Shown here: positions 1-64,000 of the stretch, one piece after another
Layout: each line of letters begins with the position of its first letter
Position numbering within the stretch: position 1 is the stretch's first letter
Assembly: GCA_019347675.1 (NCBI GenBank)
Contig: JAHWKW010000002.1
Span: 124,001 to 188,000 of the forward strand
Direction: 5' to 3'
Length of the DNA stretch: 64,000 bases
Source of the DNA: Actinomycetota bacterium
GTDB taxonomy: Bacteria; Actinomycetota; Nitriliruptoria; Nitriliruptorales; JAHWKO01
Position numbers and translations under genes: made by a program
Notes under the pieces: model-generated
The model's database searches: none
What the model was told of the DNA's origin: nothing
Seen by the model: the letters and a program-made list of their open reading frames with translations, nothing else

Positions 1-77
1 CGCGGTGCGGTGACCACGCGGAGACGCGGGGTCGGGGCGCGGCCGGGAACACGACGGGACTGGGGGACTGCACTCAT
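1..77 (-). CDS. ftsL: FtsL-like septum protein, 5' end only
   Basis: An ATG at 77 overlaps the TGA of rsmH (ATGA overlap) and stays open for 25 codons to the window edge. What is visible is a basic, proline/arginine-rich N-terminus beginning MSAVPQSRRVPGR. In the dcw cluster the gene after mraZ and rsmH is normally ftsL, a small bitopic divisome protein with a short cytoplasmic basic tail. The assignment rests on position and the tail composition; the membrane helix lies outside the window. Confidence 0.6.
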   Translation of the reverse strand, partial: MSAVPQSRRVPGRAPTPRLRVVTAP

Positions 78-1051
78 GCGGGGACCTCGAGACGGCGCGC
101 GGCGCGCAGTCGCGCAGCGCGGGCGCGTGGGTTGGCGGCGACCTCGGCGTCTCGTGGCCGCTCAGGACGTCGGGTGAGGACCTCCACCAGCGGCTGGCGG
201 CCGCAGCCGCAGACCGGTAGGCGCGGCGGGCAGATGCAGCCGCGGGCGGCGTCAGCGAAGGTCCGCTTGACGATGCGGTCCTCAAGCGAGTGGTACGCGA
301 GGACGACGCACACCCCGCCGGCCATCAGACGCTCGAGGGCCTGCGGCAGGGATGCCTCCAATGCCTCGAGCTCGGCGTTGACCGCGATGCGCAGGGCCTG
401 GAACGTCCGCGTCGCCGGGTGGGGACCGGTGCGACGCGCAGCTGCGGGGATCGCGTCGCGGACGACCTCGGCCAGCTCGCGGGTGGTCGACAACGGCCGG
501 TTCGCGACGATCGCGGCGGCGATCCGCGAGGCGAAGCGTTCCTCGCCGTACCGGGAGATGACCCGGCCCAGCTCCTGCTGGTCGGCCTCGTTGACGATGT
601 CGGCGGCGCTCCGCCCGCTGGTCGGGTCCATGCGCATGTCGAGCGGACCCTCGTGGCGATAGCTGAACCCGCGGTCGGGGCGGTCGACCTGCATCGACGA
701 GATGCCCAGGTCGTACAGGACGCCCGCTGGTCGCTGGATCCCCAGCTCGTCGAGGACATCGGCGAGCGCGTCGAAGCGCGCCTGGATCAGCTCGGTCGGG
801 GCGTCGATGTCGGACAGCCGCTGACGCGCCAGCGCCAGGGCGTCAGCGTCACGGTCGATGCCCACCAGCGACGTGGACAGCCCGCGTGCGGTGCGCGTTC
901 GCGTGATCGCGGCGGCGTGGCCGGCTGCGCCGAGCGTGCAGTCGATGATGGGCCCCGGCGGGGCATCGGCGAGGAGCCCAACGACCCGGTCGACCATGAC
1001 CGGGACGTGCGGGGCGCCGGACGCGGCCGTCACGCGACAGGACGCGATCAC
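74..1051 (-). CDS. rsmH: 16S rRNA (cytosine-1402-N4) methyltransferase RsmH
   Basis: RsmH (MraW) methylates N4 of C1402 in the 16S rRNA P-site using S-adenosylmethionine. The 325-residue length is normal for the family. Family motifs are visible: HVPVM near residue 15, the SAM-binding DCTLGAAGH at about 37-45, and YDLGISSMQVD followed by RGFSY around 118-135. Near the C-terminus are the conserved YHSLEDRIVKR and a Cys-rich stretch. The GTG at 1051 overlaps the mraZ stop by four bases, showing translational coupling; an alternative GTG lies six codons inside. Its stop overlaps the next dcw gene. I see nothing unusual in it. Confidence 0.97.
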   Translation of the reverse strand: MIASCRVTAASGAPHVPVMVDRVVGLLADAPPGPIIDCTLGAAGHAAAITRTRTARGLSTSLVGIDRDADALALARQRLSDIDAPTELIQARFDALADVLDELGIQRPAGVLYDLGISSMQVDRPDRGFSYRHEGPLDMRMDPTSGRSAADIVNEADQQELGRVISRYGEERFASRIAAAIVANRPLSTTRELAEVVRDAIPAAARRTGPHPATRTFQALRIAVNAELEALEASLPQALERLMAGGVCVVLAYHSLEDRIVKRTFADAARGCICPPRLPVCGCGRQPLVEVLTRRPERPRDAEVAANPRARAARLRAARRLEVPA

Positions 1052-1482
1052 GGCGTGGCCTGCAGGGGCAACAGGCGGTCGAGCTCGGCGAAGGCCCTCT
1101 CCGCGTCGCTGCGGTACGTCTCCCAGGTCCCACGGTCCCAGACCTCGACCTTCTCGTCGGCCCCCACGATCGTCAGGTCACGGTCGAGGTCGGCGTACTC
1201 CCGCAGCCGGCCAGGGACGGTCACACGGCCCTGCCCGTCGGGGCTGTCCTGGTGTGCGCCGGCGAGGAACACGCGCAGGTACGCACGCGCGCGCTGATCG
1301 TCGCGTGGGAGTGCGCGCAACTCCTCCACACGCCGCTCGAAGCTGGCGGCGGGGTAGATGTCGATGCAGCGGTCCTGCCCGGGCACGAAGACCAACCCCC
1401 CGGCGAGCCGATCGCGGAAGCGGGCCGGCAGGATGACGCGACCCTTGGCGTCCAGCGTGTGCTGGTGTTCGCCGAGGAACAC
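1048..1482 (-). CDS. mraZ: Transcriptional regulator MraZ
   Basis: MraZ is a ring-forming DNA-binding protein that controls its own dcw operon. The 144 residues carry two AbrB-like MraZ repeats, the first beginning FLGEHQHTLDAKGRVILPARF and the second around residues 75-125 with DGQGRVTVPGRL. The GTG start at 1482 is preceded by GGAGG about eight bases upstream. It is the first gene of the minus-strand operon with rsmH and ftsL. Upstream at 1552-1577 are three 10-bp-spaced boxes of MraZ-operator type next to a strong promoter, consistent with autoregulation. Confidence 0.97.
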   Translation of the reverse strand: MFLGEHQHTLDAKGRVILPARFRDRLAGGLVFVPGQDRCIDIYPAASFERRVEELRALPRDDQRARAYLRVFLAGAHQDSPDGQGRVTVPGRLREYADLDRDLTIVGADEKVEVWDRGTWETYRSDAERAFAELDRLLPLQATP

Positions 1483-1551
1483 GTGGTTGCCTCCGCTTCA
1501 ACTGACTGCCGGCTCGGGGACCATCACACGGCCGGCCGCGATGCCGACAGG

Positions 1552-1577
1552 CCCCAGGTCCCTCCACTTCGCACCAC
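1552..1577 (-). promoter_or_regulatory. MraZ operator: three hexamer boxes at 10-bp spacing
   Basis: On the minus strand the hexamers GTGGTG (1577-1572), GTGGAG (1567-1562) and CTGGGG (1557-1552) follow one another with exact 10-bp periodicity, about 70-95 bases before the mraZ start. MraZ is known to bind three or four TGGGN/GTGGNG repeats at this spacing in the leader of its own operon. The boxes overlap and follow the -10 element, so binding should block initiation. Confidence 0.7.
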
Positions 1578-1605
1578 CATACGCCCCTGCGCTGTGTGGC
1601 GTCAA
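1576..1605 (-). promoter_or_regulatory. Predicted promoter of the mraZ-rsmH operon
   Basis: Reading the minus strand, TTGACG (1605-1600) and TATGGT (1581-1576) are separated by 18 bp, a good sigma-70-type match. Transcription would start near 1569, leaving a leader of about 85 bases to the mraZ GTG. The 1483-1790 stretch holds this promoter, the operator above, and otherwise no gene I can support. Confidence 0.65.
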
Positions 1606-1790
1606 CGGACCCCGTGCGTTCTCCCCCGCGACGGCGCGTCCTGGGACGATCTCGCGCTCGGATGTGTCGCTGCAGTCCCGTCGGGTCACACGTCGACTCG
1701 GTTGGGTCTTCGCGGCGACAACGACCTCCTGTGCCACAACAGCAACGACCGTCAGATCCTCGCGGGGCGTTGGTGGAGGGAAGTGGAGGG

Positions 1791-2336
1791 CTACCGGACG
1801 GAGAGGGCGGCGTCCCACCGCGCCCCGAGGTACGGCTGGAGGTAGGGTCGCCAGTCGTGGCCCAGGCGCCCAGCGCGGACCACGAGCCAGAACACCGGCG
1901 GCGGAGCCTTCGGTGCGACGGCGAGCTCCAGGCCGGCCTCGGCCGGCGTGCGGTCCTGCTTGGTGGCGTTGCAGCGGCGGCACGCGGCCACCACGTTCTC
2001 CCAGCGGTGCTCACCGCCCCGCGAGCGCGGGATCACGTGGTCGACGTCCTCCGCCGGCGCGTGGCAGTACTGGCAGCGGCCGCCGTCGCGGACGAACACC
2101 GCACGGCGGGACAGCCCGGCGTGGGCCCGCCGCGGCACGTGCACGTACCGGGTGAGGCGGACCACGGTCGGGGCGCGCAGCGCCAGCCTCTCGGAGCGGA
2201 ACCACGCCCCGTCTTCGTGGACGATCTCCGCCTTGCTGGTCAGGACCAGCACCACCGCGCGGCGGGCGGAGACCACGGCCAGAGGCTCCATGGAGGCGTT
2301 CAGGACCAGTGTCGGTCCTGGCGAGGCCACCAGCAC
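1791..2336 (-). CDS. HNH endonuclease family protein
   Basis: The 181-residue protein has a full HNH/zinc-finger nuclease core: a CQYC pair, then DHVIPRSRGG (catalytic D-H), W-N in the middle, and VAACRRCN with the second Cys pair and the last Asn. The N-terminus TLVLNASMEPLAVVSARRAV is typical of the stand-alone HNH proteins widespread in actinobacteria, whose role is not established; some sit near housekeeping loci without restriction partners, as here. The start is a GTG at 2336 or 2330; the longer open frame upstream reads antisense through moxR and is not coding. It is transcribed away from moxR. Confidence 0.88.
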   Translation of the reverse strand: MLVASPGPTLVLNASMEPLAVVSARRAVVLVLTSKAEIVHEDGAWFRSERLALRAPTVVRLTRYVHVPRRAHAGLSRRAVFVRDGGRCQYCHAPAEDVDHVIPRSRGGEHRWENVVAACRRCNATKQDRTPAEAGLELAVAPKAPPPVFWLVVRAGRLGHDWRPYLQPYLGARWDAALSVR

Positions 2337-2396
2337 ATGGCGACCTCCAGCGTCACCGGAGGCCCGGCCGTGGTCGCTCGTGCGGGCAGCGTCGTC

Positions 2397-2520
2397 CACG
2401 CTGGCGAGTGTACGCCCCGTCCACCGGCGCACCCGTTGCAGCGCAACCCGGTGAAGCCCTCCCACGCTGGCGAGTGTACGCCCCGTCCACCGGTGCACCC
2501 GTTGCAGCGCAACCCGGTGA
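2397..2520. repeat. Two copies of a 58-bp hairpin-bearing direct repeat (period 66)
   Basis: Near-identical 58-bp units lie at 2397-2454 and 2463-2520, differing at one base (GGCGC versus GGTGC). Each contains an inner dyad GTTGC-AGC-GCAAC and an outer pair CACCGG/CCGGTG, so each can fold into a hairpin. A few bases of a third unit follow. They occupy the divergent intergenic space (2337-2621) between the HNH and moxR genes. Function unknown; a structured leader or a local duplication are both possible. Confidence 0.85.
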
Positions 2521-2621
2521 CACCCTGCCACGCCGGCATCCAGATCGTCTCGGCACGGGGAGGATGTCGGCCCCGCGGCTACCATCGCCGCGCCGCCGAC
2601 CACCGGCGGCCAGGAGGCATC

Positions 2622-3611
2622 GTGGCCAAGGCGGCCAAGGCCATGACCGGTTCGGGGGCACGGCTGGATCTCGTCCCCCTGGCGTCGACGCTCGCCGCCA
2701 TCGAAGGCAACGTCCGCTCGGTGATCGAGGGCAAGCCCGCGGTGGTGCGTCTGGCGGTCGTCGCGCTGCTGGCCGAGGGTCACATCCTGATCGAGGACGT
2801 GCCAGGAGTCGGGAAGACGCTGTTGGCCAAGGCGCTCGCACGTTCCATCGACTGCTCGGTGCAGCGTGTGCAGTTCACCCCCGACCTGTTGCCGTCCGAC
2901 GTCACCGGGGTCACCGTCTACAGCCCCGACACCGGGCAGTTCGAGTTCAAGCCGGGCCCGGTCTTCGCCAACGTGGTGCTCGGCGACGAGATCAACCGCG
3001 CCGGACCCAAGACCCAGTCCGCGCTCCTGGAGGCGATGGAGGAGCGCACCGTCACCGTCGACGGTGTGACCTACGCGCTGGGGGTGCCGTTCCTGGTGAT
3101 GGCGACCCAGAACCCGATCGAGCTCGACGGCACCTACCCGCTGCCCGAGGCGCAGCGCGACCGCTTCATGATGCGCCTCGCGATCGGCTACCCGGATGCG
3201 GACGCCGAGCTGGAGGTGCTGCGCACGCACGGCCACGGCGACCGGCTCGCCGACCTGGCTGCGGTGACCGACGCCTCGACCGTCGCCGAGGTGATCGAGG
3301 TGGTCCGAGGGGTGTACGTCGCCGAGTCGGTCGAGCGCTACATCGTCGCGATCTGCCGCTCGACCCGCACCCACGGCGACGTGGAGCTGGGAGCCTCGCC
3401 CCGCGCGTCGCTGGCTTTGATGCGGGCAGCCCGGGCGCTCGCGGCGACCGAAGGGCGAGACTACGTGGTCCCCGACGACGTCAAGGCCCTCGTGCCGCAC
3501 GTGCTGCCGCACCGTCTGATCCTACGGCCAGAGGCGCAGCTGGCCGGCCGCGGCCCCAGCGACGTCCTCGCCGACGTGGTCGCCGGGATGCCCGCCCCGA
3601 CCGGGCCGTGA
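2622..3611 (+). CDS. MoxR family AAA+ ATPase
   Basis: MoxR ATPases act as chaperones for partner DUF58/VWA proteins and are often linked to cell-wall or protein-maturation tasks. The 329 residues show Walker A GVGKT at 62-66, Walker B with VVLGDEINRA near 120-130, sensor 1 ATQNP and the PEAQRDRF arginine-finger region; the C-terminal lid domain follows. I chose the GTG at 2622, which sits four bases after a perfect AGGAGG; an ATG at 2643 is an alternative. Its stop overlaps the DUF58 start by four bases, so the two are translationally coupled. Confidence 0.95.
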   Translation: MAKAAKAMTGSGARLDLVPLASTLAAIEGNVRSVIEGKPAVVRLAVVALLAEGHILIEDVPGVGKTLLAKALARSIDCSVQRVQFTPDLLPSDVTGVTVYSPDTGQFEFKPGPVFANVVLGDEINRAGPKTQSALLEAMEERTVTVDGVTYALGVPFLVMATQNPIELDGTYPLPEAQRDRFMMRLAIGYPDADAELEVLRTHGHGDRLADLAAVTDASTVAEVIEVVRGVYVAESVERYIVAICRSTRTHGDVELGASPRASLALMRAARALAATEGRDYVVPDDVKALVPHVLPHRLILRPEAQLAGRGPSDVLADVVAGMPAPTGP

Positions 3612-4849
3612 CCGATCGAGGCAAGCTGATGCTGGTCGCAGCGGCCGCATCCTGGGTCGTGAGCCGGACCTTCGCGATCGACGAGCTGTCGATGGCGGCG
3701 CTCGCGTGCATCGCGCTGGTCGTCGTGGGCGTCACCTACACGCGGGTGGCGTCCGCACACGTGTCGATGCGCCGCAGCGTGCGCCCGCACCGCCTCTTCC
3801 ACGACGCCCACGCCACCGTCACGCTGGACGTGCGCAACGACGGGCGGCTGCCGACGGCCGTCCTGATCGTCGAGGACCGCGTCCCCGGCGTCCTCGCGAT
3901 CCCGCCCCGCTTCGTCGTTCCGCCTCTGCGCCCGCGGCAGGTCCACCAGGTCACGTACCGCCTGCACGGGCGGCAGCGTGGCCGCTACGCGATCGGACCG
4001 GCCGTCGTGCATCTGCGGGACCCGTTCGGCGTGGCGCAGCGGCCGGTGCGGTTCGGGGCGACCAACGAGGTGCTCGTGTACCCGCCGGTGTGGGCACTGC
4101 CACCGGCGCTGCCACGCATGGGACCGGTGGGGACGGTCAGCGACGGCTCCGCACGTCCGCTGGCCACAAGCGGGGACTTCGCCAACATCCGTGAGCACGT
4201 CCGCGGTGATGACCTGCGCAAGGTGCACTGGAAGTCGACCGCGCACCGCGGGAAGATCATGATCAAGCAGGAGCAGGCGCCCCAGGGCGCCGAGGCGACC
4301 ATCGTCTTGGACACGCGGCGGGACGCCCACCGCGGCACCGGCCCCACCTCCACGTTCGAAGAGGCCGTCGCGGTCGCCGCGAGCGCAGCCTACGACCTGT
4401 CGGAACGCGGCTACCGGCTGCGGCTGGTGGCCGGCTCCGTCACCGAGCCTGCCCCGACCCTGCCGTGGGAGGTGCTCCTCGAGCGCCTCGCCGTGGTGAG
4501 CGCCCGACGGGGCGCGACTCTCCGCCCGGTGTGGCAGCCGCTGGCCGCTGGCACGGCCGGCGAGGGGATGCTGGTCGCGGTGGTCGCCCCGCCCGGCGCC
4601 GAGGACCTGCGCCACATGGTCCGCGCCGGGCGCGGCTTCGCGCTGCGGGTCGCGGTGGTGGTGGCCGCGCGTACACCACGCCCCGAACCCGGCAGTCGTG
4701 AGCGCCTGGCGGCTGGGGACGCGCTGCGGGCGCTCCGCGTGGCAGGGTGGCGCGCGAGCCTGCACCGGCCTGGCGATCGCCTCGACGTCACCTGGGGGGA
4801 ACTGGCACTGCACGCGGCGCGCGGCGCGCCCGCGGGGTCACCGCGCTGA
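3608..4849 (+). CDS. DUF58 domain-containing membrane protein
   Basis: The 413-residue protein starts at a GTG overlapping the moxR stop. Two hydrophobic segments cover about residues 6-45. The DUF58 signature GDDLRKVHWKSTAHRGK lies near residue 200, within a VWA-like fold. DUF58 proteins are the usual partners of MoxR ATPases, and with a following transglutaminase they form a conserved three-gene operon whose substrate is not known. Its TGA shares one base with the next ATG. Confidence 0.92.
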   Translation: MTDRGKLMLVAAAASWVVSRTFAIDELSMAALACIALVVVGVTYTRVASAHVSMRRSVRPHRLFHDAHATVTLDVRNDGRLPTAVLIVEDRVPGVLAIPPRFVVPPLRPRQVHQVTYRLHGRQRGRYAIGPAVVHLRDPFGVAQRPVRFGATNEVLVYPPVWALPPALPRMGPVGTVSDGSARPLATSGDFANIREHVRGDDLRKVHWKSTAHRGKIMIKQEQAPQGAEATIVLDTRRDAHRGTGPTSTFEEAVAVAASAAYDLSERGYRLRLVAGSVTEPAPTLPWEVLLERLAVVSARRGATLRPVWQPLAAGTAGEGMLVAVVAPPGAEDLRHMVRAGRGFALRVAVVVAARTPRPEPGSRERLAAGDALRALRVAGWRASLHRPGDRLDVTWGELALHAARGAPAGSPR

Positions 4850-7119
4850 TGCGTCGCGATCTCGTGTTGACCGGCGCGGCAGCGCTGGTCGTGTTGACCG
4901 CGACGGCCTCCCTGCAGCGGGTCTTCCTCGACGGAGCATGGCGACCTCACGCCTGGGGTGCGGCCGCGGTGGCGCTGGCGGTGGCTGCCGCCGCCCACCG
5001 TCTGCGGCTCGGCGTTGTGGGCGCCGCCGTCCTCAGCGCCGCTGCGTTCGTGGCAGCCACCTCGGCGGCGCACCTGGACATCGGCGGCTGGCTGCCCGGG
5101 CGCGCCGACCTGGCCGAGTACACCGCGTTGTGGGCAGTCGCGGTCAACGACCTCGCTCACGAACCTGCCCCCGCCCGGACCACACCCGGGCTGATGCTGA
5201 TCGTGTGGACCGGGGCCTGGTGGGTGACCCACGGGTTGCACGAGCTCCTGGTGCGGCTGCGCCGGCCCGGCCACGCCCTGGTGGCCGCGGCGTGTCTGTG
5301 GGCGTTCCCCCTGGCGGTCCCCCAGCCGCCAGGACGGACCTGGCCCCAGGCCATGCCGTTCCTGGCCGCAGCGGCGCTGGTCCTCCTGCTGGAACCCGAC
5401 CCCGACGTGGCGGCCCGGCGGCGACCCGCCGGCTCGCCGCGGCTGAGCCCGGCAGGGGTGGGACTGGGCGCGGTCGCGATCCTCATCGCTGGGTCGGCCC
5501 CGACCATCGTCCCGGGGTACGGCCAGGCACCGTGGGTGAACCTGTCCGGGCAGCGCGCCGCCCGGGGCTACCAACCGATCGTCGACGTCTCGACGCGGCT
5601 CACGCTGCCGGCACCGCGTGACCTGCTCCGCGTGGACGCGCCGCGGCCGCTGTACCTGCGCCTCGCCGGGCTGGACACCTTCGATGGGTACACCTGGCGT
5701 GTCGGCCCGGCCGGGTCGCCCTCGTTCTCCCCGGACGAGGTCATCCCGGTCGACCGGACGCTGCCGCCGGAGGTCGAGATCCGCGCGCAGGAGCCGGTCA
5801 CCGTGACGGTCGAGAACCTGTCGTTGGAGAACGTCTTCGTTCCGGTCCCCTACCACCCGCTCCGGGTCGGCGGCGACGCCGCCCGCTCCATGGTGTACTC
5901 CCGCGACGGCACGTTCATCGCCTCGTCCCAGACCCTCGACGGCAGGCCGGCGCTGGTCCCCGGCCTGGCCTACAGCGTGCGGTCCGCGATCCCCAATCCA
6001 CGTCCCGAGGACCTGCGGACGGTCACCGAACACAACTACGGCGACCCCGGCGACGAACGGTGGTTGGCGCTGCCGCGGGACTACCCCGAGCTGCGAGCCG
6101 TGGCCGACGAGGTGCTCGCCGCCGCCGACGCCGCGACCCCGTTCGATACGGCGTTCGCGCTGCAGGACTTCTTCCGCGACAGCCGCCGCTTCCAGTACTC
6201 GCTCGACGTCCCGCCGCTGCGCGACGCCGATGCGCTGACACGGTTCGTCACCACCGACCGCACCGGGTACTGCGAGTACTTCGCCACCGCCATGGCGGTG
6301 ATGCTGCGGCTGGAGGGCATCCCGTCCCGCGTGGCGGTGGGTTTCCGGCTGGGACGGCAGAGCGAGTCGGGCCAGTACGTGGTGTCGACCGACAACGCCC
6401 ACGCCTGGGTCGAGGTGCTGTTCCCCGGTTACGGCTGGATCCAGTTCGAACCGACGCCGGCGCTCCCCGACGCACTGGTTCCCTCCCGCCAGGAGATCAT
6501 CCCGTCCGAACCGGTCGGTGGAGGGTCGCGACCGCCGCGTGGCGCCCAACCTGCGTCCGGTGAGGAGCTCCCCGACCGACCGCCCGATGACGTGGCGCCC
6601 ACCGAACCCTCCGCGCGACCGTCCGTCCCCGCCGCTCGCGGCGGTGCCGGGTCGCAGGACAACGGCACTCAGCCCCTGCCGTGGCTGCTGGTCGCGGTGA
6701 TGGGGGGTGGGGCGGCCTTGCTGTTCGCGCAGCGGCGGCCGCGTGGCGACCTCGACGATCGGGAACGGGTCCTGGCCACCCAACGGCGGGTGCATTCGCA
6801 GGCTCGGCGGTACGGCGTCGGCCGCCGTCGCTCGGAGACGGCGCGGGAGGTCGCGTTGCGGTGGGCGGCCGAGGGCAGGGTCGGCGCCGACCAGGCCCGC
6901 CGCTTCGCCGACCTGGCGCAGGCCGCCGCGTTCGGCGGCCTGGTGGAGCGGGGCGCCGCAGATGAGGCCGAACGGCTGGGCGGGCAGGTCACAGCCGGGC
7001 TGCGAGCGTCCGTGACGCGCCGTCACCGGCTGGTCGCGCCGATCCGGATCCCGCTCGCGGGTGCCATGTCGACGGGGCGTCGGGCCGCGGCGGTGGTCAG
7101 GCACCGAGTCCTCGGTTAG
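4849..7119 (+). CDS. TgpA-type transmembrane transglutaminase-like protein
   Basis: The 756-residue protein has an N-terminal block of about five to six hydrophobic helices (residues 1-210), an extracytoplasmic region with a transglutaminase core, a Pro-rich linker, one further helix near residue 610, and a cytoplasmic DUF4129-like tail. The catalytic triad is visible: Cys475 in RTGYCEYFA, His518 in NAHAWVEV, and an acidic residue in the WIQFEPTP motif. It closes the moxR-DUF58 operon. In Pseudomonas a relative (TgpA) is essential for viability, with a suspected envelope role; activity here is inferred from the intact triad. Confidence 0.92.
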   Translation: MRRDLVLTGAAALVVLTATASLQRVFLDGAWRPHAWGAAAVALAVAAAAHRLRLGVVGAAVLSAAAFVAATSAAHLDIGGWLPGRADLAEYTALWAVAVNDLAHEPAPARTTPGLMLIVWTGAWWVTHGLHELLVRLRRPGHALVAAACLWAFPLAVPQPPGRTWPQAMPFLAAAALVLLLEPDPDVAARRRPAGSPRLSPAGVGLGAVAILIAGSAPTIVPGYGQAPWVNLSGQRAARGYQPIVDVSTRLTLPAPRDLLRVDAPRPLYLRLAGLDTFDGYTWRVGPAGSPSFSPDEVIPVDRTLPPEVEIRAQEPVTVTVENLSLENVFVPVPYHPLRVGGDAARSMVYSRDGTFIASSQTLDGRPALVPGLAYSVRSAIPNPRPEDLRTVTEHNYGDPGDERWLALPRDYPELRAVADEVLAAADAATPFDTAFALQDFFRDSRRFQYSLDVPPLRDADALTRFVTTDRTGYCEYFATAMAVMLRLEGIPSRVAVGFRLGRQSESGQYVVSTDNAHAWVEVLFPGYGWIQFEPTPALPDALVPSRQEIIPSEPVGGGSRPPRGAQPASGEELPDRPPDDVAPTEPSARPSVPAARGGAGSQDNGTQPLPWLLVAVMGGGAALLFAQRRPRGDLDDRERVLATQRRVHSQARRYGVGRRRSETAREVALRWAAEGRVGADQARRFADLAQAAAFGGLVERGAADEAERLGGQVTAGLRASVTRRHRLVAPIRIPLAGAMSTGRRAAAVVRHRVLG

Positions 7120-7140
7120 CGACGGGGCTTCGCGACGGCG

Positions 7141-7268
7141 CTTCGCGACGGCGGTCAGCGACCGCCGGTGCGGCGGCGCGGCGGCCACCCTCGGTTCGCG
7201 ACGGGGCTTCGCGACGGCGGTCAGCGACCGCCGGTGCGGCGGCGCGGCGGCCGCCCTCGGTTCGCGAC
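7141..7268. repeat. Two tandem 66-bp repeats, each with a perfect GC hairpin
   Basis: Units begin at 7141 and 7207, differing at one base, and a partial unit precedes them from about 7120. Each contains GGCGGTC-AGC-GACCGCC (7150-7166 and 7216-7232), a 7-bp stem with a 3-base loop. They fill the space between two convergent genes and could act as paired bidirectional terminators, although no T-run follows. Confidence 0.85.
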
Positions 7269-7286
7269 GCCCCGGCGAGCGGACGG

Positions 7287-7610
7287 CTAGCGGCGGCGGC
7301 GCACGAAGGCTCGACGGAGCTCGTCGATCACGCCGCCCGGCCCCGAACCCAGGCCCCGCACCGCACCGGCACCGACGAGCACCGAGGTGAACATCAGCGC
7401 GAACCCGACCATCCCGAGGACCAGGTGGAAGGTCAAGCCGAGCAGCGTCACGAGACCGACGAGGAAACCGATCACCGACCAGCGCAAACGACGCAGGTGC
7501 AACCGGGCAGGGGTGGTGTTCGCCACGGTGGCGACGAACTTCGGGTCCTCTTCGGACAGCTGCCGCGCGATCTCCTGCAGCATGCGCTCCTCGTGCTCGG
7601 ACAGCGGCAT
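7287..7610 (-). CDS. DUF3040 domain-containing membrane protein
   Basis: The 107-residue protein begins MPLSEHEERMLQEIARQLSEEDPKF, the family signature of DUF3040, followed by a basic stretch and two transmembrane helices (about residues 45-65 and 67-85). The family is confined to actinobacteria, where members often lie near division or cell-wall genes; the function is not established. The ATG at 7610 is preceded by an AGGGAGA-like ribosome site. It is convergent with the transglutaminase gene across the 66-bp repeats. Confidence 0.9.
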   Translation of the reverse strand: MPLSEHEERMLQEIARQLSEEDPKFVATVANTTPARLHLRRLRWSVIGFLVGLVTLLGLTFHLVLGMVGFALMFTSVLVGAGAVRGLGSGPGGVIDELRRAFVRRRR

Positions 7611-7724
7611 TGTGTCTCCCTCTGCGCCACCACGGCCGGGGCTCTACGAGTATACGAGCGGCCCCGCCACCACGGTGGGTGAGCACTCGGATCGTCGGGT
7701 CACCTCGCGGACGGTCACCCGACC

Positions 7725-8498
7725 GTGGCCGGTACGATCGGCTCCGCCGACGGCCACGGGGACGATGTGCTCGAGCGTGAGTGGGTGAGCATCCGCGACC
7801 CCGATGACGGCCACCTGCGGTACACCTTCGACGTGTCCTTCCTGCTGTCGCACTACCGGTGCATCTACGGGCAGGGTTGCCCGGGGGTCCTGTGCGACGG
7901 CAGCGACCCGGCGCTGGGCTGCTGTGTGCACGGGGCGTACTACGTCGACGCCGACGAGCGGGTCCGCGTCGAAGGTGAGCTGCTCAACGAGCTCGATCCC
8001 GAGATCATGCAACTCCACGACCAGGCGGTGGCGGACGGCATCACGTCGCTCGACGAGGACGGAGAGGCCCACACGCGCCTGGTCGACGGCGCGTGCATCT
8101 TCCTCAACCGCGGCGGGTGGCCGGCCGGCGAAGGATGCTCGTTGCACGTGCTGGCGATGCGCCGCGGCGAGCACCACATGACCTACAAGCCGACCGTCTG
8201 CTGGCAGGTGCCCCTGCACCGCTCGATCGCCGAGGAGGTCGCCAACGACGGCGAGAAGCTCGAGATCCACACGATCTCGGCGTTCGAACGTGGGACGTGG
8301 GGGGAAGGCGGGGCGGACTTCGCCTGGTGGTGCACCGATGAGCCATCGGCGTTCACCGCACGGCAACCGCTGTACCGCAGCATGGAACGTGAGCTGCGTG
8401 AGATGGTCGGCGACGGGGTGTACGACGAGCTCGCCACGTTCCTCGACCGTCGGCGGCGCCGCCGGGACACGGTGCGGTTCCTCCCGGTCGCCGACTAG
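7725..8498 (+). CDS. Conserved Cys-rich protein (YkgJ/DUF3109-like metal site)
   Basis: The 257-residue protein has a cysteine cluster near residues 45-70 (CIYGQGC, GVLC, GCC), later a CIF segment, and a further Cys near 160. The spacing resembles the putative zinc- or iron-chelating YkgJ/DUF3109 group, which may carry an Fe-S or zinc site. No enzyme motif is recognised. The first GTG (7725) is used here; the GTG at 7767 is an alternative. It is divergent from the DUF3040 gene and convergent with dinB. The function should be treated as unknown. Confidence 0.75.
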   Translation: MAGTIGSADGHGDDVLEREWVSIRDPDDGHLRYTFDVSFLLSHYRCIYGQGCPGVLCDGSDPALGCCVHGAYYVDADERVRVEGELLNELDPEIMQLHDQAVADGITSLDEDGEAHTRLVDGACIFLNRGGWPAGEGCSLHVLAMRRGEHHMTYKPTVCWQVPLHRSIAEEVANDGEKLEIHTISAFERGTWGEGGADFAWWCTDEPSAFTARQPLYRSMERELREMVGDGVYDELATFLDRRRRRRDTVRFLPVAD

Positions 8499-8577
8499 CG
8501 CTGCCTGGGAGCGTCGTCGATCGCGCGTGTCGAGCGGTCGGTGAGCGCGGAGCGGCGGCCACCGCCCGATGCGTCGG

Positions 8578-9798
8578 TCAGCCTTCGAGGTCGTCGCGGG
8601 TTGGGGCGGCGTTCCCGGCCGGGGCGTCGGAATCCAGCAGCGCCCCGTAGGTGACGACCTCACCGCCGAACCGGTGGCGTAGCGCGTCCGCAGCCCGCTC
8701 GGCGTCCTCCCACCGCTGGTCACCGTCCAGGGCGAGCTGGCGCGCCGCCGCGCCCGCAGTGAGGTTCGTCACGGCGACGCCGAGGAGGCGGATCCGGACC
8801 CGTTCCAAGCGCAACCGGCCGTACAGTTCCCGGGCCACGGTGACCAGGTCGTGGGTGCGGTCGGTCGGCAGGTCGAGCGTGGCCGACCGCGTCACCGTCT
8901 GGAAGGAACTGAACCTCACCTTGAGGGTGATAGTTCGCCCGGCGAGGTCACCGTCGCGCAGGCGCCGGCCGACCTTCCGACACATCCCGAGCAGCTCGCG
9001 GGCGATGACCTCGGGGTCATCGAGGTCCCGGTCGTAGGTCTCCTCCACCGAGATGCTCTTGGCCGGTTCGTACGGGGTGACGGGGCGGTCGTCGATCCCT
9101 CGGGCGAGCCGGTGCAGCTGACCGCCGACCGCCCCGCCGAGGACCCGTTCGAGGGTCACGCGATCGCTGTCGGCGAGCTGACCGACCGTGTGGAACCCGT
9201 ACCGGTGGAGGCGCTCGAGGGTGCGTGGGCCCACTCCCCACAGGTCGGAGACCGGCAGCGGCCGCAGGAACGCCGCGACCCGGTCGCGTGGGAGGTGGAC
9301 CAGCCCGTCGGGCTTGGCCTTCCCCGAGCACAGCTTGGCGAGGAACTTGTTGGGGGCCACCCCGACCGAACAGGACAGGCCGAGCTGGTCGCGGACGTCC
9401 GCCCGGACCTGTGCAGCGATCCGGGTCGGTTCGCCGAACAGGCGCCCCGCGCCCGCGACGTCGAGGAACGCCTCGTCGAGGGCAAGCGGCTCCACCAGTG
9501 GGGTGTAGGCGATCAGGATCTGTCGGACGCGTCCCGAGACGGCGACGTACCTGGCGAAGTCCGGCGCGACGACCACCAGAGCGGCGCACAGGCGCCGTGC
9601 CCGGACCATCGGCATGGCGCTGGTGATCCCGTACCTGCGGGCCTCGTACGAGGCCGCGGCGACCACACCACGCGAGCCGCTCCCCCCGACCACGACGGGG
9701 CGGCCAGCCAAGGTCGGATCGTCGCGCTGCTCGACCGACGCGTAGAAGGCATCCATGTCGACGTGCAGGATCGGCTCGGGGGGGCGGTCAGCACGCAC
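8578..9798 (-). CDS. dinB: DNA polymerase IV (Y family, DinB)
   Basis: This is a 406-residue translesion polymerase. Motif ILHVDMDAFYASVE carries the first catalytic Asp residues (D14, D16) and the steric-gate pair F18-Y19; LALDEAFLDV holds the second catalytic acidic pair. The little-finger domain follows, with the conserved SIS(V/K)E region. The C-terminal beta-clamp motif is not obvious. The GTG at 9798 has AGGAG seven bases upstream; the longer frame upstream is not coding. A LexA box lies 15 bases before the start, so it should be SOS-induced. Confidence 0.95.
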   Translation of the reverse strand: MRADRPPEPILHVDMDAFYASVEQRDDPTLAGRPVVVGGSGSRGVVAAASYEARRYGITSAMPMVRARRLCAALVVVAPDFARYVAVSGRVRQILIAYTPLVEPLALDEAFLDVAGAGRLFGEPTRIAAQVRADVRDQLGLSCSVGVAPNKFLAKLCSGKAKPDGLVHLPRDRVAAFLRPLPVSDLWGVGPRTLERLHRYGFHTVGQLADSDRVTLERVLGGAVGGQLHRLARGIDDRPVTPYEPAKSISVEETYDRDLDDPEVIARELLGMCRKVGRRLRDGDLAGRTITLKVRFSSFQTVTRSATLDLPTDRTHDLVTVARELYGRLRLERVRIRLLGVAVTNLTAGAAARQLALDGDQRWEDAERAADALRHRFGGEVVTYGALLDSDAPAGNAAPTRDDLEG

Positions 9799-9812
9799 CG
9801 CGGCGCTCCTAG

Positions 9813-9826
9813 GGAACGTACGTTCG
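9813..9826 (-). promoter_or_regulatory. LexA (SOS) box upstream of dinB
   Basis: The minus strand reads CGAACGTACGTTCC, which matches the Gram-positive/actinobacterial LexA consensus CGAAC-N4-GTTCG with one mismatch at the last base. It is a perfect palindrome over its central 12 bases. It ends 15 bases before the dinB start and lies 74 bases before the divergent penicillin-binding protein gene. Confidence 0.85.
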
Positions 9827-9899
9827 CCGCAGCGTACTCGCGTCGGCCCACCCCACGGGGCGTCCTGGTAGACCGGTGCGGGATCCTGGGGAGGTGGCG

Positions 9900-11576
9900 A
9901 TGCGCCGCGTGCTGATCGCTGTCGTCGCGGCGGTCGTCGTGGCGGGGCTCGCCGTCGGTGGCTGGGCGTGGTGGCAGCAGTCGCAGCTGCGGGCACGGGA
10001 GCAGGCGCGTCGTCAGGCCGCCGCCGTCGCCCAGCGGTTCCTGGACGCCTGGGAGGAGGGCAACCTCGACCAGCTCCCGGCTCTGACACGTGCCCCGCCC
10101 GACGACCTCGCCGCCCACCACGCCACCATGCGCGAGCGGCTCCAGGCTGACCGGTTGGATCTCGAACCCGGCGAGGCCGAGCTCAACGACTCCTCGAACC
10201 TCGACGCTGGCGTCACCGTGCCGTTCCAGGTCCGCATGCACCTGGCGGGACTGGGCGACTGGAGCCATCGCAGCTCCCTGGCGCTGACTCGCATCGAGGA
10301 CGCGGAGCAAGCGACGTGGCGGGTCGAGTGGTCGCCGGCCGTCCTACACCCATCCCTGTCGGACGGGACGGCGCTGGACCGGTCGCGGAGCTGGCCGGAC
10401 CGCGCCCCGATCCTCGACCGCGACGGGCAGCCGCTGTCCGGCGAAGGCAGCCTCGGGCTGGTCGTCGGCCACACCGGTGAGGTCACCGCCGAGCTGTTGG
10501 TGCAGCTGGGCGACCCCTACCTCGCTGGCGACACGGTCGGGCAGCGCGGCCTGCAGCTGGCGTTCGAACGGCAACTGGCCGGATCACCCACCGGTGAGAT
10601 CCGCGTCGTGCGCGGCGACGAGGTCGTCGAGGTCGTGCACCGCTTCGAAGGTGAACGACCGCAGCCCCTGCGCACGACGCTGGATCCAGGCATCCAGCGA
10701 ACGGCCGAGCTCGCGCTGGGTAGCGGCGCGACCTCAGCGCTGGTGGTCCTCGACGCGTCGACCAGCGAGATCCGCGCCGTGGTCAACCGTCCCGTCGGCG
10801 GCTTCAACCGGGCGCTGACCGGGAAGTACCCGCCCGGCTCGACCTTCAAGGTCGTGACCGCCACCGCCATCCTGCGCAGCGGCGTCACCCCGTCCGGCAC
10901 GGTGCCGTGCCCGGAGACCGTGACCGTTCACGGCCGGCCGTTCCGCAACTTCCAGGGGGAGGCCTTCGGCCCCATCCCCTTCCGAGAGGCGTTCTACCGC
11001 TCGTGCAACACCGCGTTCGTGCAGCTCGCAGCCGACCTCGATGAGGGCGCGCTCCAAGCGGCCGCCGCCGACTACGGCTTCAACAGCGGTTGGCAGCTCC
11101 CGGTGGGCGAGCCGGCGGCGTCGTTCCCGGAGCCCGGTGACCTGGCCGAGCGGGCCGCCGCCGCCATCGGGCAGGCCCGCGTCCTGGTCAGCCCCGTCCA
11201 GCTCGCGTCGGTCGCCGCCGCAGTCGCGCAAGGCAAGTGGTCCGCGCCGACGCTCGTGTCCGACACCCGGTCGGGCGTCGCCCCGCGCGACCTGCAGGAC
11301 GTCGCCGCGACCCTCACGGAGCTGATGCGCGAGGTGCCCCGGCGCGGCACCGCCGAAGGCACCGGCCTCCCCGACGGTCTGGCCGGCAAGACCGGCACCG
11401 CCGAGTACGGCACCGGGGATCCGCTACCAACCCACGCCTGGTTCATCGGGTTCCGCTCGGACGGAGACGGACCGCAGCAGGATCTCGCCTTCGCGGTGCT
11501 GGTCGAGGGCGGCTCGTCGGGCGGGGCGGTCGCCGCGCCGGTCGCGGCGCGCTTCCTCGCGAATCTGCCGGGCTGA
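9900..11576 (+). CDS. Class B penicillin-binding protein (transpeptidase)
   Basis: A 558-residue membrane-anchored peptidoglycan transpeptidase. It has one N-terminal helix (about residues 4-22), an NTF2-like MecA N-terminal domain (about 30-150), a dimerisation region, and the penicillin-binding domain with all three active-site motifs: S314-TFK, S368-CN, and K497-TG in GKTGTAEYG. The NTF2-like domain relates it to the low-affinity PBP2a/PbpA group. The ATG at 9900 follows GGGGAGG. It is divergent from dinB. Intrinsic beta-lactam tolerance is possible from the architecture but not shown by sequence alone. Confidence 0.93.
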   Translation: MRRVLIAVVAAVVVAGLAVGGWAWWQQSQLRAREQARRQAAAVAQRFLDAWEEGNLDQLPALTRAPPDDLAAHHATMRERLQADRLDLEPGEAELNDSSNLDAGVTVPFQVRMHLAGLGDWSHRSSLALTRIEDAEQATWRVEWSPAVLHPSLSDGTALDRSRSWPDRAPILDRDGQPLSGEGSLGLVVGHTGEVTAELLVQLGDPYLAGDTVGQRGLQLAFERQLAGSPTGEIRVVRGDEVVEVVHRFEGERPQPLRTTLDPGIQRTAELALGSGATSALVVLDASTSEIRAVVNRPVGGFNRALTGKYPPGSTFKVVTATAILRSGVTPSGTVPCPETVTVHGRPFRNFQGEAFGPIPFREAFYRSCNTAFVQLAADLDEGALQAAAADYGFNSGWQLPVGEPAASFPEPGDLAERAAAAIGQARVLVSPVQLASVAAAVAQGKWSAPTLVSDTRSGVAPRDLQDVAATLTELMREVPRRGTAEGTGLPDGLAGKTGTAEYGTGDPLPTHAWFIGFRSDGDGPQQDLAFAVLVEGGSSGGAVAAPVAARFLANLPG

Positions 11577-11633
11577 ACCAACCCGCGCGGGCATCGCCGC
11601 GGCGAGGTCGACAGCGGACCTTCCGGTCGCCGC

Positions 11634-11741
11634 TCAGGCCTGCGACATCCATTCGGCGGCGCGCCTGGCCATCCCGTCGTCGGGCACGTCCTCGACACGG
11701 GTGGCCACGCTCCAGCGGTGACCGAAGGGAGCCTCGAACTG
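11634..11741 (-). pseudogene. C-terminal remnant of a VOC/glyoxalase-family gene
   Basis: Thirty-five codons ending in TGA encode FEAPFGHRWSVATRVEDV and an amphipathic tail, which is the conserved C-terminal end of PhnB-like VOC proteins (PFGHRW followed by T-x-x-E-D-V). No start or N-terminal two-thirds can be found upstream in any frame, since the preceding sequence belongs to the start of the next gene. It is a truncated relic in the 200-base gap after the penicillin-binding protein gene. Confidence 0.6.
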
Positions 11742-11776
11742 CCCCGACGGGCGAGATCTCCGTCGTCGATGATGGT

Positions 11777-12318
11777 GTGGTGAACGTGACCTTCCGTCGG
11801 CTGACGGACCAGGACCTGCCGCTGCTGCGCAGGTGGCTCAACGAGCCGGGCGTCGTGCGGTGGTGGGAGGGCGAGGATGTCTCATGGGAGGCCGTGGTCC
11901 GCGACGACGGCTCAACCTCGAGCGACCTCACCGAGCACTGGATCGCCTCGCTGCGACACGGCCGGCCGGTTGGCTGGACCCAGTGCGACGCCACCGCAGA
12001 CCACGCCGGCGAGCACGAGGTCGAACAGTGGTGGGCGCTCGGCGTTCACCGGACAGCTGCTGGGATCGACTACCTCGTCGGCGATCCGCGGGAGCGTGGC
12101 AAGGTCTGGGGTCGGTCATGATCCGACGCTTCGCCGTGGACGTCGTCTTCGGAAGACATCCGGGATGGACCCAGGTCTGTGCGTCGCCTGTCCTTGCCAA
12201 CATCGCTTCGTGGCGAGCGTTGGAGAAGGCCGGGTTCGAGTACGCCGGAACCTTCGAGAGCCAGCACGGACTGTGTCGCCTGATGGTCGCCGACCGTGCG
12301 ATCACCGGGCGGCGTTGA
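11777..12318 (+). pseudogene. GNAT acetyltransferase (AAC(6')-like), frameshifted
   Basis: The first 110 codons give an N-terminus VTFRRLTDQDLPLLRRWLNEP, typical of aminoglycoside 6'-N-acetyltransferase-like GNAT proteins. In the acetyl-CoA loop the frame breaks: after RERGK the read frame runs to a stop at 12121, while the -1 frame continues LGSVMIRRFAVDVVF and FEYAGTFESQHGLC to 12318. Restoring one G near 12112 rebuilds the canonical GKGLGS loop. It is either a recent pseudogene or a sequencing error in a G-run. Start among GTGs 11777, 11780 and 11786 is uncertain. Confidence 0.75.
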
Positions 12319-12401
12319 CGATCGCTCCACACCTCCGCTGCATCGTTGGCGATCCACACCTGGCGGCGACCGCCCCGACGTCCCTGATGACCCGACGCGT
12401 G

Positions 12402-15400
12402 TCAGCGGCTTCCGGAGGCGAACATCGCCGCTGACAGTCCCGAAGGGCGCGCAGCGGTGCGGCGGTGCGGCGGCGGCGGTCCGCTGCGGGCCAGGTCCTC
12501 GTCCAGCCGTCCCTCCCCCCAGGCGCGCCACAGGCGCGTGAGGTCCCACGCCCTCTCGGCGATCACGGTGATCCCTCGCGGTCCGCGCCGGTCGAGGCGA
12601 CCTTCGACGACGACCAGCCAGGCGTGCAGCACGGTCCAGGCGTGCCCTCGATCGCCCCGCCCATCGCCCGCCAGTGCCCGCTCGAAGAAGTTGCACTGGG
12701 TCGTGCCGGTGCGGTCGTCGAGCGAGAGGAACAGCACCCGCTGCCCGGACCGCACCGGGGGTGACTGCAGCGCGGCCCGTACCCCGGCGACCCGGACCCG
12801 GCCGGGAGGCACCGGCGCCCCGCCGCCGGTCGGGTTCGGCGTAGCAGCCGGGTCGTCGCGTTCGAGGCCGGCTGCGCGGGTGACGCCCAGCACGTCCAGC
12901 AACGGCTCGTAGAACGCGACGACGTGGCGGGAGACGTCCAGCCCGAGGACCTCGAGCTCGTCACGCACCTGGTCGGCGCTGGTGATCTGCGGCAGCCGCG
13001 GGCGGTGGTCGGCGTACAGAGCCAGCGCTGCCTGCGGATCCAGGATCGCATCACCGCCTGGTCGCGATCCGCGACGTCCCCGGCGTGAACCCCACAGCTC
13101 CTCGACCGCCAACAAGGTGGCCCGCCGGTCGCCGCAGCCGATCTCGTCGAGCGCGCCGATCTTGGCCAGGTTCTCGGCAGTCGGTCGCGACAGTCCTCCG
13201 CGAGCACGCAGATCCTCCAGGCACGTGTAGGGCCGACCAGCGATCAGCGTGTCACGTTCGGCGTCGGTCATGCCGCGAACGTCCTGCAGGCCGACCCGCA
13301 CCGCCCAGCGCCACCGCCGTCCGTCGTGATCGACGCCAGCGTCGCCCGCATCGCGCCCCGCCGGCGGGAGCAGGCCACCCCGGTCGGTGTCCACGGTTGT
13401 TCCCGCATCCGGGAACAAACCACCACCTCGCGCCCTACCCCGGTCGGTGTCCACGGTTGTTCCCGCATCCGGGAACAAACCACCACCTCGCGCCCCACCC
13501 CGATCGGTGTCCACGGTTGTTCCCGCATCCGGGAACAAACCACCACCTCGCGCGGTAGCACCATCGGCCGCACGATCGGACGCGGCTGGATCCGACCAGG
13601 TCCATCCGGCCGGCAGCGGGGCGCCGCGACCGACCTCCAAGCGGGCGTAGGCCTCCTCCTCGGCCACACGCTCGACCGTGTACTCGGCCGCCGACACGTT
13701 GACGTCAGCAGACAGAACCGCGACGCCGAACTGGCGCGCCTCCTCCAGCAGCAGCCGCCGCGGGTACATCCCCGGGTCGTGTGTGAGCAGCCCGGCGATC
13801 AGCTCGGGCAGGTAGTGCACCTTCAGCCACGCCGACCGGTAGGTGGGGACGGCGAACGCGGCGGCGTGCGCCTTGCAGAACCCGAACGACGCGAACGACT
13901 CGACCTGCCGCCACACCGCCTCGGCGGTCGCCCGATCGATCCCCCGTTCCAACGCCGTTGTCAGCGCCCATCCCCGCAGGTGAGCCAGCTGCGTCTCGTC
14001 GGCGAGCTGACGGCGGACGAGGTCGGCGCGGGACAGGTCGCAACCCGTGAGCGCCGCCACGGCCTTCATCACCTGCTCGTGGTAGATCACGACCCCGAAG
14101 GTGTCCTCGAGGGCGGGTTTCAGCAGCGGGTGGATGTAGGTGGCGGGCTCGGCGCCGGTGCGGCGAGCCACGAACGGGCCGACCATGTCGGCCTTCACCG
14201 GACCGGGACGAAACAGCGAGATCTCGGTGACGAGGTCGTCGAAGCGGTCGGGTTGCAGCCGCCCGAGGAGCTCCCGCTGGCCGGGGGACTCGACCTGGAA
14301 CACCCCGATCGAGCGGGTCGTGCGCAGCAGCTCGTAGACGGCCGGGTCGTGGAACGGGATCGCGTCGAGGTCGATCTCCTCGCCGCGGGTGGTGGGGATG
14401 AGCTCGGTGGCGTGCCGCATCGACGACAGCAGTCGCACCGCCAGGATGTCGAGCTTCAACAGCCCCAGCGCGGCAACGTCGTCCTTGTCGAACTGGGTCA
14501 TGGAGAACCCGTGCGGGGCGGGCCCGTCACGACCCGTTCCCGCTGAGCGTTCCACCGGGGTGACGTCCATCAGGTCGACGTCGGCGAGGACGATGCCGCA
14601 GGGGTGCAAGGCGAGATGGCGGGGGAAACCGTCGATGCGTTCGACCACCTGGAACAGGGTGTCGAGCTGGCCGGCGCCGAGACGTGAGCCCTCCAGCTCG
14701 GGCAGCTCCCGGAGCGCGGCGCGGACGTCGCGGGCGCGGACGTTGTGCAGCGAGGTCGCCACCAGGTCGATCTCCTCGGGTGGCACACCCAGGACCTTCC
14801 CCACCTCCCGCACCGCCATCCGCGCCTGGAAGGTCTCGACCATCGCGACGCATGCGGTGCGTTCCTCGCCGTAGCGATCGAGGATCATGCGGTAGACGTC
14901 CTCACGGCGGGCCGACTCCACGTCCAGGTCGATATCGGGGAGCTCGTCGCGATAGGGGTTCATGAACCGCTCGAAGACCAGCCCACCCTCGATCGGGTCC
15001 ACGTCGCTGATGCGCAGCGCGTAGCACACCAGGCTCCCCGCGGCCGACCCACGGCAGGCGGTGAGCACGCCGGCGTCGCGGATCGCGGCGGCGATGTCGG
15101 CGACGGTGAGGAAGTAGTCGTGCAGCCCCAGCCGGTCGATCATCGCCAGCTCGTGACGGAGGCGCTCGGTGACCTCAGGCGTGAGCCGGGGACCGCCCCG
15201 CCCGCTGTAGCGGTCGTGCACCCCGACCCAGCAGCGCACGTGCAGTTCGCGGGCGGCGTCCCCCTCCGACAGGCCAGTCAGGCGCGGGACGTGGGTGCGG
15301 TCCAGGCCGAGGTCGATCTCGCAGGACTCTGCGATCGCCGCCGCGTTGGCCAGCAGGTCGGGGCGATCACCGAACAGCGGTATGCGCAACAGGTCCGCGG

Positions 15401-16457
15401 CGCTCTTGAACCAGCCCTCGGCGGTGCGGCGGCCGACGTGACGATCGGTGACGGGGACCTGCGCGCGCACGCACGCCAGGACGTCGGCGAGGTAGGCGTC
15501 ACCCTCCTGCAGGTAGCGCACGTCGTTCACTGCCGCGGCGGTCAGCCCCAGCCGGTCGGCGAGCGCCACCATCCGCCCCGCCCACTGGGCGTCGTCGTAA
15601 CTTCCCCGGCCGTCCACCCGACTTCCCCGGCCGTCCACCCGACTTCCCCGGCCGTCCACCCGACTTCCCCGGCCGTCCACCCGACCTCCCCGGCCGTCCA
15701 CCCGACCTCCCCGGCCGTCCACCCGACCTCCCCGGCCGTCCACCCGACCTCCCCGGCCGTCCACCCGACCTCCCCGGCCGTCCACCCGACCTCCCCGGCC
15801 GAGGTGGTGGCAGACGGCGATGACCACCTGATCGGGTCCGAACGCCTCGACCCAGCGGCGGGTCTCGGTCTCGGCCGCCCCCAGCCGTCCCTGTGCCACC
15901 AGCCGCCCCACCGGCGAGTCCACGCCGAGCAGGACGTATATCCCCTCGGGGCGGGCGGTCGCGTCATCCCAGCCCAGGTGCGGGGAGCTGCGCACGTCAC
16001 GGTGGGCGGCGGAGACCACCCGGCAGAGGTTGGCGTAGCCGTGCTGTGTCCGGGCCAGGAAGGTGACCCGTGCCGCGTCGTCCTCGAGCCAGGCCGGGCC
16101 AGCGCCCGGACGCATCGTGCGCGGATCGGGGCGTGCGGCGGTCGTCGGCAGGCGGGCACGACCGGCCCTGGTGATCGCCCACCCCGGACGCTGCCGGTCG
16201 GGAGACAGGGCGAGATCGGCACCGAACACCGGCGTCACCCCTGTCGTGGCGCACGCCTGGGCGAAACGGACGGCGCCGTACAGCCCGTCGCGGTCGGTGA
16301 GTGCGACGTGGGTCATGCCGGCCAGTGCGGCGGCGGTCGCGAGCTCACGGGGACGGATCGCGCCGTCACGCAGCGAGTAGCACGAGCGCACCGTGAGGTG
16401 TGCGAACGGCGGGACTCCGCCCCGCGCAGGGGTGGCTCGTGTGCGACCGTGGCCCAC
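12402..16457 (-). CDS. dnaE2: Error-prone DNA polymerase III alpha subunit DnaE2
   Basis: DnaE2 is the mutagenic C-family polymerase of the actinobacterial SOS response. The N-terminal PHP domain starts FAHLTVRSCYSLRDGAIRP; the palm carries PDIDLDVE with catalytic acidic residues; the finger, tandem HhH and OB-fold regions follow. At 1351 residues it is about 250 longer than usual. Part of the excess is two tandem-repeat insertions: a heptad (GRGGRVD)n in the PHP region near residues 220-285, and three 20-residue copies near 968-1025 before the HhH domain. Both keep the frame. It follows the DUF6504 gene by three bases, behind a LexA box. Confidence 0.95.
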   Translation of the reverse strand: MGHGRTRATPARGGVPPFAHLTVRSCYSLRDGAIRPRELATAAALAGMTHVALTDRDGLYGAVRFAQACATTGVTPVFGADLALSPDRQRPGWAITRAGRARLPTTAARPDPRTMRPGAGPAWLEDDAARVTFLARTQHGYANLCRVVSAAHRDVRSSPHLGWDDATARPEGIYVLLGVDSPVGRLVAQGRLGAAETETRRWVEAFGPDQVVIAVCHHLGRGGRVDGRGGRVDGRGGRVDGRGGRVDGRGGRVDGRGGRVDGRGSRVDGRGSRVDGRGSRVDGRGSYDDAQWAGRMVALADRLGLTAAAVNDVRYLQEGDAYLADVLACVRAQVPVTDRHVGRRTAEGWFKSAADLLRIPLFGDRPDLLANAAAIAESCEIDLGLDRTHVPRLTGLSEGDAARELHVRCWVGVHDRYSGRGGPRLTPEVTERLRHELAMIDRLGLHDYFLTVADIAAAIRDAGVLTACRGSAAGSLVCYALRISDVDPIEGGLVFERFMNPYRDELPDIDLDVESARREDVYRMILDRYGEERTACVAMVETFQARMAVREVGKVLGVPPEEIDLVATSLHNVRARDVRAALRELPELEGSRLGAGQLDTLFQVVERIDGFPRHLALHPCGIVLADVDLMDVTPVERSAGTGRDGPAPHGFSMTQFDKDDVAALGLLKLDILAVRLLSSMRHATELIPTTRGEEIDLDAIPFHDPAVYELLRTTRSIGVFQVESPGQRELLGRLQPDRFDDLVTEISLFRPGPVKADMVGPFVARRTGAEPATYIHPLLKPALEDTFGVVIYHEQVMKAVAALTGCDLSRADLVRRQLADETQLAHLRGWALTTALERGIDRATAEAVWRQVESFASFGFCKAHAAAFAVPTYRSAWLKVHYLPELIAGLLTHDPGMYPRRLLLEEARQFGVAVLSADVNVSAAEYTVERVAEEEAYARLEVGRGAPLPAGWTWSDPAASDRAADGATARGGGLFPDAGTTVDTDRGGARGGGLFPDAGTTVDTDRGRARGGGLFPDAGTTVDTDRGGLLPPAGRDAGDAGVDHDGRRWRWAVRVGLQDVRGMTDAERDTLIAGRPYTCLEDLRARGGLSRPTAENLAKIGALDEIGCGDRRATLLAVEELWGSRRGRRGSRPGGDAILDPQAALALYADHRPRLPQITSADQVRDELEVLGLDVSRHVVAFYEPLLDVLGVTRAAGLERDDPAATPNPTGGGAPVPPGRVRVAGVRAALQSPPVRSGQRVLFLSLDDRTGTTQCNFFERALAGDGRGDRGHAWTVLHAWLVVVEGRLDRRGPRGITVIAERAWDLTRLWRAWGEGRLDEDLARSGPPPPHRRTAARPSGLSAAMFASGSR
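13381..13552. repeat. Three 60-bp in-frame tandem repeats inside dnaE2
   Basis: Units start at 13381, 13441 and 13501 and differ at only a few bases at their ends. Each encodes, on the minus strand, a 20-residue Gly-rich segment with core GGGLFPDAGTTVDTDRG. Each holds a perfect palindrome of two 9-base arms, TTGTTCCCG and CGGGAACAA, around CATC (13397-13418, 13457-13478, 13517-13538). Confidence 0.95.
15601..15797. repeat. About 9.5 copies of a 21-bp tandem repeat inside dnaE2
   Basis: The unit CTTCCCCGGCCGTCCACCCGA, with CTTCC changing to CCTCC in later copies, is repeated head to tail. On the coding strand it gives a Gly/Arg/Asp heptad (GRGGRVD or GRGSRVD) in the PHP domain, between VIAVCHHL and the next helix. 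The step between S and G variants shows spread by slippage. Confidence 0.95.
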
Positions 16458-16460
16458 CGG

Positions 16461-16751
16461 TCAGTCCCAGATGCGGTCGAGGTGCCAACTGCCGCCGCGA
16501 CGGACCAGTTCGTACACCCCGCGGGACCCCGGCGTTCCGTTCCGGGCTTCGACCCGCCACAGATCGGCCTGCTCGATGCGGATGGCGCGTCCGTCGGAGC
16601 GCCGCCACCATCCCGGGTCCTCGCGCCAGTGCCCGAGGACCTGCACCACCTCGTAGCCCTGGCCGCGCCAGCGGAAACGGCGCGGGGCGGGTTGGCCGTG
16701 GTCGGTGTCGAGCTCAACCGCATCGAGCGCTTCGCGGTACCGCTTGGTCAT
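16461..16751 (-). CDS. DUF6504 family protein
   Basis: A 96-residue protein with many aromatic and charged residues (FRWRGQGYEV, HWREDPGWWR, WHLDRIWD). This is the DUF6504 pattern, a small family that accompanies dnaE2 and imuB in actinobacterial mutasome operons; its role there is not known. The ATG at 16751 lies 23 bases after a perfect LexA box, and dnaE2 begins three bases after its stop, so both should be induced by DNA damage. ImuA' and ImuB are not next to it. Confidence 0.85.
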   Translation of the reverse strand: MTKRYREALDAVELDTDHGQPAPRRFRWRGQGYEVVQVLGHWREDPGWWRRSDGRAIRIEQADLWRVEARNGTPGSRGVYELVRRGGSWHLDRIWD

Positions 16752-16774
16752 CCCCGCACCGAACGTCCTCGCAC

Positions 16775-16788
16775 CGAACGGATGTTCG
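16775..16788 (-). promoter_or_regulatory. LexA (SOS) box upstream of DUF6504-dnaE2
   Basis: The plus strand reads CGAACGGATGTTCG, an exact match to CGAAC-N4-GTTCG. It lies 23 bases before the first gene of the operon. Confidence 0.92.
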
Positions 16789-16841
16789 ATACGACGCTAC
16801 GACCGTCGGGTCCCCGCAGTCAAGCGCGCAGGAGGTGCTGT

Positions 16842-17819
16842 CTAGGTCCTAGGACGCCGGCTGCGCTCACGCAAGGTGGCTGCCGCCTCGGCCGCGACAG
16901 CCTCCACCGGCTCGTCGAGCACCAGGCGCCCGTTCCATCGCCGTAGCAGCTCCTCGTTCAGCTCGCGGAACGGATCCAACGCCGCGACCGCCTGCGGGTG
17001 GGTGCGTCGCAGGCCCTCGTGGATCACCGGAGCCACCACGAAAGCCGGGAACACGCCCCGCGGGTCGTCCAGCGGCTTCAAGCCCCGGACCCAGGCGTTG
17101 CCGTCGGTGCGGGTGGTCAACCCCGCAACGCACTCGCCGCGTTCGACCCCGCGCACCGCGTCCTCGGGCGGGACCGCCAGCACCTGCGTGCGGACGAACT
17201 CGTCCAGCGTCCTGTCGGTGCGGATGACGTACACCCGGACCACCTCGGCCAGCCCGTCGGAGCGGCTGGCGAACTCCGCATGGACGCACAGCCGCGGGAG
17301 GTCTTCGTCGCGGGCGGCATCGTCGGTGGACGCCAGGACCGTGGCGAGATCCTCGAGGTCGTCCATCCACTCCCGCGCCGGCGGACGTTGGACCACGAAG
17401 GCCAAGGTGGCGTTGACCCCGGTCGGCGCCAGCCACTCCAACGGGTGACGGCGCGCATCCGCCCGGCTCACGCGCTCGTAGGACGCGGCGGGATCGCGTG
17501 GCGGGTCGACGAGCCCCAGCGCATCCATCCACACTGCGCCGGTGTAGCTGGGAACGACCTCCACGTCGCCCAGCTCGACCGCCTGGCGGGCATCGCGCGC
17601 ATCGGCGAACTCCACCACATCGGCGGCGACGTCGTCCGCCTCGAGCAGAGCGACCAGCACATGCGCCAACAGTGACGCCTCGCGCTCGGGACCGGTGCCG
17701 ACCCGGACCGGGTGCTGCCCGTCCGGGGCGTGACGGGCGTGTCGCGCCCACGCCGCGACACCACCCGCCGCGCCGACGGCGAGGATCGTGAGGACGACCA
17801 GGGCACGGCGCACGGACAC
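16842..17819 (-). CDS. OpuAC-like ABC transporter substrate-binding protein
   Basis: A 325-residue exported protein. It starts at GTG 17819 (or 17813) with a basic N-terminus and a hydrophobic segment (ALVVLTILAVGAAGGVAAW), then the type-II periplasmic-binding fold of glycine betaine/choline-binding (OpuAC) proteins: VRVGTGPEREASLLAHVLVALLE, VEVVPSYTGAVW, and a C-terminal ELNEELLRRWN. No permease or ATPase gene lies next to it, so its transporter, if any, is elsewhere. There is no lipobox Cys, so it is a secreted or signal-anchored form. Ligand identity is inferred only from family. Confidence 0.85.
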   Translation of the reverse strand: MSVRRALVVLTILAVGAAGGVAAWARHARHAPDGQHPVRVGTGPEREASLLAHVLVALLEADDVAADVVEFADARDARQAVELGDVEVVPSYTGAVWMDALGLVDPPRDPAASYERVSRADARRHPLEWLAPTGVNATLAFVVQRPPAREWMDDLEDLATVLASTDDAARDEDLPRLCVHAEFASRSDGLAEVVRVYVIRTDRTLDEFVRTQVLAVPPEDAVRGVERGECVAGLTTRTDGNAWVRGLKPLDDPRGVFPAFVVAPVIHEGLRRTHPQAVAALDPFRELNEELLRRWNGRLVLDEPVEAVAAEAAATLRERSRRPRT

Positions 17820-17907
17820 AGGGTGCCACCGTCGGCCAGGAACGCCACCGGGAACGGCGGATCGGCCCGTCGGGTACCCTCCGTCCACCCCGCCCGGGAG
17901 TGCGGCG

Positions 17908-18849
17908 ATGTCCCCAGAACACCCCCTCAGGTTGTCGCGCCGGGGGTTGCTCCGCGGCCTCGGTGGACTCGGCATCGCCGGGCTCCTCGCCGCCTGCGGT
18001 GAGCGCCGCCCCGCCGGGACGGCGTCTCCGGCTCCCACCGGCACCCCTGAAGACGTCCGCCAGGCCGTGTTGGACCAGGCGGGGATCGACGCCCCGCTCG
18101 ACCTCAGCGTCATCCTGCCGGCCGGGTTCTTCCTGACCGGCCCGGGCCGGCGGGTGGTGTTCGGGCTGGGGACCTCGCCGACCGAGGTCGTCGGGAACCT
18201 GGACGTCGAGGCGTACCTGGTCAGCGATCTGGGGTTGGAGGTGGCCGAGGGCCCGCTGCAGGCCAGCTTCCACGAGGAGGGCCTGGAGGGCCGGGGGATC
18301 TACGTGATCACCACATCGGTCCAGGACCCGGGCACCTACTGGCTGGCAGCGGCGTCGTCGGAGCACGCCGCGGTCGGGGCGCTCAACATCTTCGACGCGG
18401 CCCGCAGCCCGCTGCCCGAGATCGGGAGCGCGTTCCCGTCGGCGCCGACTCCCACGGTCGAGGATGCGATGGGCATGGACGAGCTGTGCACCCGCGAACC
18501 GGACTGCTCCATGCACGACGTGTCACTGGAGGCTGCGCGGGCCGACGGACGACCGGTCGTGATGACCGTCGCGACACCGAAGTACTGCAAGACCGCCATC
18601 TGCGGCCCCGTGGTCGACATCGTGGAGGGCCTAAAGGGCAGCTCCGGTCGTGACGACGTGGCCTGGATCCACGTTGAGGTCTTCTCCGACGCCGGGAACA
18701 CCCCGATCCCGCTGGTGGCCCAGGACGGGCCCCTGCCGCTGCCGTCGGAGCCGTGGACGTTCTTCGTCACGTCCGACGGCAACCTCGCCGACCGCTACGA
18801 GGGCCCGACGCCGGCCGATCTGCTCCGGACGTCACTGGACCAGATCTAG
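17908..18849 (+). CDS. Tat-exported lipoprotein with thioredoxin-like fold
   Basis: The 313-residue protein has a twin-arginine signal with RRGLLRGLGGLGIAGLLAAC, whose terminal Cys is a lipobox, so it is a Tat-exported lipoprotein. An N-terminal Ig-like region (about 50-150) is followed by a thioredoxin-like region with TVATPKYCKTAICGPVVD (a C-x4-C arrangement) and a terminal strand PWTFFVTSDGNLADRYEG. This resembles actinobacterial redoxin-like lipoproteins, although the C-x4-C is not the usual CxxC. Its stop overlaps the start of the DUF3105 gene by one base. Confidence 0.82.
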   Translation: MSPEHPLRLSRRGLLRGLGGLGIAGLLAACGERRPAGTASPAPTGTPEDVRQAVLDQAGIDAPLDLSVILPAGFFLTGPGRRVVFGLGTSPTEVVGNLDVEAYLVSDLGLEVAEGPLQASFHEEGLEGRGIYVITTSVQDPGTYWLAAASSEHAAVGALNIFDAARSPLPEIGSAFPSAPTPTVEDAMGMDELCTREPDCSMHDVSLEAARADGRPVVMTVATPKYCKTAICGPVVDIVEGLKGSSGRDDVAWIHVEVFSDAGNTPIPLVAQDGPLPLPSEPWTFFVTSDGNLADRYEGPTPADLLRTSLDQI

Positions 18850-19352
18850 TGCGAGGCGCCCCGTGGGTCGCGGCGCTGGCCGTGCTCGCCACGGGGTTGC
18901 CCGGCTGCGGCGACGGCGACGCGCAGGTCGCGTGCGGTGCGGTCGAGCACCCCGAGGTGCAGGCCGGCAGCCACCTGATCGGAGGCGCCACACCGCCGGT
19001 CCCCTACTCGTCGACCCCGGGGACCTCCGGATGGCACGCCGCCGGGGCGCCCCGGACGGGGGTCTTCGGGGCGGCGGATCCGCTCAGCGAGCCGGAGATC
19101 GTCAAGGCCCTGGAGGTCGGCCAGGTCGTTGCCGCCTACGACCCCACGCGCCTGGCCGCCGACGCCACCGCGCAGCTCGAGGAGCTGGCGCACGACCGCT
19201 TCGCCGGTGCGCTGACAGTCACCCCGTTCTCCGGTGACCTCGGGGCGCCGCTGGTGCTCAACGCCTGGGGGGTGCGCCAGCCGTGCACGGGCGTGGACGC
19301 CGACGCGATCGGGGCGTTCGTCGAGGAGCACGCCGAACCACACCCTCACTGA
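18849..19352 (+). CDS. DUF3105 family lipoprotein
   Basis: A 167-residue protein from GTG 18849, coupled to the preceding gene. A short signal ends in GLPGCGDGD, a likely lipobox. The family motifs are present: GAVEHPEVQAGSHL, PVPYSSTPGTSGWH and FSGDLGAPLVLNAWG. DUF3105 proteins are surface proteins of unknown function often next to thioredoxin-like or DUF305 proteins, as here. The 3' end overlaps the convergent ogt gene by seven bases. Confidence 0.88.
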   Translation: MRGAPWVAALAVLATGLPGCGDGDAQVACGAVEHPEVQAGSHLIGGATPPVPYSSTPGTSGWHAAGAPRTGVFGAADPLSEPEIVKALEVGQVVAAYDPTRLAADATAQLEELAHDRFAGALTVTPFSGDLGAPLVLNAWGVRQPCTGVDADAIGAFVEEHAEPHPH

Positions 19353-19897
19353 CGAGGGGCTGGCCCTCGTTGCGCCGACTGCAGCGCCCCCTCGAGGGCC
19401 AGCAGCGCGTGCTTGAGGTGCGCCCCGCCGGTGTACCCACCGACGTCTCCGCCGCGGCGCACGACCCGGTGACAGGGCACCACGATCGCGAGCGGGTTGG
19501 CCCCCAGGGCGTTCCCCGCGGCCCGGGCGGCGCGGGGGTTGCCCGCGGCCGCCGCGACCTCCCCGTACGTCGCGACCTGCCCGTAGGGAATGCGTGCCGT
19601 TGCGTGCAGAACACGGCGTGCGAACCCGTCGCCGAGCAGTGACCAGTCCAGCGGCAGGTCGAAGACGGTCTGCGCGCCGGCGAAGTACCCGTCGAGTTGG
19701 TCGCGGACGGCCGCGAGACGGGGCGGATCCTCGACCGTGCGCGCAGACAGCCGCTCCGCCAGCTGCTGCACCGCCTGGCCGACGCCGTCAGCGACGAACA
19801 CGACCGCGGCCAGCCCGTCGGCCGTGACCGCGGCCAGCAGCCGCCCCAGCGGTGAGGGCAGGACCGTGTACGCCACCGTGGCGTCGGGCGGCGTCAC
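19346..19897 (-). CDS. ogt: Methylated-DNA-protein-cysteine methyltransferase
   Basis: Ogt removes methyl groups from O6-methylguanine by transfer to its own cysteine. The 183-residue protein has the ribonuclease-H-like N-terminal domain, then RIPYGQVATYGEVAAAAG, the active site PCHRVVRRGGDVGGYTGG with the acceptor Cys, and a helix ending HALLALEGA. It starts at GTG 19897 overlapping the thiE-like stop by four bases. It is the last gene of a four-gene minus-strand operon starting at 21193. Confidence 0.94.
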   Translation of the reverse strand: MTPPDATVAYTVLPSPLGRLLAAVTADGLAAVVFVADGVGQAVQQLAERLSARTVEDPPRLAAVRDQLDGYFAGAQTVFDLPLDWSLLGDGFARRVLHATARIPYGQVATYGEVAAAAGNPRAARAAGNALGANPLAIVVPCHRVVRRGGDVGGYTGGAHLKHALLALEGALQSAQRGPAPRQ

Positions 19898-20526
19898 AGC
19901 GGATGCGCCGCCAGGGCCCGGCGCAGAGCCCAGCACACCGGACCGGGGTCGTCGACCGCATCCAGCCCCTCGGCCAACAGCCGCCCCGCCCCACGGTCCA
20001 GCGCGCCGGTCGCTGCAGCGAGGTCCGCCCCGGCCGGAGCGAACCAGACGTGCGGGCACCGCCCCGACGCGTACTCGATCAAGCCGTCGCCCACCGCGAC
20101 GTAGTCTACATCCTCGTCCGCGGCGGCCGCCACCGAGGCCGCACGGCGCGCGGTGCGGCCGATCAGCAGGTCGGGGCCCACGACCCTGCGGGCGTGGTCT
20201 GGGGGGGCGTCCACCGGGCCGACGTGGACACCGTCTGCGCCCACCTGCACGGCCAGCCCCGGGAGGCCATCCACGACGAACAGCGCCCCGTACCGGTCGC
20301 AGACGCGCCGGAACGCGTCCGCGGCGACGCGGAGGGCGTCCTCCGGGGCGGTGGGTTCGCGTAGCAGCAGCAGGTCGACGCTGCCCTCGCACAGGGCCGC
20401 CAGCCGCCCGCCGAGGTCGCCGGTGGCCGGGCGGGTCCCGGCGACCGCCGCCAGCCGCGAGTCGGCGAGTCGGGCCTGGCGCCGCTCACCGGCCGGGGAC
20501 AGGCTCGGGAAGACCGTCACGGCCAC
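19894..20526 (-). CDS. Thiamine phosphate synthase-like TIM-barrel protein
   Basis: The 210-residue protein resembles ThiE/TenI: LLLREPTAPEDALRVAADAF, FVVDGLPGLAVQVGADGVHVGP, GRTARRAASVAAAADEDVDYVAVG, GAGRLLAEGLDAVDDPG. The diphosphate-binding segments are weaker than in true ThiE and the sequence is short, so it may be a TenI-like paralogue rather than the thiamine enzyme. No other thiamine genes lie nearby. It overlaps the membrane-protein gene before it by ten bases and ogt after it by four. Confidence 0.75.
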   Translation of the reverse strand: MAVTVFPSLSPAGERRQARLADSRLAAVAGTRPATGDLGGRLAALCEGSVDLLLLREPTAPEDALRVAADAFRRVCDRYGALFVVDGLPGLAVQVGADGVHVGPVDAPPDHARRVVGPDLLIGRTARRAASVAAAADEDVDYVAVGDGLIEYASGRCPHVWFAPAGADLAAATGALDRGAGRLLAEGLDAVDDPGPVCWALRRALAAHPL

Positions 20527-20852
20527 CGGTCCTGTCGGCCACGGTCGCGCCGCCGGCGCGGCGGGAGCAGGCCAACGTCATCACCCGCGAGGCGGTCGCC
20601 ACGCTCGCCGGCGCGGACCATCCCGCGCAGAGCTGACCACGCCACCAGGCCGACGGCGCTCACCACCGTGCCGAGCCCCGCCACACCGAGCCAGAGCCGG
20701 ACGGCTGCGGCCGACAAGCCACCGGTCAGGCCGGCGCTGAGCACCGCGCCGAGCACCGCGAGCGCCGCCCAAACGGCGCCGACCACACCGATGCGTCGCC
20801 GCACCCACGCGAAGTCGATGACAGGCTCGTCGCGCTGGTCGCTGGCCGGCAC
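20517..20852 (-). CDS. Small membrane protein, unknown
   Basis: A 111-residue protein with two predicted helices (about residues 20-45 and 50-72), then a basic tail ending in Arg-rich sequence. It starts with GTG 20852, two bases after the stop of the preceding gene, and its tail overlaps the thiE-like gene by ten bases. The pattern resembles small actinobacterial two-helix membrane proteins; I do not recognise the family. Confidence 0.7.
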   Translation of the reverse strand: MPASDQRDEPVIDFAWVRRRIGVVGAVWAALAVLGAVLSAGLTGGLSAAAVRLWLGVAGLGTVVSAVGLVAWSALRGMVRAGERGDRLAGDDVGLLPPRRRRDRGRQDRWP

Positions 20853-20854
20853 GA

Positions 20855-21193
20855 CTACAGCCCGGGGTCGCCGAGGTCGACCCGCAACGTCCGCAGGGTT
20901 CGGGTGATCTCGGTGCGGACCGCGTCGGGGTCGGGACGCAGCCGCACGTCGTGGCGCGGGTACAGCTCCTGGAACGTCGTCTCGCCCGCCCCGATCTGCA
21001 TGCCGTGCTCGAGGAAGAAGTCCCCGAGCAGGAACGCCCAGGTGAACACCACCTCGTCACTGAAGTCGTGGACGCTGAAGGTCAGGAACCGGTTGAACTC
21101 CAGCACCCACTGCTGTCCGCCCCATCGGCTGGTCCCCGCATCCTCGAAGCCGAGCGCCACCAGGCTCTCGGCGAACGTGTCCGCCTGGGTCAC
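20855..21193 (-). CDS. Conserved hypothetical protein
   Basis: The 112-residue soluble protein is rich in aromatic residues (RWGGQQWVLEFNRFLTFSVH, VVFTWAFLLGDFFLEHG). I do not recognise a family or active site. The start is GTG 21193; the longer frame upstream runs antisense through the kinase gene and is not coding. It is the first gene of an operon with a membrane protein, a thiE-like gene and ogt, and lies divergent from the kinase, 105 bases away. Confidence 0.7.
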   Translation of the reverse strand: MTQADTFAESLVALGFEDAGTSRWGGQQWVLEFNRFLTFSVHDFSDEVVFTWAFLLGDFFLEHGMQIGAGETTFQELYPRHDVRLRPDPDAVRTEITRTLRTLRVDLGDPGL

Positions 21194-21298
21194 GGTGTGG
21201 CCTCCGACAGCCGAAGTCGCCTTCAGAGTACGCGAGTGCCCGACGGTTGAGGTCCGCGCCTGGGATGCCGTGGCGGTTGAGTGTCCTATCATCCGGGC

Positions 21299-23203
21299 GT
21301 GTCGGAGTCCCCCCCCTCGAGTACCGCCACGCTGCTCGGCGGTCGCTACCGCGTCGTCGAGGAGATCGCGCGCGGCGGCATGGCAACGGTCCACCGCGGC
21401 GTGGACGTCGTCCTGGATCGTCCCGTCGCGATCAAGATCATGCACCGCCATCTCAGCGCTGAGCCCACCTTCCTCGACCGCTTCCTGCGTGAGGCGCGGG
21501 CCGCGGCGGGTCTGTCGCACCTCAACGTGGTCGCCGTCTACGACTGGGGACACGATCGCGACGACGCGTACCTCGTGATGGAGCAGGTCAACGGGCTGTC
21601 GTTGCGGCAGGTGCTGCGCGCCCGCGGGCGGCTCTCGCCCGCCGAGACCACCGCCGTGTTGGCCCCTGCCGCGGCGGGGATCGCAGCCGCGCACCGCCGG
21701 GGGATCGTCCACCGCGACGTCAAGCCGGACAACATCCTCGTCGCCGACGACGGCGTGGTGAAGGTCACCGACTTCGGACTGGCCCGTGCCGCCGCGACCA
21801 GCACGCAGACGTTCGCGCCGGGGTCGCTGGTGGGGTCCCCGCACTACCTGGCGCCCGAGGCGGTCCGCGACGAGCAGCTCGACGAACGCGCCGACGTGTA
21901 CGCCCTTGGCGTGGTCGCCTACGAGTGTCTGGTCGGCCACCCGCCGTTCCAAGCCGACAACGCCGTCGCCACCGCCGTGCGCCACACCCGCGAGACCGTC
22001 CCGGCACCGTCGACGATGGTGGAGGCCGCGGCAGCCCTCGACGAGGTCGTCACGACCGCCACAGCCCCCGACGCCGCCGACCGGTACCCGGATGCGGCGG
22101 CGTTCGCTGCGGCGCTCCGCGCCGCGGTCCCCGACAGCGAAGTCGTCGCAACCAGCCGTGACCCCGACCGAGCGACGGTGGTGATCCCCCCCGAGACGAC
22201 CGACACCGTCGTGCCGTCGCCCGCACCGGCCGACACGGACGTCTCCGAGCGGCCGGCGCCGCGGCGGCGCCCCCGCCAACGTCCCGGTCGGGCTCGGCGG
22301 TGGGTCCGGAAGGCCGTCGGCGCACTCGTCCTGCTGGCGTTGGTTGCCGGTGGCGGGTACCTGGCTTGGGACCGCTACGTCGCACCCGTCACGCCGGTCC
22401 CCGACGTGGTCCAGCTGTCGCGCGAGGACGCCGTCCGAGAGCTCCGAGAGTCGGGCTTCGCCCCGGCCATCGACGACGACAGCGTCTTCGACCGCACGAT
22501 CCCCGCCGACCACGTGGCCGCGCAGGACCCCACCGGCGACGTCCGCCGGGGGACCACGGTCGTGCTGACCCTGTCCGCTGGACCGCCCGATGTGCCCGGC
22601 GGCGTCCCGGAGGTCGTCAACGTCCCGGCCGCGGACGCGCAGGCAACGCTGGAGGAGCTCCACCTGGTGGTCGAGGTTCACGAGACCTACCACGAGGAGG
22701 TGGCCGAGGGCCTGGTGATCGCCGTCGACCCGCCCCCCGGGACCACCATCAAGGAAGGTGCCAGCGTGGCGCTGGCCGTGAGCCGGGGACGCCAGCCGAT
22801 CACGGTCCCCGGCGTCGTCGGCGACGGCGAAGGCGAGGCGTCGGCCGCGGTCGCCGCGGACGGCCTCGATCCGGTGGTGGTCGACCGGGTGTTCAGCGAC
22901 GAGGTTCCCGCAGGCGTGGTGGTCGACCAGCGCCCCAAGCCGGGTGCGACCGCCTACCGTCAGGACCGCGTCGAGCTGGTGGTGTCCAAGGGGCCCCAGC
23001 CGTTCCCGATGCCCGAGGTGCGTGACACGCAGCGTTCGGACGCGGTCCGGATGCTGGAGCAGCTGGGGCTGAGCGTCGAGGTCCGCGAGCAGGAGCGCAT
23101 CTTCGGGTTCGGCGGCCGCAAGGACACGGTCGCCAAGCAGGACCCAGACCCGGGCGTCACCGTCCGGCGGGGAGACCGCGTCACCATCTACGTGTGGAGG
23201 TGA
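21299..23203 (+). CDS. PASTA-domain serine/threonine protein kinase (PknB-like)
   Basis: The 634-residue receptor kinase has a Hanks-type domain (about 17-275): glycine loop EIARGGMATVHRG, VAIKIM Lys, catalytic HRDVKPDNIL, DFGLA, and activation segment GSPHYLAPE. A basic Pro-rich juxtamembrane stretch and one helix near 338-357 follow, then four extracellular PASTA repeats (about 362-634). PASTA domains bind peptidoglycan fragments and lipid II, so this kinase likely senses wall synthesis and phosphorylates division proteins. Start at GTG 21299; GTG 21281 is an alternative, with a TATCAT element just before 21299 suggesting a leaderless message. Confidence 0.95.
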   Translation: MSESPPSSTATLLGGRYRVVEEIARGGMATVHRGVDVVLDRPVAIKIMHRHLSAEPTFLDRFLREARAAAGLSHLNVVAVYDWGHDRDDAYLVMEQVNGLSLRQVLRARGRLSPAETTAVLAPAAAGIAAAHRRGIVHRDVKPDNILVADDGVVKVTDFGLARAAATSTQTFAPGSLVGSPHYLAPEAVRDEQLDERADVYALGVVAYECLVGHPPFQADNAVATAVRHTRETVPAPSTMVEAAAALDEVVTTATAPDAADRYPDAAAFAAALRAAVPDSEVVATSRDPDRATVVIPPETTDTVVPSPAPADTDVSERPAPRRRPRQRPGRARRWVRKAVGALVLLALVAGGGYLAWDRYVAPVTPVPDVVQLSREDAVRELRESGFAPAIDDDSVFDRTIPADHVAAQDPTGDVRRGTTVVLTLSAGPPDVPGGVPEVVNVPAADAQATLEELHLVVEVHETYHEEVAEGLVIAVDPPPGTTIKEGASVALAVSRGRQPITVPGVVGDGEGEASAAVAADGLDPVVVDRVFSDEVPAGVVVDQRPKPGATAYRQDRVELVVSKGPQPFPMPEVRDTQRSDAVRMLEQLGLSVEVREQERIFGFGGRKDTVAKQDPDPGVTVRRGDRVTIYVWR

Positions 23204-23255
23204 TCGGCGCCGGGTCGCGGCCTGGAAGCGCCCCGGCCCGGACGGACAGCCGTGG

Positions 23256-24215
23256 TCACTGCCAGGCGGCTCCGCGGTCGCGACCGCGCGCCGGCCAACC
23301 CAGCAGCGTCACGTCGCTCAGTGCCACGTCAGGGGACCGCTCCCCGGGGAAGCTGCCGACGACCTCGAGCGTGACGAGACGGCCGAACACCGGCTGCGGG
23401 AAGGTGACCTGCTGGTCACCGGGGAGGTCGTGGAGGCTCACCTCGAAGACCGCGTCGTCGTCGACCGACACCACCACCTGCGACACGCGTCCAGCCGCTG
23501 CGAACGCGTCGTCGTCACGCTGGTCGCCGTTGCGCACGACCAGCGCGGCGATCCACGCACGTCCGGACAGGCGCAGCTGGATCCGGCTGCCCACACCAGC
23601 GCTCTGCCACGTGGTGGACGGATCCCCGTCGACCACGAACCTGGCCGTGTCCGTCGACGAGGTTGCGCTGTTCCCGGCGATCTCGAGCGCGACGGGGTCG
23701 TCTGGGTACAGCGACGCCTCGAAAAGGGGCAGCCCGCGGGTGGCTTCCATATCGAGGCCGACCTGCCGGTAGATGAAGGCGCCGATCAGGGTGCCGATCA
23801 GCGCCCCGATCAGCACGACCAGGACGACCCGGCCGACCCGCGACGGCGAGGCCGCGGCGCTGACGGCACCGCCGTCGACCGCACCTGTCCCCGCGACAGC
23901 GAGGCTGTCCGCCAGCTCGCCGGAGTGGAGGTCGGCACCGCACCGCCCGCACACGTCGCGCGTGGGGCTGTTGGCCGCCCCGCACCGGCGGCACGTCGCG
24001 AGAACCCGCCCAGCAGGTGCAGACGCCCGCTGCTCGGCACGGTCGTCGCCCCCGAGCGTGACCGGCGGTTCGGTGGCCGCCGAGGCCGTCCTGGCCTCGG
24101 CGGGTCGGTGCAGGCGCTGCCCGCAGAAGGGACAGAACCTGGCATCGACTGCGACGGGTGCCGAGCACGACGGGCAGGCCGTCTGTGCCTCACCCGTGAC
24201 CTCGCGCCCGCCCAT
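23256..24215 (-). CDS. Double zinc-ribbon membrane protein with discoidin-like domain
   Basis: The 319-residue protein has two zinc ribbons (CPSCSAP/CPFCGQ near residues 13-35 and CRRCGAA/CGRCGAD near 80-105), a low-complexity linker, one helix (about 138-160), and an extracytoplasmic beta-rich domain with FVVDGDPSTTWQS and VSLHDLPGDQQVTFPQPVFGR. That pattern fits an NADase-type/discoidin-like ligand-binding fold. The ATG at 24215 is preferred; an in-frame start 11 codons upstream exists. The role is unknown; it may bind glycans outside the cell. Confidence 0.8.
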   Translation of the reverse strand: MGGREVTGEAQTACPSCSAPVAVDARFCPFCGQRLHRPAEARTASAATEPPVTLGGDDRAEQRASAPAGRVLATCRRCGAANSPTRDVCGRCGADLHSGELADSLAVAGTGAVDGGAVSAAASPSRVGRVVLVVLIGALIGTLIGAFIYRQVGLDMEATRGLPLFEASLYPDDPVALEIAGNSATSSTDTARFVVDGDPSTTWQSAGVGSRIQLRLSGRAWIAALVVRNGDQRDDDAFAAAGRVSQVVVSVDDDAVFEVSLHDLPGDQQVTFPQPVFGRLVTLEVVGSFPGERSPDVALSDVTLLGWPARGRDRGAAWQ

Positions 24216-24314
24216 CGTCCCCCCGCCGGACCTGCGCGCAGGGTACACACCGACGGTGCGAACCCGACGACGTGCGGTTCGCGCACACGGCGAGATCTCG
24301 ACTACCCTCCGGGC

Positions 24315-24386
24315 ATGCGATCCCGCAATCGGTACGGCTTCTGGTTCACTGGCTTCCGGCCTCGGGGCCAGCTCGACAGACGCTGA
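24315..24386 (+). CDS. Aromatic-rich leader peptide of the DAHP synthase gene
   Basis: A 23-codon reading frame begins MRSRNR, has a core YGFWFTGF, and ends with a basic tail and TGA. It lies directly before a GC hairpin and 170 bases before the aroF start. One Tyr, one Trp and three Phe in eight codons is the composition expected for a ribosome-stalling attenuator that senses charged aromatic tRNAs. A TACCCT element six bases before the ATG suggests a leaderless leader transcript. Confidence 0.75.
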   Translation: MRSRNRYGFWFTGFRPRGQLDRR

Positions 24387-24428
24387 ACGCGAGCAACGAG
24401 CGAGCCCCGGGTTTCAGCCCCGGGGCTC
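24361..24428 (+). promoter_or_regulatory. Attenuator with alternative hairpins upstream of aroF
   Basis: The terminator-like stem pairs GAGCCCCGG (24402-24410) with CCGGGGCTC (24420-24428), nine perfect pairs with a 9-base loop. The competing antiterminator pairs CTCGGGGC at 24361-24368, just after the leader's aromatic codons, with GCCCCGGG at 24404-24411. The two cannot form together. No strong T-run follows, so the hairpin may terminate weakly or act on ribosome access. Confidence 0.65.
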
Positions 24429-24485
24429 TGTGGTTCCGGTCCGAGGGGCCACCAGGTGACGAGCACAAGATCAAGGGAGGACACC

Positions 24486-25547
24486 ATGGTGGTCGTGATG
24501 CGCGCCACCGCGACCGACGAGGACGTGGCCAACGTGGTCGCCGCGGTCAGCGAGGTCGGTGGCGACGCGTTCGTCAGCCGCGGCAAGCACCAGACCATCG
24601 TGGGGCTGGTGGGAGACATCAGCCAGTTCGTCGAGCTGCCCCTGCACGCGTTCCCGGGCGTGGAGGACGTCATCCGCGTCTCGAAACCGTACAAGCTGGT
24701 CAGCATCGAGACCCACCCCCGACCGTCGACGGTGATGGTCGGCGACGTCCCCATCGGCCGGGACACGTTCACGCTGATCGCCGGGCCCTGCGCGGTCGAG
24801 ACCGAGGAGCAGACGCGGACAGCGGCCCGCATGGCGCACGACGCCGGGGCGGCGATCCTCCGCGGCGGGGCGTACAAGCCACGCACCTCGCCCTACTCCT
24901 TCCAGGGCCTGGGGGAGAAGGGCCTCGACATCCTCAAGGACGTGTCACGCGAGCTCGGCATGCCCTACGTCACCGAGGTGGTCACGCCCCGCGATGTGGA
25001 GGTCGTCGCCGACAAGGCCGACATGCTCCAGATCGGCACCCGCAACATGCAGAACTTCCAGCTGCTGAAGGAAGCCGGGTTGTCCAACAAGCCGGTGCTC
25101 TTGAAGCGTGGGATGACCGCCACGATCGAAGAGTGGATCATGGCGGCCGAGTACATCGCCCACACCGGCAACCTGCAGATCGTCCTGTGCGAACGGGGCA
25201 TCCGGACGTTCGAGACCGCCACGCGCAACACGCTCGACGTGTCGTCCGTCCCGGTCGCCCAGTCGCTGACGCACCTGCCGGTGATCGTCGACCCGTCCCA
25301 CTCCGGGGGGAAACGCGACCTCGTGTTGCCCCTGGCGCGGGCGGCGATCGCCGTCGGGGCGGACGGGGTCATCGTCGACGTGCACCCGCGCCCCGAGGTC
25401 GCACTGTGTGACGGACCGCAGGCTCTGATCCGCGACGACCTGGTGCAGCTGCGTCAGGACGTGGTCCGCTTCGCCGACCTGGTCGGTCGCCAGGTGGCCC
25501 GGCCCGCCACCGAGCAGCCCGCCGGGGCGTGGGGGCGGGGCGGGTGA
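24486..25547 (+). CDS. aroF: 3-deoxy-7-phosphoheptulonate synthase (DAHP synthase)
   Basis: The first enzyme of the shikimate pathway condenses phosphoenolpyruvate and erythrose 4-phosphate. The 353-residue protein is the AroA(I-beta)/KDO8PS-like type: an N-terminal ferredoxin-like regulatory domain (1-75, VVVMRATATDEDVANVVAAV), then the barrel with IAGPCAVET, LRGGAYKPRTSPYSFQG, IGTRNMQNF, LLKRGM and VDPSHSGGKRD. The N-terminal domain often gives feedback control by Tyr or Phe. The ATG at 24486 follows AAGGGAGG. Transcription is probably attenuated by the leader upstream. Its stop overlaps the next gene by four bases. Confidence 0.97.
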   Translation: MVVVMRATATDEDVANVVAAVSEVGGDAFVSRGKHQTIVGLVGDISQFVELPLHAFPGVEDVIRVSKPYKLVSIETHPRPSTVMVGDVPIGRDTFTLIAGPCAVETEEQTRTAARMAHDAGAAILRGGAYKPRTSPYSFQGLGEKGLDILKDVSRELGMPYVTEVVTPRDVEVVADKADMLQIGTRNMQNFQLLKEAGLSNKPVLLKRGMTATIEEWIMAAEYIAHTGNLQIVLCERGIRTFETATRNTLDVSSVPVAQSLTHLPVIVDPSHSGGKRDLVLPLARAAIAVGADGVIVDVHPRPEVALCDGPQALIRDDLVQLRQDVVRFADLVGRQVARPATEQPAGAWGRGG

Positions 25548-26539
25548 CGTCGTGCGTCGTCGTCGGCGGAGGTCTGGCAGGACTTCTCGCCGCACGGCGA
25601 CTGCGCGACGCTGGGGTGTCCGTCACCGTCTACGACGCGGGCTCGCAACCCGGTGGGCGCCTGGCGACGCGCCGGGAGATGGGTGGGGTGTGGGACGTGG
25701 GGGCGCAGCACTTCACCGCCCGCGAGGAACCGTTCGTCACGCTCGTGGACGAGATGCGGGCCACCGGGATGGTGCGGACCTGGTTCCGGGGCCTGCCTCC
25801 ACCGGACCCGCCCTACCTCGGCGCTGACGACCCGCGCCGCCACGAACCGCACCACCGCGGGCACCCCGGGATGTCCGCGATCGCCGACCACCTCGCACGC
25901 AGCCTCGACGTCCGCACGTGCGCGCCGGTCGCTCGACTGGTCCGTGACGGTGACCGGTGGCGGACCGAGACCGCCGACGCCACGACCACCTCCAGCGACG
26001 CTGTGCTGCTGACGGCCCCCGTGCCCGAATCGCTGGCGCTGCTCGACGCCGGCGGCGTCCGGCTCCCCGCAGCGGCCGCCGACGACCTGCGGGCGCTGCG
26101 GTACGAGCCCACGCTGTGTGTCCTCGGGGTGCTCGACGGTCGCAGCGAGCTGCCCGACGCCGGGGCGTGGTACGGCGACGGCGACCCGGTGTCGTGGCTG
26201 GGTGACAACCACCGTAAGGAGATATCCCCCATCCCGACGGTGACCATCCACGCCGGTGCGCAGTTCAGCCGCGAACATCTCGACGCCGACGCCGCATCCT
26301 GGACTGGTGCCCTGGCCGCGGCGGCCGAACCGCTGCTGGGCCGACCGGTCCGGGTCCACGCCACGCACCGTTGGCGGTACGCGACACCTGTGGAGCCCTA
26401 CCCGGAACGCACGCTCGTCGTCGAGGATGCGCCGCCGCTGGTCTTCGCCGGCGACGCGTTCCACGGGCCGCGGGTGGAGGGTGCTGCGCTGTCCGGGCTC
26501 GCGGCCGCCGATGTGCTGCTCGGGCGCCTCGGCACCTGA
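25544..26539 (+). CDS. FAD-dependent amine oxidase/renalase-like protein
   Basis: The 331-residue flavoprotein has an N-terminal dinucleotide fold (VVVGGGLAGLLAARRLRDAGVSVTVYDAG), the GG motif GSQPGGRLATRR and the C-terminal FAD site PPLVFAGDAFHGPRVEGAALSG. This fits the NAD(P)/FAD-dependent oxidoreductases related to renalase. The substrate is unknown. The GTG overlaps the aroF stop by four bases (GTGA), so it belongs to the same operon, although no link to aromatic synthesis is established. Confidence 0.88.
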   Translation: MTSCVVVGGGLAGLLAARRLRDAGVSVTVYDAGSQPGGRLATRREMGGVWDVGAQHFTAREEPFVTLVDEMRATGMVRTWFRGLPPPDPPYLGADDPRRHEPHHRGHPGMSAIADHLARSLDVRTCAPVARLVRDGDRWRTETADATTTSSDAVLLTAPVPESLALLDAGGVRLPAAAADDLRALRYEPTLCVLGVLDGRSELPDAGAWYGDGDPVSWLGDNHRKEISPIPTVTIHAGAQFSREHLDADAASWTGALAAAAEPLLGRPVRVHATHRWRYATPVEPYPERTLVVEDAPPLVFAGDAFHGPRVEGAALSGLAAADVLLGRLGT

Positions 26540-26591
26540 CGCAGCCCTTCGAGGGCCGTGCGGATCGCGCCACTGCCACGGCCACGCCGTC

Positions 26592-27140
26592 TCAGTTCCG
26601 GGACGGATCATCCGTGACGGTGCGGAAGACCCCGCCCTGGCGCGTGAGCACCCGCCGCCAGAGGGCGGCAGGCTCGTCGGCGAACGGGTCACTGGGGTCG
26701 GCCTCCACCACGAACCAGGAGCCGGCGGCGATCTCGTCCTCCAGCTGTCCGGGTCCCCAGCCCGCGTACCCGGTGAAGACCCGCAGGTCCTGCAGATCAG
26801 GGTGCACCGCGTCGGGATCGCCGCTGAGGTCGACGACACCGACCTCGTCCAGGACGGGTTCCCACCCGGCCGGGGACGCGCCGCTGCGCCGCCGGGCGAG
26901 GGCGATCGCCGCTCCGTGGTTCACCGGACCGCCGAGGAACACCACCGGTGGCGCGTCGGCCAGCGCCGCCCACGGCGGGAGCGCCGTCATGACCGCCACG
27001 TCGCTGGGTCGGTTCACGACGACGCCCACGGCACCGTCCTCGTCGTCGTGCTGCAGCACGAAGATCACAGTGAGGTGGAAGTTCGGGTCGATCAGCGTCG
27101 GCGTCGCCACCAGCAGCCGGCCGCGCAGCGACTCGGCCAT
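26592..27140 (-). CDS. YqgE/AlgH family protein (DUF179)
   Basis: The 182-residue protein begins MAESLRGRLLVATPTLIDPNFHLTVIFVLQHD, the DUF179 signature, and continues with GVVVNRP, FLGGPVNHG, RVFTGYAGWGPGQLEDEI and a C-terminal FAD-independent fold. The ATG at 27140 follows GGAGG; the upstream in-frame ATG at 27176 lies inside msrA. The family is widespread but its biochemical function is not known. Confidence 0.93.
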   Translation of the reverse strand: MAESLRGRLLVATPTLIDPNFHLTVIFVLQHDDEDGAVGVVVNRPSDVAVMTALPPWAALADAPPVVFLGGPVNHGAAIALARRRSGASPAGWEPVLDEVGVVDLSGDPDAVHPDLQDLRVFTGYAGWGPGQLEDEIAAGSWFVVEADPSDPFADEPAALWRRVLTRQGGVFRTVTDDPSRN

Positions 27141-27151
27141 CGCCCCTCCGT

Positions 27152-27637
27152 TCAGTCGGCCAGCTCGACCGTGCACGAGGCCAGGCCGCGTCTCTCGAGG
27201 TAGCGCTGGTGGTAGCCCTCGGCCCGCCAGAACACCGCGGCAGGCTCGATCGCGGTGACGATCGGTCGGCGGTAGCGCCCCGACCGGTCACGGGCTTCCC
27301 GCGACGCCTTGGCGGTTGCGGCCTGCTCCTCGGAGTGGGTGAAGATCACGGACCGGTACTGTGAACCCACGTCGGGACCCTGCCGGTCGAGCTGCGTCGG
27401 GTCGTGGTTGTCCCAGAACACGTCCAGCAGGTCGTCGTAGGAGACACGTTCGGGGTCGTACTCGACGTGGACGGCCTCAGCGTGCCCGGTGCGGTCGGTG
27501 CAGACCTGTTCGTAGGCGGGGTCCTGGACGTGGCCGCCCATGTACCCGACGGCGGTGGCGGTGACGCCCTCGACCTGCCGGAACGCCGCCTCGACGCCCC
27601 AGAAACACCCCGCCCCGAACGTCGCCGTCTCGGTCAT
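27152..27637 (-). CDS. msrA: Peptide methionine (S)-S-oxide reductase MsrA
   Basis: MsrA repairs oxidised methionine. The 161-residue protein opens with [21 protein letters not shown], with the catalytic Cys in GCFWG, and has [37 protein letters not shown]. The EAEPYHQ-like segment is present as [10 protein letters not shown]-terminal resolving cysteine is seen only as CTVELAD near the end, which is plausible. It lies just before the YqgE-like gene on the minus strand. Confidence 0.96.
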
Positions 27638-27683
27638 CGGCTGCCCTCAACGCGCTCGTCGCACCGGAAGGAGAGGATACGGA

Positions 27684-28025
27684 TCACTGGCGGTGCCGCT
27701 CCACGGTCATCTTGTCGACCTCCGTGTCGATCCTCCGCCATAGCTCGTTGCGAACCTCCATGAGCGCGTCCTTGATGGCCGGCTTGCGCGACGTCACCAC
27801 GATCCGCTGCATCTTGGGCAGACGGGCTTCGAGCGTGACCTGCTGGTCGTTGCCGTCACGATCCTTGACCGACAGCTCGAGGTCGACGGCGTCACCGTTG
27901 AACCGCTTCAACCGCCGGTCGAGCTTGCGCAGCCTTCCGACGATCTCGTCGCGTTCGGAGTCCGGGAACCCGTTGCCCAGACGCAGCTGGTCCACGGATG
28001 CGCGGTCGTCGCGGCTCGTCGCCAT
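27684..28025 (-). CDS. HPF/RaiA-like ribosome-associated protein
   Basis: The 113-residue protein looks like a short hibernation-factor fold: RLRKLDRRLKRFNGDAVDLELSVKDRDG, then QQVTLEARLPKMQRIVVTS, and a helix with ALMEVRNELWRRIDTEVDKM. It is shorter than long-form actinobacterial HPF and the match is by pattern only, so this is a tentative assignment. Confidence 0.6.
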   Translation of the reverse strand: MATSRDDRASVDQLRLGNGFPDSERDEIVGRLRKLDRRLKRFNGDAVDLELSVKDRDGNDQQVTLEARLPKMQRIVVTSRKPAIKDALMEVRNELWRRIDTEVDKMTVERHRQ

Positions 28026-28135
28026 GCGGTCCCTCCGATCTGATCCTGCGGCACGTCAGCGACAGCGATCGCTTCCAAACTATGCCACCGGCGTGACCGA
28101 TGTGAGGTGCGACGACGATGCGCCGTCTCGACTCC

Positions 28136-29167
28136 TCAACGCGCCAGGGTGGTGGCGATGGCCCGTGCAGCACGCAGGCACCCGTCGCGGTCGACGTCGA
28201 GGTGCGTGACCAGGCGGAGCGTCCACGGACCCAGCGCCCCGCACAGGACGCCGGCGTCGGCGAGCTCGTCGGCCACGCGCTCAGCGTCAGCCGGGACGGT
28301 GTCGACGTACACCATGTTGGTATGGACCTGGCCGAGGTCGACCGCGTCCGGCGCCGACTCGACCAGCGTCTCGGCCAGGATCCGCGCGTTGGCGTGGTCC
28401 TCCGCCAGGCGGTCGCGGTGGTGGCGCAGAGCGTGCAGGCCGGCGGCGGCGATCACGCCAGCCTGGCGCATCGCGCCGCCGTACCGCCGCCGCCACCGGT
28501 GTGCCTCCGCGATCGCGTCGCCGTCCCCGACGAGCACCGAACCGACCGGCGCGCCGAGCCCCTTGGAGAGCGAGAACATCAGCCCGTCTGCGACCCGCCC
28601 GTACGCGTCCGGGTCGACGTCCGCAGCCACCGCAGCGTTGAAGATCCGCGCCCCATCGAGGTACAGGCGCACGCCTGCGGTGCGCGTCACGTCCGCGATC
28701 GCCTGCAACCGGGCGAGCGGGTAGACCGTGCCGCCCCTGCGGTTGTGTGTCTGCTCGACCGCGACCAGCGAGGTGGGTGTCAGGTGGTAGGCGTCGGGAC
28801 GGACCGCGGCCGTGACCTGCTCCTGCGTCATCAGCCCGTCTGGGGTGTCGACCGTGCGGAACTGCACCCCCGCGAGCACCGCGCCGGCGCCGTCCTCGTA
28901 GTCGACGATGTGCGCATCGGCCTCGACCACGACCTCGGTGGCGGGGCGGGCAAGGACCCGCAGCCACAGCTGGTTGGCCATCACCCCGGACGGGACCAGC
29001 AGTGCCGCTTCGCGGCCGAACAGGGCCGCTGCCTCCTCCTGGAGAGCGTTGACGGTCGGGTCCTCGCCGTACACGTCGTCGCCGACGTCGGCGTCGGCCA
29101 TGGCGCGGCGCATCGCGGGCGTCGGGCGCGTGACGGTGTCCGAGCGCAGGTCCACCACGTCGGGCAC
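28136..29167 (-). CDS. ltaE: Low-specificity L-threonine aldolase
   Basis: A 343-residue PLP enzyme that splits threonine to glycine and acetaldehyde. It starts [20 protein letters not shown] and [14 protein letters not shown], with [14 protein letters not shown] and the PLP-lysine motif [14 protein letters not shown]. The order and length match LtaE. It is divergent from the PIG-L gene with a 96-base gap. Confidence 0.95.
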
Positions 29168-29263
29168 GGCTGCTCCTGGGTGGTGTCGCTACCGTAGGTC
29201 GGCCACGGCGCTGCCGCCTGCGTCCCGCGCCGGTCGGGCGATGCGGCACAAGGAGAGGGGCGC

Positions 29264-29971
29264 ATGACGACGCCAACGCGGCGGGCGCTGGTCGTGGGCG
29301 CACACCCCGACGACATCGAGTTCGGCGCGGCGGGGACGGTGGCACGGTGGGTGGACGAGGGCTGGGACGTGCGCTACGTGATCGCGACGCGGGGCCAGCG
29401 TGGGGTGTCGCACGTCGACCGTGACCCCGAGGAGGTCGGGGCGGTCCGTGATGCGGAGGCCCGCCAGGCAGCCGCGATCTGCGGCGTGACCGACGTGACG
29501 TTCCTGGACCACTTCGACAGCGAGGTCGTGTACGGGCGGGACCTGCTGCGCGACCTGGCGCGGGAGTTCCGCCGGCACCGGCCACATCGGCTGGTCGTGG
29601 CGGACCCGCAGCTGCTGCCCACCGACCGGTTCGTCAACCATCCGGACCACCGCGCCGTCGCCACCGCGATGCTCGACGTGGTGGTGACCGGTGGGACGAC
29701 CGCTGCGATCTTCCCTGAGCTGGCACGCGACGAGGGTCTGCAACCCTGGCGTGGCCTGGAGGACATCTGGGTGATGGGCCCGGCAGGCGGCGACCGGGTC
29801 GTGGACATCACCGCCACCGTCGACAGGAAGATCGCGGCGATCAAGGCGCACGCCACCCAGGTGGGCGGCTGGCAGACACTCGACGACGACCTACGGGCGC
29901 GGCTGGCGGAGCGGGGGCGACGTCACGGGTTGGACTACGCCGAGTCGTTCCGGGTCATCGATCGCGGCTGA
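29264..29971 (+). CDS. PIG-L family N-acetylglucosamine deacetylase (LmbE-like)
   Basis: The 235-residue zinc-dependent deacetylase has [16 protein letters not shown] with the metal residues H-x-D-D and later HPDH in [16 protein letters not shown]. This family includes mycothiol enzymes MshB and Mca in actinobacteria. The length is shorter than typical MshB, so another GlcNAc-type substrate is equally likely. It starts at ATG 29264 after GGAGAGGGGCG. Confidence 0.9.
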
Positions 29972-29984
29972 GCGCGGGCGGCCT

Positions 29985-30736
29985 GTGGCCGGAGACATCC
30001 GCGTCGGGACCAGCGGCTGGCAGTACGACGACTGGGACGGCCGGTTCTACCCCCACGATGTCGCCCGGACGCGCTGGTTCGACCACTACGCCAGGATCTT
30101 CCCCACCGTCGAGGTCAACTACAGCTTCTACCGCCTGCCGCGGACCTCGACCACGCAGCGCTGGCACGACCGCGCACCGAACCGATTCCGGTACGCCTGC
30201 AAGGGCAGCCGGTACGTCACGCACAACCTCAAGCTCGGGGAGGGCTCGGCGGAGGCGGTCGGGAACGTGATGGAGCGCATGGCGCCGCTGAAGACGTTCC
30301 TCGCCGTGATGCTGTGGCAGCTGCCGCCCAACCTGGGCAAGGACGTGCCGCGTCTGGACCGGTCGTCTCGGTCCTCCCCGCGGGCGTGGGTCACGCCGTG
30401 GAGTTCCGTCACACCTCCTGGATCGACGACGACGTCTTCGACACCCTCGACCGGCACGGGGTCGCGCACGTGTGGTTGAGCTCCCGTCAGATGCCACCCG
30501 ACCGCACCCGCACCGGGGATCTGGTGTACGTGCGCTTCCACGGTCTCGGTGAGGAGCAGTACCGCTACGACTACTCCCCCTCGGAGCTGGAGCCGTGGGC
30601 GGACGCGGTGGTGGAGGCGGTCGCGGACGGGACCGACGCGTACGTGTACTTCAACAACGACTACCAGGCCAAAGCCCCGCGCAACGCCCGCACGTTCGTG
30701 GACCTGCTGGGAGACGCCGCACTGCGCTGGCCGTAG
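29985..30736 (+). pseudogene. DUF72 family protein, frameshifted
   Basis: The first frame gives RVGTSGWQYDDWDGRFYP and FPTVEVNYSFYRLP, then PPNLGKDVPRLDR, clearly a DUF72 (YecE) barrel. After codon 126 (near 30363) the frame is lost: the next frame up continues VVSVLPAGVGHAVEFRH and VYVRFHGLGEEQYRYDYS and YVYFNNDYQAKAPRNA to a proper stop at 30736. Adding one T in CGGTCGTC restores it. Either a recent mutation or a sequencing error. The downstream part keeps codon use and family motifs, so the loss is recent. Confidence 0.85.
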
Positions 30737-30832
30737 CCGGGGCGCTCCAGCGACCGGTCGGGCGACCGGTCGAGGCCGCCGCAGCCAGGAGAGCGACCTG
30801 GTTCCCGACAGCACCGCGCCCCGCGGCGCCGG

Positions 30833-31639
30833 TCAGGTCGACGCCCGCTGCACCCCGATCTCATCCAGCAGCCACGTGGACAGTGCGTCGTGGATCGGGC
30901 GGTGCCCGGCGAAGATGCACGTTCCCTCCTCGGAGCCCACAGTCAGCTGGTGCAGCGACACCACCCCGCCGGCCTCCTGCACCAGCAGCTGACCGGCGGC
31001 GCGGTCCCACGGCTGAAGTCCGAACTCGTAGAACGCGTCGAACCGGCCGGCCGCGAGCCAAGCCAGGTCGAGGGCGGCCGCACCGACCCGTCGCACGTCG
31101 CGGACGCGCGGGAGCAGGTCTGCGACCCACCGCCCCTGGCGTTCCCGCACCGCCGGTCCGTAGCCGAACCCGGTCGCGACCAGGGCCATGGACAGCTCTG
31201 CGGCGCTGCTGCGGACCTGCAGCGGTCGGCCGTTGCAGAGCGCACCCCCTCCGCGGCGGGCCGCGAACGTCTCGCGGCGGTGCGGGTCGCGGACGACTCC
31301 CACCACCATGCCGTGTTCGTCCTCGCACGCGATCGACACGCACCACGCCGGGATGCCGTAGAGGAAGTTGACCGTGCCGTCCAGCGGGTCGATCACCCAG
31401 CGCAGGCCACTGGTCCCGGCGCGGTTCGAGGCGTTCTCCTCGCCGAGGACGCCGTCGTCGGGGCGGGCCTCGAGCAGGCCACCGGTGATGGTCTCCTCGG
31501 ACGCGTGGTCGGCCTCGGAGACGGGATCGGTGGCGCTGCTCTTGGTGTCGAACTCCAACGTGCGGGACGCGTAGCTCAGCAGCAGGTCGCCGGCGTCCTC
31601 AGCGACGCGCGAAGCGAGCTCGACGAGCTCGTCTTCCAT
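30833..31639 (-). CDS. suhB: Inositol monophosphatase family protein
   Basis: The 268-residue metal-dependent phosphatase has all signatures: GEENA (metal Glu), WVIDPLDGTVNF, and near the C-terminus FGLQPWDRAAGQLLVQEAGG. The activity is release of inositol from inositol 1-phosphate, feeding mycothiol or phosphatidylinositol synthesis in actinobacteria. The ATG at 31639 shares one base with the pfkA stop. Confidence 0.93.
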   Translation of the reverse strand: MEDELVELASRVAEDAGDLLLSYASRTLEFDTKSSATDPVSEADHASEETITGGLLEARPDDGVLGEENASNRAGTSGLRWVIDPLDGTVNFLYGIPAWCVSIACEDEHGMVVGVVRDPHRRETFAARRGGGALCNGRPLQVRSSAAELSMALVATGFGYGPAVRERQGRWVADLLPRVRDVRRVGAAALDLAWLAAGRFDAFYEFGLQPWDRAAGQLLVQEAGGVVSLHQLTVGSEEGTCIFAGHRPIHDALSTWLLDEIGVQRAST

Positions 31640-32673
31640 CACCCGAAGAAGGTCTCGGCGATCTCGTACAGGTCCCGCGGAACGCGTTTGAGCTCCTTGG
31701 TGGCGTCCTCGAGTGCGACCGCTTCCACGTGCTGGCCGATCAGGCCGGTCATCGTCCCCCACTCGCCGCCGCCGGCGAGCTCGACCGCCTCGACGCCGAA
31801 GCGTGTGGCCAACACCCGGTCGAGTGGGTGCGGGCTCCCTCCGCGCTGCACGTGGCCGAGGATCGTCACGCGCGCCGGGAACGACGTCCGCGCCTCGATC
31901 TCACGAGCGACGACGTGGCTGATCCCGCCCAGGACGGGGCGGCCGAACTGGTCCTCGTCGTACTCGGGCATCGCCATGGTCCCCTCGGCCGGCCGTGCCC
32001 CTTCCGCCACGACGACGATCGAGAAGTCACGGCCGGACCCGGCCCGATGCTTGATGTGGCGGCACACCGCCGCGATGTCGAAGTCGAACTCCGGGATGAG
32101 GATCGCGTCGGCACCCCCGGCCATGCCGGCGTAGGTCGCGATCCAGCCGGCGTGGCGGCCCATCACCTCGAGCACCATGACGCGGTTGTGTGACTCGGCC
32201 GTCGAGTGCAGCCGGTCGACCGCAGCGGTGGCGACACCGACCGCCGTGGTGAACCCCACCGTGAGGTTCGTCCCGCCCACGTCGTTGTCGATGGTCTTGG
32301 GGATCCCGACGAGCGGGATGCCTTCGTCGATGGCCAGTCGGGTCGCGGCGGACAGGGTCCCCTCTCCCCCGACCACGATCAGGCCGTCGAGACCGTGGAT
32401 GTCCAACGCCTCACGGATGCGAGCCACCCCGCCGGGTTCGCGGAGCGGATCCACCCGCGACGTGCCCAGGATCGTCCCGCCGCGGTGGAGGATCCCGCGC
32501 GTGGACGAGATCGTGAGCGGCTCGACCTGCATCTTGAGCACCCCGGCCCAGCCGTTGCGGAAGCCGAAGCAGTTGATGTTGCGCTGCTCGGCTCTGCGGA
32601 CCACGGCGCGGATCACGGCGTTGAGGCCGGGGCAGTCACCACCGCCGGTCAGGATCCCGATCCGGTTGGTCAC
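31639..32673 (-). CDS. pfkA: 6-phosphofructokinase PfkA
   Basis: A 344-residue PFK of the actinobacterial long type. The nucleotide loop is GILTGGGDCPGLNAVIR; the phosphate-donor residues are VVGGEGTLSAATR (Gly at the ATP/PPi site) and VGIPKTIDNDV (Lys as in PPi enzymes). The fructose-site motifs VMGRHAGWIATYAG and GHVQRGGSPHPLD are intact. Gly+Lys at these sites is found in actinobacterial ATP-PFKs. GTG 32673 follows AGGAGG; the longer open frame is spurious. The stop overlaps the inositol phosphatase ATG. Confidence 0.96.
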   Translation of the reverse strand: MTNRIGILTGGGDCPGLNAVIRAVVRRAEQRNINCFGFRNGWAGVLKMQVEPLTISSTRGILHRGGTILGTSRVDPLREPGGVARIREALDIHGLDGLIVVGGEGTLSAATRLAIDEGIPLVGIPKTIDNDVGGTNLTVGFTTAVGVATAAVDRLHSTAESHNRVMVLEVMGRHAGWIATYAGMAGGADAILIPEFDFDIAAVCRHIKHRAGSGRDFSIVVVAEGARPAEGTMAMPEYDEDQFGRPVLGGISHVVAREIEARTSFPARVTILGHVQRGGSPHPLDRVLATRFGVEAVELAGGGEWGTMTGLIGQHVEAVALEDATKELKRVPRDLYEIAETFFG

Positions 32674-32720
32674 GCGCGGCCTCCTGTTGTCTCGCGGTCT
32701 CGACGTCCATCGTAGGTGGG

Positions 32721-33521
32721 TCAGCGGCGAGCACCCGGCCGGTCGCCCGCGCCGGTGCCGGTCAGCTGGCCCCGCCGGTCGGTCCCGCCGCGTTGCGTGT
32801 CGAGGGGGCCCGGCGGTGGTCGACGCTGCGAGACGGTCACCGCACCGGCCTTGACGGAGCCGGCGTACTCGTCGACGTACTCCTGTCCGGACAGGAGCAT
32901 GATCTCGTACATCAGCTCGTCGGCGGCTGACCGCAGCACGAAGGGGTCGTCGTCGTCCGGGCCGCGGTAGCGGGACAGATCCAGCGGGCGCCCGTAGCGG
33001 ACCGTCACGGGGCGGCGGCGCGGCAAGGACCGCCCCGGCGGCTGCACCTCGCGTGTCCCCACCACGCCGCACGGCACGATCGGGACCTCACCCGCCAGCG
33101 CCAGGCGGACCGGCCCGGTCTTGCCGCGGTACAGGCGGCCGTCGGGGCTCCGGGTGCCCTCCGGGTACACCCCGAGCAGGTCACCGCGCCGGAGGACCTC
33201 CAGTCCGGCCTGCAGCGACTGCTTGGCCTTGTCGCCACCCTGCCGGTAGGTCGGGATCACGCCCACCCCCTCGAAGAACCACCGGGTCCGCCACGACTCC
33301 CAGTAGTCGGCCTTCCCCAGGTAGTACACCGGCCGGTCGAGGGGGAGCGGCAGGAGCAGGGAGTCGACGAACGACAGGTGGTTGGAGGCCAGGATGGCGC
33401 CGCCGGAGACCGGGACGTGCTCGGCCCCGTCGATGTACAGGTGGAGGTGGCGGGTGAGGACCGGCCCCAGCGTGGCGTGCAGGATCCGGTACAGCAGCGG
33501 AGCGTCCTTCATCCCCGGCAT
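32721..33521 (-). CDS. Lysophospholipid acyltransferase (PlsC-like)
   Basis: A 266-residue 1-acyl-glycerol-3-phosphate acyltransferase family protein. The catalytic box ASNHLSFVDSLLLPL (NH-x4-D) is at about 45-60, the acceptor-binding GVYPEGTRSPDGRLYRGKTG near 145-165. A disordered basic tail ends it. ATG 33521 is used; no strong ribosome site stands out, and an in-frame start upstream is possible. The substrate could be phosphatidate synthesis or a PIM-type acylation. Confidence 0.9.
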   Translation of the reverse strand: MPGMKDAPLLYRILHATLGPVLTRHLHLYIDGAEHVPVSGGAILASNHLSFVDSLLLPLPLDRPVYYLGKADYWESWRTRWFFEGVGVIPTYRQGGDKAKQSLQAGLEVLRRGDLLGVYPEGTRSPDGRLYRGKTGPVRLALAGEVPIVPCGVVGTREVQPPGRSLPRRRPVTVRYGRPLDLSRYRGPDDDDPFVLRSAADELMYEIMLLSGQEYVDEYAGSVKAGAVTVSQRRPPPGPLDTQRGGTDRRGQLTGTGAGDRPGARR

Positions 33522-33681
33522 GGCGTCCCACTGATCGGTCCCCGCTACCCTGCGAGCGTAACGGCGGCTGGACGCGGCAACGGCCGCCGGCCCGCCGCGA
33601 GGACGCCTTCGACGGTGCCCGAGAGACCGTGGCGTTTCCGCCGACGGCCGCCATCTACCGCTGGGAGGGACACCGTCAACC

Positions 33682-33897
33682 GTGCATGATGAACAGCGGC
33701 CGCTGCTGTCCGAGCGCCTCCGGCGGTTGGCCACTCCCCTGGGGGTGCTGCTGGCGGCGTTGCTGGTCGTCACGCTGGCGTTCGAGGGTCCGCGGTGGCT
33801 GGCGGCGTTCGTCGCCGTCGCTGTCGTGGTCGTGGTGCTGTGGTTGCGGTCGCGGTCCACCCACGACGACGGTCCGTACGGTCCCGGGGCGTCGTGA
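33682..33897 (+). CDS. Small two-helix membrane protein, unknown
   Basis: The 71 residues give two hydrophobic helices (about 18-35 and 38-54) and polar ends. Third codon positions are almost all G or C. The ATG follows GGGAGG about 14 bases upstream. It sits alone in the 400-base gap between two minus-strand genes. Family unknown. Confidence 0.6.
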   Translation: MHDEQRPLLSERLRRLATPLGVLLAALLVVTLAFEGPRWLAAFVAVAVVVVVLWLRSRSTHDDGPYGPGAS

Positions 33898-33929
33898 CCT
33901 TCCGCGGCGGGACGCCCGACCGGCCTCGT

Positions 33930-36023
33930 TCATCCCACACCCAGGGCGTCGCCGACGAACGCCACCTGCAGGCGCAGGAGGTTCTCGGCGACCGCCTCCT
34001 GCGGGGTCATGTGGCTGACCTCCGACAGCGGCAGGACGCTGTGGGGGCGGCCGGCTTCCAGCAGGGCGCGCGACAGCCGCAGCGAGTGCGCCGCGACCAC
34101 GTTGTCGTCGCCGAGCCCGTGGATCAGCATCAGCGGGCGGTCCAGCCGACGAGCGTCGTCGAGCAGGGACGAACGCCGGTAGGCGTCGGGGTGGTCGTCG
34201 GGGTGGCCGAGGTACCGCTCGGTGTAGTGGGTGTCGTACAGCCGCCAGTCGGTGACGGGCGCGCCAGCGACCGCGGCGTGGAAGACGTCGGGGCGGCGCA
34301 GGACCGCCAACGCGGCCAGGTAGCCCCCGAAGGACCACCCGCGGATCGCGACCCGTCCGAGGTCCAGCCGCGGCTCGTGATCAGCGGCGGCCTGCAGCGC
34401 AGCGACCTGGTCGTCGAGGACCGGCCCGGCGAGGTCGAGGTGGACGGCGCGCTCCCAGGCCGATCCGCGGGCAGGTGTGCCCCGCCCGTCGACGATCAGG
34501 ACAGCGAAGCCGTGGTCGGCGAACCACTGGGGGATGAGGAACCCGTGGTGGGCCTGCAGGACACGTTGTGCGTGGGGGCCACCGTAGGGATCGACGAGCA
34601 CGGGTAGGCAGCCGCCGTGATCGTCGCTGGGGCGCAGCAGCGCAGCCCGCAGACGGCGCAGACCGAGCTCGAGCAGCTCGACGCGGGGCGCGATCAACGG
34701 CGTCGCCGCGTGCGATGTGATCCTGGTGTCACCGCGGCCGTGTCGTCGGACGGTGACCGACACGTCGTGCGAACCCAGCGTGGTGGTGCTCACCACGACA
34801 ACCCCGCCGCCCGCCGTCGCGGCGTGCACGCCCGGCTTCGACGTGAGCGGCTGCGGGGCGCTGCCGTCGACGGGGACGGCAACCACGTGGACCTGGGTGG
34901 GATCGTCGCCCGATGCGGTGACGAGCACCCGGTTGTCGTCGACGTGGACGACGCGACGGACGTGTAGACCCGGGGGGGACACCGCAACGCCGTCGACCAG
35001 CACCCGTCGGACGCCGTCGCGGTCCGCTGTGGTCACGAGCCGCCCGGCCGGGAGCCAGGTCGGCACGCCACCGACCAGATCCACCCAGTGAGGGTCGGCG
35101 TCCTCGGCCACGACCCGGGTGGTGGCGCGGTCCGGGTCGGCCACCAGCGTCCGGGTGTGTCGCTGGTCGCGGCTCTGCACCAGGATGGTCAGCGCCCCGC
35201 CGTCGGACTCCCAGCGCACAGCCGCCATGTACGGGAACGTCTCGCGGTCCCAGTCGATGCGGCGGCGCTCCCCGTCGAGCTCGACGATCCACAGCGAGAC
35301 GTCGGCGTTGGCTGTGCCCGCCGCCGGGTAGGCGACCGCGGTGGGTTCCGACCCCGGCTCGATCGGGTTGGCGATCCACCAACGTGCCACCGATCCTTCG
35401 TCGACCCGCGCCGCGGCGAGCCGCTCACCGTCGGGTGACCACCAGAACCCGCGGGAACGGCCCATCTCCTCGGCCGCGACGAACTCGGCCACCCCGAAAC
35501 GCACGCCGTCCTCGCGGGCGACGCAGCGAGCGGTGTCTGCAGCGAGGTCCACCACCCACAGCGCGCCCTGACGCACGTACGCGACCCGCCGGGCGGTGGG
35601 GTCGGGGCGCGGGTCGTACACCCCGTCGGCCCCCTCGACGCGACGGACCGCGCCGGTGGCGACGTCGGCGACGTGCAGTCGCCCCCCCAACGCGAACGCA
35701 ACCACGTTGAGATCGCGGTCACCGGCGAACGACACGATCCCGGAGGCTGCCTCCCGCAGACGTTCTCGGCGGGCCCGCTCCTCGGAGGGCAGCGTGTCGG
35801 CATCGACGTCGGCGAGCGCGGCCGGGTCCGCCAACAGCCGTTCTTCACCGCTGTCGACATCGACGGACCACAGCAGGTGGACGGGGTCCTCGGCCCCGCC
35901 CGAGCGACGGAACAGCACCCGCGAACCGTCGGCCGCGACGGTCAGATCACGCGGCCGCCCGAGGGTGAACCGCTGGGTCCGCGCCGACTGCCGCGGGAAC
36001 CGGTCGCGCCCGCCGTCGGTCAC
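33930..36023 (-). CDS. S9 family serine peptidase (DPP IV-like)
   Basis: A 697-residue prolyl-oligopeptidase-family enzyme. Residues 1-440 are a beta-propeller of the DPP IV N-terminal type (GRPRDLTVAADGSRVLF, FWWSPDGERLAAARVDE); the C-terminal hydrolase has YGGPHAQRV, nucleophile Ser in IRGWSFGGYLA, Asp in LIHGLGDDNV and His in SEVSHM. It probably cuts dipeptides after Pro or Ala in the cytoplasm since no signal peptide is seen. GTG 36023 overlaps the preceding stop by four bases. Confidence 0.94.
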   Translation of the reverse strand: MTDGGRDRFPRQSARTQRFTLGRPRDLTVAADGSRVLFRRSGGAEDPVHLLWSVDVDSGEERLLADPAALADVDADTLPSEERARRERLREAASGIVSFAGDRDLNVVAFALGGRLHVADVATGAVRRVEGADGVYDPRPDPTARRVAYVRQGALWVVDLAADTARCVAREDGVRFGVAEFVAAEEMGRSRGFWWSPDGERLAAARVDEGSVARWWIANPIEPGSEPTAVAYPAAGTANADVSLWIVELDGERRRIDWDRETFPYMAAVRWESDGGALTILVQSRDQRHTRTLVADPDRATTRVVAEDADPHWVDLVGGVPTWLPAGRLVTTADRDGVRRVLVDGVAVSPPGLHVRRVVHVDDNRVLVTASGDDPTQVHVVAVPVDGSAPQPLTSKPGVHAATAGGGVVVVSTTTLGSHDVSVTVRRHGRGDTRITSHAATPLIAPRVELLELGLRRLRAALLRPSDDHGGCLPVLVDPYGGPHAQRVLQAHHGFLIPQWFADHGFAVLIVDGRGTPARGSAWERAVHLDLAGPVLDDQVAALQAAADHEPRLDLGRVAIRGWSFGGYLAALAVLRRPDVFHAAVAGAPVTDWRLYDTHYTERYLGHPDDHPDAYRRSSLLDDARRLDRPLMLIHGLGDDNVVAAHSLRLSRALLEAGRPHSVLPLSEVSHMTPQEAVAENLLRLQVAFVGDALGVG

Positions 36024-36745
36024 GCCGCGGACTCTTCGCCGGTGCGGCCGGTCGGCGGCGCGGCCACCGCGCCGCGTTGATCGAGCACACCGACCAGCTC
36101 GGCGATCACCGGCCGGTGGTGGCTGGCGACCCTGGCGACGCCGTCCCGTGGCACCCACGCGCGGCGCACCACCAGGGTCGGGTCCACGAACAGGTAGTCG
36201 TTCCGCGCGATCGGGTCCGGGTTGGGGAAGGTCTCACCGGTGCCCTCGCCAACGGCAGCGAAGGCGTCCGTCAGGCGGGCAGCCAGCAGCTGCGCCGCCA
36301 GCCCGGTCGGACCCTCGTTGAGGTCGGCGCCGAGGACCACCGGGGCACTGACAGCCGCCACGACCGCGGCGATGTCCTCGGCGTGTCCTTGCCGCCGCTG
36401 CGGCCACATGCCCAGCTGGGTCGAGAACGCCGCCAAGCGCAGGGTCCCCACGCCCACGATCGCCTGCGCGACGCTGCGTCGAGGGTGGCCGGATGCGCGC
36501 GACAGCTGGTGGCGGGTGACGCTGATCACCCGGACGCGGTCGCCGACCAGGACCGCGACACCTAGCCGCCGCCCGCCGGCGCGCGCAGCGACATCCATCC
36601 CCGCCCGGCGAACGAGGCGACGCAGCGCGAAGGGTCCCGGGACCTCGACCGCACAGACGACGTCAGCCTGGCAGCGGACGAGGACGTCGACCACCGCCCC
36701 GGCGTCGAGCACGCCCGACAGGTTGTACGCGGCCACGCGGATCAC
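36020..36745 (-). CDS. Endonuclease/exonuclease/phosphatase family protein
   Basis: A 241-residue EEP-fold protein. Recognisable parts are IRVAAYNLSGVLDAGAVVDVL at the start, VVCAVEVP (a shifted catalytic Glu), VLGADLNEGPTG (Asp-Asn) and a C-terminal VASHHRPVIAEL (catalytic His). It lacks a signal peptide. The GTG at 36745 overlaps the ROK kinase stop and its own stop overlaps the peptidase start, so three genes form one operon. Target unknown. Confidence 0.82.
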   Translation of the reverse strand: MIRVAAYNLSGVLDAGAVVDVLVRCQADVVCAVEVPGPFALRRLVRRAGMDVAARAGGRRLGVAVLVGDRVRVISVTRHQLSRASGHPRRSVAQAIVGVGTLRLAAFSTQLGMWPQRRQGHAEDIAAVVAAVSAPVVLGADLNEGPTGLAAQLLAARLTDAFAAVGEGTGETFPNPDPIARNDYLFVDPTLVVRRAWVPRDGVARVASHHRPVIAELVGVLDQRGAVAAPPTGRTGEESAA

Positions 36746-36749
36746 CGGA

Positions 36750-37715
36750 TCAGGGTTGCTGCACGCCGTGCGGGTCGGCCGCTGCCGCCGTCTCGTCGCC
36801 GTGCGCCAGCAGCGCCGCTCCGATGGCCCCGGCGTCGTCACCGAGGGTGGCGGCCACGACCTGCGGCAGTGGCCGGTGGCCGACGCCCAGGACCCGCTCG
36901 CTCATGATCTCGACCGCGCGTGGGATCACGAACGGGGCCAACGTGGTGGCCGCCCCGCCACCGATCACCACCAGCTCCGGGTCGAAGACGTTGACGAGCC
37001 CGGTCAGGCCGACGCCGAGCCAGTACCCCGCCTCGTCAACGACCCGCCGGGCCAGAGCGTCGCCGGCGTGAGCGGCGAGCGTCACCGCCTTGCCGTCGAC
37101 CCGATCGACGTCACGCAGCCTGCTGGGAGTGTCCTCTGCGGCGAGGAGCTCCTCCCCGCGGAGGCCGACTGCGGTGCCCGACGCGTACGCTTCCAGGCAG
37201 CCGAGGTTGCCGCACGGGCAGCGGCGTCCCCCGTCGTGGACGATGACGTGTCCGAGCTCCCCGGCCATCCCCGACGAACCCAGCACCAAGCGCCCGTCGA
37301 CGACCATGGCACCCCCGACCCCTGTGCCCAAGGTCAGCATGACGACGTCGCGGGCGCCCCGGGCCGTACCGGCACGCAGCTCGCCGTACAGCGCGACGGT
37401 CGCGTCGTTGTACGCGGCGACGGGCACGTCCAGCTCGTCCGCGAGCCGGTCCCGGAGCGCGACGTCCCGGACGTCGAGGTTCGGCCCGTAGCGGACGACA
37501 CCGTCGCGGCTGACCACGCCAGCGACGCCCACACCGACCCGCAGGCCCTCGCCGAGCTCTCGGGCAACCGCAGCGATGGCGGCCACGAGCCCTTCGGCGT
37601 CGCTGCGTGGGCTGGTCTGACGTCGACGGGCGAGGACGCCACCGTCTTCGTCCACCGCCAGGCCCAACAGCTTGGTCCCGCCGACGTCGACGCCGACCGC
37701 GACCGGATCCGACAT
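36750..37715 (-). CDS. ROK family glucokinase
   Basis: The 321-residue sugar kinase has the phosphate-binding VGVDVGGTKLLGLAVD, catalytic Asp in AAYNDATVALYGE, GTGVGGAMVVDG, and the ROK zinc motif GHVIVHDGGRRCPCGNLGCLEAYASG. Length and layout fit actinobacterial GlkA-type glucokinases. ATG 37715 follows GAGGAGGAG. Glucose as substrate is inferred from family. Confidence 0.92.
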   Translation of the reverse strand: MSDPVAVGVDVGGTKLLGLAVDEDGGVLARRRQTSPRSDAEGLVAAIAAVARELGEGLRVGVGVAGVVSRDGVVRYGPNLDVRDVALRDRLADELDVPVAAYNDATVALYGELRAGTARGARDVVMLTLGTGVGGAMVVDGRLVLGSSGMAGELGHVIVHDGGRRCPCGNLGCLEAYASGTAVGLRGEELLAAEDTPSRLRDVDRVDGKAVTLAAHAGDALARRVVDEAGYWLGVGLTGLVNVFDPELVVIGGGAATTLAPFVIPRAVEIMSERVLGVGHRPLPQVVAATLGDDAGAIGAALLAHGDETAAAADPHGVQQP

Positions 37716-37807
37716 TTCTCCTCCTCGCGGCCGTGCAGGGCGGGATCCCTGCGCTGTGCAGCACTCATGGTGCCGTGTCCGGAGGGCGGTTGGCAGCGGC
37801 TCGACGG

Positions 37808-38116
37808 CTACTCGCCGTCGACCTCGATCCGCTCGAGCCGGTCGTCGCGCCTGGCGAACCCCTCCGCTTGGGCGTCGATCACCGCCTTGGCGGCCAGTGT
37901 CAGGTGACGTGCGGCCTCGGTGAGGTGGTCGACGACGTCGGGGCGAACGCCCTCGACCAGCCGCAGGAAGCTGCAGATGGGACAGACCTGGCACGCGTCG
38001 CCGTGGCGGTGGGGTGGCGGTTCCGTCCCTGCGCGGCGCTGACCCGGATCGCCACCGGGCGGGTCGCCGCGCCGGTCACCGCTGGCCCACCAGGGCCACT
38101 GGTCCCCGTCGGTCAC
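37808..38116 (-). CDS. Conserved hypothetical protein with CxxCxxC motif
   Basis: The 102-residue protein has a polar Pro/Gly-rich start, a compact cysteine motif CQVCPICSFLR near residue 42-52, and an amphipathic helix with VDHLTEAARHLTLAAKAVID. It resembles small actinobacterial proteins found beside ArsA-like ATPases. It overlaps the ATPase gene stop by four bases, so the pair are co-translated. Confidence 0.75.
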   Translation of the reverse strand: MTDGDQWPWWASGDRRGDPPGGDPGQRRAGTEPPPHRHGDACQVCPICSFLRLVEGVRPDVVDHLTEAARHLTLAAKAVIDAQAEGFARRDDRLERIEVDGE

Positions 38117-39312
38117 CGCACGCCCCGCTGGGCGGCGGGAACGGGCCGCTCCCGGAAGAGCACCTCGAGGACGCCGTCGTGCAGGCCGGCACGGGCCACG
38201 TCTTGGTGGCGCACCGCCGCGGGCAACGGCACGGTGCGCTTGATCGCTCCCACCTTCACGTGCAGATCGTTGCCGCGGCGGTGCAGCTGCACATCGTCTT
38301 TCGTCGTGAACGGCAGGGCGATCCTCAGCTGCAGACCGTCGTCATCGCGACACAGCTCGATCGGGCGGGTGTCGTGCAGCACCGCGGCCTCGTCGGCGTC
38401 GCCGTAGACCACGTCCGCGAGCTCGACCAGCGCAGCGGTCCCGGCCGGCTCGTCAGCCAGGAGGGGCGCGGTGAGGATCGGGATCGGCGTGAAGGAGGCC
38501 CGGACGGTGTCCAGGTGGGTTGCGTGCTGCTGCTTCCACCGGGCGAGGTAGGGATCGGTGAGCGCGTCCGGCAACAACCGGTTCACGATGACGCTGTCGA
38601 TCGCGTACCCGAACAGCGACAGGGTGGTGGCCGTGCGCATCGCCTCGTTGATCACCATCCGTTCGGGGTTGACCACCAGCCGCACGCTGGTGGTGGCGTT
38701 GTCCCGCAGGATCGCGTGGACGGCGGCGAGGTCACCGTTGATGCGCTCCACCGCCCCGAAAACGGGATCGGCCGGGACGGGGACGTTGCTGACCCGGGTC
38801 ACGACCGGCCGGACCGCGCGGGCCAGGTGTCGCCCGGTTCCCACGATGCGTTCGACGTACCACCGCAGCGCGTCGGGCAACGCGAGCAGACGCAGCGTCT
38901 CCGCGGTCGGGGCACAGTCGACGACGATGAGGTCGTAGGTGCGGCTGGCGATCTGAGCGCGCAGATCGATCAGGCTGAAGACCTCGTCGAGGCCGGGGAC
39001 CAGAGCCAGTTCCTCGGCTTGGGCCTCACCGAGCCCTCCCCATGCCAGCAGCTGCACGAGGTAGTCGCGGACGTCGTGCCAGTGCTGCTCGAGCCTCCGC
39101 TGCGCGTCGATCTGCTGGGCGGCGAGGTTGGGCGCGACCGCGGTCGGGCGATCGCCGACGGGGACGTCCAACACGTCCGCGAGTGAATGGGCCGGATCGG
39201 TGGAGGTGACCAGGACACGGCGACCCTGGGCGGCGGCCCGGACTGCGGTCGCAGCGGCCACCGTGGTCTTCCCCACGCCGCCCTTCCCCGTGAACAGCAG
39301 GACGCGGATCAC
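38113..39312 (-). CDS. ArsA/Get3-like ATPase with HSP20-like domain
   Basis: A 399-residue protein with a deviant Walker A VLLFTGKGGVGKTTVAAATAV, switch TSTDPAHSLADVL, DLIVVDCAPTAETLRLL, and a C-terminal alpha-crystallin-like domain (about 315-395; ELCRDDDGLQLRIALPF). This is the single-ATPase, HSP20-fused form common in actinobacteria and chloroplast-type lineages. No arsenic genes are nearby, so it is not an arsenite pump; a chaperone or targeting role is more likely. GTG 39312 is the start. Confidence 0.9.
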   Translation of the reverse strand: MIRVLLFTGKGGVGKTTVAAATAVRAAAQGRRVLVTSTDPAHSLADVLDVPVGDRPTAVAPNLAAQQIDAQRRLEQHWHDVRDYLVQLLAWGGLGEAQAEELALVPGLDEVFSLIDLRAQIASRTYDLIVVDCAPTAETLRLLALPDALRWYVERIVGTGRHLARAVRPVVTRVSNVPVPADPVFGAVERINGDLAAVHAILRDNATTSVRLVVNPERMVINEAMRTATTLSLFGYAIDSVIVNRLLPDALTDPYLARWKQQHATHLDTVRASFTPIPILTAPLLADEPAGTAALVELADVVYGDADEAAVLHDTRPIELCRDDDGLQLRIALPFTTKDDVQLHRRGNDLHVKVGAIKRTVPLPAAVRHQDVARAGLHDGVLEVLFRERPVPAAQRGVR

Positions 39313-39418
39313 CCGGTTCCTTCGCGAGGCTGGACGGGGCGAGGCTAGCAACCCGTCGGAGGGTGGCGGCGCGCGCTGGTTGCGACGGTGGCGGCGCTGC
39401 TGGTCGCCAACCGCCGGG

Positions 39419-40189
39419 TCATCCCCCGGAGCCCAGCCGGAGCGCCGCCGGGATGAAGCTGACCATCAACCCGCCGCTGACCGCGATCACCAGCCAGAAG
39501 AACACCCGCGGGGTGAGCAGCTCGTCGCTGCGGCCGCCGGCCAGCATGTAGGCGTCGTGGACGCTGGTGACCAGGAGCGCCAACGCCCCGCCCAGAAGCG
39601 GGACCGCCGGCAGGACCGTCTGGCCCGCAGCGGCCGCCGAGCGCACGAGCAGGAGCCCGCCGAGCAGCCACAGCAGGTAGGTGACCGCACGGACGGTCGC
39701 GGTTCCGCGCCGGCCCAGCAGCCCGTGGCCGGCGCCGGGGAGGACCGCGCTGGCGGCCGCCGCTGCCCACGGCTCGATCGGTCGCAGCTCGCGGGCGTCG
39801 CCCGGCTCACCCAGCGTGCGCCCGAAAGGACTGCCGCAGACGTTGCAAGCGGTCAGGCCGACCGGGTTCCAGGCCTCGCACACCGCGCAACGCCACTCGA
39901 GCTCGTCGTCGATCTTGCGGAACCGGCCGCCCCCGGCCCGCAACGGGGTCTCCCCCACTGGTGCGCTGCGAGGCTGTTCGGCGGCGTCTTCCCGCGTCAC
40001 CGCGGTGGTTGCCGAGGGCGGCGACGGTGGTGGAGCGGGCCCACGCTCGGGCGTCGTGCCGGCAGTGGACGTCTGGTCACGCGCCGGGCGCTCGTCGCCG
40101 ACGGCACCACGGGCGCGGAACTCCGTGTAGCACTGCGTGCACCAGGCAGCCGTATCGGTGTTCAGCGCGCCGCAGTCGGGGCACCTCAC
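39419..40189 (-). CDS. Zinc-ribbon membrane protein, unknown
   Basis: The 256-residue protein starts VRCPDCGALNTDTAAWCTQCY, a zinc ribbon, then a Pro-rich linker, a second ribbon (WRCAVCEAWNPVGLTACNVCG), and four hydrophobic segments (about 145-245). GTG 40189 overlaps the SRPBCC stop by four bases. Family not recognised beyond the ribbons; similar double-ribbon membrane proteins occur in actinobacteria. Confidence 0.75.
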   Translation of the reverse strand: MRCPDCGALNTDTAAWCTQCYTEFRARGAVGDERPARDQTSTAGTTPERGPAPPPSPPSATTAVTREDAAEQPRSAPVGETPLRAGGGRFRKIDDELEWRCAVCEAWNPVGLTACNVCGSPFGRTLGEPGDARELRPIEPWAAAAASAVLPGAGHGLLGRRGTATVRAVTYLLWLLGGLLLVRSAAAAGQTVLPAVPLLGGALALLVTSVHDAYMLAGGRSDELLTPRVFFWLVIAVSGGLMVSFIPAALRLGSGG

Positions 40190-40698
40190 GGGACCAGACC
40201 GAGGGCCTCGCGGACCTGCGACTGCACCGCATCCTTCAACCCGAACAGGCCGCTGCGGACAGCCAGCCGGTACCGCGCTGTGGCCGACGATGGGCGCCCA
40301 CGCGACACGCCACCTCGCGCGAGGTGGTGCACGACCGTCCCGCCGTACCCGTCCTCCAACCACCATTCCGCCGTCCCCGTGATGTCGCCGGTGACGTCGA
40401 GCAGCACCCCGCTGGCGGGACGGAAGCGGTAGGGCCGCACGTGGAGCCGCAAGCCCGACCGGCGCCGACCCACGCGGATGTGCACGTCGAACCGGCTGTC
40501 GCCAGGATCTCTCGGGAACCCCACCAGCGGATCCACCCGGTCGGCCATCTCGCTGTCCCAGCGGTCGCCGGCCGGGGCGGCGCGGACGACCGAGAGGCCC
40601 GGCCACCACCGGTCGTACGCGTCGAACTCGATCAGCTGCGCGTACACCAGCGCCGGCGGCGCCCGCACGAAGGCGTCGTCGTCGAGGTACAGATCCAC
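40186..40698 (-). CDS. SRPBCC family protein (polyketide cyclase-like)
   Basis: A 170-residue START-like protein: DDDAFVRAPPALVYAQLIEFDAYDRWWPGLS, then ITGTAEWWLEDGYGGTVVHHLARGG, ending in a helix. The fold binds hydrophobic ligands. Coupled to the zinc-ribbon membrane protein gene. No catalytic motif allows a more precise call. Confidence 0.82.
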   Translation of the reverse strand: MDLYLDDDAFVRAPPALVYAQLIEFDAYDRWWPGLSVVRAAPAGDRWDSEMADRVDPLVGFPRDPGDSRFDVHIRVGRRRSGLRLHVRPYRFRPASGVLLDVTGDITGTAEWWLEDGYGGTVVHHLARGGVSRGRPSSATARYRLAVRSGLFGLKDAVQSQVREALGLVP

Positions 40699-40845
40699 GG
40701 TGACGCCAAGCCTACGTCACCCAGCAGCGCCAGCGATGGTCGGTGAGGGCCGCCACGGTGGTTGCGGCCCTTGGGCCAGCTGACCTCCCTGCAGGGGGAG
40801 GCGGCTCGCTGGCTAGTCTCGGTAGGGCCGGGGAGCGGGGAGACC

Positions 40846-42213
40846 GTGGGCCGTGACAGGTTCGACCGTCGTCGTTTCGTGAGTCGGCTGCATCGGGCGA
40901 CCGGCGACCCCAGAGTGGTCGCTTCGATGGTCGCGGTGATGCTCGCCGCCCAGGCCGTGGCCGTGGCGGTGATGTTGTCGCCGGGTGCACGGACCACCGC
41001 CGTCGAGATCGACGACACGACCACCAACGTCGCCCAGCCGACCTCGACGCGGTCATCGCCACCGACGGCACCGGGCCAGGCGGCGGCTGCACCACCGGCG
41101 GAGGAGCCAGCGGCCGTGGAGCCACCGGTCGAACCAGCTCCGGTCGCTGAGGCCGCTGCTGAGCCTGCCGTCGAGACAGGCCTGGTCGCGATCGACCCGG
41201 GGGCGACCGCCAGCGGCTCCTCCGCCCCGCCGCGGTCGTCGAGGCCGGCACAGCCACCGCCGGCCTCCGATGCGGGCCGCTCGCGGTTCGCCGCACGCTT
41301 CGCACCCCACGAGCAAGCGGTGCAGGATCCGCGCGACCCGGCGACCACCCGCTGGGCGGTGCTGATCGGCATCAACGACTACGAGGGACGGACACGCGAC
41401 AACGTTGGCTCGCGCCAGGACGCCGAGGACCTCCACGCCCACCTGCGCGCGCTCGGGTGGCGCGACGATCACATCGTGCTGCTGACCGACCGCGTTGCGA
41501 CCAGGGAGAACATCGAGCAGGCCATCGCATGGCTGGCGCGGAAGACCGACGGGTCCTCCGTCGCGGTGTTCCACTTCAGCGGCCACACCAAGCAGTGGCG
41601 CGGGCGCGACGTCGACGGCGACGGCGAGGTCCCCGACGAGGCGCTGTGGCCAGCCGACAACCGCCACATCGTCGACAGCGAGCTCGTGGCCCGGTTGGCG
41701 CACGTGTCCGCTGGCCGGCTGTGGATCGACATCGGCGCCTGCGAGGCGGCCGGGTACGCCGACCCGGGGATGCGCCGCGCGGGGCGGGTCCTGACGTTCT
41801 CGTCGGCGGAGCCGGAGAAGTCCTACGAGGATCCCTCGGTGGGCAACTCCGTGTGGGGCTACTTCCTGATCGAGGGCGGGATGAGGGGCCGCGGCGGTGA
41901 CGCCAACGGCGACGGCGACGTCACCGTGCAGGAGGCGTTCGCGTACGCGGCACCACGGTCAGCCAACCGCACCGTCCGCGGATCGCACGGTTCCCAGCAC
42001 CCGCAGATGCTCGACGACGCGGGGACGTTCTCGCTGCGTATCCCGGCGCCGCCGCCTCCACCCCAGGAGCCGCCACGCGCGGAGGACGACGACAACAACC
42101 GCGGCGCTTGCCTCTTGATCTGTACGGGACCGCGCGGTCAGGCGGTCTTCGCGCCCGCGGTGATGCGCTCGACGAAGGACACGATCGCGTCCGCCAGCAG
42201 CTCCGCGTCGTAG
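40846..42213 (+). CDS. Membrane-anchored caspase-like peptidase (C14 orthocaspase)
   Basis: The 455-residue protein has an N-terminal helix (about 27-45), a 100-residue Pro/Ala/Thr linker, and a caspase-fold domain beginning RWAVLIGINDYEGR (about 165). The catalytic His is in VFHFSGH and the Cys in DIGACEAAG. Two EF-hand-like acidic loops are present: DVDGDGEVPDE between the His and the Cys, and the fuller DANGDGDVTVQE after the Cys. It starts at GTG 40846 behind GGGGAG. The 3' end overlaps the convergent esterase gene by 76 bases. It probably acts outside the membrane; substrates unknown. Confidence 0.85.
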   Translation: MGRDRFDRRRFVSRLHRATGDPRVVASMVAVMLAAQAVAVAVMLSPGARTTAVEIDDTTTNVAQPTSTRSSPPTAPGQAAAAPPAEEPAAVEPPVEPAPVAEAAAEPAVETGLVAIDPGATASGSSAPPRSSRPAQPPPASDAGRSRFAARFAPHEQAVQDPRDPATTRWAVLIGINDYEGRTRDNVGSRQDAEDLHAHLRALGWRDDHIVLLTDRVATRENIEQAIAWLARKTDGSSVAVFHFSGHTKQWRGRDVDGDGEVPDEALWPADNRHIVDSELVARLAHVSAGRLWIDIGACEAAGYADPGMRRAGRVLTFSSAEPEKSYEDPSVGNSVWGYFLIEGGMRGRGGDANGDGDVTVQEAFAYAAPRSANRTVRGSHGSQHPQMLDDAGTFSLRIPAPPPPPQEPPRAEDDDNNRGACLLICTGPRGQAVFAPAVMRSTKDTIASASSSAS

Positions 42214-42950
42214 TCCAACGTGGCCACGTGGTAGGAACGCTCGAGCTCGATGCGGGTCACGTCGCCGGCGCCGAGCCGCTGCACGACGCCGTCGGCATTG
42301 CGCGGGTCGACGACGTGGTCCTGGAGTGAACCAGCCACCAGCACGGGGACGGTGACGTCGGCCAACCCGGCGCGGACGCGTCGCAGCGCCGACTGCACCG
42401 AGTAGCCGGCCTTGGCCGGGACGAGGCTGTACGCCCGCTCGTCGCCACCCTTGGCGATGTCGTTCCGTGTGAGTCCGACCAGCGGAGCCGGGACGACGGG
42501 GAAGACGTACTGCAGCACGCCACCGAGCTTCGCCAGCGGGTCCGGGCGATCGAGGATCTGAGCGTTGATGGTGGCCACCCCGGCCAGCCGTTCGCTCCGG
42601 CCACTGCGGCAACGACGCGCCGCGATGTCCAGCGCGATGGTCCCTCCGAGCGAGAAACCCACCAGCACGACTTTCCCGCATCGGTCGGCGAGGTCATCGA
42701 ACGTCCGCTCGGCGCCCCGCCGAAGATTCGGGTACCTCAGGCGCGCAAGGTCACGCCAGTGGGTGCCGTGCCCGGGCAGTCGCGGCACCTCGACGGTGTA
42801 CCCGGCCTCGGCGATCGCCTCGCCCAGCGGCCGGGTCGCCATCGGGTTCCCCGTGAAGCCGTGGATGACGGCCACACCGATCTCGCCGCGCTCGCCGCTG
42901 CCGGTCGACGACCACGACTGCGCTCCAGGCATCACGTCGTACCGAGCCAC
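42138..42950 (-). CDS. Alpha/beta hydrolase (carboxylesterase Est30-like)
   Basis: The 270-residue hydrolase has VAVIHGFTGNPMATRPL (oxyanion region), nucleophile Ser in LVGFSLGGTIALDIA, Asp in VAGSLQDHVVDP and His in ERSYHVATLDYD. This is the monoacylglycerol lipase/Est30 arrangement. GTG 42950 follows GGAGGGAGG. It is divergent from the DUF368 gene. Confidence 0.9.
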   Translation of the reverse strand: MARYDVMPGAQSWSSTGSGERGEIGVAVIHGFTGNPMATRPLGEAIAEAGYTVEVPRLPGHGTHWRDLARLRYPNLRRGAERTFDDLADRCGKVVLVGFSLGGTIALDIAARRCRSGRSERLAGVATINAQILDRPDPLAKLGGVLQYVFPVVPAPLVGLTRNDIAKGGDERAYSLVPAKAGYSVQSALRRVRAGLADVTVPVLVAGSLQDHVVDPRNADGVVQRLGAGDVTRIELERSYHVATLDYDAELLADAIVSFVERITAGAKTA

Positions 42951-43035
42951 GCCAGACCTCCCTCCATTGGGCGCCGAGCATAGGACAAGCCCGGTCGACG
43001 ACCACACTCCGGCCGCGGCGCTACCGTGCGCCGCC

Positions 43036-44016
43036 ATGCCACGGTCCGGTGACGCCGCCCACACCGCGTCGCAAGCAGCCACCAGCGATTCGCAGACCAC
43101 CACGGATGCGTCCGCGCGGAACCGGCCGATGGGAGCCGTCCTGCAGGTCGTCCGAGGTTTCGCGATGGGCAGCGCGGACCTCGTCCCGGGCGTGTCGGGC
43201 GGCACGATCGCGCTGGTCTTCGGCATCTACGACGACCTGGTGGCCGAGATCTACCAGGCGTCCTCCGCCGTCGGCCGGCTCCTCCGGCTGGACCTCGACG
43301 GCGCGTGGCGGGCGCTGCGTGACGTCCGCTGGGCCTTCCTCGTGCCGCTGGTGGCCGGTGTCGGGCTGGCCATCGCCACGCTGGCGGGGATCCTGCGTAC
43401 CCTCCTGGCTGAGCGCCCCGTGCTGATGTCGGCGTTGTTCTTCGGCCTCATCGTCGGGTCGATCGTGGTGGCGAGCGACGAACTCGACCGCCGGGACCTG
43501 CCTCGCCTGGTGATCCTGACCGCAGTGGCAGCCGCCACGTTCGTGCTCCTGGGTCTCCGTGGCATGGCTATGCGCGATCCTGGGCTGGCCGTGATGTTCG
43601 CCGGCGGGGCGTCGGCGATCACCGCGATGATCCTGCCCGGGATCTCCGGTTCGTTCATCCTTCTGATGATCGGGCTGTACCAGCATCTCCTCGACGTCGT
43701 GCACCAGCGCGGCGTCGTCGAACTGGCAGTGTTCACCGCAGGCGCCGCCACCGGCCTGGCGATGTTCTCTGCCGCGCTGCACTGGCTCCTGGAGCATCAC
43801 CGCGCCACGGTCATGGCGAGCCTGATCGGGTTGATGGCCGGGTCGTTGCGGGTCCTGTGGATGTGGCCCACCGACCAGGGCGGCGTCGGCGACGTCCGTC
43901 TGGGGACCCCCGTCTGGGCCGACGTCCCGCTGGTCCTGGCTGCGGGGGTGGTCGGCTCCGTCGGAGTGGTCGTGATCGCTCGCCTGGGTCTCCGCCGCGG
44001 CGACCCGTCGCGGTGA
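43036..44016 (+). CDS. DUF368 family undecaprenyl-phosphate translocase-like protein
   Basis: The 326-residue polytopic protein begins after a 30-residue polar tail with VLQVVRGFAMGSADLVPGVSGGTIALVFGIYDDLV and has the repeated motif AITAMILPGISGSFILLMIGLY, the two DUF368 signatures. About eight to nine helices are visible. Members named PopT recycle undecaprenyl phosphate to the inner leaflet for wall synthesis, known from recent work in Vibrio and Staphylococcus. Start ATG 43036. Confidence 0.92.
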   Translation: MPRSGDAAHTASQAATSDSQTTTDASARNRPMGAVLQVVRGFAMGSADLVPGVSGGTIALVFGIYDDLVAEIYQASSAVGRLLRLDLDGAWRALRDVRWAFLVPLVAGVGLAIATLAGILRTLLAERPVLMSALFFGLIVGSIVVASDELDRRDLPRLVILTAVAAATFVLLGLRGMAMRDPGLAVMFAGGASAITAMILPGISGSFILLMIGLYQHLLDVVHQRGVVELAVFTAGAATGLAMFSAALHWLLEHHRATVMASLIGLMAGSLRVLWMWPTDQGGVGDVRLGTPVWADVPLVLAAGVVGSVGVVVIARLGLRRGDPSR

Positions 44017-44098
44017 CCTGACCGCCGCGCGGCCTGTGCGCCGCCGCGGATGGCGTCGCGGTGATCGAACGTGCCGGCGCCGCCTACGCTGGTCCCGC

Positions 44099-46042
44099 GT
44101 GCAGCTGGGTCGCGACCGACCAGTCGACCACCCCGTCGGGGTGTGGCCGGCGGAGCTCGTCGCCACGGCGGCGGTCGCGGTCGGCATGGTGGTGACCCTG
44201 GTCGCGGTGCGGGTCTGGCTCCCGTCGGTGCTGTTCATCTACGGCCGGGCAGGGTCCACGCCAGCGGCCGACCTGGCCGTTTTCGGCCTCCTCCCGTTCG
44301 TGGTGGCGCTCCTGGTCGCTGCCACCACGATCCGTGTCGACGTCAGCCGCGCCGCTGCTCCGCTGGCGTTCGCGCTCGTGGCCGCCCGCCTGGCGCTGCA
44401 GAGCACGTCGGGAGGGACCCCCCAGCTGGTGGTCGCCACGGTGGCGGTGACGGTGGGGATGGTGTGGCTGGTGGTGGTCGCGACCGGCGCGGTCCCGCCA
44501 CGAGCCGCCGCCCTGGGGCTCGTCGCGGGGCTCGCTCTCGATGCGGTCCTACACGCGGCGCTGCGCAGCCAGGACCTGCCTTGGCGGGACGGCGCCGCAG
44601 CGTGGTTCGCGACGCTGGCGGTCGCGGCCACCTTCGCCGCGGCCTCGTGGGCGACCCGCGGGCCGCAGGCCGGTGATCGCGGGCAGGCGCTGCCGTGGAT
44701 CTCGCTCGGCCCAGCGGTGGGGTTGCTGGCGATCGTTGCGGCGGTCTCGCGGGTGGAGACGGTGACCGGTGTCTCGCCGGTTGTCGCCGTCGCCGTGGTC
44801 GGCACTGCCCACGTGATCGGGGTCGTGGCGGCCGTCGCGGCGTTGGGGGCACCGTCCCGGCGGGCGCCGGGCGCCGGCGGCGTGCTGGTCGCGGTCGGCC
44901 TCTCGGCGGCGGTCCTGGCGCCGATGCACGTCCAGACCCCGCCGGTCCGGGTGGCGGGGACCGTCGCCCTGGTCGTCGGGGTGCACCTGCTGTTGGCCGT
45001 GGTCGGCTGGCCGGACGGTTCGGGACCCTCCCGACGGGCACTGGGCGCAGCCGGTGGCCTGTTCGTCCTGTTCGTCGTCGTGTCTGGGTACTACGCCAGC
45101 TACGACGTGCGGTTCCCGTTCGACCGGCGCGCCCTCATGGTCGTCGCAGCGGTCGCTGCGATCGCACCCCCGGCTCTCGCACGGCCGGCATCAGCGACAG
45201 CACGTTGCCGCCACGCCGGCGTGGCGGTCGCGGTGGGTGTGGCCGGCATGACCGCCGCAGCCGTCGCAGCGGTCGCCGTCCGGACGCCGCCGGGGCACCC
45301 GGCACCTGGCCGGGGCTTCCCGGTGCGGGTGATGACCTACAACCTGCACATGGGGTTCGACATCGCCGGTCGGTACGACCCCGACGCGCTCGCGGCGGTG
45401 ATCGGCGAGGAGCAACCGGACATCGTCGCGTTGCAGGAGGTCGACCGCGGTTGGTTCACCACCGGCAGCACCGATGTCCTGCGCGCGCTGACGGAGCGGC
45501 TGCAGTTGCCGTACGTCTTCGCCCCGGCAGCCGACGACGTCTGGGGAAACGCGGTCTTGAGCCGGTACCCGATGCTCGACCCGCAGGTCGTGCCCCTGCC
45601 CCGCGGGCGCGCCGCGATGGCCCGGAGCGCGCTCTCGGTCGTGGTCGACGTCGCCGGCCAACCGCTCGGGGTCGTGGCAACCCACCTCCACCACGTCGAC
45701 GCCGACGTGGGGCTGCGTCGACGGCAGGTCGCCCGGGTGGCCGCGCTGGCCTCCGACCTGGCCCAGCAGGTTGGCCCGGTGGTGGTGCTCGGCGATCTCA
45801 ACGCCGAGCCCGGTGCGGGGGAGCTCGAACCGCTGGCCACCCGCTTCGTCGACGCCTCCGTGGCTCTGGGCGCCCCAGCGACCTACCCGTCGTGGCGGCC
45901 GCGCGAGTCGATCGACCACGTCTTCGTCTCATCCGAGCTGTTCATCGGCCGGCTGTCCGTTCCGGCCAGTCCCGCATCCGACCATCTGCCGGTGGCGCTG
46001 ACGGTGGGGCTGCGGCCTCTGGAAGCCGGCGGAGGAGGTTGA
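44099..46042 (+). CDS. Polytopic membrane protein with C-terminal EEP domain
   Basis: A 647-residue protein. Residues about 15-400 hold ten or more helices of high Ala/Val content; residues about 405-645 form an endonuclease/exonuclease/phosphatase domain with VRVMTYNLHMGFD, IVALQEVDRG (catalytic Glu), GVVATHLHHVDAD, VVVLGDLNAEPG and SDHLPVALTV (catalytic Asp-His). It would place a hydrolase of phosphodiesters outside or at the membrane. GTG 44099 lies nine bases after TACGCT, suggesting a leaderless start. Substrate unknown; lipid or glycan phosphates are plausible. Confidence 0.85.
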   Translation: MQLGRDRPVDHPVGVWPAELVATAAVAVGMVVTLVAVRVWLPSVLFIYGRAGSTPAADLAVFGLLPFVVALLVAATTIRVDVSRAAAPLAFALVAARLALQSTSGGTPQLVVATVAVTVGMVWLVVVATGAVPPRAAALGLVAGLALDAVLHAALRSQDLPWRDGAAAWFATLAVAATFAAASWATRGPQAGDRGQALPWISLGPAVGLLAIVAAVSRVETVTGVSPVVAVAVVGTAHVIGVVAAVAALGAPSRRAPGAGGVLVAVGLSAAVLAPMHVQTPPVRVAGTVALVVGVHLLLAVVGWPDGSGPSRRALGAAGGLFVLFVVVSGYYASYDVRFPFDRRALMVVAAVAAIAPPALARPASATARCRHAGVAVAVGVAGMTAAAVAAVAVRTPPGHPAPGRGFPVRVMTYNLHMGFDIAGRYDPDALAAVIGEEQPDIVALQEVDRGWFTTGSTDVLRALTERLQLPYVFAPAADDVWGNAVLSRYPMLDPQVVPLPRGRAAMARSALSVVVDVAGQPLGVVATHLHHVDADVGLRRRQVARVAALASDLAQQVGPVVVLGDLNAEPGAGELEPLATRFVDASVALGAPATYPSWRPRESIDHVFVSSELFIGRLSVPASPASDHLPVALTVGLRPLEAGGGG

Positions 46043-46046
46043 GCCG

Positions 46047-47168
46047 TCACCGTCGCGACGCGACGGCCACCAGCAGATCGTCGAAGCGCGCGGCGATCTG
46101 CTCCCACGACCACCGGGCCTCGACCCAGGTCCGGGCGGCGCGGCCCATCCGCGAACGACGCTCCCGATCATCGAGCAGGGTCGCGATCGCCCCTGCGACC
46201 GCGTCGGGGTCGCGACCGTCGACGGTGACGCCGGTCTGGCCGCCGCGGACGGTCTCGGCTGCCCCACCCGACCGCCCCGCGACCACCGGGACACCAGCGG
46301 CTTGAGCCTCGAGATAGACGCTGCCCAGCCCCTCGACGTCGAGACCGAACCATCGGGTGCGGCACGGCATCGTGAACAGGTCGATCGCACCGTACGCAGC
46401 CGGCAGTCGCGGTCCCTGGATCTCACCGGCCACCACGACCTGCGGCATGCCCTGCACCCGGCGGCGCAGCCTCGACGCGAGCGGGCCGTCACCGACCAGC
46501 ACCAGCCACGCATCGACGTGGCGACGGCGCACCGCCGGCCAAGCGTCGACGAGGACGTCTTGACCCTTGCGTCGCACCAACCGCGACACGCACCCCACCA
46601 GCGGCGCAGCGGCCGGCACACCCCACGCGTGTCTCAGGGCAGAACCGTCCACGTCCGGGTGGAACGTGTCGGTGTCCACACCTGGTGGGATCCGTGCCAC
46701 GGTGACATCAGGCAGGTGCGGCCGCAGCCGAGTCTCGGTGTAGTCGCTGATCGTGGTGATCGCGGCCAAGGCGCGGGTCGCGCGTCTCACCAGGATCCCG
46801 AGGCCGACCGTGGCCAGGCCCGCTTCGTGGCCGTGTGTGAGGCCCACCACCGGGACGGCCGGGTCGCGCGACAGGGCCGGGCCCAGCTCCCCGAGGGGCC
46901 AGGTCGCCCCGAGCACGACCACGGCGGGGCGGTGGTCGCGTGCAACGGCCCGGACCAGATCCAGGGTGGACGGCGTCGGCAGGAGCGAACGGCTCGCCGC
47001 GCGCACGACCCGGTACGGCGCCGAGTCATCGAACCGCTCCGCGTTGGGGTGGTTTGGGCCGACGACCACCGTCGCTTCGGGGCGGACCCGTCGGATCAGC
47101 TGATCAACGAAGCGTTGGATACCACCGACCTGTGGCGGAAGATCGTTGGTCAGCCACAGCACCCGCAC
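46047..47168 (-). CDS. Glycosyltransferase family 4 protein (PimB-like)
   Basis: A 373-residue GT-B enzyme: VRVLWLTNDLPPQVGGIQRFVDQL at the start, VVGLTHGHEAG, VARIPPGVDTDTFHP, and the donor-site EX7E region VEGLGSVYLEAQAAGVPVVAGRSGGAAETV. These are the marks of mycobacterial PimB' and related GDP-mannose-using mannosyltransferases. GTG 47168 lies 11 bases after the sepH stop. The donor sugar is inferred; phosphatidylinositol mannosylation is the leading candidate. Confidence 0.9.
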   Translation of the reverse strand: MRVLWLTNDLPPQVGGIQRFVDQLIRRVRPEATVVVGPNHPNAERFDDSAPYRVVRAASRSLLPTPSTLDLVRAVARDHRPAVVVLGATWPLGELGPALSRDPAVPVVGLTHGHEAGLATVGLGILVRRATRALAAITTISDYTETRLRPHLPDVTVARIPPGVDTDTFHPDVDGSALRHAWGVPAAAPLVGCVSRLVRRKGQDVLVDAWPAVRRRHVDAWLVLVGDGPLASRLRRRVQGMPQVVVAGEIQGPRLPAAYGAIDLFTMPCRTRWFGLDVEGLGSVYLEAQAAGVPVVAGRSGGAAETVRGGQTGVTVDGRDPDAVAGAIATLLDDRERRSRMGRAARTWVEARWSWEQIAARFDDLLVAVASRR

Positions 47169-47179
47169 GTCAGGTGGTG

Positions 47180-48283
47180 CTACTTCCCTCGCGCCTTCCG
47201 GCTGGACGCCTCGCCCTTCGCGCCGGCCTTCGACGCCGCTTTGGCCCTGGAACTGTTGGCCGAACCCTTCGCGCCGGCCTTCGACGCCCCTTTGGCCTTG
47301 GAACTGGGGGCCGAACCCTTCCCGCCGGCCTTCGACGCCCCTTTGGCCCTGGAACTGGTGGCCGAACCCTTCCCGCCGGCCTTCGACGCCCCTTTGGCCC
47401 TGGAACTGGGGGCCGAACCCTTCCCGCCGGCCTTCGACGCCGCTCTCCCGTTCGAGGGCTTCGCCGACGCTTTCCCTGACGTCCGCGACGACCGGCTCGC
47501 CTTCCCCCGGGTCCGGGGGGCCGTCCAGCCGAGTTCGCGGGCGAACGGACTCGATGCGGTGAGCGTCCCGGCGTCGCGGTCCAGCCACCAGCTGGCGGTC
47601 CGGGTCCGGCCGCGCTGGCGGTAGCGGACGGAGACGGTCCAACGACCGTCGGCTCGGCGGCTGGCCGCCCAGCTCGTATCGTCTGCATCGATGTTGCGCT
47701 CGGCGAGGTTGCGGACGACCGCCTGCTCGAGAGGATCCCCGGACTCCCCCAGACGCGACCGTGTCAGACGCCGGCTGTGGGCCTCGCGCAGAACCTGGTC
47801 GCGTTCCGCGACGATCGGGACCATCCACCGCTCCACCCAGGTGACATCGGTCCCGGCAGCCTTGGCCACCGATGCGGGCGACCGCCCAGCCCGCAGCAGG
47901 GACTGGATCTCGGCCGGCGTGAGTTTGCTCTCGTGGACGGGCTGGTCCGGCGACGACGCGACGTCGGCCTCACGTCCGGCGTTCACCGTCTCGTCGCTGT
48001 CAGGCCCGGTCGCTGCCGGCTCTGCGGGTTCGTCCGCTGACGTCTCTTCTCGTGGCCGGCGGTCGATCCGAGGCGTCGCGCCCGGCCGCGACGACCCAGC
48101 CGTCCGGGTCGGCTCCCCGTCGCCGGATCCGGCTCCCTGGCGCAACCGACGGATCTCCTCGACGGTGAGGAACAGGTCGGCGTCGACGACCAGCCGGTAC
48201 CGGCCATGGTGAGCATCGGGACGCACGTCGAGGACGAGATGTTGGAGGTCCGCGGTGTAGCCGATGAGGTGAACCTCGATCAC
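47180..48283 (-). CDS. sepH: Cell division protein SepH
   Basis: SepH (formerly DUF3071) binds FtsZ and promotes Z-ring assembly in actinobacteria. The 367-residue protein has the N-terminal domain VIEVHLIGYTADLQHLVLDV and YRLVVDADLFLTVEEIRRL, an acidic linker (50-118), a helix-turn-helix at 121-155 (LTPAEIQSLLRAGRSPASVA), and a second conserved block ending GTLTASSPFARELGWTAP. The C-terminal 90 residues are Lys/Ala/Ser/Gly-rich 17-residue repeats of histone-like type. GTG 48283 is the start. It probably tethers the Z ring near DNA. Confidence 0.93.
   Translation of the reverse strand: MIEVHLIGYTADLQHLVLDVRPDAHHGRYRLVVDADLFLTVEEIRRLRQGAGSGDGEPTRTAGSSRPGATPRIDRRPREETSADEPAEPAATGPDSDETVNAGREADVASSPDQPVHESKLTPAEIQSLLRAGRSPASVAKAAGTDVTWVERWMVPIVAERDQVLREAHSRRLTRSRLGESGDPLEQAVVRNLAERNIDADDTSWAASRRADGRWTVSVRYRQRGRTRTASWWLDRDAGTLTASSPFARELGWTAPRTRGKASRSSRTSGKASAKPSNGRAASKAGGKGSAPSSRAKGASKAGGKGSATSSRAKGASKAGGKGSAPSSKAKGASKAGAKGSANSSRAKAASKAGAKGEASSRKARGK
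47222..47476. repeat. 51-bp in-frame tandem repeats in sepH
   Basis: The landmark GCCGGCCTTCGACGCC recurs at 47222, 47273, 47324, 47375 and 47426, exact 51-bp spacing. On the coding strand each unit gives a 17-residue Lys-rich segment such as GASKAGGKGSAPSSRAK. The middle units are almost identical, the outer ones have drifted. Confidence 0.93.
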
Positions 48284-48476
48284 GCTTGCCTCCGGACCCG
48301 CCCCACGCTCGGGCTCTGTCTCGTCGGGCCGCCGCAGCGGCGGACCCGACACCTCCATCGGGCGTCGGCCGACGCCCGCATCCTGCCCGCCGCGACGGAG
48401 CCGAGCAACTGTTTCCCGCGCCTGGAACCGGTTGTGCGACGGCGACCAAGGGTGTCACGGCGGACCGGTGCGGCTT

Positions 48477-49697
48477 TCAACCGGCCAGGGCGAGCAGCGG
48501 AGCGGTCCCGATCACGTCCGCCCGGAGCCGGCGGACACGGTCTGCGAGCTCCCGGTCGTCGGTGACGACGACGACCGGCTCGTCGGCGGCCAGCGACTCG
48601 ACCAGTTCGACGATGGCATCGTCGGCGGTCCCCCCTGCCGTGAAGCGCACCCGGACCAGACGCGACCGCGACGTAGGCGCGTTGACGCCCGGATCCCCGT
48701 CGAAGACGACCGTGCACCGCACCTTCAGGCGGGCGACCAACGACTCGAGCTGGGTGGTCAACCACAGCCGCTGCTGCTCGAGCTCCAGGTGGCCGCGGTG
48801 TTGCAGGGAGACGTTGTACCCGTCGACGACCACCCTGCGGCCGGGGACCAGCAGCGCCTGCGCAGCGTCGACCGTGCCCGGGGCGATACCGGCGGGCAAC
48901 CGGCTGGGGCGCCCGGACGCGGCCGGGCGCGCCCCCGACCGGAGCGACGAGCGGTAGTCGGCGATCTCCTCGCTGGCGCGTCGTTCGAGGGCCTCGCGTG
49001 CGCGCCGGTGCCGCCGTCGGCGTTGGAGGCGTTCTTCCTCCCGCCGGCGCAGCTTCCGTAGCTCATCGCGGAGCTGGGCCACTTGCGCGTCGGCCTGACG
49101 GCGGACCCGTTCGACCGCCTGGTGGCGCTCCTCGGCCGCCGCGGTCAGACGACGCTGCAGCGCCTCGATCGTCTCCTCGAGAGTGCGGACGTCGTCCTCG
49201 AGCTCCTGCACCCGCCCCTGTTCGACGCGCAGTCGCGCCTCGAGGCCTTCGGCGCGTCGGCGCGCATCGTCCCGCTGCTCGCGGAACTCGCGGGCGCGCG
49301 TGCGGAGGCGTTGATGGCGGTCTGGGCTGCCGGCATCAGCACGTTGGGGGTGGCGCGGTTGCGGCGCGGCGACCTCCACCTCGCCGCGCAGGATCGCGAG
49401 CACGGTGCCGCCGTCGGGGTCGTCGTCGAGCCGTGCGAGCGTCCCATGCCACAGCGCGCCACCGGTCGACAGGAAGCGACACAGATCCCGCCGGGACCGC
49501 CCGGACGCCAACCTGCTCGCCGGCAGCGCCCGCAGTTGCGCCATCCGCGGTGTGACCACGTTGTCGTCGAGCTGGTGCAGCGCAGCGCGGACGCTACGCA
49601 ACAGCACCGCCCACTCGTCGGCGGGGAGCCGCTCGAGCAATTCCTCGTCCGGTGCCGGCACCGCGTCCTCGAGCCGCTCGTGCCCACCGGTCGCCAC
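48477..49697 (-). CDS. NYN domain protein with long coiled coil
   Basis: A 406-residue protein. Residues about 125-250 form a charged coiled coil (RAREFREQRDDARRRAEGLE through LRRREEERLQRRRRHRRAR). The C-terminal NYN/PIN-like RNase domain has VVVDGYNVSLQ, CTVVFDGDPG and VVVVTDDRELADRVRRL with acidic metal residues. This is the YacP/Rae1-like group of RNA-cleaving proteins. Its actinobacterial role is not defined. Confidence 0.88.
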   Translation of the reverse strand: MATGGHERLEDAVPAPDEELLERLPADEWAVLLRSVRAALHQLDDNVVTPRMAQLRALPASRLASGRSRRDLCRFLSTGGALWHGTLARLDDDPDGGTVLAILRGEVEVAAPQPRHPQRADAGSPDRHQRLRTRAREFREQRDDARRRAEGLEARLRVEQGRVQELEDDVRTLEETIEALQRRLTAAAEERHQAVERVRRQADAQVAQLRDELRKLRRREEERLQRRRRHRRAREALERRASEEIADYRSSLRSGARPAASGRPSRLPAGIAPGTVDAAQALLVPGRRVVVDGYNVSLQHRGHLELEQQRLWLTTQLESLVARLKVRCTVVFDGDPGVNAPTSRSRLVRVRFTAGGTADDAIVELVESLAADEPVVVVTDDRELADRVRRLRADVIGTAPLLALAG

Positions 49698-49699
49698 GC

Positions 49700-50095
49700 T
49701 CAGTTGGTGGAGATGACCACGCCCAGCTTCTGGAGCCGCTCCAGGAAGTCGGTCGGCTCCTCACCCTCGAGCGCAGCGATCGCGTCGATGTCGTCGTCAC
49801 GGACGAACAGCAGATGCTCGGAAGTGCCCCGGCGGGTCTGGATGTAGGTGAGGTACTCCACCGCAGGTTCGATGCCGTCGGACGCGTCCCGCAGTCGTTC
49901 GACGTCGATGGCGTACCCACCCTTGCCGCGATCACGCACGGTGCCGGATCGAGGCCGGTCGCCGCTCTCCACGACGCCGTCGGGGCCCAGCGCCAATCGG
50001 CGCCGCCGCGCGGTCCTCGCCCAGATCGTCGCCGCTGCGCTCGCCACGACAGCGGTGACCGCACCGATGCGGATGGCCAGGTCACGACGGTCCAT
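49700..50095 (-). CDS. Membrane-anchored hypothetical protein
   Basis: A 131-residue protein with one N-terminal helix (about 8-27) and a basic RRRR stop-transfer, then a soluble domain (DVERLRDASDGIEPAVEYLTYIQTRRG, LLFVRDDDIDAIAAL, DFLERLQKLGVVIS). The C-terminal half has a conserved look in actinobacteria but I do not know the family. It lies just upstream of the NYN gene, with two bases between. Confidence 0.75.
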   Translation of the reverse strand: MDRRDLAIRIGAVTAVVASAAATIWARTARRRRLALGPDGVVESGDRPRSGTVRDRGKGGYAIDVERLRDASDGIEPAVEYLTYIQTRRGTSEHLLFVRDDDIDAIAALEGEEPTDFLERLQKLGVVISTN

Positions 50096-50136
50096 GCTGG
50101 CGACCGTACACGCCGCCGTCGCCAGCAACACGGTCT

Positions 50137-50394
50137 TCAGTGCTCGGTTCCGACCGCCCGGGCCGGAGCAGCCTCGACCACGACGGCGTCGTCGCGGCCG
50201 CACCAGCGACAGGTCACCGACTCCACACGACGGTCGAGAATCTCCTCCTCCTCGACCCGGCGGACACCGCCCAGGTCGAAGTGGTGGAAACGGCGGGTGC
50301 GGGCAGTCTCGACCACGTCGAAACGGGTGACGTTCCCGCACGACGCGCACCGGAACCGGTGCTCCGCATCCAGGCCCCACGCCAGGTCGCTCAC
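50137..50394 (-). CDS. Small zinc-ribbon protein
   Basis: An 85-residue protein with CASC and CRWC pairs (RFRCASCGNVTRFDVVET and ESVTCRWCGRDDAV), giving one four-Cys zinc ribbon. GTG 50394 starts it, eight bases after the DUF309 gene stop. Role unknown; nucleic-acid or protein contact is typical for such ribbons. Confidence 0.8.
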   Translation of the reverse strand: MSDLAWGLDAEHRFRCASCGNVTRFDVVETARTRRFHHFDLGGVRRVEEEEILDRRVESVTCRWCGRDDAVVVEAAPARAVGTEH

Positions 50395-50401
50395 CGCAGC
50401 A

Positions 50402-50935
50402 TCACCTCGATCGGACCGAGCCGAACCAGGGTCCGGCGTCCATGGCGGGGAACTCCAGGTAACCGATCTCGAAGATCTCGCCGGTCTCGGCGACCACGTC
50501 GGCTGCTCCCTCCGCGAAGACGCGGAGCTGCTCGACGTCGATCCCGTTGTAGACGTCGGGGTACCCGGCCAGCTTCTCGGCGGCCTTGCGGAACAGCGCC
50601 ACCGACCCGGGGACGTTGCCACGCTGATGGTGACAGCAGCCCACCGCGACCTGGATCACACCCTGCCAGAACAGCCGGTCCGTATCCGGGGCGGCGTTCC
50701 AGACGTCCTCCAGCACCTCATGCGCCTCGAAGAAGCGCTCCTCGTCCCACAGCTCGACCGCTTTGGCGAGTGCGTCCTCGATGTCGTCCGACGCGAAGTC
50801 CTCGACGGTCTCGGCCGGTTCGGCACCGCGAGGCAGCGGCCGGCCGAGCCGGTCGCGCGGGCGGGCGTTGGCGGGGCGGCCCTTCTCGTCGCGGTCCCGC
50901 TCGTAGCGGCGGACCTGGCGTCGTTGGTCGCTCAC
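50402..50935 (-). CDS. DUF309 domain-containing protein
   Basis: The 177-residue protein has a basic N-terminal tail and the DUF309 helical core with AVELWDEERFFEAHEVLEDVWNAAP, DRLFWQGVIQVAVGCCHHQRGN and AVALFRKAAEKL. DUF309 proteins are small all-helical proteins of unknown activity. It is divergent from fpg with a short 58-base gap. Confidence 0.9.
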   Translation of the reverse strand: MSDQRRQVRRYERDRDEKGRPANARPRDRLGRPLPRGAEPAETVEDFASDDIEDALAKAVELWDEERFFEAHEVLEDVWNAAPDTDRLFWQGVIQVAVGCCHHQRGNVPGSVALFRKAAEKLAGYPDVYNGIDVEQLRVFAEGAADVVAETGEIFEIGYLEFPAMDAGPWFGSVRSR

Positions 50936-50993
50936 GGTTCCCCTGGGTCGTCTCCCCGCAGGGTACCGACCGCACCGGGATACCCTCCGCTGC

Positions 50994-51785
50994 ATGCCTG
51001 AGCTGCCCGAGGTCGAGTCCGTCCGACGACAGTTGGCCCCCGAGCTGACGGGGCGCCAGGTCGTTGGCGTCGACCACGTGCCGCAGCGACGTTTCGTGAA
51101 CCTGGATCGGCTGGCGGGACACATGGTCCTGGGTGTTCGCCGCCGCGGGAAGTTCCTGCTGTGCCCGCTCGACGATGGCCTGGAGCTCGTGGCGAACCTC
51201 GGCATGACAGGATCCCTGCACTTCGGACCGGCGGACGACTACGCCCGAGCCCAGCTCCTCCTCGACGACGGGCGCCAGCTCAACTACCGCGACCCGCGAC
51301 GGTTCGGTCGCCTCGCGGTCGTGCCAGCGGGCGACTACACGTCGATCCCCACCCTGGCGATGCTTGGTCCCGAACCACTCACCGATGAGTTCCACCCCGA
51401 CGGTTTCGCACGCGCGCTGGCGGCCACGACCGCCCCGGTGAAAGCGGTCCTCCTCGGCCAACGCGCAGTGGCCGGAGTGGGGAACATCTACGCCGACGAG
51501 GCGCTCTGGCGGGCCAAGATCCACCCGGCGAGCCGGCGCGTGGGGTGGCGCCGCGCCCTGATGCTGCACTCCGCGATCCGCGAGGTCCTATCCGAGTCGA
51601 TCGAGCGGGAGGGCACCACCTTCCGCGACTACCGGATGGTCAACGGCGAGAGCGGACGCAACGCCGACTTCCTGCAGGTCTACGGACACGCGGGCAGGGC
51701 CTGCCAGCGGTGCGGGACCGAGCTGCGCCGCATCGTCGTGGCCCAGCGCGGCACGACCTACTGCGCGACGTGCCAGCGGCCGTGA
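50994..51785 (+). CDS. mutM: Formamidopyrimidine-DNA glycosylase (Fpg/MutM)
   Basis: A 263-residue base-excision repair enzyme for oxidised purines. The N-terminal MPELPEVESV provides the Schiff-base proline and catalytic Glu; Lys in RRRGKFLL, the H2TH region VAGVGNIYADEALW, and the zinc finger CQRCGTELRRIVVAQRGTTYCATC are complete. Nei-type enzymes share this fold, but PELPEVE with a zinc finger and length favours Fpg. Confidence 0.95.
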   Translation: MPELPEVESVRRQLAPELTGRQVVGVDHVPQRRFVNLDRLAGHMVLGVRRRGKFLLCPLDDGLELVANLGMTGSLHFGPADDYARAQLLLDDGRQLNYRDPRRFGRLAVVPAGDYTSIPTLAMLGPEPLTDEFHPDGFARALAATTAPVKAVLLGQRAVAGVGNIYADEALWRAKIHPASRRVGWRRALMLHSAIREVLSESIEREGTTFRDYRMVNGESGRNADFLQVYGHAGRACQRCGTELRRIVVAQRGTTYCATCQRP

Positions 51786-51795
51786 CGCGACGACC

Positions 51796-52590
51796 TCACG
51801 GCGGTGTCGGTCGGTGGTCATCCGCGTGGTGGTCGGGTCCGGGTGCCAGCGGTTCCGCACGGCGCGCCGCCAACTCCACCTCCCACTGAAGTGGCCACGC
51901 GTTGGGCAGGCAGCCGTTCAGTTCGGTGCTCTGCTGCGCCATCACGGCCGCGGGCGCACCCGGCCGTGGGCACTGCGGCTCCGCCGGATGATGCAGGTGC
52001 ACGAGGTGGCCGACCTCGTGGTTGATCAGCATCATCCGGTAGGTCTCCAGGTCCCCGGTCCACTCCGGCGTGGCGGTCCGCCAGCGGTCGGCGTTCAACG
52101 CCACCACCGGGCCGTTCTGGCACGAGTACAGACCCCGTGTCCGGTACGGGTGGCACATGGCGTCGACCTGGTGACCTTCAGCGAGGACGATCAGGTAGGG
52201 GGCGGCGTCGTCGCGAACGAACCGCAATCCAGCGCGCTGCCAGCCCCTCGGGTCGGACAGGGTGGCGTCGACCACCGCGGCGAACCCCGCGGTCGCGGCG
52301 TCGTCGGTGCGCCGCTCGACCGCGTATCGGATCTCGATCTCGTCGAGGTCGTCAGCGCGTGGGGTGACCGGCTGCGCGGTCACGATCAGCGACGGGGCGG
52401 CCATGCCCCACGAGGGCTCGCCGATCGATCCGGGCGGCGCCCGCGCCGGGGCGGTCGATGAGCGGCGAACCGATGGGGGATCGGCTGGCGATGCTGCACC
52501 CGGTGAGCAGGCCACGAGCGCGATCTGTGCGGCCAGCACCGCCATTGCCACCAAGGCGTTACGGGCAGGCACGTCTCGCTGGATCCTCAC
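51796..52590 (-). CDS. DUF3152 putative zinc-protease lipoprotein
   Basis: The 264-residue protein has a signal ending in ALVACSPG, a lipobox, a low-complexity stretch, then the DUF3152 domain with RTRGLYSCQNGPVVALNADRW and INHEVGHLVHLHHPAEP. The H-E-x-x-H metal motif with a third His suggests a zinc metalloprotease of the matrixin type. Two Cys pairs would form disulfides outside the cell. It lies at the end of the mutM region, convergent with it. Confidence 0.87.
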   Translation of the reverse strand: MRIQRDVPARNALVAMAVLAAQIALVACSPGAASPADPPSVRRSSTAPARAPPGSIGEPSWGMAAPSLIVTAQPVTPRADDLDEIEIRYAVERRTDDAATAGFAAVVDATLSDPRGWQRAGLRFVRDDAAPYLIVLAEGHQVDAMCHPYRTRGLYSCQNGPVVALNADRWRTATPEWTGDLETYRMMLINHEVGHLVHLHHPAEPQCPRPGAPAAVMAQQSTELNGCLPNAWPLQWEVELAARRAEPLAPGPDHHADDHRPTPP

Positions 52591-52800
52591 TCGGTCGCGT
52601 GGTGACTCTCAGTAGCTTTTTCCTCACAGGCTGCACACCCGGACTGTGCGTTCAGCGCACGCATAATGCGGTGGACGCACGCTGACGCCGCCGACCGCCG
52701 GTGGATGAACGAACGACAGGAACACACACTGCCCGGTCCCCGTTTTGATGGATGCGTGCCCCAGACGTACGCCCGCGCGGCATCGGGGTTCCGAAAGACG

Positions 52801-52820
52801 GTTTCACACTGTTTCACACT
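52801..52820 (+). repeat. Tandem 10-bp repeat GTTTCACACT before whiB
   Basis: Two perfect head-to-tail copies of GTTTCACACT lie 15 bases before the whiB TTG start. The AGGGAAGG ribosome site begins immediately after the second copy. CACACT can serve as a -10-like element, so the repeat may double the promoter or be a regulator site. Confidence 0.75.
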
Positions 52821-52835
52821 AGGGAAGGTTGCCAG

Positions 52836-53144
52836 TTGTCGTCCACGCAAGCACTCGCCCGTCAACTCCGTACCGGCGAGGGGTGGGAGGAGGAAGCGGC
52901 ATGCAACGGCGCCGAGGTCGAACTGTTCTTCTCCGTCGAGGAGGAGGATCAGAAGCAGGCGCTTGAGTACTGCGGCCGTTGTCAGGTACGCCAGGAGTGC
53001 CTCGAGTACGCCATCCGCAACCGTGAGATGTACGGCATCTGGGGAGGCATGCTCGAATCTGATCGCCGCACCCTGATCCGAGACCTTCGCCGCCGGGAAC
53101 GCGAGGCCCGCGAGCGCCGCAAGCGCGCCAGCGACGCCGCCTGA
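52836..53144 (+). CDS. WhiB family transcriptional regulator
   Basis: A 102-residue Fe-S regulator. The four cluster cysteines appear in EEAACNGAE, then CGRCQVRQEC, followed by the turn GIWGGM and a basic DNA-binding tail RRREREARERRKRASDAA. That fits WhiB-type proteins bound to the sigma-A factor. The TTG at 52836 has AGGGAAGG seven bases upstream; an in-frame ATG at 52752 would add 28 residues with little family likeness. Two strong hairpins follow the gene. Confidence 0.93.
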   Translation: MSSTQALARQLRTGEGWEEEAACNGAEVELFFSVEEEDQKQALEYCGRCQVRQECLEYAIRNREMYGIWGGMLESDRRTLIRDLRRREREARERRKRASDAA

Positions 53145-53171
53145 CCGTCCCTGCCCGCACCAGTAGGCGGC

Positions 53172-53214
53172 CCCGGGCCAGGAGCCCGGGTCGTCACGCC
53201 TCTGGGAGCGTGAC
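53172..53214 (+). terminator. Two successive GC hairpins after whiB
   Basis: CCCGGGC-CAGGA-GCCCGGG (53172-53190) is followed two bases later by GTCACGC-CTCTGGGA-GCGTGAC (53193-53214), each a perfect 7-bp stem. There is no T-run, as is common in actinobacterial terminators. The rest of 53145-53471 holds no gene I can support other than a 16-codon frame from ATG 53435. Confidence 0.7.
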
Positions 53215-53471
53215 CGCCACCCGCGACCCTGCCTCGCCCGCAGCCACTGTGACGCCCCGGCTGCGAGGTCACGTCGTGCGGTCCGCGAACCGCAGGGCGG
53301 CATCTCGCAGGCACAGCGAGGGCCGGGCCTCCGTGACCTGATAGTGCCTGACCGCGAGTCTGATCGCAGTGCTCTCCGCAGGCCCGACCTCGCCGTGCCG
53401 TCCCTGCCGCATCAACGAACAGGAGACGGTGCACATGAACACGATGCCAGCCGGTCGCGTACTTCCTGTCG

Positions 53472-53684
53472 GTGGTGCATCCTGACGCCGAGCGCCCCAA
53501 CCGGCTGATCAACCTCGCCTACCTGGGCGGCGCGAGCCTGGCAATCGGGACCCTGGTGCTCGGTGTCGGGCTCCTGGCCGCCGCCTGGACGGCCCAAACG
53601 CGTCCCACCGGCTTGCGCTGTGGAGGAGTCAGATCGACATCCATGGGGGATGTGGCGCGTCGATCCGGCCGAGGCTCGACGTGA
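53472..53684 (+). CDS. Possible small membrane protein (start or frame uncertain)
   Basis: A 70-codon frame from GTG 53472 gives HPDAERPNRLINLAYLGG and one strong helix (about residues 17-38). A better-placed ATG at 53435, with AGGAG before it, is in another frame and stops after 16 codons; a one-base shift near 53457 would join them (YFLSVVHPD). So this may be a frameshifted small membrane protein gene. Its last part overlaps the convergent pirin gene by 56 bases. Confidence 0.4.
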   Translation: MVHPDAERPNRLINLAYLGGASLAIGTLVLGVGLLAAAWTAQTRPTGLRCGGVRSTSMGDVARRSGRGST

Positions 53685-54552
53685 CCTCCCCGAAGCGGGG
53701 CGAACGCTGCTGCCAGTCGCGCCACGCGGCATCGAACTCCTCGCGATCCCTCGCGACGAAGTTCCACCACATCTGGATCCGCTCGGGAAACGGCTCCCCG
53801 CCGAGCACCAACATCCGAGCTGCGTTCGAGCGGGTCTCGATCGGGAGCTCCTCCACGCCGGTGGGCACCAGAGCCAGCCAACCCGGCTCAACGATCTCGG
53901 GTCCGACCCGCACAGAAGCATCAAGCGGCACGACCGCGTGCTCGAACCCGGCCGAGGTCGGCAGCACCGTGCGGCCGCCACGCACCGTCACATCCACGCC
54001 GACCAGGGGTGTATCGGTGCGGGCCGGAGAGGTGGCGGCGCCGAAGCTGCCCGCGAACAGCCGCACCGTCGCGCTGCCCTCCTGCATCTCTGGCAGCTGC
54101 GCGATGTGCTGGAACGACGGTTCGCCGTGCCGCGTCGCCTCGGGCTGGGCAACCCACATCTGCGCCCCCGAGAACGGCGGGCGTGCAGCCAGCTCGGCGT
54201 GCGCGATCCCGTGCCCGGCGGTCATCCAGTTCAGTTGGCCGGGCCGGATGACCTGTTCGGAGCCCAACGAGTCCGTGTGCAGCGCCTCCCCCTGGATCAG
54301 CCAGGTCACGGTGGACAAGCCGATGTGGGGATGGGGCCCCACCTCCATCGGATCCGGCTGGTCAGCGTCGGCCGCACCCATCAGATCGACGAAGCACCAT
54401 GCGCCGACCGTGCGACGACCCTTGGTGGGCAAGACCCGGACCACGCCGAGACCACCCACCGACGTCCGGCGTCCTTCGCGGAGCTCAACTCCGTCGAGTG
54501 CCTCGTTGTCGCACTGCTGGTCCCGCTCCCCCACCGGTCCGCTCACCACCAC
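53629..54552 (-). CDS. Pirin family protein
   Basis: The 307-residue bicupin has the pirin iron-site motif VGPHPHIGLSTVTWLIQGE, HTDSLGSEQVIRPGQLNWMTAGHGIAHAE, and a second cupin half with GGRTVLPTSAGFEHAVVPLD and ARMLVLGGEPFPE. Bacterial pirins are quercetinase-like or regulatory proteins; the specific role is not known. It stands alone between whiB and the nitrate cluster. Confidence 0.92.
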   Translation of the reverse strand: MVVSGPVGERDQQCDNEALDGVELREGRRTSVGGLGVVRVLPTKGRRTVGAWCFVDLMGAADADQPDPMEVGPHPHIGLSTVTWLIQGEALHTDSLGSEQVIRPGQLNWMTAGHGIAHAELAARPPFSGAQMWVAQPEATRHGEPSFQHIAQLPEMQEGSATVRLFAGSFGAATSPARTDTPLVGVDVTVRGGRTVLPTSAGFEHAVVPLDASVRVGPEIVEPGWLALVPTGVEELPIETRSNAARMLVLGGEPFPERIQMWWNFVARDREEFDAAWRDWQQRSPRFGEVTSSLGRIDAPHPPWMSI

Positions 54553-54955
54553 CCCGATCGGTCGCGCCGCACGACGTTATCCGTCGCCGTCGGGAGCGGG
54601 AAGCCACCACGCGGATCGATGCCATGCCGACAGCGCAGATCCAGGAGGCAGCGCGTGCTGGGTCGGACGGCCACTGCGCGCAACTGGAACACCACGACGA
54701 AGCTCGTCGCCATGATGGGGTCCTGACACCCCGCCGTCCTCGCTCGGGCCGCAGGTCGCCTCGCGGGGTGCGGATGCTCTCGGCGCGCGACGTCGAGCAC
54801 GCGTGCCAGCGCCGGCAACGTCGGCGAGACGCTCGCTGGGTTGTCACCGCAGCGAAACCTGGTCGTAGTGGCGGCTAAACAGACGGGTGGCACGGTACGG
54901 GCGGTCGAGCTTGGCAGAAGGCGGTTGGCAGAAGGCGGTTGGCAGAAGGCGAAGT
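54553..54955. other. Intergenic stretch with no supported gene
   Basis: About 400 bases between the pirin start and nnaR. Open frames here on both strands have no family likeness. The last 42 bases contain the 14-bp tandem repeat. The promoters of pirin and of the nitrate operon should lie in it, but I see no clear match. Confidence 0.5.
54911..54952 (+). repeat. Three 14-bp tandem repeats abutting the nnaR start
   Basis: TTGGCAGAAGGCGG occurs at 54911, 54925 and 54939 (last base A in the third). The third copy places AGAAGGCGA just before the GTG at 54956, so the repeat supplies the likely ribosome-binding site three times over. Confidence 0.9.
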
Positions 54956-56065
54956 GTGGAGGGTCTCCGGGTCGGGGTCACGTCGGCCGGCGAGGCTCGC
55001 GAGCTGAGCGGTGCCCTCGAGCGTCGCGGGGCGGTGGTGACCTGGGGGCCGACCGTTGAGGGCCGTGTCGCGACTGGCCGGGACCTGCTGGCTCAGATCG
55101 ATCGTCTGCTCGCGGCCGAGCCATCGTGGGTCGTCGCGTCCACGGGGGTGGGGGTCCGCGCCTGGGCGGAGGTCGCCGAGCGCCACGGCCGGCTCCACCT
55201 GTTGGAGGCGACGCTGCGCCGCGCCCGGGTCGTCGCCCGTCGCTCGAAGGCGTTGGGTGCATTGCGGTGGCTGGGCGTTGACCCCGTGTTCGTGTCTGCG
55301 CAGGAGACCGACGAGGACGTGGCGACGTGGCTGCGCCAGCGGCTTCTGCCCGGGGACCGGGTCGCTGTCCAGGTCCGTGGGGCTGGTTCGCTCGGTGCGT
55401 ATCAGCGACTGGTTGACGCCGGCGGCGAGGTCCTTCCGCTCGTCCCGTGCACCTCGGTCCCGCCCGCCGATCTTCGACCGGCGCGGGAGTTGGTCCGCCG
55501 AGCCTGCGCCGGCGTCGTCGACGTCGTCGTGTGCACGAGCCCGAGCGCGGCAGGCAACCTGATGCGGATCGCGGCAGATATCGGCGTGGAGGGCGCCCTG
55601 GTGACCGCGTTGGGCGAGCGTGTGGCGGCCGCCGCAGTCGGGATGATGACCGCCGCGAGCCTCGAGAACGCTGGCGTCCCCGTCGCGATCATGCCGCCAC
55701 GCCCCCGCACCGGTGAGCTGGTGGGGGCCCTGGGCGGCTGGGCGGCGAGCGGTCGGCAACTGCCCGTTCCGGCCGTGCGCCTGGACCCCGCGGGTCGGGC
55801 CGTCATCGCCGACGGGTGCCGTGTCGAGCTCGGGCACCGGGAATTCGGGGTGCTGGCCGCGCTGGTGCGTCGCCCGCACGTGGCCTGCCGTCTTGATCTC
55901 CTGGCCGTGGAAGCCTGGGGCCACCGAGCCCCGGACAACCCCCGGCTGATCAAGCACCAGGTGGGGCGATTGCGGCGCAAGCTCGGCTGTCACGGCCGGT
56001 CGATCGAGACCGTGCGAGGCGTCGGTTACCGCTACGCGCCGCCGTCAGCAGGCGGTAGCGGGTGA
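54956..56065 (+). CDS. nnaR: NnaR-type nitrate regulator (HemD-like + winged helix)
   Basis: The 369-residue protein fuses a uroporphyrinogen-III synthase-like domain (about 1-265, LRVGVTSAGEARELSGALERR, VVVCTSPSAAGNLMRIAADIGV, VTALGERVAAAA) to an OmpR-type winged helix (about 275-365, LGHREFGVLAALVRRPHVACR, RLIKHQVGRLRRKLG, VRGVGYRYAPP). This matches mycobacterial Rv0260c and Streptomyces NnaR, which activate nitrite/nitrate assimilation with GlnR. It is first in the nitrate operon and overlaps the next gene by four bases. GTG 54956 is used; the frame opens 23 codons earlier through the repeat. Confidence 0.9.
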   Translation: MEGLRVGVTSAGEARELSGALERRGAVVTWGPTVEGRVATGRDLLAQIDRLLAAEPSWVVASTGVGVRAWAEVAERHGRLHLLEATLRRARVVARRSKALGALRWLGVDPVFVSAQETDEDVATWLRQRLLPGDRVAVQVRGAGSLGAYQRLVDAGGEVLPLVPCTSVPPADLRPARELVRRACAGVVDVVVCTSPSAAGNLMRIAADIGVEGALVTALGERVAAAAVGMMTAASLENAGVPVAIMPPRPRTGELVGALGGWAASGRQLPVPAVRLDPAGRAVIADGCRVELGHREFGVLAALVRRPHVACRLDLLAVEAWGHRAPDNPRLIKHQVGRLRRKLGCHGRSIETVRGVGYRYAPPSAGGSG

Positions 56066-56715
56066 GGTTCGGCTACCCGGTCAGTCTCGACGTCGCCGGC
56101 CGCCGCTGCGTTGTGGTGGGCGGCGGCCCGCTGGCGGCGCAGAAGGCCGATGGTCTGCTCGCAGCCGGCGCTCAGGTTGTCGCGATCGCCGCCCGCCCGT
56201 CCCCTGGGCTCCGCGAGGCAGCCGCAGCCGGCCGGATCGAGCTCGTCGCGCGTTGTTTCCGCGCCGGCGACCTGGCGGGCGTCTTCTTGGCCATCGCCAC
56301 TGGCGAGGATCCGGTCAGCAACATCGAGGTGGCGGCGGAGGCCCGGCGGGAACGGGTCCTGTTCAACGCGCTGGACGACGTCGTCCACTGCGACTTCGCC
56401 GCCGCAGCGGTGGTGCGCCGTGGCGAGCTGCGCCTGGCGGTCTCCACCGGGGGAAAGGCTCCGGCGCTGGCCCGGCGGTTGCGCGAGCAACTGGAAGTCC
56501 GCTTCGGCGACGAATGGGGCCAGCTCGTCGAGGTCCTCGACGGCGCACGGCGGGCCTGTCTGCCCCGCACCGTCACGTTCAGCGAGTGGCAGCGCCGCTG
56601 GGCGACGGCGCTGCGCGATCCGCAACGCCTGGCCGAGCGGCTCGCCGCCGGGGACCGCGAGAGTGTGCGCGACGGCGTGCTGCGGGTGATGCGGACGGGC
56701 TCTGGCCCGTCGTGA
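56062..56715 (+). CDS. Precorrin-2 dehydrogenase/siroheme synthase N-domain protein
   Basis: A 217-residue Met8/SirC/CysG-N-like enzyme that oxidises precorrin-2 and may insert iron for siroheme. The NAD site RRCVVVGGGPLAAQKADGLLAAGA, FNALDDVVHCDFAAAAVVRRG and STGGKAPALARRLREQLE are typical. Siroheme is needed by the nitrite reductase that follows, which explains the position. GTG 56062 overlaps nnaR by four bases. Confidence 0.93.
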   Translation: MRFGYPVSLDVAGRRCVVVGGGPLAAQKADGLLAAGAQVVAIAARPSPGLREAAAAGRIELVARCFRAGDLAGVFLAIATGEDPVSNIEVAAEARRERVLFNALDDVVHCDFAAAAVVRRGELRLAVSTGGKAPALARRLREQLEVRFGDEWGQLVEVLDGARRACLPRTVTFSEWQRRWATALRDPQRLAERLAAGDRESVRDGVLRVMRTGSGPS

Positions 56716-56775
56716 GCACGTCCAACCCTGCGCGGGACGACGGAGCGCGACTCACCGGTCGCGCGCGACCGGATC

Positions 56776-56813
56776 GTTACATCCGGATCACGGTGCGGGA
56801 ACGAGGTCGGAAC
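56776..56813 (+). promoter_or_regulatory. GlnR-like operator: four half-sites at 11-bp spacing
   Basis: GTTAC (56776), ATCAC (56787), GGAAC (56798) and GGAAC (56809) are each separated by six bases. GlnR of actinobacteria recognises gTnAC-n6-GaAAC pairs in the same arrangement. The site lies 45-80 bases before the nirA start, in the only sizeable gap of the operon (56716-56857), so nirA may have its own nitrogen-controlled promoter. Confidence 0.55.
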
Positions 56814-56857
56814 CTGGGCCGGGCACAGTCCCGCTCACCCGCCAACAGGAGCACCGC

Positions 56858-58558
56858 ATGCCGGTCGCGAACATCCCCGCCGCGAAGCGTGCCGGACTCC
56901 CGGTGGACCTCGACCGGCTCACCGCCGAGGGCGACGACTGGCTGAGCCCCGAACAGCGGTACGCCCTCAAGACCCACGGCGTGTGCGCCCAGTCGCAGCC
57001 CCAGGTGTTCATGGTCCGGGTGCGCAACGGTGGGGATCTCACGGCCGGCCAGGCGTGCGGCCTTGCGGACATCGCCGAGCGGCACGGTCGGGGCTGGCTG
57101 CACCTCACCACCCGCCAGCAGGCCGAACTGCACCACGTCCACGCCACCGAAGTGAACGCCGTGCTCGCCGCCGTCCGCGCCCTCGGGCTGACGACCCGCT
57201 CGACGTGCGGTCACACCGTCCGGGGGGTGATGTGGTGCCCCGACGCCGGCGTTGCCCTGGCCGAGCCGTTCGACTGCGCACCCGACGCCCACGCGATCAC
57301 CGCCGCGGTCCTGGCCCGAACGCCCGACCTGGACACCCAGCTGCCGTCCCGCGTCAACATCCACCTGGGCGGCTGTCCCGCCTGTCGCGACCACGCCCGG
57401 CTCAACGACGCCGGGTTGGTCTCCGTGCTGGGCGCGGGTGGTCAGCCTGGCTACGAGCTGTGGGTCGGCGGGAGTCTGGGACGCTCTGTGCCCACCCTAG
57501 CGGTGAAGGCCCTGGACTTCGTCCCCCGGGCCCACGCGGTCACGGCGGTCACCGCCCTCCTCGACGTCTACATCGCCCACGGCAACTTCGACCAGCCCAA
57601 CAAGGCCCGCATGAAGTTCCTGCTGCGCGACCTTGGCGCCGACCGCTTCCTCGACCTGTTCCGCGCCGCGTACGCCCGGACCTGCCGTCGCCCGCACCCG
57701 CCGCCACCCCAGGTCGAGGTCTCCGACGCCGACCTGGCCGCGGCGGTGCTGGCCCAGGCTCCCGAGGGCGGCTGGTCGCGTGGGGTCCGCCCCCAGCGCA
57801 CGCCCGGCCGGGCCGTGGTCACCGTCGAGATCCCCCTCGGAGACCTCGACGCCGACGACCTGCGCGGCCTGGCTGGCCTCGCCGGGCGGTACGCCGACGG
57901 CGTGCTGCACCTCACCCGCGACCAGGACATCACCCTGCGACACGTACCGCTCGGGGCCGTCCCCGCTCTGCGCGGCGACCTCGGCGACCTGGGCCTTGCG
58001 GTCGCCGGCACCACCGCGGCGCGCGACGTCCGCGCCTGTACCGGAGGTCCGGTGTGCTCGTTGGCGATCACCGCCTCCCAGCAGGTCGCCTGGGCCGTTC
58101 GCTCCAGCCCTGCCCTGGCCCGCAACGGCCACCTGAGGGTGTCCGTCTCGGGCTGCCCCAACGCCTGCGCGCAACAGCAGGTGGCCGATGTGGGGTTCTC
58201 CGGCGGGAAGGTCCACGTGGGCGGCGGGGCTCAGTTGGGCTACCAGGTGTGGCTGGGCGGCGACATCGCGGCGGGCCGGGTCGGGCAGGTGGTGGGCCGG
58301 GTCGCCGAGCGCGACGTGCCAGCGATCACCGAAGCGATCGTCGGGTTGTGGGAGGCGCTGCGGGCCGCCGGCGAGTCGCTGCCCCAGACGGTGACCCGGC
58401 TCGGCCCCGACGCGTTCGCGGCGCACATCGACCGGGTCTTCCGGGGCCGCTGGGAGTCGGGCGCCGAGCCAGGACAACGGCCACGCGCTGCAGGCGACAC
58501 GCCGACAGCCGGCCTCACCCTCGAACCCGACCGGCTCCTACCCCTGGCGGTCGCCTGA
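56858..58558 (+). CDS. nirA: Ferredoxin-type nitrite (or sulfite) reductase
   Basis: A 566-residue siroheme/4Fe-4S reductase. The cluster cysteines are C394 and C400 (ACTGGPVCS) and C433 and C437 (SGCPNACAQQ). The two ferredoxin-like half domains are seen (GWLHLTTRQQAELHHVH and GVLHLTRDQDITLRHVP), as in NirA and plant nitrite reductase. Both nitrite and sulfite are possible from sequence; adjacency to NnaR, NarK and a GlnR-like site favours nitrite. No Cys-Tyr signature of M. tuberculosis NirA is obvious. It is followed by a Rieske gene with overlap. Confidence 0.93.
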   Translation: MPVANIPAAKRAGLPVDLDRLTAEGDDWLSPEQRYALKTHGVCAQSQPQVFMVRVRNGGDLTAGQACGLADIAERHGRGWLHLTTRQQAELHHVHATEVNAVLAAVRALGLTTRSTCGHTVRGVMWCPDAGVALAEPFDCAPDAHAITAAVLARTPDLDTQLPSRVNIHLGGCPACRDHARLNDAGLVSVLGAGGQPGYELWVGGSLGRSVPTLAVKALDFVPRAHAVTAVTALLDVYIAHGNFDQPNKARMKFLLRDLGADRFLDLFRAAYARTCRRPHPPPPQVEVSDADLAAAVLAQAPEGGWSRGVRPQRTPGRAVVTVEIPLGDLDADDLRGLAGLAGRYADGVLHLTRDQDITLRHVPLGAVPALRGDLGDLGLAVAGTTAARDVRACTGGPVCSLAITASQQVAWAVRSSPALARNGHLRVSVSGCPNACAQQQVADVGFSGGKVHVGGGAQLGYQVWLGGDIAAGRVGQVVGRVAERDVPAITEAIVGLWEALRAAGESLPQTVTRLGPDAFAAHIDRVFRGRWESGAEPGQRPRAAGDTPTAGLTLEPDRLLPLAVA

Positions 58559-58929
58559 TGCCAACCCGGCGCAGGCCCGACGCGGTCGTGCTGCCCCTCG
58601 ACGATCTCCCGGTCGGGGTGGCTGTGAGCGTGGCGTGCGGGGATCGGCGCATCACCGTGGTGCGCTGCGGGCCCGACGAGGTCCGCGCGCTCGACGGCGA
58701 CTGCACCCACGCCGCCGGCCCCACCGCCCAGGGCACGGTCGACGGTTGCCTGCTGGCCTGCCCCTGGCACGGCGCCGTCTTCGACGTGCGCACCGGCGAA
58801 GTCCACCGCGGGCCTGCCCGCAAGCCTCTCGCCACCTACCCGACCCGCGTCGAAGACGGCTGGGCCGTGGTGGTGCTGTCGGCCCAGGACGAGACGGTTG
58901 ACGGCGAACCCGAGGTTGCCCGCGGTTGA
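58558..58929 (+). CDS. Rieske [2Fe-2S] protein (NirD-like)
   Basis: A 123-residue Rieske protein with cluster motifs GDCTHAAGP and ACPWHGAVFD. It resembles NirD, the small subunit of NADH-nitrite reductases, or a stand-alone Rieske ferredoxin. As the partner reductase here is the ferredoxin type, this protein could be its electron donor. The ATG shares one base with the nirA TGA. Confidence 0.92.
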   Translation: MPTRRRPDAVVLPLDDLPVGVAVSVACGDRRITVVRCGPDEVRALDGDCTHAAGPTAQGTVDGCLLACPWHGAVFDVRTGEVHRGPARKPLATYPTRVEDGWAVVVLSAQDETVDGEPEVARG

Positions 58930-60458
58930 GGCCGACGCAGCCGGTGGGATGGGCGGAAGTGGCGGTACGGCCACGCGCTCTGCTGTCGTTCCGTGGCCGC
59001 TGGCGGGTGCTGCACCTGACGTGGATGGCACTGTTCCTCAGCTTCCTGGTGTGGTTCAGCTTCGCCCCGTTGGCCACGCAGGTGGGGCGTTCGCTGGGGC
59101 TGACAGCCCCGCAGCTCGCTGCACTGTCGCTGTGCAACGTGGCCCTGACCGTGCCGGGCCGCGTCCTCGTCGGCATGGCGGTGGACCGCTGGGGGTCGCG
59201 GCGAGTGTATGGCGCGGTCCTGCTGTACGCGGCGGTGCCCACACTCGTGTTCGCCACCGCGTCATCGTTTCGGTTGCTGGTGGCCAGCCGGCTCGCCGTC
59301 AGCCTGGTCGGAGCGGGCTTCGTGGCGGGTGTGCGGATGATGGCCGAGTGGTTCCCGCCCCACGAGATCGGCTTGGCTCAGGGCATCTATGGCGGCTGGG
59401 GCAACGCGGGCTCCGCCGCGGCAGCCTTCACCCTCCCGACGGTCGCGGCGATGGTGGGTGGCCCTGAGGGGTGGCGATGGGCCATCGGTACGACCGGGGC
59501 ACTCGCCGCCGTCTACGGGGGGGTGTACCTGCGGGCGGTGAGCGATACCCCCGACGGATCGGCTGACCGGCGCGCCCTTCGGCGAGGTGCGCTCGAGGTC
59601 AACCATCCCGCCGCGGTCGTGGGGGTCGTGGCGCTCCAGGTGCCGCTGGTCGGCGTGCTCGCACTCGTCGCATGGCAGCTCGCCCGGTTGGACCTGCTAC
59701 AGCTCGACGCGCTACGGGCGGTTCTCACCGGCCTGGTTGTGGTGTTCTGCGTGCAGGTGTGGCGGGCCCTGGCCGTCAACCGGCCGGCCCGACGCAGGGC
59801 CCGCGCACCCGACGACGACCGGATCCGGGCCATCGTGACGCTCTGTTTGGCCTACGCCGTGACGTTCGGCTCGGGACTCGCGGTCGTGTCGATGTTGCCC
59901 GGGTTCTTCGCCGACACGTTCGGGCTCTCACCGCTCGTGGCGGGCCTGGTCGTCAGCGCGTACGCCTTCACGAACCTTGTCGCCCGGCCGGCGGGCGGGC
60001 TGTGCAGTGACCTGCTGGGCAGCCGCCAACGGACCCTGCAGGTGGTCCTGGTTGGGCTGGCCGTCGGCTACGCCGGCATGGCATCGGTCCAGCGCAGCTG
60101 GCTGCTTGCCGCCACCGTGGCGGTGGCGAGCTCGTTGTTCGTGCACGCTGGCGCGGGCGCCACCTACGCGATCGTCCCTCTGGTGGAACCCCGGGCGTGC
60201 GGGCAGATCGCCGGCCTGGTCGGGGCCTACGGCAACGTCGGAGCACTGCTGTACCTCGCGCTCCTGCCCATCGTCGGCCCGGCCCGCTTCTTTGCGGTGA
60301 TCGCTGTCTCCGCCGTCGCGGTCGCAGCGTCCTTGCGGTGGCTGCCGGAGCCGCAGGCCGCCGGCCTTACCGACCGCCGACTGTCTCGCACGGCGCCCCT
60401 CCCGGCTGGGACCGCGCCGCTACCGGAGGCCGTCGCCTGCCCCGAGGGACGACCGTGA
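58926..60458 (+). CDS. narK: NarK-type nitrate/nitrite transporter (MFS)
   Basis: A 510-residue major facilitator protein with 12 helices. The nitrate signature appears as GIYGGWGNAGSAAAAFTLP, and motif A as GMAVDRWGSRR. Residues near 170 and 410 show the expected Gly-rich regions. TTG 58926 overlaps the Rieske stop; GTG 58962 is an alternative. It should import nitrate or exchange nitrite. It has a 30-residue central loop rich in Arg. Confidence 0.9.
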   Translation: MRPTQPVGWAEVAVRPRALLSFRGRWRVLHLTWMALFLSFLVWFSFAPLATQVGRSLGLTAPQLAALSLCNVALTVPGRVLVGMAVDRWGSRRVYGAVLLYAAVPTLVFATASSFRLLVASRLAVSLVGAGFVAGVRMMAEWFPPHEIGLAQGIYGGWGNAGSAAAAFTLPTVAAMVGGPEGWRWAIGTTGALAAVYGGVYLRAVSDTPDGSADRRALRRGALEVNHPAAVVGVVALQVPLVGVLALVAWQLARLDLLQLDALRAVLTGLVVVFCVQVWRALAVNRPARRRARAPDDDRIRAIVTLCLAYAVTFGSGLAVVSMLPGFFADTFGLSPLVAGLVVSAYAFTNLVARPAGGLCSDLLGSRQRTLQVVLVGLAVGYAGMASVQRSWLLAATVAVASSLFVHAGAGATYAIVPLVEPRACGQIAGLVGAYGNVGALLYLALLPIVGPARFFAVIAVSAVAVAASLRWLPEPQAAGLTDRRLSRTAPLPAGTAPLPEAVACPEGRP

Positions 60459-61060
60459 GGCGCCGTGACGACGCGTCGCAGACAGGATCCCGCCGCGACG
60501 GCGAGATCCGTCGGGTGCAGCGGCCGCTGGACGACCTCCCCGTGGTGCACCTCGAAGCGAGCGTCCCGATGGTGCCCGCGGAACGCTGGACCCTCACCCT
60601 CGACGGTCACGTGGAACGGCCCCAGGTGCTCGCGCTCGCGGAGGTGATCGTGCTGGAGTCGTTCGCAGCCAATTGGAACTTCCACTGCGTGTGGGGATGG
60701 AGCCGGCCGCTGTGCCGGTGGAGCGGCGTCAGTGGCCAGGCAGTCGCTGCGGCGGCAGGGATCAGCAGCCCGTACGTCGTCGTTTCCGCCTTCGGAGGGA
60801 CCTACGCCAGCGCCCTCACCACCGACGAGTTCGTCCGCGGCCTCTTCGCAACCCACCTCGACGACCGGCCGTTAACCCCCGAGCACGGCGCCCCCTTGCG
60901 CTACGTCCCGCCGCCCGGGAAGTGGCAGTACAAGGGAGTGAAGTGGGTAGCGCGAGTCACCGCCACGACCGAGTTCACGCCCGGCTTCTGGGAAACCGCG
61001 GTCGGCGATCCCCGCGGCGACATCCCCCCCGACCGAGAGGATCTGCGCCATGAAATCTGA
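60455..61060 (+). CDS. Sulfite-oxidase-family molybdopterin protein (COG2041-like)
   Basis: A 201-residue SUOX-fold protein. The Mo-ligand Cys is in NFHCVWGWSRPLCRWSGV, the usual F-H-C-V-x-x-W-S pattern with the W-x-G-V after it. The C-terminal part keeps GAPLRYVPPPGKWQYKGVKWV and the TPGFWET signature. It is only a single domain, with no dimerisation domain and no heme domain. It overlaps narK by four bases, inside a nitrate operon lacking a standard nitrate reductase. Function: a molybdenum-dependent oxidoreductase; nitrate as substrate is inference. Confidence 0.85.
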   Translation: MRRRDDASQTGSRRDGEIRRVQRPLDDLPVVHLEASVPMVPAERWTLTLDGHVERPQVLALAEVIVLESFAANWNFHCVWGWSRPLCRWSGVSGQAVAAAAGISSPYVVVSAFGGTYASALTTDEFVRGLFATHLDDRPLTPEHGAPLRYVPPPGKWQYKGVKWVARVTATTEFTPGFWETAVGDPRGDIPPDREDLRHEI

Positions 61061-61373
61061 CCCGACCGCCCTGGCCGCTCTCGAGTCGCCGCCCCGCAAA
61101 CCTGGCGCTCCCACCGCGGCGGCGCTCTTCGCGGCCGATGACGCTCCCCGCGTCACGCTGGCGGAGCGGGCAGCCCGCACGGACGAGCGGAACCGCGACT
61201 GCCGCTCGTGCCCCGCCTTCACCCCCGCACCCTGCGGACTGGCCTACGGCTGGTGCCGGGCCCACGACATGTACGTCAAGCTCTACCACCCACCGGGCGG
61301 CTTTTACTCCCAGTGCCAGTTCAAGGTGCTCACTCGGGTCGTGGGCGCGCCGAAACGCAGCCGCCACAGCTGA
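61050..61373 (+). CDS. Cys-rich protein, unknown
   Basis: A 107-residue protein with a disordered N-terminal half and a compact C-terminal part carrying five cysteines: CRSC, a Cys nine residues later, one six after that (YGWC), and one in YSQCQF. Eleven bases overlap the molybdoprotein gene, so the two are co-translated. The pattern could hold an Fe-S cluster or zinc, and the gene may supply an electron-transfer partner. I do not recognise the family. Confidence 0.75.
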   Translation: MKSDPTALAALESPPRKPGAPTAAALFAADDAPRVTLAERAARTDERNRDCRSCPAFTPAPCGLAYGWCRAHDMYVKLYHPPGGFYSQCQFKVLTRVVGAPKRSRHS

Positions 61374-61520
61374 CTGATCACGGTGAGCGAGGCGGTCCCG
61401 GCGCTCGCGGTTGTCGAGTGAGCGCGGCCGTCGGATGGTCTCCTCCCAGCCAGTGTCGTAACGATCCCGTCACTCCGTGCGTAGCGTCGGGTCGTCGTCG
61501 ATGCACAGAGAGGCGGGTCC

Positions 61521-62835
61521 ATGTCGTGGGGACCGGTCGTACGGCCCGGAGGGGGTCCGCAAGACCTACCGCAGCGGAACCGACGTTCCGGCGCCGCGCG
61601 GGGTCGACCTGGACGTGCACCGCGGGGAGATGCTCCCGATCGTCGGCGCGTCCGGGTCGGGCAAGACCACACTGCTGAACTGCCTGTCGGGTTTGGGCTG
61701 GACCTGGCCGACCTGGATGACGCCGCGCGCACCGACCACCGCGCGCCCACATGGGGTTCATCTTCTAGGCGCTCAACCTGTTGCCGGTGTTGAGTGCGGT
61801 GGAGAACGTGGAGTTGCCGCTGCTCAACCTCGGCTGGCGTCCCCGAGAGGCGCGGGCGGTCGCGGTGAGCCTGCTCGAGCGGGTGAGCCTGCGGCCCGTG
61901 CGAACCACCGACCGAACGAGCTGTCCGGTGGCGAGCAGCAGCGCGTGGCCGTGGCCCGGGCGCTCGTGCACGCACCGGCGGTGATCTGGACGGACGAACC
62001 GACCGGCAACCTCGACAGCGCGGCCACCGACGGGGTGATCCAGTTGCTGGTTGATCTGGTCGCGGGCGGCCACACGGTTGTCCTCGTCACCCACGATCTC
62101 GGCCTCGCACGCCGGGCGTCGCGTGTGGTGGAGGTGCGAGACGCACGGTCGTCGGCACCGACGCGGCGACGGTCCCGGCGTGATCGCGGCCCTCGCAGTC
62201 GCCGGCTTCCTGGTCGGCCACCTGGGCCTGGTCGTCGTCGCACTGCGGCGGCGGTTCGTCGCTCGTCTGGCCGTGCGTGAGGTCGGGCGCCGCCACTGGC
62301 AGTCGCTGCTCGTGGTCATTGGGTTGGCGATCGGCTCGGTGGGCATCACCGCGGCGCTGATCGCCGCTGACGCCGTGGACGAGTCCGCCGTGCTCAACGC
62401 GTACCGGACCTGGGCGGGCACTGACCTGGTCGTCGTCGCACCCGACGGCGCGTCCTTCCCCGGCGAGGTGGTCGACCGACTCGCAGAGCATCCCGAGGTG
62501 GCCGCGCGCACCGGCGGGTTGCAGCGTGGTCTTGAACTCGTCGTCCCGGTCGTGAACCCGTCGGCGCGCTGTCCCCGGGGATCGGCTGTCGCTCGCACTG
62601 CCGACCGGTCCGCAAGAGGTCACCGTCGCCGGGGCCGTCCGCGCGGAGGGCGCCGGGGCGTACGGCCTCCGCCCCGCGGTGCACGCTCCGCTCGCTCGGC
62701 GGCGTGCTGGCCCTGTGCTACAGCTCGGTGCTGCTGGTCCGGTCGTGCCGGCGTGGCGAGCGTCGCGGCTGGTCCCCGTGGAGGCCATCCGCGCTATCCC
62801 CCGAGCGCAGCGGCCCGCCTGGGTCCTCCTATGCT
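61521..62835 (+). pseudogene. Decayed ABC transporter (ATPase and FtsX-type permease)
   Basis: Fragments of a MacB/LolD-type ATPase are spread over frames: [20 protein letters not shown] and Walker [14 protein letters not shown], then GFIF[20 protein letters not shown] where the Q-loop Gln is a TAG (61766-61768), then [15 protein letters not shown] and [12 protein letters not shown] in yet another frame. A permease N-terminus follows ([20 protein letters not shown] through TWAGTDLVVVAPDG), breaks near 62560, and only its end, VVPAWRASRLVPVEAIRAI, remains near 62755. Most of the permease middle is deleted. Three or more lesions make this a true pseudogene. Confidence 0.85.
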
Positions 62836-62842
62836 CGCCGGG

Positions 62843-63066
62843 ATGGATCGGCGGCGGGTGACCTCTGGCTCGCCCTATGAGTCCCAGTTCGGCTTCAGCC
62901 GAGCGGTCCGGACGGGCGGTCGCGTGCTCGTGTCCGCAACCGCCCCGATCTTCCCTGCACGGGTCGTGCCCCGACAACGTCGGTCCGTCAGGTCCGCCGC
63001 TGCTGCGAGATCATCGTTACTGCGCTGGCCGACGTCGGAGCCCGACCCGTCGCCACGGTCGCCTGA
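62843..63066 (+). pseudogene. RidA/YjgF-family gene, frameshifted remnant
   Basis: From ATG 62843 the frame reads RRRVTSGSPYESQFGFSRAV and VLVSATAPIFP, typical of the start of RidA-like enamine deaminases. The frame is then lost near 62950: the rest appears as SCPDNVG in one frame and VRQVRRCCEIIVTALADVG in another, ending at TGA 63064. Family members are about 130 residues, so most of the length is present but disrupted, with the C-terminal R-x-x-x region missing. RidA removes reactive enamines. Confidence 0.65.
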
Positions 63067-63075
63067 CAGCAACGG

Positions 63076-64000
63076 TCACGGCCCGGTCACCTGCTCCGTG
63101 GGCTCGGCCGTGCGGAGGTCGGCAGCAGGATGGTTGCGGATCACGCCCAGCGCGCCGAGACCGGCGAACAGCACCCCGAGGGCGGTGAGCGGCATCCCCG
63201 CGGTCTGGGCGGGGTCGTACAGCCCGCCGGCGAGTAGGAGCCCGATCCCCGCGGTGGTGGCCACCACCCCGACCGCGGCGCGGATCCGTCCCGGCCGCGA
63301 CCGTGGCTCGCCGACCCGCTCGAACCTGGCGAACACTCGGACGAGGACGACCAGCACCAATCCACAGAGGACCACCCACAGCGGCCGGAGCAACCACCAG
63401 CGCAGGTCCGCGACGCCCGTCTCTGGCCAGATACCGGTCGGGATCGTCAACGCAGCCACGACCACGAGCGCGGTCTGGTGCCAGAGGTAGACGGTCATGG
63501 CCACCGCCCCGGCCGCAACCACCCACGCCCATGTCCTGGTGCGGCGAAGCCATCGCTCGACCGGATCGCGGACCGCAGCGACGACGCCGAACTGTGCGAC
63601 TCCCAGGACGAACAGGGCGATCGACGTCGGCGAGTTGTTGCTGCGCTGTCCAGGTTCGATCCCGATCATCGCGACGGGGTAGCCGCCGACCGTGGTCAGA
63701 AGAGCCAGCACCGCGTAGCCACCGAGGGCCAGGCCCACGGCCCCCAACGAGCCCGGGAGACGGCTGTCGTACCAGAAGTACCCGAGCTGGTGGACGGCTG
63801 CCCACACCCAGAAGAAGTTCGTGTACCCCACGACCGGGGTACCTGACAGGTGCGCCGCGTCCACGGCGACGGCCACGGCGACCAGGCCGACGAGCGCGCC
63901 CAGCCCCCAGCGACGATGGGCGGCGAACGTGGGTCGCGCGGCAGCGACCACGAGGACGTACGCAGCCAGGAACCAGGCGGGAATGAACGCGACCTGGCTC
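63076..64000 (-). CDS. Acyltransferase-3 family membrane protein, partial
   Basis: The frame is open from the right edge of the window (SQVAFIPAWFLAAYVLVVAAARPTF) and ends at 63076, giving more than 300 residues of the C-terminal part. At least eight helices are visible. Motifs such as FWYDSRLPG and MTVYLWHQTALV fit the OafA/acyltransferase-3 fold, which transfers acyl groups to envelope glycans. The start and catalytic His-containing N-terminus lie outside the window. Confidence 0.8.
   Translation of the reverse strand, partial: SQVAFIPAWFLAAYVLVVAAARPTFAAHRRWGLGALVGLVAVAVAVDAAHLSGTPVVGYTNFFWVWAAVHQLGYFWYDSRLPGSLGAVGLALGGYAVLALLTTVGGYPVAMIGIEPGQRSNNSPTSIALFVLGVAQFGVVAAVRDPVERWLRRTRTWAWVVAAGAVAMTVYLWHQTALVVVAALTIPTGIWPETGVADLRWWLLRPLWVVLCGLVLVVLVRVFARFERVGEPRSRPGRIRAAVGVVATTAGIGLLLAGGLYDPAQTAGMPLTALGVLFAGLGALGVIRNHPAADLRTAEPTEQVTGP

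Follow-up and report, generated by a model that had tools for sequence, protein, structure and literature searches.

DAHP synthase is the entry of the shikimate pathway, toward phenylalanine, tyrosine and tryptophan, and its control is best known via allostery and repressors. In Corynebacterium glutamicum, a leader peptide with the motif Phe-Tyr-Phe, aroR, is described as attenuating aroF (Neshat et al., 2014, in PMC11802643; leader: PMC4046766). According to PMC11802643, this leader responds to phenylalanine, and tyrosine is without effect despite the tyrosine codon. For the phenylalanine and tyrosine genes of Actinobacteria, a 2005 survey described no RNA structures (PMC1262725), and the aroF leader loci described here fill part of that gap.

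Our locus lies in a window of 64,000 nucleotides (the whole stretch of DNA that was analysed) from a genome whose lineage is near Nitriliruptoraceae MAGs. A gap of 237 bases separates two divergent genes, with aroF on the plus strand, so that no plus-strand gene upstream would need a terminator there. In the profile search, aroF was the sole DAHP synthase found in the genome (PF01474 absent, PF00793 at a single locus). The original prediction, made from the sequence, placed in this gap a short aromatic frame and two mutually exclusive hairpins upstream of the first shikimate enzyme, and proposed ribosome-mediated attenuation of aroF. The features are as follows.

23256-24248, minus strand: protein with a NADase-type glycan-binding domain, the upstream divergent neighbour of the aroF leader
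24303-24308, plus strand: -10-like promoter hexamer TACCCT, ending 6 nt upstream of the leader ATG
24315-24386, plus strand: leader peptide ORF MRSRNRYGFWFTGFRPRGQLDRR (predicted translation), 23 codons, ATG at 24315, TGA at 24384-24386
24333-24356, plus strand: putative regulatory codons Y G F W F T G F (Tyr, Phe, Trp), read from the sequence, with the aromatic block conserved in relatives
24349-24372, plus strand: hairpin 1:2 (pause or protector), -12.7 kcal/mol, with an equivalent in 21 of 21 loci
24361-24375, plus strand: antiterminator 5' strand (segment 2), core CTCGGGGC and outer GCTCG
24397-24411, plus strand: antiterminator 3' strand (segment 3), outer CGAGC and core GCCCCGGG
24402-24428, plus strand: terminator-like hairpin 3:4, 10-bp stem, -21.8 kcal/mol, present in 21 of 21 loci
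24473-24480, plus strand: Shine-Dalgarno sequence AAGGGAGG of aroF, unpaired probability 0.71 in the terminator state and 0.72 in the antiterminator state
24486-25547, plus strand: aroF, type I-beta (Bacillus subtilis-type) DAHP synthase, the regulated gene (NF006421, 469 bits; TIGR01361, 383 bits)

The 23-codon frame with its YGFWFTGF core was found just as predicted, and the two profile matches support the assignment of the downstream gene. The predicted antiterminator is borne out by the complementarity of CTCGGGGC (24361-24368) and GCCCCGGG (24404-24411), with seven Watson-Crick pairs and one G-U pair, and it extends further than had been proposed: a 2x2 internal loop is followed by five more pairs (GCTCG, 24371-24375, with CGAGC, 24397-24401), giving -27.4 kcal/mol for the whole 2:3 pairing. 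Likewise, GAGCCCCGG (24402-24410) can pair, as predicted, with CCGGGGCTC (24420-24428), within a full, GC-rich terminator-like stem of 10 bp. Hairpin 1:2 is a third hairpin, additional to these two; its 5' arm contains the region of the last aromatic codon, and its 3' arm is the 5' strand of the antiterminator. The weakness of the T-tract, which the prediction had given as a caveat, is real: the terminator-like hairpin of the window is followed by TGTGGTT, and the U-tract is weak in most relatives too. A GTTCCGG-like stretch stands in place of the U-tract a few nucleotides past the hairpin in many loci (24429-24445 in the window). The fold energy of the whole region is ordinary (z = -1.07), and the case therefore rests on conservation, not on stability. 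A covariance-model search of positions 23000-26000 against Rfam gave only a chance match elsewhere (E 3.5), and none of the known leader or riboswitch families (T-box, trp leader, phe leader) matched at the aroF leader.

We consider that this element is, in all likelihood, a ribosome-mediated transcription attenuator of aroF. The transcript would begin at the leader ATG, give or take a base or two, and the polymerase would synthesize the leader with a ribosome trailing behind. When charged aromatic tRNA is scarce, the ribosome would pause in the YGFWFTGF block and cover segment 1, and segments 2 and 3 would pair before segment 4 is synthesized, allowing read-through into aroF. When the aromatic tRNAs are charged, the ribosome would reach the stop codon and cover segment 2, leaving segment 3 to pair with segment 4, and transcription would end near 24430-24440. 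Thus, plentiful aromatic amino acids very probably turn aroF down through the leader. In this scheme, the frame with its codons, the competing pairings with their conservation and covariation, the spacing of the hexamer and the target gene come from the sequence comparison, while the transcription start, termination, the role of ribosome position and the amino acids sensed are inferred.

The leader peptide is probably translated from a leaderless transcript, because a -10-like hexamer ends 6-9 nt upstream of every leader start. This spacing between a TANNNT hexamer and the leader start was seen in 21 of 21 loci, where shuffling gives a chance of about 0.8% per locus; in loci with several in-frame starts, the start near the hexamer was the one picked. 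These 21 distinct loci, the window included, are those that carry an aromatic leader ORF among the aroF loci of the same order with enough upstream sequence, and four more records (L031-L034) belong to genomes already counted.

Among 60 dinucleotide shuffles of the upstream region, none had an ORF equally rich in clustered aromatic codons (p = 0.016, which is the floor). Across the 21 loci, 108 aromatic codons lie in the leader frame, compared with 9 and 16 in the other two frames. Phenylalanine, tryptophan and tyrosine are each enriched in the leaders relative to both AroF and a generic background, and all three are present in 16 of 21 leaders; these composition counts are biased upward because a leader needed at least three aromatic residues to be collected, a filter which affects the frame comparison and the pairings less. 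Codon choice within the relatives' leaders is also distinctive. TTT makes up 15 of 67 phenylalanine codons and TAT 12 of 18 tyrosine codons, against 0 of 150 and 0 of 108 in the relatives' AroF genes (p about 7e-9 and 1e-12, respectively). Such use fits a choice of slowly read codons, and part of the TTT signal, lying in a hairpin loop, could be structural. The rare-codon evidence comes from the relatives only, since the leader of the window uses TTC and TAC.

These codon counts bear on which amino acids would be sensed. The same attenuator might be controlled by a single aromatic amino acid, most likely phenylalanine, with the tyrosine and tryptophan codons as passengers, and we regard this as quite possible, if on balance doubtful. 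Phenylalanine is by far the commonest aromatic residue (67 of the 108 codons), and the description of aroR in PMC11802643 has phenylalanine and not tyrosine limitation as the one that matters, with both codons in the leader. On the other hand, tryptophan occurs in 20 of 21 leaders and tyrosine in 17, both above background, and the rare TAT accounts for 12 of the 18 tyrosine codons. This composition lends indirect support to the idea that the leader may sense phenylalanine, tyrosine and tryptophan jointly.

The predicted switching was followed in a co-transcriptional folding model, in which the RNA ends where arm 4 begins and the ribosome covers it to 13 nt beyond the first base of the A-site codon. 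In this model, arm 3 was in the antiterminator with a probability of 0.68 when aromatic codons occupied the A site, 0.41 for other codons and 0.00 at the stop codon, and a ribosome cover of 10 or 16 nt gave similar results. In the window, the antiterminator stood at about 0.8 through codon 12, 0.5 at codon 13 and 0.24 at codon 14, the last phenylalanine. The position of the last aromatic codon correlated with that of the switch codon only moderately (r = 0.50, p = 0.02), partly because of outliers such as L028, in which the last residue is a lone phenylalanine. In full equilibrium with arm 4 present, the terminator was favoured almost everywhere and most loci did not switch. A switch would therefore have to be a kinetic one, depending on timing, as is accepted for trp attenuators. 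In the co-transcriptional model, untranslated RNA also gave much antiterminator (mean 0.67; 0.80 in the window), so that hairpin 1:2 may not enforce termination without translation.

The weak U-tract would suit control at the level of translation, in which the hairpins govern access to the aroF ribosome-binding site, and leaderless short ORFs of mycobacteria are described in PMC9031893, citing Canestrari 2020, as attenuating downstream translation. However, the Shine-Dalgarno sequence of aroF lies about 45 nt past the hairpin and, in folding, is sequestered by neither the terminator nor the antiterminator, its accessibility being unchanged between the two states; control of this kind is very improbable. 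Around this site, an in-frame GTG lies 30 nt 5' of the aroF ATG in the window (24456-24488), and most relatives have a GTG or ATG 24 nt upstream of the ATG, in frame and spanning the Shine-Dalgarno sequence (M-x-R-E-D-T-x-M). The true start of aroF, judged from these codons, may be ambiguous. At the other end, the last part of aroF is shared with an ORF for a FAD-dependent oxidoreductase (window 25529-26539), and the two genes probably lie on one transcript.

Transcription attenuation by a translating ribosome, as set out above, is well supported by the comparison with relatives. The aromatic short ORF and the 1:2, 2:3 and 3:4 pairings were present in 21 of 21 leader-bearing loci of the order. 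The antiterminator core (CCCCGGGG-like) is nearly invariant and therefore tells little, but the outer helix is very variable in sequence between genera while its pairing is kept within species. Because the MAFFT alignment of this variable region was too poor for column-wise covariation, we compared own-species with cross-species pairing. Among 12 genus-level representatives, the outer helix had a mean energy of -16.3 kcal/mol in native pairings and -12.3 kcal/mol in cross-species ones, and 0 of 100,000 permutations did as well as own-species pairing; all 21 loci were also compared. In the terminator, the first outer pair occurs as A-T, G-C and C-G and the second as G-C, C-G, A-T and G-T, the second being broken in 8 loci. 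Conservation of the aromatic codons and both stems, with compensatory changes, was what the prediction had proposed to look for in related genomes, and it was found, the changes lying in the outer helix of the antiterminator and the outer pairs of the terminator. One leader of the order (L027, MPAHRSFAWPG...) has only one phenylalanine and one tryptophan, and its terminator is kept. The aromatic leader is absent from seven distinct loci (L003, L011, L012, L015, L018, L024, L025), and in six of these no matching hairpin was found at the expected place, so that where the leader is absent the terminator usually is as well. The exception, L003, keeps a terminator-like hairpin; tandem repeats of roughly 39 bases (GCTCAAGTAGCCCGGAGGGCGGTAGCACAGGAGTACCGT...) lie between this hairpin and aroF.

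A nascent arrest peptide that senses a small molecule could also stall the ribosome, in place of missing charged tRNA, and the leaders do show recurring similarity outside the aromatic residues, for example GRFF-GPG and FWRFYGYRP. The peptide sequence nevertheless diverges widely among relatives while the aromatic content and the pairings persist, and the similarity past the aromatic block falls where the codons also encode the pairing RNA strands. We judge an arrest peptide very unlikely, marginally more so than translational control.

Leaders resembling this attenuator extend beyond the order. Similar aromatic leaders precede aroF in Nocardiopsis, Streptomonospora, Glycomyces, Streptosporangiales, Nocardioides and relatives, in the Actinomycetota families f11, f12, f14 and f44, and in Syntrophaceae, Smithella and other Deltaproteobacteria MAGs. 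Outside the order, the p values are as low as 60 shuffles allow and carry no correction for the roughly 150 loci, and some weaker leaders there, such as those of Nocardioides, are marginal. Many other families have no aromatic leader before aroF. In Deltaproteobacteria and Syntrophaceae, most terminators at the aroF loci have proper T-tracts. Seven leaders of this group (L069, L075, L076, L078, L079, L081, L102) have 7-12 aromatic residues, and most of them share a VCPSLRR-like tail, whose codons probably encode an antiterminator strand. Upstream of aroF in the families f41, f32 and f76 are short ORFs in which aromatic codons immediately precede the stop (YAYAYAYAWRFR, SYYWRFS, RYYRWYWRFS), as in L175 (-185), L176 (-188), L177 and L181. 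These ORFs possibly represent a different attenuator layout; two of the f41 loci were folded and gave no clear switching hairpin. In the genome of the window itself, an aromatic leader was looked for beside trpE and not found, and none that was convincing was seen beside the prephenate dehydratase gene. Even with the limits on the p values outside the order, chance is an unlikely source of so similar a design in independent lineages, where most of the loci folded are predicted to switch. A random short ORF beside an ordinary terminator, which the ordinary regional fold z-score would allow, is hardly credible given that 21 loci conserve in-frame aromatics, covariation and a fixed promoter spacing, and that the divergent genes of the window leave no plus-strand gene upstream to terminate.

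A conserved leader that has all three end products among its codons would read tRNA charging directly at the entrance of the pathway, and natural comparisons are at hand within a single order, where some loci have the element and others lack it. It is conceivable, at a little under an even chance in our judgement, that one leader integrates phenylalanine, tyrosine and tryptophan and that such leaders, often leaderless, make up a class of aroF attenuators that is widespread but uncatalogued, spanning several Actinomycetota families, Syntrophaceae and related Deltaproteobacteria.

Compared with known systems, the trp attenuators of Corynebacterium and Streptomyces and the trpL and pheL leaders of Escherichia coli likewise combine regulatory codons in a leader peptide with hairpins that exclude each other, but each is concerned with a single amino acid. 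The E. coli trpL and pheL leaders have a canonical ribosome-binding site. As to termination, the actinobacterial trp attenuators have poly-U terminators (PMC1262725), whereas the terminator of the window has a weak T-tract. The uORFC-13-1 element (PMC8632094) resembles our locus in having an upstream ORF with one or more phenylalanine codons, a terminator and aroF downstream; it differs in being limited to Acholeplasma and environmental sequences, in having a ribosome-binding site, and in that phenylalanine alone was noted. In mycobacteria, the leaderless polycysteine attenuators (Canestrari 2020, cited in PMC9031893) also use a leaderless short ORF to sense an amino acid, but this is cysteine, and PMC9031893 describes them as regulating translation of downstream genes. 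The closest likeness, judged from the published descriptions of it that we cite, is aroR-aroF of C. glutamicum, which shares the phylum, the DAHP synthase step, an aromatic-codon leader peptide and the ribosome-mediated attenuation proposed here. By description, the leader of the window differs from the Phe-Tyr-Phe of aroR in joining phenylalanine, tryptophan and tyrosine in one block, its target is a type I-beta enzyme, and its host belongs to another class of the phylum. The occurrence in this lineage, the leader with all three aromatics and the similar leaders before aroF elsewhere in Actinomycetota and among Syntrophaceae and related Deltaproteobacteria appear to be unreported in the open-licence literature, which is what our search covered, so that the absence of an earlier report is not proof. 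Attenuation of aroF by an aromatic leader is thus already known, and the new points are its distribution and its three-residue composition.

Follow-up and report, generated by a model that had tools for sequence, protein, structure and literature searches.

A short sulfite-oxidase-fold molybdoprotein and its four-cysteine partner are a candidate nitrate reductase in a nitrate operon of an actinobacterium

The described nitrate reductases of bacteria, assimilatory as well as respiratory, are bis-MGD molybdopterin enzymes with Fe-S clusters (PMC7816997). The assimilatory forms NasA and NarB are molybdopterin/[4Fe-4S] proteins of about 700 aa that carry PF00384 and belong to the DMSO-reductase family, the fold of which is unrelated to that of the sulfite oxidases (SUOX). 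Eukaryotic nitrate reductase, in turn, has been reported to occur only in eukaryotes and to have arisen from their own SUOX (PMC6400420). The sulfite oxidase family also includes "uncharacterized, single-subunit, cytoplasmic enzymes" (PMC7759655), and our search of the open-access literature did not turn up a bacterial nitrate reductase of the SUOX family.

The locus described here lies in a stretch of 64 kb, which was analysed as a whole and is called the window below. It carries genes in the order nnaR-cysG-nirA-Rieske-narK-SUOX-CysR, the last of them encoding a small protein with four conserved cysteines. With a probability of roughly 60%, we propose that SUOX and CysR together form an assimilatory nitrate reductase of two cytoplasmic proteins, which stands in for NasA/NarB, with the four-Cys protein as its electron carrier. 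We lean, a little more cautiously, towards the wider view that a bacterial assimilatory nitrate reductase outside the DMSO-reductase family exists, composed of a SUOX protein of about 200 residues and a four-Cys carrier of about 90-107 residues, independent of the eukaryotic enzyme in origin and able to replace NasA. What speaks against the proposal is that the pair was encountered in three genomes, two of them without NarK. Altogether, we regard the pair as a strong candidate for a bacterial nitrate reductase of a new kind, and one that can be tested. The features of the locus are as follows.

54843 to 54858, + strand: putative GlnR-box-like site GTCACCGCAGCGAAAC, upstream of nnaR (pattern GTNAC-N6-GNAAC)
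54887 to 56065, + strand: nnaR-type regulator (Pfam HEM4, 82.5 bits; Trans_reg_C, 52.4 bits)
56062 to 56715, + strand: precorrin-2 dehydrogenase / CysG N-terminal part, siroheme synthesis (TIGR01470, 133.5 bits, cut-off 62.3)
56858 to 58558, + strand: nirA, siroheme/[4Fe-4S] nitrite reductase (Pfam NIR_SIR; nearest solved structures are plant ferredoxin-nitrite reductases)
58558 to 58929, + strand: Rieske [2Fe-2S] protein, NirD-like or ferredoxin (from the gene caller; Pfam Rieske, 52 bits on the scanned part 58633-58929)
58926 to 60458, + strand: narK, nitrate/nitrite MFS transporter (TIGR00886, 289.7 bits, slightly below the cut-off of 311.7)
60455 to 61060, + strand: short SUOX-fold molybdoprotein of 201 aa, candidate catalytic subunit of a nitrate reductase (PF00174, 75.8 bits, cut-off 24)
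61050 to 61373, + strand: CysR, four-Cys partner of 107 aa with invariant Cys, candidate electron-transfer subunit, always directly 3' of the SUOX gene

The SUOX reading frame extends from a GTG at 60455 to a TGA ending at 61060 and overlaps narK by 4 bp (GTGA); that of CysR extends from an ATG at 61050 to a TGA ending at 61373 and overlaps the SUOX gene by 11 bp. Shine-Dalgarno-like sequences, GAGGGA and GAGAGGA, precede the two starts. These overlaps and ends agree with the preliminary description, which had placed both genes here in co-translation with narK and had noted that the operon contains no large molybdopterin nitrate reductase; none is indeed present among the called genes of the 50-64 kb part of the window. 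Since homologues of both occur in two other genomes in the same order, with tight spacing or overlap, both reading frames are, as judged from sequence, real genes. For nnaR, the start chosen by the gene caller (54956) is more likely than 54887. The pattern used for the site upstream of it follows the GlnR-box consensus; three exact matches were found in 64 kb versus 1.34 expected by chance, and only one of them belongs to the nitrate operon. The putative box at 54843 is thus supportive, not proof, of a nitrogen-regulated operon. In front of the operons of relatives, GlnR-like sequences turned up solely as relaxed matches, about as often as chance predicts. NnaR itself combines a HemD-like part with a winged helix and has a role in nitrate/nitrite use (PMC6277429).

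PF00174 (Oxidored_molyb) is the only Pfam domain in the 201 aa of SUOX, and reading of the sequence revealed neither another redox domain nor an evident export signal. In these respects the protein resembles the YuiH-like short SUOX proteins, 29 of which were sampled from relatives; the label stands for a presumed likeness to B. subtilis YuiH, not for a comparison with the YuiH sequence. Both kinds of protein are about 200 aa long and share the HG-P-R and K-x2-KW motifs, and the HC dipeptide at 77-78, with Cys78 as the Mo ligand predicted by homology, is invariant in all 29 and in the three SUOX proteins discussed here. The alignment shows that the latter retain H77-C78, H144-G145, R149, K160 and K163-W164. 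They differ from the YuiH-like proteins by fixed replacements: T to W80, two residues past the Mo Cys, VP to PPP (152-154), and Y to W157, W to Y159 and S to G161, which turn Y-x-WKS into W-x-YKG; the GYH motif is gone. The protein thus lacks the HCVTxW, VVPxxYxWKS and GYH motifs of the 29 sampled rows, and it falls outside their clade. These fixed differences around the pocket suggest that it was remodelled while the Mo site was kept, which argues for a changed substrate; the residues do not identify nitrate as that substrate, and no signature predicting it was found in the SUOX sequence. A model obtained with AlphaFold2 from a two-sequence alignment was too poor for inspection of the pocket (pLDDT 32.5).

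In the tree, the three SUOX proteins form one clade with support of 100/100. A profile built from them (A1) scored 334-392 bits in the three carriers and 129 bits at the next best place among 397 Actinomycetota genomes. The clade and the score gap rule out an ordinary YuiH-like orthologue, and by these measures the SUOX of the pair is a discrete group rather than a dispersed housekeeping type; unlike the YuiH-like proteins, it is tied to nirA and to a four-Cys partner. One of the carriers (G234) additionally encodes a second short SUOX protein (G234:C59:2611-3102), which scores like the ordinary YuiH-like group and is a paralogue coexisting with the nitrate-operon type. As for eukaryotic nitrate reductase, with which the preliminary description had drawn an analogy, it shares the PF00174 fold and the proposed reaction, but SUOX has none of its further domains (Mo-co dimerisation, cytochrome b5, FAD/NADH) and no CAGNRR-type motif; this part of the earlier proposal is not supported, and by sequence the protein is nearest to the short cytoplasmic SUOX group, not to the eukaryotic enzyme. 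The best NCBIfam model is that of MsrP/YedY, another SUOX fold without the dimer domain, which matches at 41.8 bits, far from the cut-off of 207 (NF003767). MsrP is periplasmic, has a Tat signal and works with the heme partner MsrQ.

In known SUOX systems, the electron donor is a heme domain or subunit. The short SUOX has no redox domain of its own beyond Mo, and therefore would need a donor from outside, for which CysR is a natural candidate. Its motif, C51-x2-C54-x14-C69-x19-C89, has all four Cys invariant in the three homologues (3/3) and corresponds to the CX2CXnCXnC pattern of small [4Fe-4S] HiPIP-like carriers, so that CysR may hold such a cluster. Small accessory proteins with this pattern and a HiPIP-like [4Fe-4S] fold are known from BSS, MASS and HPAD (PMC12358834), but CysR has no detectable sequence similarity to these subunits or to any other family. 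Searches of CysR against Pfam, NCBIfam and PDB returned nothing credible, and relatives were found neither in plasmids nor in viral contigs; Kelch-repeat matches of a trimmed query were rejected as repeat artefacts. AlphaFold2 modelling of CysR from two sequences gave a model of unusably low confidence (pLDDT 43.8).

The proposed pathway would start with the import of nitrate via NarK. The short SUOX, binding Moco through Cys78, would then take one oxygen atom off nitrate, with electrons fed in by the co-translated CysR, which is probably a small [4Fe-4S] (HiPIP-like) carrier and might itself be charged by ferredoxin or by the Rieske protein of the operon. Siroheme-bearing NirA would convert the resulting nitrite to ammonium, and NnaR, together with GlnR, would turn the operon on under nitrogen limitation. 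If this is true, a bacterial SUOX nitrate reductase of about 300 residues encoded by two genes would represent a second invention of the reaction on that fold, and a function would be assigned to a branch next to the uncharacterised cytoplasmic SUOX proteins (PMC7759655). It would also mean that surveys based on nasA/narB undercount nitrate-assimilating bacteria.

Credible CysR matches were obtained in three of the 397 Actinomycetota genomes searched: the host genome, G146 and G234. The latter two represent two genera of one family, in a class other than that of the host, and CysR searches of both classes revealed no further carriers. Weak matches of query P0002 in G287 and G412 (E about 4e-4), which are interrupted by stop codons, were not counted. 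A scan of genome contigs with two strict peptide patterns, which diverged members may escape, returned one locus, located in the G234 genome. Identities to the host proteins are 46-47% for SUOX and 48-49% for CysR. In both G146 and G234, the order is SUOX, CysR, nirA, Rieske, and the genes overlap or follow each other closely (the SUOX gene of G234 lies near a contig end); the pair is thus located 5' of nirA there versus 3' of narK in the window. The conserved neighbourhood with nirA and narK, which the preliminary description had suggested as a check, was confirmed for nirA only: a NarK homologue is absent from both genomes (G234 gives only a 28% match, E 9e-4), nor is there an nnaR next to the pair. 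SUOX proteins of this type were not found away from nitrogen genes, as the pair is linked to nirA-Rieske in 3/3 carrier genomes. The NirA proteins of the three carriers do not form one clade (4% of bootstraps). Together with the single SUOX clade, this indicates that the SUOX-CysR unit has in part evolved independently of nirA.

Relatives from the class of the host are informative about the place which the pair occupies. NirA orthologues with 57-65% identity are present in G046, G040, G050 and G054, and a partial copy in G059. In G046 (65%) and G040 (61%), NasA is located beside narK-nnaR-nirA-Rieske; the host pair thus occupies the place of NasA in the corresponding cluster, and would carry out the same step of the pathway. 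On the other hand, G054 has nirA-Rieske-nnaR, and G050 (L084, G050:C15, 4501-8461) has nirA-Rieske-FNT-nnaR, a nitrite-only arrangement in a genome where no nitrate reductase was found, showing that nirA without nitrate reductase can be normal. It is conceivable that the host operon serves only nitrite or another nitrogen compound. NarK would then be a nitrite importer, and SUOX-CysR some other redox or oxygen-transfer enzyme linked with the reduction of nitrite; it might, for instance, act on another N-oxide or oxyanion as a reductase, or protect NirA. The G050 arrangement is in accord with this, and so are G146 and G234, in which the pair and nirA occur without NarK, and where FNT-family channels could handle nitrite in its place. 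However, this explanation leaves both the host NarK and the position of the pair at the NasA place of relatives without a reason, and the context points to no other substrate, so that we consider it unlikely. The host genome also contains four FNT-family (formate/nitrite) transporter genes, on contigs C22, C6, C17 and C10.

Less probable still is that SUOX acts on sulfite or other sulfur compounds, with the siroheme enzyme being a sulfite reductase or one that has to be shielded from sulfite. The best-known reactions of this fold family are the oxidation of sulfite and the reduction of methionine sulfoxide, in line with the sub-threshold MsrP match, and the host genome encodes a single protein of the NirA/Sir type at E<=1e-30. 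Yet models of SorA, SorT and SoxC gave no more than 14.8-17.9 bits for SUOX versus NCBIfam equivalog cut-offs of 420-600. Among solved structures, the siroheme enzyme comes closest to plant ferredoxin-nitrite reductases (3e-37 to 2e-31); the match to E. coli sulfite reductase is much weaker (6e-13). NirA keeps the Asn of the LPRKWN motif, as LPSRVN, and has the CX5C and CX3C cluster ligands. This Asn distinguishes nitrite from sulfite reductases, and the protein looks like a nitrite rather than a sulfite reductase. Moreover, it is flanked by narK and an nnaR-type gene, and its orthologues adjoin NasA in relatives.

The nitrate-reductase reading of the pair finally depends on whether a canonical enzyme is encoded elsewhere in the host. 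No NasA/NarB/NarG (PF00384/PF01568/PF04879) was detected in the host assembly or in the SUOX-CysR pair itself: PF00384 matched NuoG on contig C4 and formate dehydrogenase on contig C2 (0/3 matches inside the window), and the NasA of a same-class relative, used as query, returned these again and nothing further. The presence of narK and nirA in an assembly without NasA/NarB/NarG leaves a metabolic gap. The host assembly is a draft of 3.49 Mb in 76 contigs with 96.7% completeness, and a canonical NasA could hide in an assembly gap, the SUOX pair being accessory. However, NasA was not found in G146 and G234 either. All three carrier assemblies are drafts (94-97% complete), and at a gap chance of about 3-6% per gene, a rough figure taken from completeness, all three copies would be missing in about 1 of 10,000 cases, which makes a hidden NasA very improbable. 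We give equally little credence to nitrate reduction by the sole other SUOX protein of the host, a full-length one (364-372 aa) that shares PF00174 and the Mo-co dimer domain with plant nitrate reductase (PMC6400420), or by the formate dehydrogenase next to it, as roughly 100 kb separate this locus (G000:C2:77.7-81.2 kb) from the nitrate operon and no adjoining nitrogen gene was seen.

With respect to gene content and context, namely the lack of a canonical enzyme and the linkage to nirA, the original idea of a SUOX-fold enzyme and a Cys-rich partner replacing nitrate reductase is considerably strengthened; its kinship is corrected to a new branch beside the short SUOX proteins, and the substrate, the direction of the reaction, the Fe-S content, the electron route and the regulation are inferred.

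A few further observations were made in these genomes. The formate dehydrogenase of the host (G000:C2:77761-81150; L001, L004), located outside the window, contains one in-frame TGA where selenocysteine is usually encoded, and similar matches with a TGA are also present in G146, G234 and many relatives. In G146, locus L046 (G146:C23, 778-3321, - strand) encodes an 847-aa protein of the DMSO-reductase family, which was considered as a nitrate reductase but aligns with only part of NasA, at 32% identity, and is left unassigned. Just 3' of the nitrate operon, at 61477-63490 (+ strand) of the window, remnants of an ABC exporter, with a LolD-like ATPase and an FtsX-like permease, were recognised by eye; the reading seems to switch frames there, and the region resembles a decayed gene pair.
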